This document shows positions 1-37,619 of a stretch of DNA of 37,619 nucleotides, piece after piece. Origin of the DNA: an uncultured Propionibacteriaceae bacterium. Its GTDB lineage: Bacteria > Actinomycetota > Actinomycetes > Propionibacteriales > Propionibacteriaceae. Made by a program: the position numbers and the translations under genes. The stretch lies in assembly GCA_902805915.1 (NCBI GenBank), contig CADCUO010000178.1, positions 1 to 37,619 on the forward strand, given 5' to 3'. The first letter of the stretch is position 1; the number at the start of each line of letters is the position of its first letter. The notes below the pieces were generated by a model, which worked only from the letters and a program-made list of their open reading frames with translations, searched no databases and was not told where the DNA came from.

Positions 1-1214
1 CAGCGCCACCGCCGCAGCGGCCGGGAGAAGACCAGGGACAGCCTTCCGGCCACTTCATCGACCGCGCAGGCGTTGAGTCGACTGACGCAGAACAGCCCTA
101 GCGGGATCCCCAGCAGGCTGTCCACACTGCCGACGTATCCCTGCACCGTGCCGAGCCCCTCGAACCCGGACTGGGCGGCGAGGTCGCCGAAACGGGGGTT
201 GGAATTGATGAAGTCGCTGACTGACTGAGCCAACAGACCAATCAGCAGGAAGTACGCCACCAGACCGGCCCCCCAGGCGACGAACCCGGGCAACGTCTGG
301 CGGACGACGAACCGGGACAGCGACCGCACCAGCCGGCGGCTGCGCCGCCGAGTGCCCGGCGTCCGGATGACGCCTGCGCCGAGGTCCCGCCAGCCGGCGG
401 CGAGCATCGCGGCGATGACGGTCGCGGCCGTCGCGGCGGCAAGGACCAGCAGCGGGACCACGCGGTTGGCGCCGTACGGCTCCGCCTCGGCCAGCAGACC
501 GATCGGAGTTAGCCAGCGGACCCAGCTGAGGCCATCGGAGGCGTCACCGATCATCCTCAGAAACAGCGCCGCACCGAGGACCGCAGCGGCCAGCGCGACC
601 GCATGGCGTCGCTGTTCAAATACCTGTGCCGCCAGTACGCCAACGGCTGCGAAGAAGCTGCCGATCAGCGTCAACGCGCCGGCGTAGACCAACGCACCGC
701 CGGCGCCGGTGTCGGCGACCACCAAGGTGGACCCGAGGACCACCCCGACGCAAAGCTGCGCGCCGAGCAGGACCAGCAGATGGTCAGCGACCACCCTGGG
801 CAGCCGGACCGGTCCGCTGAGGAGGAATGACCAGCGCCCGGCCTCCTCTTCCCCTCGGGTGATGCGGGTGGCCACGAGGAAGGCCCAGCAGGCGATGGCC
901 ACCGCGGCGAACGTGCCGGTGCGCCAGACCAGGAACCCACCCGGGATCTCCAGCGCCGTCGGCACCCCGAACAGCACCCGGATCGCTGGATTGGTGGCCA
1001 AGATCGACAAGGAAGCTATCTCGGTGTCGCCGCTGAACGTCTGGCGGTACTGGCTCACCACCAGCAGGGCCATCCCGGCCATCACCACTGTCATGATCAT
1101 GGTGCCACGCCGGATCAGCCGCGCCGCCAGTCGCATCCGTGTCAACGCCAGGCGCCGCGGTTCCTCTGGCCGGGCCACCACCGCTGGACGCTGTGCCGCG
1201 CCTACGCCGGTCAC
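1..1214 (-). CDS. ABC exporter permease, C-terminus cut by the window edge
   Basis: This is the membrane subunit of the exporter whose ATPase is encoded just upstream. The frame is open from a GTG at 1214, which overlaps the TGA of the ATPase gene (GTGA overlap, so translational coupling is likely), to the window edge, giving about 404 visible residues. After a short basic N-terminus (RMRLAARLIRRGT) there are repeated hydrophobic segments, for example around FAAVAIACWAFLVATR and LIGSFFAAVGVLAAQVF, and a cytoplasmic stretch beginning TRGEEEAGRW. The arrangement resembles actinobacterial permeases annotated as exporters of polyketide antibiotics, which from memory are about 530 residues, so the last quarter is probably missing. 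The substrate cannot be told from sequence. Confidence 0.8.
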   Translation of the reverse strand, partial: MTGVGAAQRPAVVARPEEPRRLALTRMRLAARLIRRGTMIMTVVMAGMALLVVSQYRQTFSGDTEIASLSILATNPAIRVLFGVPTALEIPGGFLVWRTGTFAAVAIACWAFLVATRITRGEEEAGRWSFLLSGPVRLPRVVADHLLVLLGAQLCVGVVLGSTLVVADTGAGGALVYAGALTLIGSFFAAVGVLAAQVFEQRRHAVALAAAVLGAALFLRMIGDASDGLSWVRWLTPIGLLAEAEPYGANRVVPLLVLAAATAATVIAAMLAAGWRDLGAGVIRTPGTRRRSRRLVRSLSRFVVRQTLPGFVAWGAGLVAYFLLIGLLAQSVSDFINSNPRFGDLAAQSGFEGLGTVQGYVGSVDSLLGIPLGLFCVSRLNACAVDEVAGRLSLVFSRPLRRWR

Positions 1215-2128
1215 GAGACCGTAGAACCGTAGTACTCGAGGAAGATCTCCTCCAGCGACGGTTCGCGGACGTCGAGACTGGCGACGTCTGCAGCCCCCAG
1301 CAGCCGCAGTGCCGGCCCGGGTGGCCCATTGAGAGTCAGCAACAGGTGTGCTGGCCCGACCGCCCGTACGCTGCTCACCCCGCTGACGCCCTCGAACATC
1401 GACGCAGTCGGCGGGTCGGAGTGCGCACTGAAGGTAACGTCGACCTCGGTACGCCGCAGCCGGCGCAGCGCCTCCAGGCCCGCCACCTCCACCAGCCGGC
1501 CGGCGCGCAGGATGCCGACCCGGTCGCACACGGCCTCCACCTCGGCCAGCTGGTGGGAGCTCAAAAAGATGGTCTGTCCCCGCTCGACTCCCTCGGCGAC
1601 GCACCGACGGAACTGCTGCTCCATCAAGGGATCCAGCCCGCTCGTCGGCTCGTCCAAGATCAACAACGGGGCTCGGGTGGCGAACGCGGCGATCAGCGCC
1701 ACCTTCTGCCGGTTGCCGGTGGAGTAGGTACGGCTCCGCTTGTCCAGGTCCAGCTCGAACCGCTCCACCAGCTCAGCCCGGTAGGACAGATCCGGCGGAG
1801 GACCAAGACGACCCAGTAACTCCATGGTCTCGGCCCCAGTCAGCATCGGCCACAGCGCCACGTCGGCGGGTACGTAGGCCAGCTGCGCGTGGGCCGCGGC
1901 CGCATTGTCGGCTGCCTCACCGAAGATCCAGGCCTCGCCGGACGTCGGGCGGATCAGCCCCAGCAGGAGCCGGATGGTCGTCGACTTGCCAGCGCCGTTG
2001 GGTCCAAGGAAACCGAACACCTCGCCGGCAGTGACCTCAAGATCCAGCTCGTCCAACGCCAGCAGATCCCCGAAGGACTTGCTCAGCTTGGCGGTCTGGA
2101 TGGGGTGGGCGTGGTGAGTACCGATCAT
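1211..2128 (-). CDS. ABC transporter ATP-binding protein
   Basis: This 305-residue ATPase energises the adjacent permease. Walker A (GPNGAGKST) is at about residues 42-50, the signature YSTGNRQKV at 135-143, Walker B (LLILDE) at 155-160 and the switch histidine (SSHQ) at 192. The signature departs from LSGGQ in the way I know from the actinobacterial drug or polyketide exporter group, where YSxGNRQKV is usual. Residues after about 230 form an accessory C-terminal domain of the kind found in drug-exporter ATPases. I chose the ATG at 2128 because GGGA lies 6 nt upstream; an in-frame ATG at 2140 is possible, and the frame also stays open upstream without good signals. A self-resistance or lipid export role is inference. 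Confidence 0.88.
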   Translation of the reverse strand: MIGTHHAHPIQTAKLSKSFGDLLALDELDLEVTAGEVFGFLGPNGAGKSTTIRLLLGLIRPTSGEAWIFGEAADNAAAAHAQLAYVPADVALWPMLTGAETMELLGRLGPPPDLSYRAELVERFELDLDKRSRTYSTGNRQKVALIAAFATRAPLLILDEPTSGLDPLMEQQFRRCVAEGVERGQTIFLSSHQLAEVEAVCDRVGILRAGRLVEVAGLEALRRLRRTEVDVTFSAHSDPPTASMFEGVSGVSSVRAVGPAHLLLTLNGPPGPALRLLGAADVASLDVREPSLEEIFLEYYGSTVS

Positions 2129-2233
2129 GGTCGTTCCCATTTCTCGCGAAGATGCCGTCGCCGACCAGACTTCCCGGCACTCCGTCTCCCACCCTAGCCT
2201 TGCGGCCGCTCCCACGCATTCACGATTCGCCGA

Positions 2234-2423
2234 GTCGCAGGCGTGAAGTCAGGGGGTGTGAGGTCGCAGGCGTGAAGTCAGGGGGTGTGAGGTCGCAGGC
2301 GTGAAGTCAGCGGGGCGTGAGGTCGCAGGCGTGAAGTCAGCGGGGCGTGAGGTCGCAGGCGTGAAGTCAGGGGGTGAGCTCGCAGGCGTGAGGTCAGAGG
2401 ACATGAAGTCACGGGGCGTGAGG
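2234..2423. repeat. Tandem repeat of about 29 bp, five good copies plus decayed ones
   Basis: Units start at 2234, 2263, 2292, 2322 and 2352, each opening with GTCGCAGGCGTGAAGTCAG and ending in a variable GGGGTGTGAG or CGGGGCGTGAG. Lengths are 29, 29, 30, 30 and 27 bp. A sixth, decayed unit from 2379 (CTCGCAGGCGTGAGGTCAG) runs into a partial ATGAAGTCACGGGGCGTGAG at 2403-2422. Copies are contiguous without unique spacers, so this is not CRISPR. The last partial unit overlaps the final codons and stop of proB, so the proB C-terminus (PHAP) is encoded by repeat sequence. No function is known to me. Confidence 0.92.
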
Positions 2424-3560
2424 TAAGGGCCGCGGTAGCCGGTTCAGCACGACGAGAGCGTCCCGGTGCACGACAGTACGGTCGTAGCCCCTGCCGAACT
2501 CGGCGCTCAGCTCCCGGGTCGTTCGACCGAGCAACCCAGGCAGCTCCTCGGAGTCGTAGCTGGCCAGCCCCCGTGCCACCACCACACCGTCCGGGCTCAC
2601 CAGGTTGACTGGCTCGCCGGCGCTGAAGGTCCCTTCGACCGCGGTGATACCAGCCGGCAGCAATGACGCCTTCCGCTCCACCACGGCGCGTACCGCACCG
2701 GCATCCAGCACCAGCTCACCCCGGGCGTCGCTGACGTGTTCCAGCCAGAGCAGCCGGGTCGGCCGCCGCTTCCCGGTCGGGTGAAACAAGGTGCCGACGG
2801 ACTCACCCCGCAAAGCTCTATCCGCGGAGTCGGCCAGCGTCAGCACCACCGGGATCCCTGCTGAGGTTGCGATCCGGGCAGCCTCGATCTTGGTCAGCAT
2901 GCCACCGGTACCGACCGCCGATCCTCGAGACGTTGCGTCGATCTCCGCCAGATCGTGCTCGCCGTGAACGTCGCTGACCCGCTGCGCCCCCGGCTTGTGC
3001 GGGTTGGAGGTGTAGAGGGAGTCGATGTCGCTCAGCAGTACCAGGGCGTCGGCGTGCACCAGGTGCGCTACCAAGGCAGCCAGCCGGTCGTTGTCACCGA
3101 ACCGGATCTCATGGGTGGCGACGGTGTCGTTCTCGTTGACCACAGGTACCACCCCCAGCTCGAGCAGCCGCCCGAACGTACGGTACGCATTGCGATAGTT
3201 GCCCCGCCGGGTCACGTCGTCAACGGTGAGCAGCACCTGTCCGACGCCAAGACCATGGCCCGCGAACAGCTTGGTGTACTGACCCATCAGCAGCCCCTGA
3301 CCGACCGACGCCGCCGCCTGCTGGGTGGCCAGGTCGCGGGGGCGTGTTCGCAGCGCCAAGGGCGCCAATCCGGCCGCGATGGCACCGGAGGACACCAGCA
3401 CCACTTCCCGGCCGGCGAGCCGCACGGCCGCCAAGGCGTCAACCAGCCGCCGGATCCGCTCCGGGTCGATGCCACCGGAGGGGGTGGTCAGCGACGACGA
3501 TCCGACCTTGACTACGACGCGCTGAGCGGTGGCAACCTGTGTCCGGTGCCCGTCATCCAT
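2409..3560 (-). CDS. proB: Glutamate 5-kinase
   Basis: ProB phosphorylates glutamate with ATP as the first step of proline synthesis. The 383-residue product begins its amino-acid kinase fold with [16 protein letters not shown], and continues with SSGAIAAGL, then [21 protein letters not shown] (first part of the substrate and nucleotide region) and the kinase-family [14 protein letters not shown]-terminal PUA domain covers about residues 285-375, giving the usual long form. The start ATG overlaps the obg stop by 8 nt, so translation is probably coupled to obg, a common actinobacterial arrangement. No proA follows; the tandem-repeat array and an ABC exporter lie downstream. The final residues are encoded within the last decayed repeat unit. 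Confidence 0.95.
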
Positions 3561-5040
3561 TCCGACCGGTCACTTCCTCCGCATCCTGGTCGGCAGACTG
3601 AGCCAGGAGCGCTGCCTGGTCGAACGCGTCATTCTCGTGATAGGCGCGGTCCTTCGCGCGGCGACGCTGCACAGCGGGCCGCTCCTCCTCGAACCGTTGG
3701 TCCTCCCCACGGCGGCTGAGGATCTCTGCGCCGACCTCCAGCTGCGGCGCAAAGTCGAACACCACGGCATCCTCGCCACCGACTGCCACGGCATCGCCTG
3801 CACGGGCGCCGAGATCGAGCAGATTGAGCTCGATCCCGATACGGTTGAGCCGGTCAGCGAGATACCCCACCGCCTCGGCGTTGTTGAAGTCGGTCTGCCG
3901 TACCCAGCGCTCCGGCTTGTCGCCCCGGACGCGCCAGACATCACCTTCCCGCTCGATGGTGAACTCGTCCTTGCCCGCGACCGGTCGTGGCCGGAGCACC
4001 ACGCGTACCGGAGCTGGCGGCGGCATGCTGGCCCGGCGGGCGGCGACGATCTCAGCCATCGCAAACGTCAGCGCCTGGAGGCCCTCATGGCTCTTGGTGG
4101 ACACCTGGAACACCCGGAGCCCTCTGGCTGCCACGTCGGCGGCGACCAGGTCGGCCAGGTCGCGGGCGTCGGGGATGTCGATCTTGTTCAGTACCACCAG
4201 CCGCGGGCGGTCCTCCAGACCACCGTGGGCCGCCAGCTCGGCCTCGATCACGTCGAGGTCGGTGAGCGGGTCGCGCCCCGGTTCGAAGGTGGCGCAGTCG
4301 ATCACATGAACCAGTGCGGCGCAGCGCTCGATGTGGCGAAGGAAGTCATGCCCCAGACCACGGCCCTCACTGGCGCCCTCGATCAGCCCCGGCACATCGG
4401 CCACGGTGTAGGTCACGTTCCCTGCCACCACAACACCCAGATTCGGTACCAGCGTGGTGAACGGATAGTCGGCGATCTTCGGGCGGGCGCGCGAGATGGC
4501 GGCGACCAGGGAGGACTTGCCGGCACTGGGGAAGCCGACCAGGCCGACATCGGCGACGACCTTGAGCTCGAGGGTGACGGTCCGTTCCTCGCCCTCCTCG
4601 CCAAGGAGTGCAAAGCCGGGAGCCTTCCGAGCGGCCGACGCCAGCGCAGCATTGCCAAGCCCGCCCCGACCCCCTTGCGCCACGACGACCTCGGTGCCCT
4701 CTCCGGTCAGGTCTGCCAACCGCTCACCGGTCTCTGCGTCAGTGACCACTGTGCCGTCCGGTACGGGGAGGACGACATCTTCGCCGTTGGCGCCGTTGGA
4801 GTGGTCGCCCTTTCCCGGGACGCCGTTGCTGGCACGTCGATGTGACTGCCGGTGATAGTCGACCAGCGTGGTCAGACTGCTGTCGACCCGCAGGATCACT
4901 GAACCACCGTCACCGCCGTTGCCCCCGTCGGGACCGCCGAGCGGCTTGAACTTCTCCCGGTGCACCGATGCGACGCCGTGACCACCGTTGCCACCGTAGA
5001 CATGGAGGGTTACCCGATCGACGAAGCTTGGAATCGCCAT
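3553..5040 (-). CDS. obg: GTPase Obg (CgtA)
   Basis: Obg is an essential GTPase acting in large ribosomal subunit assembly and stress signalling. The 495-residue protein has the glycine-rich Obg fold at residues 1-160 ([22 protein letters not shown]), G1 GFPSAGKSS at 169-177, switch-region [11 protein letters not shown]3 DVPG at 215-218 and G4 NKID near 285. A C-terminal Obg domain (OCT) sits around 340-425. The last 70 or so residues are charged and low in complexity, as in other long actinobacterial Obg proteins. A strong AGGAGG lies at 5047-5052, 6 nt before the ATG. A terminator separates it from rpmA, so obg-proB may have its own promoter as well as receiving read-through. Confidence 0.96.
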
Positions 5041-5087
5041 GAGTTTCCTCCTCTTATCTATCCGTGGCGTGCTTGTGGCTGGCTGGA

Positions 5088-5127
5088 AAACAGAAAAGGG
5101 TGGCCCCTACATGCTCGGGCCACCCTT
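5088..5127 (-). terminator. Intrinsic terminator between rpmA and obg
   Basis: A perfect 10-bp stem (AGGGTGGCCC at 5097-5106 with GGGCCACCCT at 5117-5126) and a 10-nt loop are followed on the minus strand by TTTTCTGTTTT. It lies 22 bp past the rpmA stop and reads in the same direction, so it should end or attenuate the rplU-rpmA transcript before obg. Confidence 0.85.
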
Positions 5128-5148
5128 CACGTGAGATCGTGCGAGGGA

Positions 5149-5421
5149 TCACTCAGCCGAGACGACAGCCTCAACTGGGGTGATGTTCACGACGCGGCGA
5201 CCGCGGCGGGTACCGAAGAGTACGTGCCCCTCGACCAGCGCGAACAGCGTGTCATCGCCACCGCGGCCCACACCGTTGCCTGGGTGAAAATGGGTGCCAC
5301 GCTGGCGGACGATGATCTCGCCGGCGTTGACAAGCTGGCCGCCGAAGCGCTTGACGCCGAGACGCTGTGCGTTGGAGTCCCGACCGTTTCGCGTCGAAGA
5401 CGCGCCCTTTTTGTGTGCCAT
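5149..5421 (-). CDS. rpmA: 50S ribosomal protein L27
   Basis: L27 lies near the peptidyl-transferase centre of the large subunit. The 90-residue product starts [20 protein letters not shown], the conserved N-terminus, and carries the expected [22 protein letters not shown] core. There is no N-terminal extension of the Firmicutes type that would need protease processing. The start lies 10 nt past the rplU stop with GAGGG about 7 nt ahead, so the two are one transcript. The strong terminator downstream sets the pair apart from obg. Confidence 0.97.
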
Positions 5422-5431
5422 CTGTCTGCCC

Positions 5432-5743
5432 TCAGCTCTCGATACCGGTGACCTTGACCTGGGTGTACCGCTGACGGTGACCCTGGCGCTTCCGGTATCC
5501 GGTCTTGTTCTTGTACTTGAGTATGTGGATCTTGGGGCCCTTGCTCGCGCCGAGCACCTCAGCTATGACGCTGACCGACTCGAGCCCGGACTTGTCGGAG
5601 GTCACGGAGGTGCCGTCCACCAACATCAGGGGCTGAAGGTTGACCCGCGCGCCGACAGCAGGGTCATCGACTTTGTCAACCTCGATGACATCGCCGACGG
5701 CGACCTTGTGCTGGCGGCCGCCACTACGCACAATCGCGTACAC
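5432..5743 (-). CDS. rplU: 50S ribosomal protein L21
   Basis: L21 is a 23S rRNA-binding protein of the large subunit. The 103-residue product opens [18 protein letters not shown] and ends with the conserved [20 protein letters not shown]. The start codon is GTG at 5743, and the Shine-Dalgarno match ahead of it (AGG in GTAGGTCAGG) is weak. It is the first gene of the rplU-rpmA unit and follows a leader of about 100 nt behind a good SigA-type promoter. Confidence 0.97.
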
Positions 5744-5845
5744 GCCTGACCTACTCTCTTAGAAGTCTTCTGGGGTTGGCGCGTCACCTGAGACCCGAAA
5801 CCGGGGAACTGACACACCGAGGGTGCGCGCCGTGGCGGGCACCGA
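5744..5845 (-). promoter_or_regulatory. 5' leader of rplU-rpmA mRNA
   Basis: About 100 nt separate the predicted transcription start near 5845 from the rplU GTG. The leader contains a short palindrome (AGAAGACTTCT, near 5761-5771) about 20 nt upstream of the start. A leader of this length before a ribosomal protein gene could hold an autoregulatory structure, but I do not recognise a known leader family in it. Confidence 0.35.
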
Positions 5846-5851
5846 GGGTCA

Positions 5852-5880
5852 AGATTACGCGGCACCATCTGTACGGTCAA
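5852..5880 (-). promoter_or_regulatory. SigA-type promoter of rplU-rpmA
   Basis: On the minus strand TTGACC (5875-5880) and TAATCT (5852-5857) are separated by exactly 17 nt. This is the best match to a housekeeping promoter that I saw in the window, as expected for a ribosomal protein operon. Confidence 0.75.
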
Positions 5881-5968
5881 ACCGACCGAAGCTGCTGAGC
5901 GCGACAGAGAGCCTAGCGGGCGACTCCCCCGAATGCCCGTCCTGCCCAGCTCAGCAGCGCCGTCCCAT

Positions 5969-5974
5969 TACGCT
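5969..5974 (+). promoter_or_regulatory. Minus-10 element for a leaderless HipA-like transcript
   Basis: TACGCT ends 7 nt before the GTG at 5982, so transcription should begin at or very near the start codon. No Shine-Dalgarno sequence precedes that codon, which supports both the leaderless reading and the choice of start. Confidence 0.55.
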
Positions 5975-5981
5975 GAGCCCC

Positions 5982-6740
5982 GTGCTTCCCAGGATCACGG
6001 CGACCGCCTATCTGACACCGCTGCGCGAGGGCGGTTCGCTGCCCGGCCTGGTGGAGGCAGATGACGACGGCACCTACGTGGTCAAGTTCACCGGCGCTGG
6101 TCAGGGACCGAAAGCTCTGGTAGCGGAGATCGTCGTCGGCGAGCTGGCCCGAGCCCTCGGCATCCGTACCCCGGAGCTGGCGTTGATCGAGGTGAACCCG
6201 GAGATCGGTCGTCGCGAGCCGGACGAGGAGGTGCAGGAGCTGGTCACCAAGAGCGCCGGTACGAACCTCGGGGTGGACTTTCTGCCGGGGTCGGTCGGCT
6301 ACGAGCGCACCTTCACCATCGCAGCCGACGACGCGGCCAGGATCGTCTGGCTGGACGCGTTGGTGGCCAACGTGGACCGGAGCGTCCGCAACACCAACCT
6401 GCTGATCTGGCATCGGCAGCTGTGGGCGATCGACCATGGCGCCTGCCTTCGGTTCCACCATTCCTGGGGCAGCATGGCGGCCTTCGCCGACGCCCCGTAC
6501 AACTACTCCGACCACGTGCTGGCGCTCCTCGGCAACCCGCGAGCCGTCCACGACCAGCTGCGTCCACTGGTCGGCCGAGACCTACTGGGGCGAGTGCTCG
6601 ATCTGGTACCCGACGAGTGGCTGTCCCCCGACCCCACCAGACCCGACCCCAAGGCGCCGGGTACCGCGGGCGCCGCCCGGCTGGCGTACGCGGAGTACCT
6701 CACAGCCCGGCTGGACGCCGCCGACAGGTGGCTGCCATGA
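5982..6740 (+). CDS. HipA-like kinase (HipA_2 family)
   Basis: This 252-residue protein looks like a small single-domain member of the HipA/PI-kinase-like superfamily. Visible motifs are TYVVKF with the presumed ATP-binding Lys35, VAEIVVGELARALGI with a glutamate that could pair with it, the catalytic-loop-like ANVDRSVRNTNLL with Asp132 and Asn137, and AIDHG with Asp151 in the metal-binding position. Canonical HipA is about 440 residues, and no HTH antitoxin (HipB) gene is adjacent. Instead the stop overlaps the start of a DUF3037 gene by ATGA, so the two are coupled. I chose the GTG at 5982 because the upstream in-frame sequence looks non-coding and a minus-10 element sits in leaderless position. 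The target is unknown and a toxin role is only inferred. Confidence 0.8.
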   Translation: MLPRITATAYLTPLREGGSLPGLVEADDDGTYVVKFTGAGQGPKALVAEIVVGELARALGIRTPELALIEVNPEIGRREPDEEVQELVTKSAGTNLGVDFLPGSVGYERTFTIAADDAARIVWLDALVANVDRSVRNTNLLIWHRQLWAIDHGACLRFHHSWGSMAAFADAPYNYSDHVLALLGNPRAVHDQLRPLVGRDLLGRVLDLVPDEWLSPDPTRPDPKAPGTAGAARLAYAEYLTARLDAADRWLP

Positions 6741-7129
6741 GCGAGCTCAGGCACGCATTCCAGTACGCGGTGCTCCGGGCGGTACCGAGGGTGGAGCGGG
6801 GCGAGTTCGTGAACATCGGCGTCATCCTCTACTGCCAGGCCGCAGACTTCCTGGCCGCGACCGTCAGCGTTGAAGACGCCCGGCTCAAGGTGCTGGCTCC
6901 TGATGTGGATGTCGATGCCGTCCGGAGCTCCGCCGAGGCGGTCGTGCTGGCGTGTCGGTCCGAGGTTGGGACGGCGCGGGAGAACACCGGACTGGCGACC
7001 CGGTTCGGCATCCTCACCGCTCCCCGCAGCACGGTGGTGCAGCCCTCCCCCGTCCACGCCGGCATCACCGCCGACCCACAACGGACGCTGGATAGTCTGC
7101 TCGCCAGGCTGGTTAGCCCCCGCCCATGA
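6737..7129 (+). CDS. DUF3037 family protein
   Basis: This 130-residue protein begins MSELRHAFQYAVLRAVPR and continues VERGEFVNIGVILYC, the N-terminal signature I associate with DUF3037. It has no signal peptide, membrane segment or metal-binding cluster. Its ATG overlaps the TGA of the HipA-like gene (ATGA), the tightest kind of translational coupling, so the two products probably act together. DUF3037 genes are known to me as neighbours of HipA_2 kinase genes, but no biochemical role is established. It could be a partner, substrate or regulator of the kinase. The gene ends 37 bp before the convergent fprA. Confidence 0.8.
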   Translation: MSELRHAFQYAVLRAVPRVERGEFVNIGVILYCQAADFLAATVSVEDARLKVLAPDVDVDAVRSSAEAVVLACRSEVGTARENTGLATRFGILTAPRSTVVQPSPVHAGITADPQRTLDSLLARLVSPRP

Positions 7130-7166
7130 CCATCCGTAGTGCGACCAGGCCCCGAGCGAGGTCGGG

Positions 7167-8585
7167 TCAAGTGTGATCCTCGGCCGCAGCGAGCAGCTCA
7201 CTGCGATGCGCCAACGTGGTGCGCCTGCGACCGTGACTCTCCCCCAGCTCGATCTCGGCGGCGTCGATGCGATGCCAGGCCGGCATCCCCAGCGGGTGGA
7301 TGCCCCGGTCCGCCAGCAGCTCGTCAAGCTCGTCGATGGAATGCTTGCCGGCTATGGCGCCGTCGTGGATATCGGTGAGCAGAGAGGTGACCGTCTCGAC
7401 GGCATCGGACTTGTTGGTGCCGATGACACCGGTGGGGCCGCGCTTGATCCAGCCGGTCACGTACTCGTCGGTGGAGAACTCGCCGTCCCGGATGACGCGA
7501 CCCTCCGAGTGCGGGACGCGGCCGGTGTTCGGGTCGAACGGGACGCCGGGCAGCTGCACGCCCTTGTATCCGACTGATCGCACCACCAGCTGCGCGGGGA
7601 TGAGCCCGGTCTCCCCGGTCCCCTCGACGTAGCCGTCGGCGTTGATCCTGGTTCTTTCGGTCTGCACGGCCTCAACCTGGTCAACGCCGAGAATGGCGTT
7701 CGGCTTGGTCCAGAAGTGTAAGTGGATGCGTCTGGCGGCGTTGGTCCGCGGGGCTTTCGCCCAGTCGGCCATCACCGCCACGTTCCGGGCTGCCACCTTG
7801 TCCATCTCGATCACTGCTCGGCTCGACTGGTCGAACTCCAGATCAGCCGGGTCGACGATCACATCCACGTCCGGCAACTGACCGAGCTCGCGCAGCTCCT
7901 TGGTGGTGAAGGTGGTGTACGCAGGTCCGCGCCGTCCCAGGATGTGTACGTCGGTCACCATCTTGTCCGCCAGGGAGTCCAGCACGTCGTCGGCCATGTC
8001 TGTGTCGTCCAGCTCCGCCACTGACTTGATCAACACCCGGGCTACGTCCAGTGCGACGTTGCCGACGCCGACCACCACTGCCGACTGGGTGGTGGCGATC
8101 AGCCGGGCGGCCCGTTCAGCCTTGCTGGCCGGTACGGCACCGCGGGGCGCCATCCTGTCGATGTCAGGGTGCACGTCGGGATGGCCGCAGTACCAGGCCA
8201 CGAACTCGGGAGCGGCAATGCTGCCGAACAGGTCCTCGCCCTCGATGCCGAGGCGACGGTCGCTGCCGGCCCCGTACGCGTAGATGACAGCGTCGACCAC
8301 GCCGCGAAGCTCCTCGATGGTGACGTCAGACCCGATGTTCACGTCGCCGTAGAAACGAACTCCCGACTTCTCCAACGTCCGCTCCAGGGTGTTCCGGATG
8401 GAACGGATGGAGTGGTGGTCCGGCGCGACGCCATAGCGGACCAGGCCGAACGGCACCGGCAGTCGGTCGAGTACGGCTACGGCCACCGGTACGTCGCTCT
8501 GCTGGCTCAGTGCTTCCGCGGCATAGATGCCGGACGGGCCTGCACCGATGATGGCGACCACGAAGGGACTCTCGCCTACACTCAC
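7167..8585 (-). CDS. fprA: Ferredoxin/flavodoxin-NADP reductase, FprA (adrenodoxin reductase) type
   Basis: This FAD enzyme passes electrons between NADPH and a ferredoxin that serves cytochromes P450 or other iron-sulfur acceptors. The 472-residue product has the FAD motif IIGAGPSGIYAAEAL at residues 12-26, the family motif PVPFGLVRYGVAPDHH, the NADP-binding VVVGVGNVALDVARVL and the C-terminal TGWIKRGPTGVIGTNKSDA. These match the mycobacterial FprA/adrenodoxin reductase group rather than plant-type FNR. I start it at the GTG at 8585 because a minus-10-like CATACT ends 6 nt upstream and homology begins at once; an upstream in-frame start at 8636 would add unlikely sequence. No ferredoxin gene is adjacent. 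Confidence 0.92.
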   Translation of the reverse strand: MSVGESPFVVAIIGAGPSGIYAAEALSQQSDVPVAVAVLDRLPVPFGLVRYGVAPDHHSIRSIRNTLERTLEKSGVRFYGDVNIGSDVTIEELRGVVDAVIYAYGAGSDRRLGIEGEDLFGSIAAPEFVAWYCGHPDVHPDIDRMAPRGAVPASKAERAARLIATTQSAVVVGVGNVALDVARVLIKSVAELDDTDMADDVLDSLADKMVTDVHILGRRGPAYTTFTTKELRELGQLPDVDVIVDPADLEFDQSSRAVIEMDKVAARNVAVMADWAKAPRTNAARRIHLHFWTKPNAILGVDQVEAVQTERTRINADGYVEGTGETGLIPAQLVVRSVGYKGVQLPGVPFDPNTGRVPHSEGRVIRDGEFSTDEYVTGWIKRGPTGVIGTNKSDAVETVTSLLTDIHDGAIAGKHSIDELDELLADRGIHPLGMPAWHRIDAAEIELGESHGRRRTTLAHRSELLAAAEDHT

Positions 8586-8591
8586 CGCCCC

Positions 8592-8597
8592 AGTATG
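8592..8597 (-). promoter_or_regulatory. Minus-10-like element of fprA
   Basis: CATACT on the minus strand ends 6 nt before the GTG at 8585, the leaderless spacing seen at several other genes here. The first base differs from TANNNT. Confidence 0.4.
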
Positions 8598-8675
8598 TCC
8601 GACGCGCCAGAAAGGACCCGCCGTCGACCCCGACACGCCGGTCGAGCCGGCCCGAGAGGACCGGCTCGCCGACGA

Positions 8676-11600
8676 TCAGCTCAGTGGTACGCCCTCGGGA
8701 TGGTCTTGGCGGTCCGAGGGCTGCTCGCTTGGTGGCTGGTCCACGGCTGAGGGCGCCTCCGGCGACGGTTGGTCGCTGGCTGAGCCTCCCCTACTCCTGC
8801 GGCCGCGACGGCTGCGGGAACTGCGCTCGCTTCCGGAGGTCTCGGCGCCGGCCTCATGTGCAGCGGTGTCTGCAATGTCGGCCGCGACCGGCTTACGGCC
8901 GCCGCGTTTACGTCCGTTGCTTCGCTGGTCAGTGTCCAGCGCGGCGCTGCTCTGATCGGTGCTGTCCTCGTCGGCACTGCCTTGATCGGCACTGCTCTGG
9001 CCGACACTGCTTTGACCGACACCGTTCTGGCCAGCGCTCTGGATGCTGCCGCCGCCCTGGCTGGCGTTGACGCCGCGACGGAAGTCCCGTGGGCGCTGGT
9101 CCCGTGCCCCGCCGTCAGCCTGCTTCTGCGTCTCGACCGGCATGTCATGGATCTCGACGCCCCGACCGTGGCAGTGCGGGCACTCAGTGGTGAAGGCCTC
9201 GAGCAGTCCGGTGCCGATCTTCTTGCGAGTCATCTGGACCAGCCCGAGGCTGGTGACCTCGGCCACCTGGTGACGGGTCCGGTCGCGGCCCAGGCACTCC
9301 ACCAGCCTGCGCAGCAGCAGCTCCCGGTTGGTGGGTAGCACCATGTCGATGAAGTCGATGACGATGATGCCACCGATGTCACGGAGCCGAAGCTGTCGAA
9401 CGATCTCCTCGGCTGCCTCCAGGTTGTTGCTGGTCACGGTGGCCTCGAGGTTGCCGCCGGCACCAGTGAACTTGCCGGTGTTGACGTCGATGACCGTCAT
9501 TGCCTCGGTCCGCTCGATGATCAGCGATCCACCGGAGGGCAGGAACACCTTGCGCTCCAGGCTCTTGGCGATCTGCTCGTCCAGCCGGTGAGCAGCGAAG
9601 ATGTCGCCACTCTCCGCGGGGTCCCAACGCCGCATCCGGTCTCGCAGGTGCGGGGCGACATGGGAGACGTAGCCATCCACAGCGTCGTAGGCGTCATTGC
9701 TCGCTCCGTTGCCCTGGATGATGAGCTCGGAGAAGTCCTCGGTGAACAGGTCCCGGACGATTCGTACGGTCAGGTCGGGCTCGCCGTACAGCTGCTGTGG
9801 CGCGTTGCCGGCCTTGACCTTGCGCTCAATGTCCTCCCACTGCGCCTTCAGCCGGTTGACGTCGCGGACCAGCTCCTCCTCACTGGCGCCTTCCGCTGCG
9901 GTGCGGACTATCACGCTGGCTGACTCGCCGACGAGGTCGGCCAGGATGTCCTTCAGCCGGCGCCGCTCGTTCTCCGGAAGCTTGCGGGAGATGCCAGAGA
10001 GGTGACCACCGGGGGCGTACACGATGTAGCGGCCGGGGATGGACACGTGGTTGGTGAGGCGGGCACCCTTGGCCCCGACCGGGTCCTTGGAGACCTGCAC
10101 CAGGACTGTCTGGCCAGACTTCAGCACCTTCTCGACCTTGCGGTTATGCCCGTCAACACCGAAGGAGTCCCAGTCCAGCTCACCGGCGTAGAGCACGGCG
10201 TTCCGGCCGCGGCCGATGTCGATGAACGCTGCCTCCATCGACGGAAGCACGTTCTGCACCCGGCCCAGGTAGACGTTGCCGATCAGCGAAGTCGCGGAGT
10301 CACGGTCGACGTAGTGCTCTACCAAGATGCCGTCCTCGATGACGGCGATCTGGGAGAGGTCCTCATGCTGGCGGATGATCATCTTGCGTAGCACCGACTC
10401 GCGACGAGTCAGGAACTCGGCCTCGCTCAGGATGGGAGCGCGCCGACGGCCGGCTTCGCGACCTTCCCGGCGGCGTTGCCGCTTTGCCTCCATCCGGGTC
10501 GACCCGTCGATTCCGGTGACCTCTTGGCTTGCCCGCTTGCGAGCCCGCGGCTCGCGTACCCGAACGACGACCTCGGTCGGGTCGTCGGCGGCGCCGCTGG
10601 GGTCCTCCCCACGGCGACGACGCCGCCGGCGGCGACGGCGTTGGCCGTCGCCCTCGTCGGTGTCAGAGTCTGCGTCGGCTTCGTCGGCGTTATCCCGGTC
10701 GCCCCCGCGTACGCCAAGCTGGGCGGAGCCGGTATCGGCTACGGCGACGGATGTGTCGTCGTCGGTGCCGGCCGCGGTGTCCTCATCGGCTAAGTCATCG
10801 GCTGTGTCGTCATCGGCACCGTTGCGGCGATGCCTGCGACCGCCGCGACGACGGCGACGGCGGCGCGGAGAGCTGTCGCCGTCAGCGCTGTCAGCGGCGG
10901 AGTCGTCGCCGTCCTCGTCATCGCCGGCGACGTCGGACTGCACGGAGTAGGGCTGCATAGGGACATCGGATAGCTCGGGACCAGCTGCAGTCTCGACGTC
11001 GGTCAATGGCTCCGCGGCATCACCTGGCTCGGTACGTGCAGCGGTGATCCCCGGTACGGAGAACGGGTCGGCCCACAGCTGCTTGGTCCGGGCAGCGAGC
11101 TCGTCGTCCTCGTCGCCGGCAGCCTCGACTCCTTCCGCCTGGCCTGCTTCAGCCTCGGCCTCGGCCGAACCGGCGGGCTGCGGGTCGGCGGTGGCGTCGG
11201 CAGCGGGGGTCACGTCGGCAGACCGCTCGCTGAGGGCGGCGAACACCGGGTCCGTGTGCGGCGGTTCCGTATCGTTCGGCTCGACCGTTGCGTCGGCAGC
11301 CGGAGCCACGCTGGCAGACCCCTCGCTCAGGGCAGCGAAGACCGGATCGGTGTGCGGCGGCTCCGTATCGTTCGGCTCGACTGTCGCGGTCGGCATTGAC
11401 GCCGTCGTGATCTGCTCAGCTGCGCTCCCTGCCAGCGCCGCTGACTCGTCGGCACTGGCGTCGGCGTCGGTCGGCGTCGCGGCCGTCTTCTTAGCCGCGC
11501 GCTTGCGTGGGGTACGGGCCCGAGCAGCGGCCGGAGCCTCCGCGACGGCGTCCGAGTCGGTACTGGTCGACTGGGCGGCGGGCTCGCTCCCGGCTGACTC

Positions 11601-11900
11601 CGCCTCATTGGACGCAGCGGTTGACTTTCGCGCTGCCCGCTTGGCAGGTGCCCTCTTCGTGGTCTTCTTCGCCGTCGCTGCGGCCGCCGTCGAGTCGGGC
11701 GCTTCGTCGGGCTGCTGCGGGACCTGCGGGGGGCTCAGCTCAGCCTGCTGCGGCTCGCTGACCACGATGCCGGAGGCCGCTCCGGCGCTGGCGGGCGGAC
11801 CAGCAGGTCGGCTGGCAGCCCGGCGGCGTCGCGGCTGGGCCGTTGGAGGCGCCTGGGTTGCGCCGTGGGTGGGGTTGTTGTCGGGCTCGTTTTCGAGCAT
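8676..11900 (-). CDS. rne: Ribonuclease E/G
   Basis: This endoribonuclease (1074 residues) processes rRNA and turns over mRNA. The catalytic core lies in the middle, as in other actinobacterial RNase E: an S1 domain at about 530-625, DNase I-like catalytic residues Asp805 and Asn807 (VIDVNTGK) and Asp849 (IVIDFIDM), and a zinc-link CPHC at 907-910. Both flanks are low in complexity: Ala/Pro/Lys-rich to 170, two exact-register 32-residue repeats at 172-235, acidic stretches, and Arg-only runs at 346-352 and 421-430. The C-terminal tail has a five-residue repeat. I chose the ATG at 11900, which has GAAGGAG 5 nt upstream, over an upstream in-frame ATG at 12080. The 282 nt before it hold no gene I can support. 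Confidence 0.95.
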   Translation of the reverse strand: MLENEPDNNPTHGATQAPPTAQPRRRRAASRPAGPPASAGAASGIVVSEPQQAELSPPQVPQQPDEAPDSTAAAATAKKTTKRAPAKRAARKSTAASNEAESAGSEPAAQSTSTDSDAVAEAPAAARARTPRKRAAKKTAATPTDADASADESAALAGSAAEQITTASMPTATVEPNDTEPPHTDPVFAALSEGSASVAPAADATVEPNDTEPPHTDPVFAALSERSADVTPAADATADPQPAGSAEAEAEAGQAEGVEAAGDEDDELAARTKQLWADPFSVPGITAARTEPGDAAEPLTDVETAAGPELSDVPMQPYSVQSDVAGDDEDGDDSAADSADGDSSPRRRRRRRGGRRHRRNGADDDTADDLADEDTAAGTDDDTSVAVADTGSAQLGVRGGDRDNADEADADSDTDEGDGQRRRRRRRRRRGEDPSGAADDPTEVVVRVREPRARKRASQEVTGIDGSTRMEAKRQRRREGREAGRRRAPILSEAEFLTRRESVLRKMIIRQHEDLSQIAVIEDGILVEHYVDRDSATSLIGNVYLGRVQNVLPSMEAAFIDIGRGRNAVLYAGELDWDSFGVDGHNRKVEKVLKSGQTVLVQVSKDPVGAKGARLTNHVSIPGRYIVYAPGGHLSGISRKLPENERRRLKDILADLVGESASVIVRTAAEGASEEELVRDVNRLKAQWEDIERKVKAGNAPQQLYGEPDLTVRIVRDLFTEDFSELIIQGNGASNDAYDAVDGYVSHVAPHLRDRMRRWDPAESGDIFAAHRLDEQIAKSLERKVFLPSGGSLIIERTEAMTVIDVNTGKFTGAGGNLEATVTSNNLEAAEEIVRQLRLRDIGGIIVIDFIDMVLPTNRELLLRRLVECLGRDRTRHQVAEVTSLGLVQMTRKKIGTGLLEAFTTECPHCHGRGVEIHDMPVETQKQADGGARDQRPRDFRRGVNASQGGGSIQSAGQNGVGQSSVGQSSADQGSADEDSTDQSSAALDTDQRSNGRKRGGRKPVAADIADTAAHEAGAETSGSERSSRSRRGRRSRGGSASDQPSPEAPSAVDQPPSEQPSDRQDHPEGVPLS
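8946..9025 (-). repeat. rne: 15-bp (five-residue) repeats in the rne 3' region
   Basis: Residues of about 960-985 of RNase E read as GVGQS, SVGQS, SADQG, SADED, STDQS and SA, a degenerate five-residue period that reflects 15-bp DNA repeats. It lies in the disordered C-terminal tail. Confidence 0.75.
11196..11387 (-). repeat. rne: Two 96-bp tandem copies inside rne
   Basis: Residues 172-203 and 204-235 of RNase E are direct copies opening ATVEPNDTEPPHTDPVFAAL. They differ only in a few residues near the end (SEGSASVAP against SERSADVTP). The duplication is in frame and lies in the disordered N-terminal extension. Confidence 0.93.
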
Positions 11901-11915
11901 CCAGACTCCTTCGCA

Positions 11916-11931
11916 ACACACTCGCGTGTGT
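11916..11931 (-). promoter_or_regulatory. Hairpin just upstream of the rne ribosome binding site
   Basis: ACACAC and GTGTGT form a 6-bp stem around a 4-nt loop, about 5 nt upstream of the GAAGGAG site that serves the rne start. RNase E genes in other bacteria are autoregulated through 5' leader structures; a similar role here is only a guess. Confidence 0.35.
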
Positions 11932-12182
11932 CCGTTCTCGTTCGCTGCTCCAGCTGTGCTGGGCGGCGGAAGCTTCCAATGGTCGATGGTGCGACACGTC
12001 ACTCCCGCGGTCGATCGTGGAGATCCCTCCCGGGATGCCGGATCGTCGCGGTGGAGAGCCCTGTGTCGGGTGTGCTTCACGACCTGTCACGTCGGTAAGA
12101 CTCCATCGAGTCGAAGCGCTGGCAGCGCCTCTGACTATCGCCAGTATCCCACACCCTAGGGTCCAAAGCCGAAAGCGACGGC

Positions 12183-12899
12183 TCAGCAGCGGAACGGGTC
12201 GGCGATGCTGGCAGTGGAGGCATCCAGTCGCCCCTGGCTGATTCGGGTGAGCACCGGCACCTCGATCGGGGTGAAGCCAGCCTCAACAACCGCGAGGCCG
12301 GCGAGTACATCATCAGGTCGCACCAGTGGCTCCTGGTGCCGGGTGACCAGGTCGAGCCCGGCGTCGGACGAGGCAAGCAACACCACAGCCTGTCGCGCGT
12401 CGAAGGAGCGGATGCCGTTCTTGGTCAGTCGTTGGACCTCTACCGACTCCCGGCTCATGAAGCTCGCCACGGCGCGGTCCACGACGTCCCGGCCAACGCC
12501 GACCACTGTGATCCGCCAGAGCGAGCCCGTCAGCAGGTCAGCGAGGGCGCCGGTCGGCGCCACCACCACCTCGAGCACGTCCAGTCCGGGCGGCAGAGCC
12601 GCGTCGAGCGCCTCTCGAACCTTGGCCGGATCGCACTCCTGCGACAGTCCAAGCTCTAAGTACTCAGCCTCGCTGGCCGCTACGGTGGGCGAGGCGTTCG
12701 CGTACGAGATCCGGGGATGCGGGGAGAAACCCGACGAGTACGCCATCGGTACGCCGGCGCGGCGGAGTGCCCGCTCGAAGGCCCGGCCGAAATCACGGTG
12801 GCTGGTGAACCGGGCCCGGCCACGCTTGGCGTACCGCACCCGGAGCTTCTGCACCGGCGGGGCCTGCTGGGCCGGCTGGGCGCGCTGGGAAGCTGACAC
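12183..12899 (-). CDS. TIGR03936 family radical SAM-linked protein (DUF2344)
   Basis: This 238-residue protein matches the family encoded beside, or fused to, the TIGR03960 radical SAM proteins. The N-terminal third carries the family motifs RYAKRGRARFTSHRDFGRA, ERALRRAGVPMAYSSGF and SPHPRISYA, followed by SEAEYLELGL. The biochemical role is unestablished; a link to tRNA or rRNA modification has been suggested by association. The start is a GTG at 12899 with TAAACT ending 7 nt upstream, so the mRNA is probably leaderless. In many actinobacteria it directly follows the TIGR03960 gene; here an MFS gene and a PPOX gene lie between them. rne lies downstream on the same strand after 282 nt. Confidence 0.9.
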   Translation of the reverse strand: MSASQRAQPAQQAPPVQKLRVRYAKRGRARFTSHRDFGRAFERALRRAGVPMAYSSGFSPHPRISYANASPTVAASEAEYLELGLSQECDPAKVREALDAALPPGLDVLEVVVAPTGALADLLTGSLWRITVVGVGRDVVDRAVASFMSRESVEVQRLTKNGIRSFDARQAVVLLASSDAGLDLVTRHQEPLVRPDDVLAGLAVVEAGFTPIEVPVLTRISQGRLDASTASIADPFRC

Positions 12900-12906
12900 G
12901 CCGCAG

Positions 12907-12912
12907 AGTTTA
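12907..12912 (-). promoter_or_regulatory. Minus-10 element of the TIGR03936 gene
   Basis: TAAACT on the minus strand ends 7 nt before the GTG at 12899, with no Shine-Dalgarno between. This supports a leaderless mRNA starting at that GTG. Confidence 0.55.
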
Positions 12913-12991
12913 TCCAGGCGGGCGCGTTTCGGCGCTCCGTCACGGTACGGCTAGCCTGGCCCGCGGACGAAAGGGGCTTAGGGCCATCTCA

Positions 12992-14230
12992 ATGCGACGA
13001 CCTCAGCGGGCAACCGATGACCTGGCTAGCGCGGATGCCCCAGATGCCGGTGGGCAGGTGCTGGTACTGGTCGGGCTGCTGATTCTGGCGTTCAACCTGC
13101 GGCCGACAGCGGTTGCGGTGGGCCCACTGCTCACGACGATCACCGACGCGATCCAGATGTCGCCCGCCGAGGCGGGCATCCTGACCACGCTGCCGGTCAT
13201 CTCTTTTGCGGCGTTCGGAGCGTTGTCGCCGGCAGTGGCGGCTCGGGTCGGACCACACCGCACCATCGTTGTGGCTCTGGTCCTGGTGGTGCTCGGGCAG
13301 GCGGCTCGGGCGGTGACCGACTCCGTGCCGCTGTTCTTGTTGGCCAGTACGTTCGCCCTGGCCGGGATGGCCGCCGCCAACGTATTGCTGCCGTCCTTCG
13401 TGAGGCTGCACTTTCCCGGTCGGATCGGGTTCGTGACGGCGTCGTACTCGGTGCTGATGGGTGTCGGCATCACGAGCGCAAGTGTGCTGACCTTGCCGGC
13501 TGCGGACTTCTTCGGAAGCTGGCGCTGGGGCCTGGGGCTGTGGGCGGTCACCGGCGTGCTGGCGCTGGTCCCGTGGCTGCGGCTCGGCCGCCACGACACC
13601 GCCGCCGACAAGGCGGCGGTGGGTATCCAGACCAGGATTCGGCTGGCCGATGTGGCACGGACCCGGCTGGGCTGGGTGATGGCCCTGTTCTTCGGCATCC
13701 AGTCGATGCATGCCTACTGCATCTTCGGCTGGCTCGCCACCATCTACCAAGCGGCTGGATACTCCCAGGCGGCGGCCGGGGTGTATCTCGGCATCACCAC
13801 CGGCGTTGGTATCCCGCTTTCCTTTTTGGCCCCCGCCTACGCGGCACGCCGGGCGCGCCCGTACGGCCTGATGGTCGTCATCGTCGCCTGCTGCGCCGCC
13901 GGATACCTGGGTCTGCTGCTCGCCCCTGGCCATGTGCCGTGGCTGTGGGCTGCGTTGCTTGCCCTGGGCATGACCTGCTTCCCAGTGATCTTGGCCTTGA
14001 TCGGCCTCAGGGCCCGTACCAGCGAGGGAACGGCCGCGCTGTCCGGCTTCACCCAAGGTCTGGGCTACCTGTTGGCCTCCCCAGGCCCGTTCCTGGTGGG
14101 GTTTCTGCAGGAGGTGACCGGTTCCTGGGTCGCTCCCCAGATCTTCCTCGTCGTGATGACCGTGCCACTGCTGGTAATGGCCCTGCTCGCCTGCCGTCCC
14201 CGCTTCATCGAGGACGAGCTGCGACTCTGA
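12992..14230 (+). CDS. MFS transporter, CynX/NimT family
   Basis: This is a 412-residue major facilitator protein with about 12 hydrophobic segments. The first helix carries LILAFNLRPTAVAVGPLL, the hallmark of the CynX/NimT (COG2807) group, whose members include cyanate and 2-nitroimidazole transporters. A loop of about 25 polar residues divides the two six-helix halves near residue 210. Substrate is unknown. The ATG at 12992 follows AGGG about 8 nt upstream, so it may be SD-led. A TAGCCT element near 12951 is a candidate minus-10. It diverges from the TIGR03936 gene and ends 9 bp from the convergent PPOX gene. Confidence 0.88.
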   Translation: MRRPQRATDDLASADAPDAGGQVLVLVGLLILAFNLRPTAVAVGPLLTTITDAIQMSPAEAGILTTLPVISFAAFGALSPAVAARVGPHRTIVVALVLVVLGQAARAVTDSVPLFLLASTFALAGMAAANVLLPSFVRLHFPGRIGFVTASYSVLMGVGITSASVLTLPAADFFGSWRWGLGLWAVTGVLALVPWLRLGRHDTAADKAAVGIQTRIRLADVARTRLGWVMALFFGIQSMHAYCIFGWLATIYQAAGYSQAAAGVYLGITTGVGIPLSFLAPAYAARRARPYGLMVVIVACCAAGYLGLLLAPGHVPWLWAALLALGMTCFPVILALIGLRARTSEGTAALSGFTQGLGYLLASPGPFLVGFLQEVTGSWVAPQIFLVVMTVPLLVMALLACRPRFIEDELRL

Positions 14231-14239
14231 GCTGGGCGG

Positions 14240-14863
14240 CTAGGCGTAGAGCCTGGCTGCGTAGGCCTCCCCGTAGTAGGCGGTCAGGGCCTCCAGGGAC
14301 TCCTCCGGCGCGTCCAGCACCTTGGCGATCTGGGGCCGGGGTGGCAGAGCGTCCGGGTTCCAGGTTTCGGGATGCCACAGCTGGGAGCGCATGAAGGCCT
14401 TGGCGCAGTGGTGGAACACCTCCTCGATCTCAACCACCAGCGCCAGCAGCGGCCGGTGACCCTTCACCACCATCTGGTCGAAGAACGGTGCGTTGGAGAC
14501 CAGTCGAGCCCGTCCGTTGATCCGCAGGGTGTCGTCGCGACCGGGAAGCAGGAACAGCAGTCCCACCTGCGGGTTCGTCAGCACGTTCTTGTATCCGTCG
14601 ACCCGCCGATTCCCGGGCCGCTCCGCCAAGGCGATGGTGGTGTCGTCGAGGACGTACGCCAAGCGCCCGGCTGGGTCGCCCTTGGGTGAGACGTCGCAGC
14701 TGCCGTCCCCGGCCGCGGTGGCCAGCAGGCAGAACGGGGACGCTTCCAGCCAGGCCCGGTCCAGCTGGTGCAGCGCCGGACGTACCTTGTTGGCTGCTCT
14801 CGCGTTGGGTTCGCCCACGAGGCCCACCAGTTCCTCCACACTGCCGATCTCGGTCCAGGTCAT
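14240..14863 (-). CDS. PPOX-class FMN-dependent protein (DR_2398 type)
   Basis: This 207-residue protein has the split-barrel flavin-binding fold of the pyridoxamine 5'-phosphate oxidase superfamily. Supporting motifs are SPFCLLATAAGDGSCDVSPKGD, the FMN-contact-like IALAERPGNRRVDGYKNVL and the C-terminal ALVVEIEEVFHHCAKAF. The last is characteristic of the group typified by DR_2398 (COG3576). These proteins are predicted oxidoreductases without an agreed substrate. A TAGAGT element ends 6 nt before the ATG, so the mRNA is probably leaderless. It is convergent with the MFS gene and sits between the TIGR03936 and TIGR03960 genes, where it looks like a lineage-specific insertion. Confidence 0.88.
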   Translation of the reverse strand: MTWTEIGSVEELVGLVGEPNARAANKVRPALHQLDRAWLEASPFCLLATAAGDGSCDVSPKGDPAGRLAYVLDDTTIALAERPGNRRVDGYKNVLTNPQVGLLFLLPGRDDTLRINGRARLVSNAPFFDQMVVKGHRPLLALVVEIEEVFHHCAKAFMRSQLWHPETWNPDALPPRPQIAKVLDAPEESLEALTAYYGEAYAARLYA

Positions 14864-14869
14864 GGCTTG

Positions 14870-14875
14870 ACTCTA
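14870..14875 (-). promoter_or_regulatory. Minus-10 element of the PPOX gene
   Basis: TAGAGT on the minus strand ends 6 nt before the ATG at 14863. No Shine-Dalgarno sequence lies between, fitting a leaderless mRNA. Confidence 0.55.
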
Positions 14876-14915
14876 GGCGGCCCTGGTGCGGTGCTCCGGG
14901 ATTTTTCCGTTCACC

Positions 14916-16892
14916 TCAGCTGACCGTGACGCCCTGGGTGACAGCCGCGATCGGCAGCAAGGATCGCCCCGTCGGGCCGATCTGAATGCTGGTGTCCAGC
15001 TGGGGGCAGACGCCGCAGTCGAAGCACGGGGTCCAGCGGCAGTCTTCCACCTCGACCTCGTCCAGGGCGTCCTGCCAGTCCTCCCACAGCCAGTCCCGGT
15101 CCAGACCCGAGTCCAGGTGGTCCCACGGCAGCACCTCGGAGTACTCCCGCTCCCTGGTGGTGTACCAGCTGACATCGACCCCCGTACCGGCTAAAGCCTC
15201 TTCGCTGCAACGCATCCAACGCTCGTACGAGAAGTGTTCGCTCCAGCCGTCGAACCGGCCACCGTCGCGCCACACCGCCTCGATGATCTTGCCGACCCGG
15301 CGGTCACCGCGACTCAGCAGTCCTTCCACTACACCCGGTTTCCCATCGTGGTAACGGAATCCGATGGCTTTGCCGTACTGACGGTCGGACCGGATCGCGT
15401 CCCGCAGCTTCGCCAACCGGACGTCGGTCGTCTCATGATCAAGTTGAGCAGCCCATTGGAACGGGGTGTGCGGTTTCGGGATGAACCCTCCGATGCTCAC
15501 TGTGCAACGGATGTCACGTTTTCCGCTGGCCTGGCGACCGGTGGCGATGACTCGTCTTGCAAGGTCGGCGATGGCCAGCACGTCCTCGTCGGTCTCGGTG
15601 GGAAGCCCGCACATGAAGTACAGCTTCACCTGCCGCCAACCGTTGCTGTACGCCGCCGCCACGGTGCGGATCAGGTCGTCCTCATCCACCATCTTGTTGA
15701 TCACCTTGCGCATCCGGTCCGACCCACCCTCGGGGGCGAAGGTGAGTCCGGAGCGACGACCGTTGCGGGACAGCTCGTTCGCCAGATCGATGTTGAACGC
15801 ATCCACCCGCGTGCTGGGCAGCGACAAGGACACATTGGTCCCCTCGTAACGGTCGGCCAGCTGCTTGGTGACGTCGGCGATCTCGGAGTGGTCGGCGCTG
15901 GACAGGCTGAGCAGCCCCACCTCCTCCAGTCCGGTGGCTTCGATCCCACCCTGCACCATCGCACCGATGGTGTCGATGCTGCGTTCCCGGACAGGTCGGG
16001 TGATCATGCCGGCCTGGCAGAACCGGCAACCGCGGGTGCAGCCCCGGAAGATCTCGACCGAGTACCGCTCGTGCACCGTCTCGGCGAGCGGCACCAGCGG
16101 CTTCTTCGGGTACGGCCAGGCGTCCAGGTCCATCAGGGTGTGCTTGGCGATGCGGAACGGCACCCCGCTCCGGTTCGGCGCGACCCGCTGGATCCGGCCA
16201 TCGGCCAGATAGTCGACGTCGTAGAACTTAGGCACGTAGACGTTGCCGCCGGCCGCCAGCCGCATCAGCAAGGCGTCCCGGCCGCCGGGCCGACCCTCGA
16301 CCTTCCACTCCCGGATGACCTCGGAGATCTTGAGGGTGATCTCCTCACCGTCTCCCAGCACGGCCGCATCGATGAAGTCGGCGATCGGCTCAGGGTTGAA
16401 GGCGGCATGGCCACCCGCCAGCACGATCGGATCGTCCTCGCGCCGATCCCGGGCGTGCACCGGGATATCGGCCAGATCCAGCGCGTTCAGCATGTTGGTA
16501 TAGCCAAGCTCGGTGGCGAAGCTCAGGCCGAAGACGTCGAACGCCCGCACCGGTCGGTGGGAGTCCAGGGTGAACTGCGGTACCTGATGCTCGCGCATCA
16601 GCGCTTCCATGTCCGCCCACACTGCATAGGTGCGTTCGGCCAGGATCCAGTCTCGCTCGTTGAGGATCTCGTACAAGATGGCGACACCCTGGTTGGGCAG
16701 ACCGACCTCGTACGCGTCCGGGTACATCAGGCACCAGCGGACGTCGACGTCCGACCACTCCTTGCTGACACTGTTCAGCTCGCCGCCGACGTACTGGATC
16801 GGCTTGCTCACCTTGGCCAGCAGCGGCTCCAGGCGCTCAAACAGCGTCGGCGGCGCGTCAGGCTGGGCAGGCGTACTCGAAGGAATGGTCAT
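14916..16892 (-). CDS. TIGR03960 family B12-binding-like radical SAM protein
   Basis: This 658-residue protein has a cobalamin-binding-like N-terminal region (about 1-180, with MYPDAYEVGLPNQGVAILYE) and a radical SAM core. The cluster motif GCTRGCRFCQAGM gives Cys285, Cys289 and Cys292. A second cysteine group near the C-terminus (Cys618, Cys623, Cys626, Cys629, in WTPCFDCGVC) could hold another iron-sulfur cluster or a metal. The family is usually encoded next to TIGR03936; its reaction is unknown, with tRNA or rRNA modification only suggested by context. The ATG at 16892 follows a TAGTCT element by 10 nt. In this genome its partner gene is 2 kb downstream behind two other genes. Confidence 0.9.
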   Translation of the reverse strand: MTIPSSTPAQPDAPPTLFERLEPLLAKVSKPIQYVGGELNSVSKEWSDVDVRWCLMYPDAYEVGLPNQGVAILYEILNERDWILAERTYAVWADMEALMREHQVPQFTLDSHRPVRAFDVFGLSFATELGYTNMLNALDLADIPVHARDRREDDPIVLAGGHAAFNPEPIADFIDAAVLGDGEEITLKISEVIREWKVEGRPGGRDALLMRLAAGGNVYVPKFYDVDYLADGRIQRVAPNRSGVPFRIAKHTLMDLDAWPYPKKPLVPLAETVHERYSVEIFRGCTRGCRFCQAGMITRPVRERSIDTIGAMVQGGIEATGLEEVGLLSLSSADHSEIADVTKQLADRYEGTNVSLSLPSTRVDAFNIDLANELSRNGRRSGLTFAPEGGSDRMRKVINKMVDEDDLIRTVAAAYSNGWRQVKLYFMCGLPTETDEDVLAIADLARRVIATGRQASGKRDIRCTVSIGGFIPKPHTPFQWAAQLDHETTDVRLAKLRDAIRSDRQYGKAIGFRYHDGKPGVVEGLLSRGDRRVGKIIEAVWRDGGRFDGWSEHFSYERWMRCSEEALAGTGVDVSWYTTREREYSEVLPWDHLDSGLDRDWLWEDWQDALDEVEVEDCRWTPCFDCGVCPQLDTSIQIGPTGRSLLPIAAVTQGVTVS

Positions 16893-16902
16893 AGCAGCAC
16901 CC

Positions 16903-16908
16903 AGACTA
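16903..16908 (-). promoter_or_regulatory. Minus-10 element of the TIGR03960 gene
   Basis: TAGTCT on the minus strand ends 10 nt before the ATG at 16892, predicting a leader of only a few nucleotides. Confidence 0.4.
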
Positions 16909-16973
16909 ACGGCTGTGAGCGAACCAGCCGACCCTCCGACTGTCGGGTCGGAGAGTCTGGGACTGCGGTTGGG

Positions 16974-17255
16974 TCAGCTGCTGACGGCCTTCTTGAGCGC
17001 ACTACCGGCGGTGAGCTTAACCGTGTAGCCGGCGGGGATCTGCAGCTCCTCCCCGGTACGGGGGTTGCGGCCGGTCCGGGCGGAACGCTCGGTGCGCTCG
17101 GCGTTGAAGAAGCCCGGAATCTTCACGGCTTCACCGTCCGCCAGCGACTTCGCCAGCAGCTCCTGAAGCGCAGTGAGGGCTGAGTCCACTTGGGATGTCG
17201 TCAATGACGAAAGGTCGGCGACCGCGGTCACCACATCGGAACGGTTGAGGGGCAC
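16974..17255 (-). CDS. HU family DNA-binding protein
   Basis: HU compacts and bends DNA as a dimer in the nucleoid. The 93-residue product shows the N-terminal helical body (PLNRSDVVTAVADLSSL) and the beta-arm region with IPGFFNAERTERSARTGRNP, containing the conserved RxxRxGRNPxTG pattern. It ends at the normal HU length without the Lys-rich tail of mycobacterial HupB. The start is a GTG at 17255 with GAAAGG 8 nt upstream. It stands alone between ndk and the TIGR03960 gene. Confidence 0.94.
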   Translation of the reverse strand: MPLNRSDVVTAVADLSSLTTSQVDSALTALQELLAKSLADGEAVKIPGFFNAERTERSARTGRNPRTGEELQIPAGYTVKLTAGSALKKAVSS

Positions 17256-17351
17256 AGTTGTTGCCTTTCAGTTGTACGGCTGGCGCAGCCGAGGCCGCGC
17301 GCCGCCGACACTACTGGAGCGACGGCTCAACGCTATACCACACCAGCACAC

Positions 17352-17397
17352 CGCCCGTCTTCCGGCATACCTTCCAAGGTGTGCGGGAGAACGGGCG
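17352..17397 (-). terminator. Imperfect long hairpin downstream of ndk
   Basis: CGCCCGT at 17352-17358 and ACGGGCG at 17391-17397 are complementary, with further pairing inward (GGCATACC with GGTGTGC). It lies about 35 bp past the ndk stop. There is no clear T tract, so a terminator role is only likely from position. Confidence 0.4.
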
Positions 17398-17430
17398 ATA
17401 TGCGGATGTGCGGGGTGTTTCAGAAGTGCG

Positions 17431-17871
17431 TTAGGCCAGACTTGGGAACCAGAGGGCGATCTCCCGCTCAGCGGAGTCAGCGGAGTCCGAACCGTGCACC
17501 AGGTTCTCGCGGTTGGACACCGAGAAGTCACCGCGGATGGTGCCGGGCGCGGCCTTGCGCCCGTCAGTGGCGCCGTTGATGGTACGGACCACGTCGACGG
17601 CCTCGTCACCGGTGACGATCAGCGCCACCGACGGTCCCGAGGTGACGAAGGCTCGCAACGGCGGGTAGAACGCCTTGTCCACGTGCTCGGCGTAGTGCTG
17701 GTCGGCAAGCTCACCGTCCACCTGCCGCAGCTCGAGTGCAGCAATCGTCAGGCCCTTGGACTCGAATCGGCTGATGACCGCGCCAACCAGTCCGCGGCGG
17801 ACGGCATCGGGTTTGATAAGGACGAAGGAACGCTGCGTCGGCGGCGTCTGGGTGGGGGCATCAGAGCTCAT
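17431..17871 (-). CDS. ndk: Nucleoside diphosphate kinase
   Basis: Ndk transfers the gamma phosphate between nucleoside triphosphates and diphosphates through a phosphohistidine. The 146-residue product has the family start [15 protein letters not shown], the nucleotide-binding TIRGDFS and the active-site [16 protein letters not shown] with His126. The N-terminus carries a 13-residue extension ([13 protein letters not shown]) ahead of the usual start. It follows the DUF4233 gene by 10 nt on the same strand, making a folC-DUF4233-ndk unit common in actinobacteria. Confidence 0.96.
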
Positions 17872-17881
17872 GGCTGAGACC

Positions 17882-18286
17882 TTATCGGGCAGCAGCGGGC
17901 GGGCTGCCTGCGTCCAACCGCTTGCCGAGTACGAAGGTGATCACCCACAGCAGCGCAAACATGCCACCCACCGCGAACATCGCCGGCGTAACCAAACCCA
18001 AGGCCACCCCCACCGCCTGGGTAACCCACCCCAGCAGAAAGCCGATCGGCTTGCGCATCAACGCGAGTGACAGCAGAGCCAGCAGAATGCCGCCACCCCC
18101 CAGAGCCGCGGCGGCGGAGCCACTGACGTCAGAGACTAACACCATGACCGGGATCGCCAGACCGAACAAGATCATCTCGAAGATCAACAACGCCAGCAGC
18201 ACCGATCGCATCGGGTTACCGGGCAGCAGCGTCGCCGGGTTGCCTGGCGGGATGGCGGGACCCCCAGTCGACAGGGTCACCGCCAC
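17882..18286 (-). CDS. DUF4233 membrane protein
   Basis: This 134-residue protein has about four hydrophobic segments, including [20 protein letters not shown] and [17 protein letters not shown]. The first of these, with its preceding PMRSV, is the DUF4233 signature I know from actinobacteria, where the gene regularly sits between folC and ndk. Its function is unknown. The start overlaps the folC stop by 10 nt, so the two are coupled. Confidence 0.88.
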
Positions 18287-19749
18287 TCCACCCCGTCATC
18301 ACCGATCAGCTCGTCGTCGTCGCGTACGGTGTCCCCCGACTCGTTCTGGTCGTCTGGGTCGTCGTCTGGGTTGTAGTCGTCGTCAAGCGCGGACCCGGTC
18401 TGGTCCGACTCGGGCTCGGAGTCACCAACGAGCAGGGTTCGAGCCTCACCAACCGCCACCACCGACCCGGTGACCAGAACTCCCGGCGCGCCGATCCCCT
18501 CGCCCTCTGCCATCGAGATCGCAGTCTCGATAGCGTCATCCAACCGCGGCACGACCCGGATCCGATCCGGCCCGAAAATGCTCCGCGCCACCTCCCCGAG
18601 GTCCTCGGCGGACATGCCGCGGCTAGTGGAGTGCACCTGGGTGAGTACGACCTGGTTCATCACCTCCTCGAACACCTGCAGCAGCCCCTGCACATCCTTG
18701 TCCGCCATCACCGCGACGACACCGATCAGCGGGGAGAACGCAAACGCCTCCGTGACCGCCGCTGCCGCCGCCCGAGCACCATGCGGGTTGTGGGCGGCGT
18801 CGAGCACCACGGCTGGGGAACGACGGACCAGCTCCATCCGGCCAGGAGACCTCACCTGAGCAAGCCCTTCACGGACCACGTCGGGGTTGAGCGCCTTCAG
18901 TCCCATGAACGCTTCCACTGCTGCGACGGCCTGGGCGGCGTTGGCAGCCTGATGGGCGCCGTGCAACGGCAGGAAGATGTCCTCGATCGGACCTTCGGCT
19001 CCGTTCACTCTGATCAGCTGGCCACCCACAGCCACACTCCGGTCGAGCAGCCCGAAGTCGATGCCCTCCCGGTGTGGCAGCGCCCCGACCTCAGTGCACC
19101 GGGCCAGCAGCACCTGGGCGGCTTCGAGCGTCTGACCAGCAAGAATCGCCTGGGCGCCCGGCTTGATGATGCCCGCCTTCTCCGCGGTGATTTCGGCGAT
19201 GGTGTCGCCGAGCAGGTGGGTGTGATCCAGATCGATGGGAGTCACCACGGCGACGCCGGCGTCAGCCACATTGGTGGCGTCCCAGGTGCCGCCCAGACCG
19301 ACCTCGACCACAGCTACGTCAACCGGCGCATCGGCGAACGCGGCGTACGCCATCGCAGTGATCACTTCGAAGAAGGTCAGCGACACTCCGTCGATCGATC
19401 GCTCATCCACCATGGCCACGTACGGCTCGATGTCGCGCCACACCTCGTCGAACCGCTCGTCACTGATTGACTGGCCGTCGATGGCGATCCGCTCGTTAAC
19501 GGTCATCACGTGCGGGCTGGTGAACCGGCCAGTACGCAGGCCGCTGGCCCGCAGCAGCGACTCGATCATGGCCGCCGTACTCCCCTTGCCGTTGGTACCG
19601 GTCAGGTGGATCACCGGATAGGCGTGCTGCGGGTCGCCGAGCAGCTCGGTGAGAGCGCGGATCCGGCCCAGCGAAGGGGCTACCCGTTGTTCGGGCCACC
19701 GGTTGGTCAGCGAGGCGACGATCTCGGCATGTGAGGGTACGTGTGACAT
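18277..19749 (-). CDS. folC: Folylpolyglutamate synthase / dihydrofolate synthase
   Basis: FolC adds glutamate to folates with ATP and may also make dihydrofolate from dihydropteroate. The 490-residue product carries the P-loop GTNGKGST at 51-58, the folate-binding RTGRFTSPHVMTVNERI, the Mur-ligase-like VGLGGTWDATNV and VVLDAAHNPHGARAAA. The usual fold ends with a VTGSVVAVGEART strand near residue 440. After that comes an unusual tail of about 50 residues dominated by Asp, with runs such as DDDYNPDDDPDD. A TAGACT element ends 9 nt before the ATG, giving a nearly leaderless mRNA. It starts the folC-DUF4233-ndk unit. Confidence 0.95.
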   Translation of the reverse strand: MSHVPSHAEIVASLTNRWPEQRVAPSLGRIRALTELLGDPQHAYPVIHLTGTNGKGSTAAMIESLLRASGLRTGRFTSPHVMTVNERIAIDGQSISDERFDEVWRDIEPYVAMVDERSIDGVSLTFFEVITAMAYAAFADAPVDVAVVEVGLGGTWDATNVADAGVAVVTPIDLDHTHLLGDTIAEITAEKAGIIKPGAQAILAGQTLEAAQVLLARCTEVGALPHREGIDFGLLDRSVAVGGQLIRVNGAEGPIEDIFLPLHGAHQAANAAQAVAAVEAFMGLKALNPDVVREGLAQVRSPGRMELVRRSPAVVLDAAHNPHGARAAAAAVTEAFAFSPLIGVVAVMADKDVQGLLQVFEEVMNQVVLTQVHSTSRGMSAEDLGEVARSIFGPDRIRVVPRLDDAIETAISMAEGEGIGAPGVLVTGSVVAVGEARTLLVGDSEPESDQTGSALDDDYNPDDDPDDQNESGDTVRDDDELIGDDGVEWR

Positions 19750-19758
19750 AGCAGTCGA

Positions 19759-19764
19759 AGTCTA
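19759..19764 (-). promoter_or_regulatory. Minus-10 element of folC
   Basis: TAGACT on the minus strand ends 9 nt before the ATG at 19749, predicting a very short leader. Confidence 0.4.
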
Positions 19765-19823
19765 GGGCGCCAGGCCGGTTGAGCCTCACGGAAACGGAAT
19801 GTGCATGGCTGCAGCCGCTTGCC

Positions 19824-19829
19824 TAGGAT
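19824..19829 (+). promoter_or_regulatory. Minus-10 element of valS
   Basis: TAGGAT ends 6 nt before the ATG at 19836 with no Shine-Dalgarno between, so valS is predicted leaderless. Confidence 0.55.
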
Positions 19830-19835
19830 TCACCC

Positions 19836-22445
19836 ATGACCACGCAGCCGAACAGTCCCCGTCCCGACGCGCCGGCATCGGCGGCGCGGGTCGTACCGGA
19901 CAAGCCGGCTCTGGAAGGTCTGGAAGCCAAATGGGTGGCCCAGTGGAGCACCGACGACACCTACGCGTTCGTCCGGCCCGCCAGCCGGGCGGAGGTCTTC
20001 AGCATCGACACTCCCCCGCCGACGGTGTCGGGGTCGCTGCACGTCGGCCATGTGTTCTCCTACACCCACACCGACTTCATCGCCCGCTACCAGCGGATGC
20101 GGGGCAAGCACGTGTTCTACCCGATCGGCTGGGACGACAACGGGCTGCCGACCGAGCGTCGGGTGCAGAACTACTACGGAGTTCGCTGCGACCCTTCGGT
20201 GCCCTACGACACTGACTTCATCCCGCCTGACAAGCCGGACGCAAAGCGCCAGCTCCCGGTCAGCCGGCGGAACTTCGTTGACCTCTGCCACCAGCTCACC
20301 CACCTTGACGAGCGGGCGTTCGAGGACCTGTGGCGGCGGGTTGGCCTCAGCGTGGACTGGTCCAGTCTCTACACCACGGTCTCCGATGACTCCCAGTCGG
20401 TGGCTCAGAAGGCGTTTCTCCGCAACGTGGGGCGCGGTGAGGCGTACCTCTCCGAGGCGCCAACGTTGTGGGACGTGACGTTCCAGACGGCCGTGGCGCA
20501 GGCTGAGTTAGAAGCTCGGGACTACCCGGGCGCGTATTACCGCGTGGCCTTCGGTGGGGAGCAAGGTCCCGTCTATATCGAGACCACCCGGCCGGAGCTG
20601 ATCGGTGCCTGCGTGGCGCTGATCGCGCACCCGGACGACGAGCGATACCAGCTGCTGTTCGGCAGCACGGTCACCACCCCGATCTTCGGCGTCGAGATCC
20701 CGGTGCTGGCGCATGAGGCGGCGGAGCCTGACAAGGGCGCCGGCATCGCCATGTGCTGCACCTTCGGCGACCTGACGGACGTGACCTGGTGGCGTGAGCT
20801 GCAGCTGCCGACCAGGACGATCATCGGTCGGGACGGGCGGGTACTGCGCGACAGGCCGGAATGGATCGGCAGCGCTGACGCGTGGGCGGCGATAGCAGGC
20901 AAGACCACGTTCAGCGCGCGGGAGTCCATCGTCGCCATGCTCCGCGAATCCGGCGCCGTCGACGGGGAGCCGACCCCGACCCAGCGCAAGGCCAACTTCT
21001 ACGAGAAGGGCGACAAGCCGCTGGAGATCGTCTCCACCCGGCAGTGGTACATCCGCAACGGCGGCCGGGACGACGACCTGAAACAGCAGATGCTGACCCG
21101 GGGCGACGAGCTCGCCTGGGTGCCACAGCACATGAAGTACCGCTACGACAACTGGGTGGGAGGCCTGAACGGCGACTGGCTCATCTCCCGGCAGCGGTTC
21201 TTCGGCGTGCCGTTCCCGGTCTGGTACGCCCTCGACGCCGACGGGGAACCCGACTACGCCAACCCGATTCTGGCGAGCGAGGACTCCTTGCCGATCGACC
21301 CGAGCTCTGACGCTCCTCCCGGGTACGACGAGTCCCGGCGCGGCGTACCCGGTGGGTTCGTGGCCGACCCGGATGTGATGGACACCTGGGCGACGTCTTC
21401 GCTGAGCCCCCAGATCGTCTGCGGCTGGGAGCGCGACCCTGAGCTGTTTGACATCACCTTCCCGATGGATCTGAACACCCACGCCCACGAGATCATCCGT
21501 ACCTGGCTGTTCTCCCGAGTGGTCAGAGCACACTTCGAGCACAACTCGCTGCCATGGGCGCGATCGATGATCAGCGGCTTCGTGATGGACCCGGACCGCA
21601 AGAAGATGAGCAAATCCCGGGGCAACGTCGTGGTACCGACCGACATCTTGGACACCTACGGGTCAGACGCGGTGCGCTGGCGGGCGGCGATGGCCCGCCC
21701 GGGTCTGGACTCCCCGTTCGACGAGAAGCAGATGAAGGTCGGGCGCCGGCTGGCGACGAAGGTGTTGAACGCCAGCAAGTTCGTCCTCAACCTCGGTGCT
21801 GCCGAGGAAGTGGGCGGACTCGACGCCCTCGGTCTGATCACCGAACCGGCCGACCGAGCCCTGATGGCCGACCTGGCCAAGGTGATCGGCGCTGCCACGG
21901 CCGCGTTCGAGGCCTTCGACTACACCGGGGCGCTCGAGGTGACGGAGCGGTTCTTCTGGCAGTTCTGCGACGACTACCTGGAGCTGGTCAAGGAGCGCGC
22001 GTACGGTGCGCAGGGCGATGGTCCGGCCGCATCCGCGCGGGCTGCACTCGCCTTGGCGCTGGACGCGTCCCTGAGGCTGTTCGCGCCGATCATGCCCTTC
22101 GTCACCGAGGAGGTGTGGTCGTGGTGGAAGGAGGGCTCCATTCACCGGGCATCCTGGCCCACCACCGCGGAAGTGGCTACCGACGGCGACCCAGCGCTGC
22201 TCGGTGACGTCGCCGCCGCGCTGATCGCTATCCGCGGCTCGAAGTCCCAGGCCAAGGTTTCCATGAAGACAGAGATCTCACGCGCGTCGTTGTCTGCCTC
22301 CGCTGAGTCGCTGCGGCGCCTCCAGTCGGTGGAGGCTGACCTGCGGGCGGTGGGTCGCATCACCGGCGAGTTGATCTGGACCGAAGCCGATGCGCCTCTG
22401 TCTATGGATGTCCGGCTCGCGGAGGCAGCACCTGCCCACAGCTGA
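19836..22445 (+). CDS. valS: Valyl-tRNA synthetase, archaeal-like type
   Basis: ValS charges tRNA-Val and edits mischarged threonine. The 869-residue product has class I motifs HVGH at 69-72 and KMSKS at 590-594. The N-terminal block around [17 protein letters not shown] and [20 protein letters not shown] matches the archaeal and rickettsial type. The typical bacterial form would read PPPNVTGxLHMGH and GTDHAGIATQ. The editing domain (about 200-330) and anticodon-binding domain (after about 650) are present, but there is little room for the C-terminal coiled coil of common bacterial ValS. It is read opposite to folC and clpX and is predicted leaderless. Confidence 0.95.
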
Positions 22446-22493
22446 CCTATGCCCGACCAAGGCCTCGGCCAGTCCTAGCCGCGACAAAGCACG

Positions 22494-22523
22494 AGCCGGC
22501 GACTGAGCAGTCAGTCGCCGGCT
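22494..22523. terminator. Bidirectional hairpin between valS and clpX
   Basis: A perfect 13-bp stem, AGCCGGCGACTGA with TCAGTCGCCGGCT, encloses a 4-nt loop (GCAG). It lies midway in the 100-bp gap between the convergent valS and clpX genes. T tracts are lacking on both sides, so it is an actinobacterial-type hairpin terminator at best. Confidence 0.7.
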
Positions 22524-22545
22524 AGCGGGGTCAGAGGGGGAACCG

Positions 22546-23835
22546 TTAGGCGCTGCGTTCCCGCCGCTCTCGCTTGGTAATCTTCTCCCGCGGTACCAGG
22601 GTGGGAAGGGCGGCGTCCTTGACAACCTCGGCTGTGATGATGACCTGAGCAACGTCGTCACTGCTGGGCACGTCATACATGACGTTGAGCAGGACCTCCT
22701 CGAGGATGGCCCGGAGGCCGCGTGCGCCGGTCCCGCGCAGCAGCGCCAGATCTGCAATCGCGTCGACCGCGTCATCGGTGAACTGCAGGTCCACGCCGTC
22801 GATCTCGAACAGCTTGCGGAACTGCTTCACCAGTGCGTTCTTGGGCTCCACCAGAATCCGGATCAGCGCGTCCCGATCGAGCGGGCTGACCGAGGAGATC
22901 ATGGGGAGTCGCCCGATGAACTCTGGGATCAGACCGAACTTGACCAGGTCCTCGGGCCGTACGTCGGCGAAGGGGTCCTCGGACTCCGGCTTGCGGGACT
23001 CGATGTCGTTGTTGAATCCCAGCGGTCGCTTCCCGACGCGGGAGGAGATGATGTGGTCCAGACCGGCGAAGGCGCCGCCGACGATGAACAGCACGTTGGT
23101 GGTGTCGATCTGGATGAAGTCCTGATGCGGATGCTTCCGGCCCCCCTGCGGCGGCACGCTGGCGGAGGTGCCTTCCAGGATCTTCAGCAGCGCCTGCTGC
23201 ACACCCTCCCCGGAGACGTCGCGGGTGATCGAAGGGTTCTCGCTCTTGCGGGCGATCTTGTCCACCTCGTCGATGTAGATGATGCCGGTCTCGGCCTTCT
23301 TCACGTCGAAGTCGGCGGCCTGGATCAGCTTCAACAAGATGTTCTCGACGTCCTCACCGACATAGCCGGCTTCGGTCAGGGCAGTCGCGTCGGCGATCGC
23401 AAACGGGACGTTCAACATCTTCGCCAAGGTCTGGGCCAGGTAGGTCTTGCCGCAGCCGGTGGGACCGATCAGCAAGATGTTGGACTTGCTCAGCTCCACC
23501 CCGTCGTCTTCCACCCTGCGGGCGGGGTTGGCCGCCTGAGCCTGGACCCGCTTGTAGTGGTTGTAGACCGCCACCGCCAGGGCCTTCTTGGCACCAGTCT
23601 GGCCGATCACGTACCCGTCGAGGAACTGACGGATCTGGTGCGGCTTGGGCAGCTCCTCGAGCGTGCCGACGTCAGCGCCTTCGGAGAACTCCTCTTCGAT
23701 GATCTCGTTGCACAGGTCGATGCACTCGTCACAGATGTAGACACCTGGGCCGGCAATCAGTTTCTTGACCTGCTTCTGGCTCTTTCCGCAGAACGAGCAC
23801 TTGAGCAGGTCCCCGCTCTCTCCGATACGTGCCAC
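22546..23835 (-). CDS. clpX: ClpX, ATP-binding subunit of Clp protease
   Basis: ClpX unfolds substrates and feeds them to ClpP. The 429-residue product has the zinc-binding domain with Cys13, Cys16, Cys35 and Cys38, Walker A GPTGCGKT at 124-131 and Walker B IIYIDEVD at 185-192. The ClpP-docking loop region and the C-terminal AAA small domain ([16 protein letters not shown]) are also present. I start it at the GTG at 23835, which has AAGGAG 5 nt upstream; an in-frame ATG at 23892 would add 19 unrelated residues. It lies 127 bp downstream of clpP2 on the same strand. Confidence 0.97.
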
Positions 23836-23962
23836 GCCGACTCCTTCCTCAGGCCCCAACCATCGGTCGGTCTCCCAAACACTAGCCCCCACGCATCGAT
23901 TACCCGTGGATTTTAGGCCACTGGGGGATCTTAGGCGGGGACAGGTGTCAGAAGGCCAACTA

Positions 23963-24622
23963 TCAGGCCGGGACAGCCTTCAATGACGTCAGGACCTCAT
24001 CGATGATGCCGTAATCAAGGGCCTGTTCCGCGGTCAGATACTTGTCACGCTCGATGTCTCGACTGACCTGTTCGATGTCCTTACCGGTGTCGCCGGCCAG
24101 CATGTCTTCCATCAAGGAACGGATCCGCAGGATCTCCCGCGCCTGGATCTCGATGTCGGAGGACTGACCATAGCCGCCCTCGGTTGCCGGCTGATGAATC
24201 AGGATCCGACTGTTCGGCAGCGCCAGCCGCTTCCCCTTGGTACCGGCCGCGAGGATGACCGCGGCGGCTGAGGCAGCCTGACCGAGGCAGACGGTACGCA
24301 CATCAGGCTTGATGTAGCGCATGGTGTCGTAGATGGCGGTCAGTGCTGTAAAGGAGCCGCCGGGTGAGTTGATGTAGATCTCGATGTCACGATCGGCGTC
24401 CATCTGCTGCAGGCACAGCAGCTGAGCCATCACCGCATTCGCGATCTCGTCGGAAATCGGCGTGCCGAGGAAGATGATCCGGTCCTCGAAGAGCTTGGTG
24501 TACGGGTCGATCCGCCGCATGCCATAGGAGGTCCGCTCCTCCCACTGCGGGATGTAGTAGTCCATGGTCGGCGCGAACGGCTGACCCTCAGCGCGGGGCG
24601 CGCCAAATGGTGCGTTGTTCAT
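23963..24622 (-). CDS. clpP2: ClpP2, Clp protease proteolytic subunit
   Basis: This 219-residue serine peptidase subunit combines with ClpP1 into the mixed ClpP1P2 barrel known from actinobacteria. The catalytic serine is Ser118 in GQAASAAAV and the histidine His143 in LIHQP. The N-terminus carries a segment of about 40 residues before RIIFLGTPI that resembles actinobacterial ClpP2. I start at the ATG at 24622 with AAGGAG 6 nt upstream; that site overlaps the end of clpP1, so the pair is coupled. An in-frame ATG at 24637 is less likely. Confidence 0.95.
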
Positions 24623-24633
24623 TGCACGCTCCT

Positions 24634-25278
24634 TCACTGGGTGGGTGATTCGGTGGGGATCTGGGCGGCACGCGTGAACACGTGGTCGATGAAGCCGTAC
24701 TTCAGCGCCTGCTCGGCGGTGAACCAGCGGCCACGGTCGGAGTCGGCCTCGATCTGATCCAGGGTCTGGCCGGTGTGCTGAGCGATCAGGTTCTGCATGA
24801 CGCTCTTGATGTGCAGCGACTGCTCGGCTTGGATCCGAATGTCAGAGGCGGTGCCGCCGAGGCCACCAGACGGCTGGTGCATCATGATCCGGCTGTGCGG
24901 CAGTGCGTACCGCTTGCCCTTGGTGCCGGCGCACAGCAGGAACTGGCCCATCGAGGCCGCGAGGCCCATCGACACCGTCGCCACGTCGTTGGAGATCCAC
25001 TGCATGGTGTCGTAGATCGCCATCCCGGAGTCCACGGAGCCGCCGGGTGAGTTGATGTACAGCCAGATGTCGCGGTTGGCATCCTCTGCGTTCAGCAGCA
25101 GCATCTGGGCGCAGATGGCGTTGGAGTTCTCCTCCTTCACCTCCGTACCCAAGAAGATGATCCGGTTCTGCAGCAGCGACTGGTAGACGTTGTCGTCCAG
25201 CCCGACACCGCCGCTGCGGGCAGCAGAGCGAATCTGGTGCTCGTTCCCCGTTACGGGATATGCATGATTTGCGTTCAC
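24634..25278 (-). CDS. clpP1: ClpP1, Clp protease proteolytic subunit
   Basis: This 214-residue subunit has catalytic Ser109 in GLAASMGQF, His134 in MMHQPSGG and the Asp-containing DSDRGRWFTAEQAL. It is the upstream gene of the clpP1-clpP2 unit. The start is a GTG at 25278 with a TAGGTT element ending 7 nt upstream, so the mRNA is predicted leaderless. A ClgR-like box is centred about 60 bp upstream of that start, which fits the known ClgR activation of clpP1P2 in other actinobacteria. Only 11 bp lie between this stop and the clpP2 start. Confidence 0.96.
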   Translation of the reverse strand: MNANHAYPVTGNEHQIRSAARSGGVGLDDNVYQSLLQNRIIFLGTEVKEENSNAICAQMLLLNAEDANRDIWLYINSPGGSVDSGMAIYDTMQWISNDVATVSMGLAASMGQFLLCAGTKGKRYALPHSRIMMHQPSGGLGGTASDIRIQAEQSLHIKSVMQNLIAQHTGQTLDQIEADSDRGRWFTAEQALKYGFIDHVFTRAAQIPTESPTQ

Positions 25279-25285
25279 GGGCTCG

Positions 25286-25291
25286 AACCTA
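25286..25291 (-). promoter_or_regulatory. Minus-10 element of clpP1P2
   Basis: TAGGTT on the minus strand ends 7 nt before the GTG at 25278. The region at minus 35 has no good match, as expected for an activator-dependent promoter. Confidence 0.5.
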
Positions 25292-25329
25292 CCCCGCAGG
25301 CCTGACCAATCGCGGTGAATCAGGGCTCT

Positions 25330-25345
25330 GTTCGCTGTGGGCGCA
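25330..25345. promoter_or_regulatory. ClgR-like operator between gpx and clpP1
   Basis: GTTCGCTGTGGGCGCA contains CGC, five bases, then GCG, which is the core of the ClgR box as I remember it from Streptomyces and Corynebacterium. It lies about 60 bp upstream of the predicted clpP1 start and about 45 bp upstream of gpx, so it could serve either gene. Confidence 0.5.
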
Positions 25346-25373
25346 CGAGGCGGGCAGCCAAGGGATCGAGCCC

Positions 25374-25379
25374 TAGGCT
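25374..25379 (+). promoter_or_regulatory. Minus-10 element of the glutathione peroxidase gene
   Basis: TAGGCT directly abuts an ATG at 25380 and ends 6 nt before an in-frame GTG at 25386. The leaderless spacing favours the GTG as the true start. Confidence 0.5.
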
Positions 25380-25385
25380 ATGGCC

Positions 25386-25868
25386 GTGCAGACACTCTCA
25401 AATTTCCAGGCGACCGCCATCAACGGCAGCGAGGTCCGACTCTCCGACTACGCGGGCAAGGTCGTGCTGGTGGTCAATACGGCCTCCAACTGCGGCTACA
25501 CCTCCCAGTACGACGGCTTGGAGGCACTCTTCGCCCGGTACGCAGACCAGGGCCTGGTGGTGCTCGGGTTCCCGTGTGACCAGTTCGGAAACCAGGAGCC
25601 TGGGAGTGAGGCGGAGATCGACGAGTTCTGCCGGCTGAACTTCGGTGTCACCTTCCCGATGTTCGCCAAGATCGAGGTGAACGGCAACGGCGCCCACCCG
25701 CTCTTTCAGTGGTTGCAAGCAGCGGCGCCGGAAGCAACAGATGCACCGATCGAGTGGAACTTCACCAAGTTCCTGATCGGGCGCGACAACGTGGTCCTCA
25801 AGCGGTACGGCCCGGCCACGACCCCCGCAGAGATCGCCCCCGATGTCGAGCAGGCGCTCGCAGCCTGA
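25386..25868 (+). CDS. Glutathione peroxidase family protein (Cys type)
   Basis: This 160-residue peroxidase reduces hydroperoxides, in bacteria of this kind most likely with thioredoxin or another thiol as donor. The active site is NTASNCGYTSQYDGLEAL with Cys36 in place of selenocysteine. Gln70 (FGNQEPG) and Trp124 (IEWNFTKFLIG) complete the triad. Cys64 in GFPCDQFG may act as resolving cysteine. I chose the GTG at 25386, because a minus-10 element ends 6 nt upstream and the usual family start (QTLSNFQA) follows; an ATG at 25380 would add two residues. It is read opposite to its neighbours, between clpP1 and tig. Confidence 0.93.
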   Translation: MQTLSNFQATAINGSEVRLSDYAGKVVLVVNTASNCGYTSQYDGLEALFARYADQGLVVLGFPCDQFGNQEPGSEAEIDEFCRLNFGVTFPMFAKIEVNGNGAHPLFQWLQAAAPEATDAPIEWNFTKFLIGRDNVVLKRYGPATTPAEIAPDVEQALAA

Positions 25869-25927
25869 GTGGGGCACGCACTCCTAGCCTGAGAACGTCC
25901 AGGCCAGACCACCTCCTGAAACGACGA

Positions 25928-25956
25928 AACCCCGCCCCTGTACTAAGGCGGGGGTT
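25928..25956. terminator. Terminator between gpx and tig
   Basis: AACCCCGCC at 25928-25936 pairs with GGCGGGGGTT at 25947-25956 around a 10-nt loop, with one G bulged. Minus-strand sequence continues TTTCGTCGTTTC, a weak T-rich tail in the tig direction. It serves two convergent genes. Confidence 0.7.
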
Positions 25957-25982
25957 CGGCGGAGCGTTGTCGAAACAGACGG

Positions 25983-27506
25983 TCAGGCTTTAGCCTCTTC
26001 AGCTGCTGGCTGAGCAGTGCTGCCGGCCTCGACGACGGCTGACTCGTTGCTGGCGGAGTCACCACTGACAGACTCGTCACTGGCAGACTCGTCGCCGGCA
26101 GAGACCGCGGCGCTATCGCCGGCGACGGAGTCCTCGGTCAGCTCGGCATCCTCGGCAGATGCCTCCGAAGCCAGGGTGCCATCAGGCAGCAGACCAGCGA
26201 GATCCACCGGAGCGCCCTTGGAGTCGGTGACGGTTGCGGACTCCACGATCAGGGCCAGCGCCTTTCCGCGCCGGATCTCGATCATGTACTCCTGGATGTG
26301 GTGGGGGTGCTCCTGCATGTGCTCTGCGATCTGGTTGGGGCTGGTCCCCTCCTGCTGAGCCTTGCGGATGATGTGCTGCGTCAGATCGTTCTGGTCGACA
26401 TCGATCTGGTGCTCGTCAGCGACCTTGTCGAGGATGATCTGTGCCTTGAGGGCGTCAGCCGAGCGCTTCTCCACATCGGCCCAGAACCCCTCCTCGTCCT
26501 GGTCGTCCTCGGTGTCGCTCAGGTACTGCTCAAGGGTGAGACCCGCCTGGGCGAGCTGGCTCTGGATCTGCTCGCGACGGGCCTCGAGCTCACCAGCAAG
26601 GACGGCTTCTGGTACCGCAATGTCGAGCTGGGCGATCAGGCTTTCCAGCACGGCGTCGCGAGCCTTGCTTGCCTGCTCCAAGCGGGCCATCTGGGTAAGC
26701 CGGGTGCCAAGGTCGGCTCGCATCTCCTCGACGGTGTCGAACTCTGAGGCCAGCTGGGCGAATTCGTCGTCCACCTCTGGCAGCTCCTCTTCGGCGACCT
26801 TGGTCACGGTAACGGTGACCTCGACCTCCTCGCCTCTCATCGGGCCACCCACCAGAGTGGAGTTGAAGGTGGCGGACTCCCCGCTCGACAGACCGGTGAC
26901 GGCCTCGTCGAGCCCATCCAGCATCTGGCCGGAGCCGACGGTGTACTCCATACCCTCGGCCTTGGCGTCCTCGAGGTCCTCGCCGTCTTTGCGTGCGGCC
27001 AGGTTGATGGTGGCGATGTCACCATCGGCGGCTGGGCGCTCCACCGGGGTACGAGAGCCGAACCGGTTCCGCAGCGTGTCAATCTGCTCATCGACCAGCG
27101 CGGACGGCACCTCGAGGGCATCAACAGACACGTTCAGGCTGTCGAACGCCGGTAGGTCAAAATCAGGGCGGACATCTACCTCGGCGGTGAACTCGATCCG
27201 GTCGCCGTCCTCGAGCTTGGTCACCTCGACATCCGGGGAAGCCAACGGGCTCAGGTCGTTCTCCTGCACGGCACGGCCATAAAACTGGGGGATGGCCTCG
27301 TTAAGGGCCTCCTGGATGATGGCCCCACGACCGAAGCGCTGGTCGATCACCATCGGCGGGACCTTGCCGGCGCGGAAGCCGGGGATGTTCACCGTTTTCG
27401 CGATCTCGCGGTAGGCCTTGTCCATGCTCGGCTTCAGGTCTGCGAACGGAACCTCAACGGTGATCTTGACCCGCGTGGGGCTCAACTGCTCGACAGTGCT
27501 TGGCAC
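25983..27506 (-). CDS. tig: Trigger factor
   Basis: Trigger factor is the ribosome-bound chaperone and prolyl isomerase that meets nascent chains. The 507-residue product has the ribosome-binding N-terminal domain (VKITVEVPFADLKPSMDKAY, with GFRAGKVPP as the ribosome loop), an FKBP-type domain at about 145-235 and a helical C-terminal chaperone domain. After about residue 430 comes a Ser/Asp/Glu/Ala-rich tail with repeated DES or GDSA elements that exceeds the usual length by about 70 residues. I start at the GTG at 27506 with AGGAG 6 nt upstream; the in-frame ATG at 27539 has no site. tig normally precedes clpP1, but gpx intervenes here. Confidence 0.95.
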   Translation of the reverse strand: MPSTVEQLSPTRVKITVEVPFADLKPSMDKAYREIAKTVNIPGFRAGKVPPMVIDQRFGRGAIIQEALNEAIPQFYGRAVQENDLSPLASPDVEVTKLEDGDRIEFTAEVDVRPDFDLPAFDSLNVSVDALEVPSALVDEQIDTLRNRFGSRTPVERPAADGDIATINLAARKDGEDLEDAKAEGMEYTVGSGQMLDGLDEAVTGLSSGESATFNSTLVGGPMRGEEVEVTVTVTKVAEEELPEVDDEFAQLASEFDTVEEMRADLGTRLTQMARLEQASKARDAVLESLIAQLDIAVPEAVLAGELEARREQIQSQLAQAGLTLEQYLSDTEDDQDEEGFWADVEKRSADALKAQIILDKVADEHQIDVDQNDLTQHIIRKAQQEGTSPNQIAEHMQEHPHHIQEYMIEIRRGKALALIVESATVTDSKGAPVDLAGLLPDGTLASEASAEDAELTEDSVAGDSAAVSAGDESASDESVSGDSASNESAVVEAGSTAQPAAEEAKA

Positions 27507-27587
27507 GAATGACTCCTGTGGTGTTGGTCGCGCGGTCAACCGGAGGCCGCCGGGCGGTGAAGAACGACTCGTGAGAGAGCCTCGGCA

Positions 27588-27616
27588 ATCCTACGGTCGC
27601 CGCGGGAGCGTAACAA
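27588..27616 (-). promoter_or_regulatory. SigA-type promoter of tig
   Basis: On the minus strand TTGTTA (27611-27616) and TAGGAT (27588-27593) are 17 nt apart. Transcription would start near 27581, giving a leader of about 75 nt. Confidence 0.6.
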
Positions 27617-27703
27617 ATCTGCGGTGTTGCTTGGCCGTTGGGTGCGGTGTGGCGATTGGCTAAGTCAGGAGTTGCCCCATACACTCGACAGGCACAACGG
27701 CGC

Positions 27704-27709
27704 TAATCT
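27704..27709 (+). promoter_or_regulatory. Minus-10 element of the tRNA pair
   Basis: TAATCT, the same hexamer as at rplU, lies 20 nt before the tRNA-Pro 5' end. A minus-35 hexamer is not obvious at 16-18 nt spacing. Confidence 0.45.
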
Positions 27710-27729
27710 TCGGGTTGGCGGCGCTGGCG

Positions 27730-27802
27730 CGGGGCGTAGCGTAGTGGCTAGCGCGTCTGCTTTGGGAGCAGAAGACCGCAGGTTCGAGTCCTGTCGCCCC
27801 GA
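27730..27802 (+). tRNA. tRNA-Pro(UGG)
   Basis: The 7-bp acceptor CGGGGCG/CGCCCCG, anticodon stem TCTGC/GCAGA with loop TTTGGGA and T-arm GCAGG-TTCGAGT-CCTGT make a complete cloverleaf with anticodon TGG. CCA is not encoded. Confidence 0.95.
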
Positions 27803-27843
27803 CTCCGTGGCGTGGCCTGCTCGTCGGCTGCGCGCCGGTACCC

Positions 27844-27914
27844 GCGGGTGTAGCTCAATGGTAGAGCCCCAGTCTTCCAAACTGGCTACGCGAGTTCGAT
27901 TCTCGTCACCCGCT
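27844..27914 (+). tRNA. tRNA-Gly(UCC)
   Basis: The acceptor GCGGGTG/CACCCGC, anticodon loop CTTCCAA with anticodon TCC and T-loop TTCGATT form a standard glycine tRNA with a short variable region. CCA is encoded at 27915-27917. Decayed DNA begins just past it. Confidence 0.95.
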
Positions 27915-28053
27915 CCACCACAAGAGCCCACGTCAACGGCGGACGCTGAAAGACTTGGGCCTTGGGAATGGAAACCGATAGCCACTTCGGGCAACGAATC
28001 TGGCAACAGATACCGTCGCGTTCCGCTCGGAGCAGCCGGTCAAGTCGTCTGCC

Positions 28054-28161
28054 CAGGACCGCGTACTTCTGGCCATCCAGGAACTCCCGCATGTTGTCGG
28101 TCAGCTCGTGGGTGGTTCCATAAACGGCCGGACTTGAGCCGGTTTCGGTTTCGGCCGCCAT
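28054..28161 (-). pseudogene. Truncated PPOX/F420-type flavoprotein gene
   Basis: An ATG at 28161 with AGGAG-like sequence upstream opens a frame whose residues 16-36 (TTHELTDNMREFLDGQKYAVL) resemble the N-terminus of PPOX or F420-dependent split-barrel proteins. Similarity stops abruptly after that, where AT or ATINPDG would be expected, and the frame runs on into tRNA-Gly. It looks like a 5' fragment cut off by a deletion or insertion near the tRNA. The identification rests on about 20 residues. Confidence 0.4.
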
Positions 28162-28339
28162 GGCGTCCTGTCTACTCCTGTCGCAAGGGGCTGTCCAGCC
28201 CTCGGAGCGCTAGCTACGAAGAGGCAACCCCTACGCCGCCGCCGCTAAGAGGGAGCGACCAAGTGACGGCGGAGCCAGCGGACTCCGCATGCCGCTCACG
28301 GCCTCATCGTTCGCCGCCCCGGTGGCCGCCTACGTGGAC

Positions 28340-28445
28340 GCCGCCCGCACCGAATGCTGGCGTTCACCGCGTTCCCCGCGTTTCCCAAGGCGATCTGGCG
28401 ACGATCTGGTAACCACCCCCAGGAGCGGCTGAACCCGGAGATGCA
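28340..28445 (+). pseudogene. IS256-family transposase fragment
   Basis: The frame reads LAFTAFP, a short duplication (AFP), KAIWRRSGNHPQERLN. IS256-family transposases carry LAFTxFPxxxWRQIWSNNPLERLNxEIxRRTDVVGIFP near the C-terminus. The match covers about 27 residues and then is lost just before the conserved RRTDVVG. No inverted repeats or other transposase parts were found, so this is a decayed remnant. Confidence 0.55.
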
Positions 28446-28550
28446 GGTAGCGGTCCCGCCCGGGACGATCCGCACACTGCGGAACCTGGCGGCCCGTTAC
28501 GGAGCCGCAGCCGAGGTCGGGAGGGCACGCGCCGTCGCTGCCGGCACCTC

Positions 28551-29432
28551 TCACTGGGCTGTGCGTTCCGTGACGGCCTCGTCCTCGGGAGCGCCCTGGT
28601 ACGAGTCCGTCAGGCCCGCGAGTCGAGCCACTCCCCATCCCATCGCCACCAGGCCGACCAGCTCACCCAGCAGCGTGCCCAGAGACGAAGAAAGCCGCTC
28701 GCCGAAGACAACGAAGCCGAACCCGGTAGCCACCAGCACATCGACGATATTGAGCACCGGCATCGACCCGGACAGCCGTGTCCCCTGGTAAGCACGTTGG
28801 TTCAGAAACAGCGCCCATGCGCCAACAGCCAGCATCACCCATGGCGGCCACTGCAGCAGCAGCCCCATGATCCCCGGGCCCGCCTCAACCAGGGTCAGCT
28901 TGACCAGACCAGCGACGAGCGCGAACAGGATCCCGCAGCAAGAACCCAACAACAAGCCACGGTTGCGTAAGGAGGGCTCCCGTCTGGTCACCAGCACTAC
29001 GACGCCGACCACCACCACGCTCACCGAGGCGAACCAGATCGCCCTGTCGATGTTCGGCGGCTGAGGAGGGCTGGAATGAGCCATGGAGATGAAAAGGGCC
29101 AGACCAGCCCAGGTGAGCCCGGCCCAGCGGAGCTCTTCGACCGATGGTAGGTGCCGATCCGCGGCGTCCCGCAGGATGACGGCGAAAACGATGCCGCTCA
29201 CCACAATCGGCTGCACCACAGAGAGCTCCCCGTACTTCAGCGCCGTTGCGTGAAGACCGAAGGCGATGCCGCTGAGGACCATTCCAGCCAGCCAACCGGG
29301 GCGGCGGGCCAGCGCCTTGACCATCTGCAGGCTGGACACCTTGGTCGATGGTCCCGCAGCGTGATGTTGGAGCGAGGTTCCGGCGGCGAAGAAGGCGGCC
29401 GAGGCGAAGGCCGCAACAATGGCGAGCGTCAT
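28551..29432 (-). CDS. DMT-superfamily (EamA/NIPA-like) membrane protein
   Basis: This 293-residue protein has about nine or ten hydrophobic segments and no other domain. It begins MTLAIVAAFASAAFFAAGTSLQHH. The pattern includes LAGMVLSGIAFGLHATALKYGELSVVQPIVVSGIVFAV in the first half and PVLNIVDVLVATGFGFVVFGERL in the second, with the ...QP... and ...GE... pairs typical of two-fold repeated drug/metabolite transporters. NIPA-type magnesium transporters are a near relative, but the substrate is unknown. The ATG at 29432 lacks a clear Shine-Dalgarno; an in-frame start at 29495 would add 21 mostly Pro/Arg residues. Confidence 0.8.
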   Translation of the reverse strand: MTLAIVAAFASAAFFAAGTSLQHHAAGPSTKVSSLQMVKALARRPGWLAGMVLSGIAFGLHATALKYGELSVVQPIVVSGIVFAVILRDAADRHLPSVEELRWAGLTWAGLALFISMAHSSPPQPPNIDRAIWFASVSVVVVGVVVLVTRREPSLRNRGLLLGSCCGILFALVAGLVKLTLVEAGPGIMGLLLQWPPWVMLAVGAWALFLNQRAYQGTRLSGSMPVLNIVDVLVATGFGFVVFGERLSSSLGTLLGELVGLVAMGWGVARLAGLTDSYQGAPEDEAVTERTAQ

Positions 29433-29749
29433 CGGTGGCGGCCTCGGTCCGCGTCCCCGATACGGAGCTGCAGGTGGCAGAAGTCGCCGCTGCACAGCCT
29501 CTGGTCACCCAACGACCGAGGACGGCGCTCCCTACGCTGCAGGGACGGGAACTCTTGTGTCACATCGGTGATCATGCTTCAGTTAGTGGTGGTGAGCAAC
29601 CAAACACTGCACTTCCTCTCCTAGCGAAGGGTGATGCTCGTGGTTTCCGCCTCCATCTTGAAGCGATGCGCTGCTCGCCGCCCGGTAGGTCGCCGGCCCA
29701 CAACCCAGCATGATTCTCCCCCAGCGCCCGTGACCGGCCCGGTCGCGCG

Positions 29750-31282
29750 ATGAAGGAGCTAGGTTCAAACGCGCTGATAGTTGTCAGTCGTGATCTTCCC
29801 ATCCAGGACCGCGGCCAACTCGAGTCAGTCTTTCACCGCGGCAGCACTCCAGGAAACCGGATCGAGGCCATCACCGCCGCGATGCACCAGCAGACCGCCA
29901 CCTGGGTCGGCGGGTGGCACGGTCCTGGCAGCGACGAAGACGGATTCACTCGCGGACGGTTCACCTTCGAGCCCGTTGTGATAGCCGACGAAGGTGAATC
30001 GGTCGAAGGAGAGTTCAGCAGCCAAACGCTGTGGCCCCTCTATCACGACATCATCGCCCACCCGGACTTTCCGCGGGCAGGCTGGGAGGCCTATCAGGAC
30101 CTCAACCGTCGCTTCGCCGACCGGATTCTCGAGGTCTCACTGCCCAACTCGGAGGTCTGGCTACTGGATCACCATCTGCAGCTGGTGCCTGCGATGCTGC
30201 GCGCGGCACGATCCGACCTGCGGATCGGGTTCTTCCTGGACATCCCGTTCCCACCACTGGAGCTTCTCTATCACCTGCCGTGGCATCGACGGATCCTTGA
30301 GGGGTTACTCGGCGCTGATCTGGTCGGCTTCCAGGCCGTTCGGCACCAGCAGAACTTCGTCGAGGCTGTGCAGGCCGCCTTCGGTCACCCGAGCCATCCC
30401 GCCGGTCTGCACCTGGGAAGCCGCCACCTACGCACCGGCACGTACCCGTTGTCCGTTGACACGGCGACATTGCGCCAACTGGCAACCGAGGAAGAAGTCG
30501 ACGAGGAGGCGAAGCTGACCCGGGCCCGACTCGGTGATCCGGAGCTGCTGATGTTGGCGTTCGACCCGCTGGACTGTACCGCCGGCATCATCGAACGGCT
30601 GCGGGCCTTCGAAGAGCTGGTCAGGGAGAAGGAGATCGACCCGCACCAGACAGTGCTGGTCCAGATCGCCACAACCTCACCAGACCAAGACGGCGGGCAG
30701 TGTGCGATGCGGGACGACATTGATCGCCTCGTCGGGCGCATCAACGGCGACGCTGCACGGTACGGCCATCCACCGGTGATCTACGTACACAGCACCGGGT
30801 CGGATACGAGGATGGCGGCGCTCTACCGTGCGGCGGACATCTTGTTGTGCACCCCGCTCAGGGACGGCATGAGCCTTTCAGCGAAGGAGTACGTGGCGTG
30901 CCGGGTCAGTGATGACGGCGCCGTCGTCCTGAGCACGCTCTCTGGTGCTGCTCAGCAGCTGACCAGCGCCTACCACGTCAACCCATACGACCTCGGCGCC
31001 TCGAAGATCGCGCTGCTACGGGCAATCCGGGACTCACCTGAGCAACGTGCTGCTCGGATGCGCCCGATGCGCCAGCAGGTCGTCAACCATGATCTGAGGC
31101 GCTGGTCTCAGCGGTTCCTGCGCGAGCTGGCCAGTCGTACGCGGGAGATCCCGTGCCCGAACCCCTCCACCGAGCGCGCCCGTGACCTTCGTCTGCTGAG
31201 GGACCAGCTCAAGGGCGCCCCACTGGCAGGTGGGCGGTGGCAGGGCTACTCCCAGGGCGGCTCGTCGCCAATCCACTCCTAG
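29750..31282 (+). CDS. Divergent trehalose-6-phosphate synthase-like GT20 protein
   Basis: This 510-residue protein is a clear GT20 homologue, with LWPLYHD, VWLLDHHLQLVPAMLR, IPFPPLELLYHLPW, LLGADLVGFQAVRHQQNF and TPLRDGMSLSAKEYVACR. By E. coli OtsA numbering from memory, Asp130 (here Asp140), Asp361 (372) and Glu369 (380) are kept. His154 is replaced by Asp164 (LDIPFP). Arg262 and Lys267 become Pro273 and Ala278 (DPLDCTAGI for DRLDYTKGI). Arg9 becomes Asp15 (VVSRDLP for VVSNRLP), and the PSR motif is lost. It may therefore have another substrate, weak activity or a regulatory role. No otsB is near. The ATG at 29750 lacks an upstream site; AAGGAG lies just inside, so the true start is uncertain. 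Confidence 0.85.
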   Translation: MKELGSNALIVVSRDLPIQDRGQLESVFHRGSTPGNRIEAITAAMHQQTATWVGGWHGPGSDEDGFTRGRFTFEPVVIADEGESVEGEFSSQTLWPLYHDIIAHPDFPRAGWEAYQDLNRRFADRILEVSLPNSEVWLLDHHLQLVPAMLRAARSDLRIGFFLDIPFPPLELLYHLPWHRRILEGLLGADLVGFQAVRHQQNFVEAVQAAFGHPSHPAGLHLGSRHLRTGTYPLSVDTATLRQLATEEEVDEEAKLTRARLGDPELLMLAFDPLDCTAGIIERLRAFEELVREKEIDPHQTVLVQIATTSPDQDGGQCAMRDDIDRLVGRINGDAARYGHPPVIYVHSTGSDTRMAALYRAADILLCTPLRDGMSLSAKEYVACRVSDDGAVVLSTLSGAAQQLTSAYHVNPYDLGASKIALLRAIRDSPEQRAARMRPMRQQVVNHDLRRWSQRFLRELASRTREIPCPNPSTERARDLRLLRDQLKGAPLAGGRWQGYSQGGSSPIHS

Positions 31283-31309
31283 GTTGGCTGCAGCCTTTAA
31301 GACGCCGAC

Positions 31310-31334
31310 GGCGGCCAGGCTAGGCCTAGCCGCC
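31310..31334. terminator. Inverted repeat between the GT20 gene and the YihY gene
   Basis: GGCGGC and GCCGCC flank the perfect palindrome GGCTAGGCCTAGCC at 31318-31331 in the 110-bp gap of two convergent genes. A terminator role is likely from position. No T tract follows. Confidence 0.5.
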
Positions 31335-31392
31335 ATCGAGCGGTTGCGGGAAATGCGCCCCACGAGGGCTAAGTCCCCTTAGTCGTTAGCTG

Positions 31393-32442
31393 TCATTGCT
31401 GGCTGTTGCCGGCAGGCAGCGAGTCGGCCTTGACGGCGCCACGCTCACCGATCGGCTCTGCCGGGCCCTTCGTGGTGTCGGCGAGGGTCTGCTCCTCAGA
31501 CTCGGCGTTGATCTCAGCGCCGAGCAAGACGGCATAGCAGGTGATCCACAGCCACAGCAGCAGCACGACCACGCCAGCCAAGGCGCCGTAGGTCTTGCCA
31601 TAGCTACCGAAGTTCGAGACATAGACGGTGAAGCCGATGGAGGCGACCACCCAGAGAACCGTCGCGATCCCCGCGCCGACGGATACCCAACGCATCTTCG
31701 GCGCGTCTCGATCGGGCGCCACCCGATACAGCACGGCCAAGGCGGCGGCCACCAAGGCCACCAGCAGCACCCAGCGAAGCACCTCAAACAGCCAGCGCAG
31801 GGGGCCGGAACCCATCAGCGCCTCCAGCAGCGGTGGCGCAACTGCCACCAGCGAGATCATGATGACCATGAACAGGATGGCACCGATCGACAACCCGAGG
31901 GCCAGCAGCTTCCGCTTGATGAAGCCACGCGTCTCGTCTTCGTCGTAGGCGGTGTTGACGGCGGTAATAAGCTGCCCGACGCCGCCGGAGGCGCTCCAGA
32001 AAGCAATAAGCAAGGAGAGGATCAGGCCGAACCCGAGCGACTGCTGCGGCGCTGACGTCAACTGCTGGAGCTGGCCTTCGAGCACGGCCCGTGCCTCACC
32101 CGGCATGTTCTGGGTCAGGGAGGCAACCTGCTCCTTCACCGTCGCGGGGTCGGCGAACAGGCCGTACAGCATGACCAGCGCGATCATGGCGGGAAACAAC
32201 GACAGAAAGCTGAAGAAGGCAACGCCGGCAGCCAGCAGCGGGACCTGATCGACCTTGGCCTCCTTGAACCCCCGCTTGACGACCTGGAGCCAGCCCCTGG
32301 GAGGGATCTCCGTCGGCTTGTTGGCATCCTGGCCCGGGACCTGCTGCGGCTTGCGGTCGGCACTCACCGGCCGATCGGTTTTCGTGGTTGCGATGGTTAT
32401 CACTCTCCTACGCGAAGGTACGGGTGTACTTAATCTCGGCAC
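31393..32442 (-). CDS. YihY/virulence factor BrkB family membrane protein
   Basis: This 349-residue protein has the six-helix BrkB/YihY core between about residues 60 and 310, including VPLLAAGVAFFSFLSLFPAM, the family's most conserved segment, and the terminal WLWITCYAVLLGAEINAESE. A polar N-terminus of about 50 residues and a charged C-terminal tail extend the core. The family's function is unsettled; it was long mistaken for RNase BN. The GTG at 32442 follows TAAACT by 12 nt, so a very short leader is possible. A downstream GTG at 32403 sits against AGGAGA and cannot be excluded. Confidence 0.87.
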   Translation of the reverse strand: MPRLSTPVPSRRRVITIATTKTDRPVSADRKPQQVPGQDANKPTEIPPRGWLQVVKRGFKEAKVDQVPLLAAGVAFFSFLSLFPAMIALVMLYGLFADPATVKEQVASLTQNMPGEARAVLEGQLQQLTSAPQQSLGFGLILSLLIAFWSASGGVGQLITAVNTAYDEDETRGFIKRKLLALGLSIGAILFMVIMISLVAVAPPLLEALMGSGPLRWLFEVLRWVLLVALVAAALAVLYRVAPDRDAPKMRWVSVGAGIATVLWVVASIGFTVYVSNFGSYGKTYGALAGVVVLLLWLWITCYAVLLGAEINAESEEQTLADTTKGPAEPIGERGAVKADSLPAGNSQQ

Positions 32443-32510
32443 AGCGCCGCAAACAGTTTACGGTGTAAAACCAGACTCGACCCTAGCCGTCGTCACGATT
32501 TGATACCCCG

Positions 32511-32804
32511 TCAGTCGGAATTGATGTCGTCCCGGTCAAGGTCGTTCCGGCGGGTGCCGGGGCGTGCGAACTCCAGCACATGCGACACCTCCTCAGCGGA
32601 GGCGCTGTCGCTGAATCGAGCAAGCTTGTGCGATCCGTCGCACAGCGGTTTCAGGCGCGAGCGCCCGCAACGACATAGCGCCACCACCGAGCGGTCAGTC
32701 TGGATCACGCGCCCGTCCGCGCTGCGGAGCTCGAAGCATCCGCGGACCAGCAGCGGCCCGTCCGGGTACACGGTGATCGTGGCCGGGTCGGCGTGTTCGC
32801 TCAC
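32511..32804 (-). CDS. CDGSH iron-sulfur domain protein
   Basis: This 97-residue protein holds a single CDGSH (mitoNEET-type) motif that binds a redox-active 2Fe-2S cluster through three Cys and one His. They are Cys44, Cys46, Cys55 and His59, in CRCGRSRLKPLCDGSH, a perfect match to the C-x-C-x2-S-x3-P-x-C-D-G-S-H pattern. The rest is a small beta fold with the family start ITVYPDGPLLVRG. The GTG start overlaps the stop of the HDO-like gene (GTGA), so the two are translationally coupled. This suggests it delivers or accepts electrons for the upstream enzyme. The C-terminal 20 residues are charged (RRNDLDRDDINSD). Confidence 0.95.
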   Translation of the reverse strand: MSEHADPATITVYPDGPLLVRGCFELRSADGRVIQTDRSVVALCRCGRSRLKPLCDGSHKLARFSDSASAEEVSHVLEFARPGTRRNDLDRDDINSD

Positions 32805-33907
32805 CAGCCACCCACCGACCGCAGACTGGACTGAGACGCTGACCACCGCTCGGTGAGGCGGATCGCGAACTGCTCGTCAGCGAAGTAGGCGCAGCTTGCT
32901 CCAAAGACCACATCGCCAGCCAGGGCCGGTTCGGCCGCCACCAGGCCGCCCGCGAGGTCGTGCGCGGCAATCTGTTCGTGCGCCGCGTCGGCAACCACGT
33001 GCTCGTCGAAGAACCGGGCAGCAGCGTCATCGCCACCGAGCCGGCGATGCCCGCGGGCGTACCGTGAGTTGGGAGTCGAGGAGGTCATCTCGAACATCGC
33101 GAGGTGGCCAACCAGCGCGCCACGCCATCGCCGATTGATACCGAACATCGAGATGATGTTGCTCGACAGCAAGGTCACCGCCGGTACCAGGTCCAGGTAG
33201 TGGCCGTAGCTCGTGTCCAGCCCCCAGCTTCGCATCAGCCCCCGGAACAGCTGGGCATGCATCGCGCCGGTGCGACCCGACCCGTACTCGTCCGCCTGGA
33301 TGGTGACGAGTGCCGCCTTCACCGATCCACTCATTCGAGGGATCGCCCAACTGTGCGGGTCCGCCTCTTTCAGGTGGTAGATCGAACGGTGGATCAAGAA
33401 CTCACGGAACTGCTCAGCGTCGGCGTCACGCATCAAGGCACGTGACAGGGAAGGACCGTCGTCGCGCGCGGCAATGGAGTTGAGACGCGCAATCACCGAC
33501 TCGACCCCAGATTCGCTCATGCTGTCCGGGGTACCGACTGCAAGGGCAAGGCTGGCCAGCAGCGTGTCCTCCCACGCCAGCCGAGCCCGGATCAGGCCGG
33601 GATGCCACTCCCATTCGTCTGACACACCGGCCAAACCGCGATAGTGCAGCTCATAGCTCAACCACAGTGCCAGCTGCAGGTCCTCATCCAGCGCGGCTGT
33701 CTCCAGCTCTCCGGTCCAGTGCAGCTCCGGTCCCAAAGTGAGTTCGCCGGGACTGCGCTGCAGAGCGCCGATCAGCGCCGCCGATACCTGCCCTCTCGGG
33801 GGCGGCAGCACCACGGGTTGATCGTGCAGGGACACGTCGTACGAGCGGGCCCCGGCCGGGTTCGCCACTGGCGACGGCGTCTGGTGGGACCCCGCCTGCA
33901 ACGTCAC
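32801..33907 (-). CDS. Iron-containing redox enzyme, heme-oxygenase-like (HDO) fold
   Basis: This 368-residue protein resembles the Haem_oxygenas_2 / iron-containing redox enzyme family, relatives of heme-oxygenase-like diiron oxidases and oxygenases (HDO group, for example UndA, BesC and SznF). Helical segments carry candidate metal ligands in FLIHRSIYHLKEADPHSW (residues 170-187), QADEYGSGR with HAQLFRGLM (205-225) and FFDEHVVADAAHEQIAAH (299-316). I cannot fix which residues bind metal. The start is a GTG at 33907 with GAAGG only 2 nt upstream, so the N-terminus is uncertain; homology seems to begin near residue 40. It is coupled to the CDGSH gene. The substrate is unknown. Confidence 0.82.
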   Translation of the reverse strand: MTLQAGSHQTPSPVANPAGARSYDVSLHDQPVVLPPPRGQVSAALIGALQRSPGELTLGPELHWTGELETAALDEDLQLALWLSYELHYRGLAGVSDEWEWHPGLIRARLAWEDTLLASLALAVGTPDSMSESGVESVIARLNSIAARDDGPSLSRALMRDADAEQFREFLIHRSIYHLKEADPHSWAIPRMSGSVKAALVTIQADEYGSGRTGAMHAQLFRGLMRSWGLDTSYGHYLDLVPAVTLLSSNIISMFGINRRWRGALVGHLAMFEMTSSTPNSRYARGHRRLGGDDAAARFFDEHVVADAAHEQIAAHDLAGGLVAAEPALAGDVVFGASCAYFADEQFAIRLTERWSASQSSLRSVGGW

Positions 33908-34204
33908 GACCTTCGCCTTGCTGCAGCGGCGGGTGAGGGTGGAAGCTCCATCGGATGTCCTTCCGAGGCAGCGGTGGCCGTTCCCCCCGGAGGCACTGGT
34001 GGAGGCAAACGGATCCGCTGATCAATGCCCAAAGATCGGATCACAGCATCTACCCCCTCCGTTCTGAAGAGGCATTACAAAGGTACACGTCACTCTGACA
34101 GTAGTAGGGGCGTGCGATCACACAAGCGGCGGGTGATCGCGGCCCAGCCGCTCACACGGATCTAGGGGCGCCTTCGTCGCGTGGCGCCATGGCATCTCCC
34201 GGGG
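33908..34204. other. Gap between dps and the HDO-like gene
   Basis: About 297 bp contain no gene I can support. A weak inverted repeat, GGCGCC at 34167-34172 and 34183-34188, lies just downstream of the dps stop and may end its transcript. A TGTAAT-like element near 34077 is a possible minus-10 for the HDO-like gene. Confidence 0.4.
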
Positions 34205-34816
34205 TCACTTCCTCCCGAGTCGATTGCCGCGGCGGCCAGTGGTCCGGGCTGCCTTAGCCGCAGCGCCAACCTCTGTCGTCTCCCCGCTGGATGCTGTGAT
34301 GCCAGCGTTGTTCTCCAGATGGGCCCGGATGAACCACTGGAACAGCTCCAGCTGCTTGGTGTGGTCGATCAGCATGTCCTCGGTGACGGGGTCCACGTCG
34401 CTCACGGCTGTGATCGCCGCCCGCTCGTCGGAGATGACACCGTCGTAGACCAGGTTCAGTGCTGCCAGGTGCTCAACGGTGGAGGCGCGGCCGAGGGAGT
34501 ACTCGTTCCAGGTTCGGTCGGACGCGATTGCACCTGGAGTGCCCACCGGCGCGACACCAAGGGTCGCCATCCTCTCGGCGGTTTCGTCCACCATGGCGCG
34601 CACGGCGTCGATCTGTGGGTCCAACATCTCGTGCACACCGATGAAGTCAGGACCCACCACGTTCCAGTGCGCATGCTTGAGGGTCAGCTGCAAGTCGTTG
34701 AGTGCATGCAGCCGCATCTGGAGAATGTCCCCCACGCCGTGGCCCTCTTCCAGACCTATGCCTGGAACGGTGTAGTCGCTGTCAGGTCCAGCCTTCTTCG
34801 TCGTTCGAACAGCCAT
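34205..34816 (-). CDS. dps: Dps-family DNA-binding ferritin-like protein
   Basis: Dps forms a dodecameric cage that oxidises and stores iron and protects DNA from peroxide. The 203-residue product has the intersubunit ferroxidase site with His50 (HAHWNVVG), His62 and Asp66 (FIGVHEMLD), Asp77 and Glu81, aligning with E. coli His51, His63, Asp67, Asp78 and Glu82. A C-terminal tail rich in basic residues (KAARTTGRRGNRLGRK) could bind DNA. I start at the ATG at 34816, with AAGG 8 nt upstream. Upstream in-frame starts at 34858 and 34975 exist, but the longer one would translate the tandem repeats. Downstream genes also concern iron. Confidence 0.94.
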   Translation of the reverse strand: MAVRTTKKAGPDSDYTVPGIGLEEGHGVGDILQMRLHALNDLQLTLKHAHWNVVGPDFIGVHEMLDPQIDAVRAMVDETAERMATLGVAPVGTPGAIASDRTWNEYSLGRASTVEHLAALNLVYDGVISDERAAITAVSDVDPVTEDMLIDHTKQLELFQWFIRAHLENNAGITASSGETTEVGAAAKAARTTGRRGNRLGRK

Positions 34817-34873
34817 TCTCTGCGCCTTTCGTCGGATTCGCCTGGCGGCCGACGTCATCGTCACCGCGCCTGT

Positions 34874-34969
34874 CTGCACACCCAGTGACGTGTGTGCTCT
34901 GCACACCCGATCGTGTTGTGCGCTCTGCCCCCCGTGATGGGGTGCTCTGCACACCCAGTGATGTGGTGC
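34874..34969. repeat. Four degenerate tandem units upstream of dps
   Basis: Units begin at 34874, 34899, 34925 and 34947, each opening CTGCACACCC or a variant and ending GTGCT, with lengths 25, 26, 22 and 23 bp. Junctions form GTGTGC-TCT-GCACAC, a perfect 6-bp inverted repeat at 34892-34906, and less perfect versions at the other two. They lie 58-153 bp upstream of the dps ATG, so they may be a set of operator sites. They share no sequence with the 2234-2423 array. Confidence 0.85.
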
Positions 34970-35033
34970 CGACAACGACTGTACGACGCACCTTCAGAGC
35001 GGGGCATCCGGGTGGCTGTCCAGCCGAGAGGAG

Positions 35034-37262
35034 CTAGTCGTCGCCGTCCTGGTTCTTCTGCGGGCCATCCTCGCGGTCACGCCTGTTCTGTCGACCCTTC
35101 CAGTCACCTAGCCCAGCCAGTCCGGGAATGGTCACGCTGCGACCGGTGGTGAGCTCCTTCGGCGGGTCCTGGAAGGGCGTCTTCTTGGTTCCCTTCAGGT
35201 AGGAGTCCATGGTGGGCTTCCAGATCTTCATTCCGGCGTCGCCACTGCCTGTTCCCTCGAGAAGCGTCTTGCTCCTGGGCAGCAGATAGTTCTTCACCCC
35301 TCGACTGCGAAACCCGGCGCTGCCCTTGCGGAAGGGCTTCTTCTGGTTGTCGATCGAGATCATCGCCACCCCTACTACGTCGGGGGTGTACCCGGCGAAC
35401 CAGACTGCCTCGTTGCTGTCGATGGTCCCGGTCTTGCCGGCCTGCGGTCGACCGTCGGAGATTATCGCCCGCTTGCCGGTGCCCTTGGTCATCACCGAGC
35501 TGAGCAGCTTGTTCATGCCGTCGGCGACGTCTTCAGAGATGACCCGCTTGCATTGAGCGTCGTGGATGGGGAGCGAGATCGCTTGCCTGGTGGTGATCTT
35601 TGCGACGATGACCGGGTTGCAGTGGATACCGCGCGCCGCGAAGGTGGCATAGGCCTCGGCCACGGAGAGCGGGCTCACCTCGACTGATCCGAGAGTGAAG
35701 GCCGGCTTGTTCTGGTAGAAGTCCACCAACGGTCGGTCCTCGGCGCTGCTTTTCACGCCGAGCTTCTCCGCCATCTTCGTCACCCGGCACATGCCGGCGG
35801 CGAACTCAAGCTGCACGAAGTAGGTGTTGACCGACTTCTCCGTGCCGCGGTACATGTTCATCACACCACTGGTACCGGTGGAGTTGGAGACATTCCACGC
35901 GCCCCACACCCGACGCTTCCCCTCGCAGGACCGGAACCTCTTACCGGAGAAGTTCATAGTTTGCCTGGCGTTGAACTTCTTGGTGAGCGGAATCCCTTTC
36001 TCCAGAGCCGCAGCTGCGGTGAATGCTTTGAAGGTGGAGCCGGCCTGATAACCCTGGATGCCCCCCATGGAGGGTTCCGCCGAGTAGTTCCAGTACGTCT
36101 GACCCTTCTTTAAGTTCGAACCCATCTCGGGACGGCTTTGCGCCATGGCGATGATCTGCCCAGTGCCTGGCTCAATCATGTTCATGGTCGAGATGACCGG
36201 ATCGCGCGGGTCAACCACTGCACTGACCGCCTTTTGTGCGCGTCGCTGAGTTTCGCGGTCTACCTTTGTCTCGACAGTCAGACCGCCCCGCAGCAGGAGG
36301 TTCATCCGGTCCTCCACGGTCTTGCCTAGGCTGGGTGTCTTCTCCAACGTCTTGATCACGTACTGGCAAAGAAATGGGAACTCGCTGCCCACGCAGCCGT
36401 TGTGCATGGGCTGGATCTTGCGAACACTGAACTTCGACTTCTTCGCGGCCTTGAGCTGCCCTGCGGTAATCATCGTGAGCTCAGCCATCCTGTTCAGGAC
36501 GACGTCGCGGCGTTCCAACGCGGCAGCCCGGTCGCTGACCGGGTTGTTGGTGTCCGGGTTCTGCACCAGCCCGGCCAGCATCGCCGCCTCTGCGAGCTCC
36601 AGGTTCTTGGCTGAGGTGTTGAAGTAGTAGCGCGCAGCCGCTTCGACGCCGTAGTTGCCCTGCCCGAAGTAGGCGATGTTGAGATACCGCTCCAAGATCT
36701 CGTCCTTGGACAGCTCGTCCTCCAGCGCGATCGCGTAGCGCAGCTCCTGAATCTTGCGTGCGTACGTGGTCTCCTGCGCGGCCTTGATGCCGGCCGCGTC
36801 GCCGACCTGGCGCGCCTTTTCAACCTGAACCATCTTCACGTACTGCTGAGTGATGCTGGAGCCGCCTTGAGTGCCGTTGGAGGAGGTCGAATTGCGGATC
36901 AGCGCGCGCAGCGTACCCCGAAAGTCCATTGCCCCATGCTGGTAGAACCGGTGGTCCTCAATTGCCAGCTGGGCCTGGCGCATCACGGGGGCGATGTCGC
37001 GCAGTGCGACGTAAACGCGGTTCTGGTCGTAGACGTACGCAAGAACCGATCCGTCGCTGAGCAGGATCTTCGATCGTTGAGGTTGTGCGGAGACGTCCAT
37101 TTCCGCTGGGATAGCTTTCATCTCGGTCGCCACAGCACGCGAGCTGAGCCCGGCAATACCGGCCACGGGCAGGAAGAGTCCAGCGATCAGCACGCCTGCC
37201 AATGCACTTACCACGACGAACATCACCAATGAATAAAGCAGACGTATGGGTTTCGCCGACAT
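35034..37262 (-). CDS. Class A penicillin-binding protein (transglycosylase/transpeptidase)
   Basis: This bifunctional enzyme polymerises and cross-links peptidoglycan outside the membrane. The 742-residue product has a basic N-terminus and one membrane helix at about 10-36. A GT51 domain with catalytic Glu102 (IEDHRFYQHGAMDFRG) and GGSSITQQYVK follows. A transpeptidase domain carries Ser409-x-x-Lys412 (GSTFK), Ser477-Val-Asn479 and KTGT at 610-613. There is no PASTA domain; the tail is charged. I chose the ATG at 37262 because TACGCT ends 6 nt upstream and the usual membrane anchor follows; an in-frame ATG at 37340 is less likely. No partner genes are adjacent. Confidence 0.93.
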   Translation of the reverse strand: MSAKPIRLLYSLVMFVVVSALAGVLIAGLFLPVAGIAGLSSRAVATEMKAIPAEMDVSAQPQRSKILLSDGSVLAYVYDQNRVYVALRDIAPVMRQAQLAIEDHRFYQHGAMDFRGTLRALIRNSTSSNGTQGGSSITQQYVKMVQVEKARQVGDAAGIKAAQETTYARKIQELRYAIALEDELSKDEILERYLNIAYFGQGNYGVEAAARYYFNTSAKNLELAEAAMLAGLVQNPDTNNPVSDRAAALERRDVVLNRMAELTMITAGQLKAAKKSKFSVRKIQPMHNGCVGSEFPFLCQYVIKTLEKTPSLGKTVEDRMNLLLRGGLTVETKVDRETQRRAQKAVSAVVDPRDPVISTMNMIEPGTGQIIAMAQSRPEMGSNLKKGQTYWNYSAEPSMGGIQGYQAGSTFKAFTAAAALEKGIPLTKKFNARQTMNFSGKRFRSCEGKRRVWGAWNVSNSTGTSGVMNMYRGTEKSVNTYFVQLEFAAGMCRVTKMAEKLGVKSSAEDRPLVDFYQNKPAFTLGSVEVSPLSVAEAYATFAARGIHCNPVIVAKITTRQAISLPIHDAQCKRVISEDVADGMNKLLSSVMTKGTGKRAIISDGRPQAGKTGTIDSNEAVWFAGYTPDVVGVAMISIDNQKKPFRKGSAGFRSRGVKNYLLPRSKTLLEGTGSGDAGMKIWKPTMDSYLKGTKKTPFQDPPKELTTGRSVTIPGLAGLGDWKGRQNRRDREDGPQKNQDGDD

Positions 37263-37268
37263 GGGCTC

Positions 37269-37274
37269 AGCGTA
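37269..37274 (-). promoter_or_regulatory. Minus-10 element of the PBP gene
   Basis: TACGCT on the minus strand ends 6 nt before the ATG at 37262, as at the HipA-like gene, predicting a leaderless mRNA. Confidence 0.5.
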
Positions 37275-37619
37275 CGAAGTAGGCCGGGCCAGATGGCGCT
37301 CATTTGGGGCGTCCGAGATCGAATTGTGTCTAAACGTCACACGTCATCCAGACCGTCAATATTGGCCCCGCACAAGGTTTCTTGAGTGTACTTTTACCGC
37401 CCCTTTGACGGGCATGGATCGCCGCTTTTCCAGTGCCTCCCACTAGACCCACCGGCAGGCCAGGCCTGCCGCACCAGCGAGCGACATCTGCCGGCAGCAG
37501 GTGGCGCCCGCTGCCGACGCGAATGTGGTCAGGGAGCCCCGCGTTGCCTGCCTCACCCGTGCTGGCCCATCGAACAGTCGCCGGAAAGTAGTGCGATCGG
37601 GATCGACATGTCTCTACAC
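37275..37619. other. Non-coding end of the window
   Basis: I see no supported gene in these 345 bp beyond the promoter region of the PBP gene. The palindrome at 37453-37471 is the only structure noticed. Confidence 0.5.
37453..37471. repeat. Perfect palindrome CGGCAGGCC-A-GGCCTGCCG
   Basis: Two 9-bp arms around one base form either a very tight hairpin or a protein-binding site. No T tract follows on either strand. It may belong to a gene outside the window. Confidence 0.5.

Follow-up and report, generated by a model that had tools for sequence, protein, structure and literature searches.

A diverged OtsA paralogue of Propionibacteriaceae with replaced phosphate contacts is a candidate bacterial GT20 pseudoenzyme

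Pseudoenzymes of the glycosyltransferase family GT20 are, as a kind, already known in eukaryotes. The N-terminal domain of Candida albicans Tps2, part of a longer protein named as a phosphatase, has a fold like that of trehalose-6-phosphate (T6P) synthase (TPS) and is inactive. Plants and yeast have non-catalytic TPS homologues, many of them fusions in gene families, whose existence is a recognised puzzle. The yeast proteins Tps3 and Tsl1 and a number of plant TPS homologues are described as extra copies that lack contact residues, including Arg262, that are under selection and that have regulatory or unknown roles (PMC1769515). Other members of GT20 have changed their reaction. The pseudo-glycosyltransferases VldE and ValL are true enzymes that keep Arg, Lys, His, Asp and Glu contacts, and the available sections of the VldE study describe its contacts to the ribose phosphate and to the donor cyclitol as conserved with OtsA (PMC3441724). 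The actinobacterial OtsA of Arthrobacter A3 is an active enzyme that also has a structural, self-assembling role; its assembly is promoted by T6P, and the active-site mutant R36A no longer assembled with T6P (PMC5685639). In Thermoproteus, a glycosyltransferase is described as activating TPS-TPP by complex formation (PMC3634074). Among the papers listed in searches of the open-access literature, where subscription journals are mostly absent, no title or start of abstract pointed to a bacterial GT20 pseudoenzyme paralogue.

We analysed a window, that is, the whole stretch of 37,619 nucleotides, from an uncultured Propionibacteriaceae bacterium. It contains an open reading frame that begins with ATG and has no internal stop codon (Table 1). 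The encoded protein, termed the window protein, belongs to GT20 with a match of 332.7 bits to Pfam PF00982 (cut-off 32.5). It scores 370.3 bits in the NCBIfam OtsA equivalog model, below the cut-off of 564.85, which alone proves little since the canonical OtsA of the same genome also falls short (543.4 bits). The window protein is 42-49% identical to 43 actinobacterial OtsAs and 29% identical to E. coli OtsA, and its closest solved relative by sequence is the OtsA of Mycobacterium thermoresistibile (E 5.4e-110). An AlphaFold model built from a 28-row alignment (mean pLDDT 77.3, pTM 0.79) superimposes best on this OtsA (5jij; Z 42.4, rmsd 2.6, 447 residues). The Tps2 N-terminal domain (5dxf) follows with Z 38.8 and rmsd 3.0 over 447 residues, at an identity of only 23%, and VldE and ValL give Z 33.7-34.7. 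The predicted structure indicates that the GT-B fold of OtsA is retained, and the claim of an earlier note on this DNA that the OtsA scaffold is kept thus agrees with both the profile match and the model. Model confidence is low (pLDDT <50) at residues 1-6, 23-36, 82-84, 100-102, 311-316, 474-478 and 486-510; the stretches 23-36 and 311-316 bear contacts, which counts against the explanation favoured below. A promoter scan of positions 29400-31450 found no promoter-like site near the start of the gene, and the sequence just 5' of the ATG in the window contains no clear ribosome-binding site; both points likewise weigh against that explanation.

Table 1. Positions in the window of the variant gene, its altered or retained motifs and its convergent neighbour
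Feature	Coordinates	Strand	Basis
Candidate GT20 (OtsA-like) pseudoenzyme gene, 510 aa	29750..31282	+	ORF, Pfam, AlphaFold model compared with OtsA structures
SRDLP (residues 13-17) for canonical NRLP; Arg9 (glucose 6-phosphate (G6P) phosphate) to Asp, orthologue Gln	29786..29800	+	Alignment
PGNRI for PGGLV; Gly22 of the donor-phosphate loop to Asn, then Arg, in both variants	29849..29863	+	Alignment
DHH; Asp130 kept, Tyr131 to His in both variants	30167..30175	+	Alignment
LDIPFP (residues 163-168) for LHIPFP; His154 to Asp in both variants	30236..30253	+	Alignment
DPLDCTAG (residues 272-279) for DRLDYTKG; Arg262 to Pro (orthologue Gln), Lys267 to Ala in both	30563..30586	+	Alignment
TSP (residues 309-311) for PSR; Arg300 (G6P phosphate) to Pro, orthologue Asp	30674..30682	+	Alignment
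Asp352 at the E. coli Arg341 column, same in both variants	30803..30805	+	Alignment
RDGMSLSAKE (residues 371-380), donor-sugar/ribose floor kept; Asn364 to Ser in both	30860..30889	+	Alignment
C-terminal tail, pattern KGxPxAxxRWxGxSxGGSS common to both variants	31211..31279	+	Sequence comparison; low model confidence
YihY/BrkB-family membrane protein, convergent neighbour that adjoins the variant in both genomes	31393..32442	-	Pfam, synteny; context only

A sole orthologue was found, in a genome of the same genus (G016); it is 63% identical (62-63%) and has its right-hand neighbours in common with the window. These two proteins are referred to as the variants. With thresholds that exclude canonical OtsA, the variant occurs in 2 of 20 genomes of the genus and in 2 of 198 genomes of the family. 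Among 391 genomes of the order there were again two matches, with 1116 and 1095 bits, the next match having 512 bits. At class level (394 genomes sampled) and phylum level (396), in samples that did not include G016, the only match was in the window's own genome, which was counted in every sample. The order, class and phylum searches scored the three best candidates per genome, and the thresholds would miss relatives below ~48% identity. When contigs were scanned with patterns derived from the window protein, the single locus recovered was a canonical OtsA at 43%, and no further orthologue came up. Viral contigs held no relative of the variant, 358 plasmid records held no orthologue (all <60% identity, the best-ranked at 43%), and a defence-system library had no match for either variant.

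In a phylogenetic tree the two variants form one group (100/100) whose long stem (3.15) arises within actinobacterial OtsA, although their exact placement is unsure because the branches are long. The stem predates the split of the two species, and the terminal branches measure 0.47 and 0.59 for the variant pair versus 0.12 and 0.039 for the canonical pair of the same genomes. Since just two members are known, whatever is said of the group derives from a single pair, which also counts against the favoured explanation.

Two GT20 genes were found in the available contigs of the genome, which amounts to 3.16 Mb in 250 contigs and is 84% complete. The second, a canonical otsA whose presence the earlier note had proposed to check, is located on contig C138 (478 bits), where it adjoins a divergent otsB. 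This is the single otsB match (PF02358) in the contigs of the 84% complete genome; none lies within the window, in line with the earlier remark that otsB is absent nearby. Because the canonical otsA is found beside otsB on another contig, the variant is an extra paralogue. Both variant-bearing genomes have a canonical otsA and an otsB, and the presence of an active-looking paralogue in the same genome resembles the situation of Tps3 and Tsl1. Those proteins and the plant homologues, which we liken to the variant by description, are eukaryotic and mostly TPS-TPP fusions, whereas the variant is a bacterial stand-alone protein whose branch lies among the actinobacterial OtsAs. The variant gene adjoins neither otsA nor otsB, which counts against a link to OtsA. 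We reject contamination of the bin, as the canonical OtsAs of this genome and the orthologue genome share 89% identity.

To compare substrate contacts we used lists drawn from the available parts of PMC1769515, PMC3441724, PMC6879718 and PMC5247666, with E. coli numbering without Met, so that Trp40 of the paper is column 41 here. The canonical set comprises the 43 sequences fetched as loci, each place counted once and matches listed without a locus left out. Each of the 17 contact columns examined is invariant in these 43 OtsAs and in E. coli OtsA. In the two variants, seven are kept (Trp85, Asp130, Asp361, Gly362, Met363, Leu365 and Glu369), among them the donor-sugar and ribose contacts Asp361 and Glu369. 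Five are replaced alike (Gly22 by Asn, Tyr131 by His, His154 by Asp, Lys267 by Ala and Asn364 by Ser). Four are replaced differently in the window protein and the orthologue, namely Arg9 (Asp/Gln), Tyr76 (Glu/Asp), Arg262 (Pro/Gln) and Arg300 (Pro/Asp), and Trp41 is changed in the orthologue only. None of the four phosphate contacts Arg9, Arg262, Lys267 and Arg300 is kept in either variant; all four are present in 43/43 canonical OtsAs. Moreover, the column of the ribose contact Arg341 of E. coli, which is Arg in 41 canonical sequences and Lys in the remaining two, has Asp in both variants. Judged from the alignments, both known members have lost their grips on the donor diphosphate (Arg262, Lys267, Gly22 and His154) and on the G6P phosphate (Arg9, Tyr76, Arg300 and Tyr131). 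The variant thus resembles the OtsAs of E. coli and M. thermoresistibile in fold, length, the RDGMxLxAKE loop, Asp130 and Trp85, and differs from them in its donor-phosphate and acceptor-phosphate contacts.

The motif changes quoted in the earlier note (SRDLP, LDIPFP, DPLDCTAG and the replacement of PSR, by TSP) are all present, and the Asp and Glu of the RDGMxLxAKE loop are indeed retained, as Asp372 and Glu380 in window protein numbering. The changes at Gly22, Tyr76, Tyr131, Asn364 and the Arg341 column had not been named there. The segment of the orthologue that matches LDIPFP reads IDIPFP. The third position of DHH, which is Gln in 42/43 canonical OtsAs, is His in E. coli OtsA also. The orthologue restores 0/9 of the contacts replaced in the window protein. 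The suspicion that the changes might be random between species, which would point to decay, applies in part: five contacts are replaced alike, but the four that differ show some randomness of this kind.

Replacement is concentrated at the contacts. Among invariant columns, 10/17 contacts are changed versus 15/72 others (Fisher p = 0.005), and with the 11-residue contact list of PMC1769515 the numbers are 7/11 versus 18/78 (p = 0.010). The 17 contacts were extended by columns 132 and 341 to a set of 19, in which the reading of columns 41 and 76 depends on which of two sequence sets is aligned; the remaining 17 columns read alike in 8/8 alignments, and Tyr76 is lost in all eight. We then asked what divergence alone does to these contacts. 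A second GT20 paralogue was seen in another family of the same order (8 genomes, E <1e-30), and four of these genomes were fetched (loci L075, L076, L077 and L078; it is also seen in genomes G038, G041, G053 and G056). The four paralogues are 32-36% identical to their own canonical OtsA over the aligned part. Although this divergence exceeds that of the window protein, they retain 16/17 contacts, the only one changed being the doubtful column 41, so age alone does not account for the contact loss. The VldE contacts described as conserved with OtsA (PMC3441724) point the same way.

On balance, we lean towards the view that the variant is an otsA paralogue that has lost its T6P synthase activity and is maintained for some non-catalytic function. 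A pseudoenzyme is favoured because the Arg-Lys pair of the donor diphosphate and the Arg residues of the acceptor phosphate are gone and because four replacements differ between the two species, unlike what would be expected of a reinvented catalytic site. In the proposed mechanism the starting point is that the fold, as modelled, is kept and the phosphate grips are lost. NDP-sugar and sugar phosphate would then no longer be held productively, and no T6P would be made. Regarding this first part, the residue changes make it very probable that the variant is inactive as a synthase. In Candida albicans Tps1, the K285A exchange of the donor-phosphate Lys alone is described as leaving no detectable activity (PMC5527307), and from the Arg-Lys pair described there we read K285 as the K267 column. 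Since both variants have Ala at Lys267 and eight further contacts replaced in both, T6P synthesis would not be expected. The second part of the mechanism is more tentative. The variant would function through protein contact, most simply in a mixed oligomer with the catalytic OtsA encoded elsewhere, and might in this way tune trehalose synthesis or OtsA assembly. Precedents are the yeast and plant homologues, without contact residues and under selection (PMC1769515), the activation of TPS-TPP by a glycosyltransferase in Thermoproteus (PMC3634074) and the self-assembly of Arthrobacter OtsA (PMC5685639). In contrast to Arthrobacter OtsA, the variant has lost the contacts to the T6P phosphate, and a role in T6P-driven assembly is disfavoured because the R36A OtsA lost assembly and the variant has no phosphate grips. 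The kept sugar floor (Asp361, Gly362, Met363, Leu365, Glu369, Asp130 and Trp85) could serve to sense a neutral sugar. A stand-alone bacterial pair of a dead and a live protein, separately expressible, would allow a simple test of control by a dead GT20 protein. The case also cautions that a family match alone is insufficient to annotate such genes as otsA.

The earlier note had offered two readings of the changes, either a new donor or a new acceptor on the one hand and a pseudoenzyme with a regulatory role on the other; of these the pseudoenzyme is favoured, its regulatory role being plausible, and the first less so. A new enzyme, with a pocket rebuilt for a phosphate-free or positively charged substrate such as an amino sugar, would fit the kept sugar floor. 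It would also fit the 43 columns that are identical between both variants yet unlike the canonical consensus (>=90%), which include new Arg in the N-terminal loop region and the His at Tyr131. The summed charge over the 19 columns is +2 in 43/43 canonical OtsAs and -7 in both variants in the main alignment, reached by partly different residues, and -6 in the orthologue if column 76 is read as Cys. Considering only substituted columns that are conserved and non-acidic in the canonical set, acidic residues were introduced at 4/11 contact versus 5/63 other columns in the window protein (p = 0.024) and at 4/12 versus 2/64 in the orthologue (p = 0.005), two tests that are dependent because changes are shared between the variants. 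The proteins as a whole are not acidified, with a pI of 6.0 and 6.3 for the variants versus 5.4 and 5.0 for the canonical pair. An altered ligand is possible, as acidic residues replace contacts more often than other conserved columns, and this enrichment is compatible with a new ligand and with simple loss alike. However, the replacements at Arg9, Tyr76, Arg262 and Arg300 differ between the two species, the leaving phosphate is described as the base in OtsA and VldE (PMC3441724) and the residues that hold it are gone, and a Pfam scan of 18 window ORFs picked out no biosynthetic cluster, whether for an aminocyclitol or a sugar antibiotic. Since five replaced contacts are alike and four different, with the charge shifting from +2 to -7, we regard a new nucleotide-sugar enzyme as unlikely and a conserved pseudoenzyme as likely. 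A VldE-like enzyme is ruled out, the Arg262, Lys267 and His154 columns being replaced in both variants. We give little credence to a combined scheme in which the cleft turned acidic under selection and may bind a cationic ligand (amino sugar, polyamine or metal), so that the variant would sense it and control OtsA via a mixed oligomer.

It is improbable that the variant has a moonlighting or structural task apart from trehalose, such as one in the envelope or in iron biology alongside its conserved neighbours. The four right-hand neighbours, a YihY/BrkB protein, a haem-oxygenase-like protein, a ferritin-like protein and a penicillin-binding protein, lie in the same order in G016 (74-79% identity), which would suit such a role; synteny is, however, expected between close species anyway. 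Furthermore, YihY is found in 17/20 genus genomes, whereas the variant is absent from 15 YihY loci of other genomes, where no remnants of it were seen in flanks of up to ~1.5 kb. The left-hand window ORFs tested had no match in 38 kb of the G016 contig (18000-56240 of 56240), with the exception of one 56-residue stretch matching ~15 kb away.

Both genes evolve under constraint. We estimated dN/dS by NG86 at a dS of ~0.9-1.3, which makes the ratios rough, and obtained 0.255 for the variant pair (60 bootstraps, 5-95% 0.211-0.297). For the canonical otsA pair of these genomes the ratio was 0.074, and for the neighbours it was 0.171 (YihY), 0.147 (haem-oxygenase-like), 0.109 (ferritin-like) and 0.162 (penicillin-binding protein). 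The variant is thus the least constrained of the six gene pairs, which counts against the favoured explanation, but it is clearly constrained still. In neutral simulations, in which each present-day gene received 0.5 substitutions per site (about half the pair dS of 1.1) and no indels, both frames stayed free of stops in 0/300 runs at each of two base compositions, with a mean of 6.8 to 9.2 stops per lineage; the real genes have none. Together, the coding sequences show the variant gene to be under purifying selection, so that contact residues have been lost while coding constraint persists, the combination looked for in a GT20 pseudoenzyme. A chance ORF is ruled out by the profile match, the orthologue and selection. 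The reading as a decaying duplicate, a redundant otsA copy en route to loss with its frame open by chance or by a recent shut-down, would account for the highest dN/dS, the long terminal branches, the presence in only 2/20 genus genomes and the four unlike contact replacements, but is distinctly unlikely because both frames are open, dN/dS is 0.255 with an upper bootstrap point (95%) of 0.297 and no neutral simulation stayed open, and because the long stem was already shared before the species split; a very recent shut-down is compatible with these averages.

Several further features of the loci were observed. The synteny between the window and G016 (L054) ends at the variant gene, the right side being conserved and the left side different in the stretch compared. 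In G016, an ORF that by eye resembles a sensor kinase precedes the variant orthologue. In the window, 28551-29495 (-) encodes a hydrophobic 314-aa protein that looks like a membrane transporter by eye, has no Pfam match at E 0.001 and has no match in the G016 stretch compared. The tail pattern RWxGxSxGGSS at the C-terminus of the variants (orthologue L004) is absent from the genome's own canonical OtsA, to which the tail does not align. Where a genome has a second GT20 paralogue, ~7-26 kb separate it from that genome's GT20 gene with the better match. Finally, the genes for the haem-oxygenase-like iron protein (32801-33907, -) and the ferritin-like protein (34205-34975, -) are found near each other in both variant-bearing genomes.
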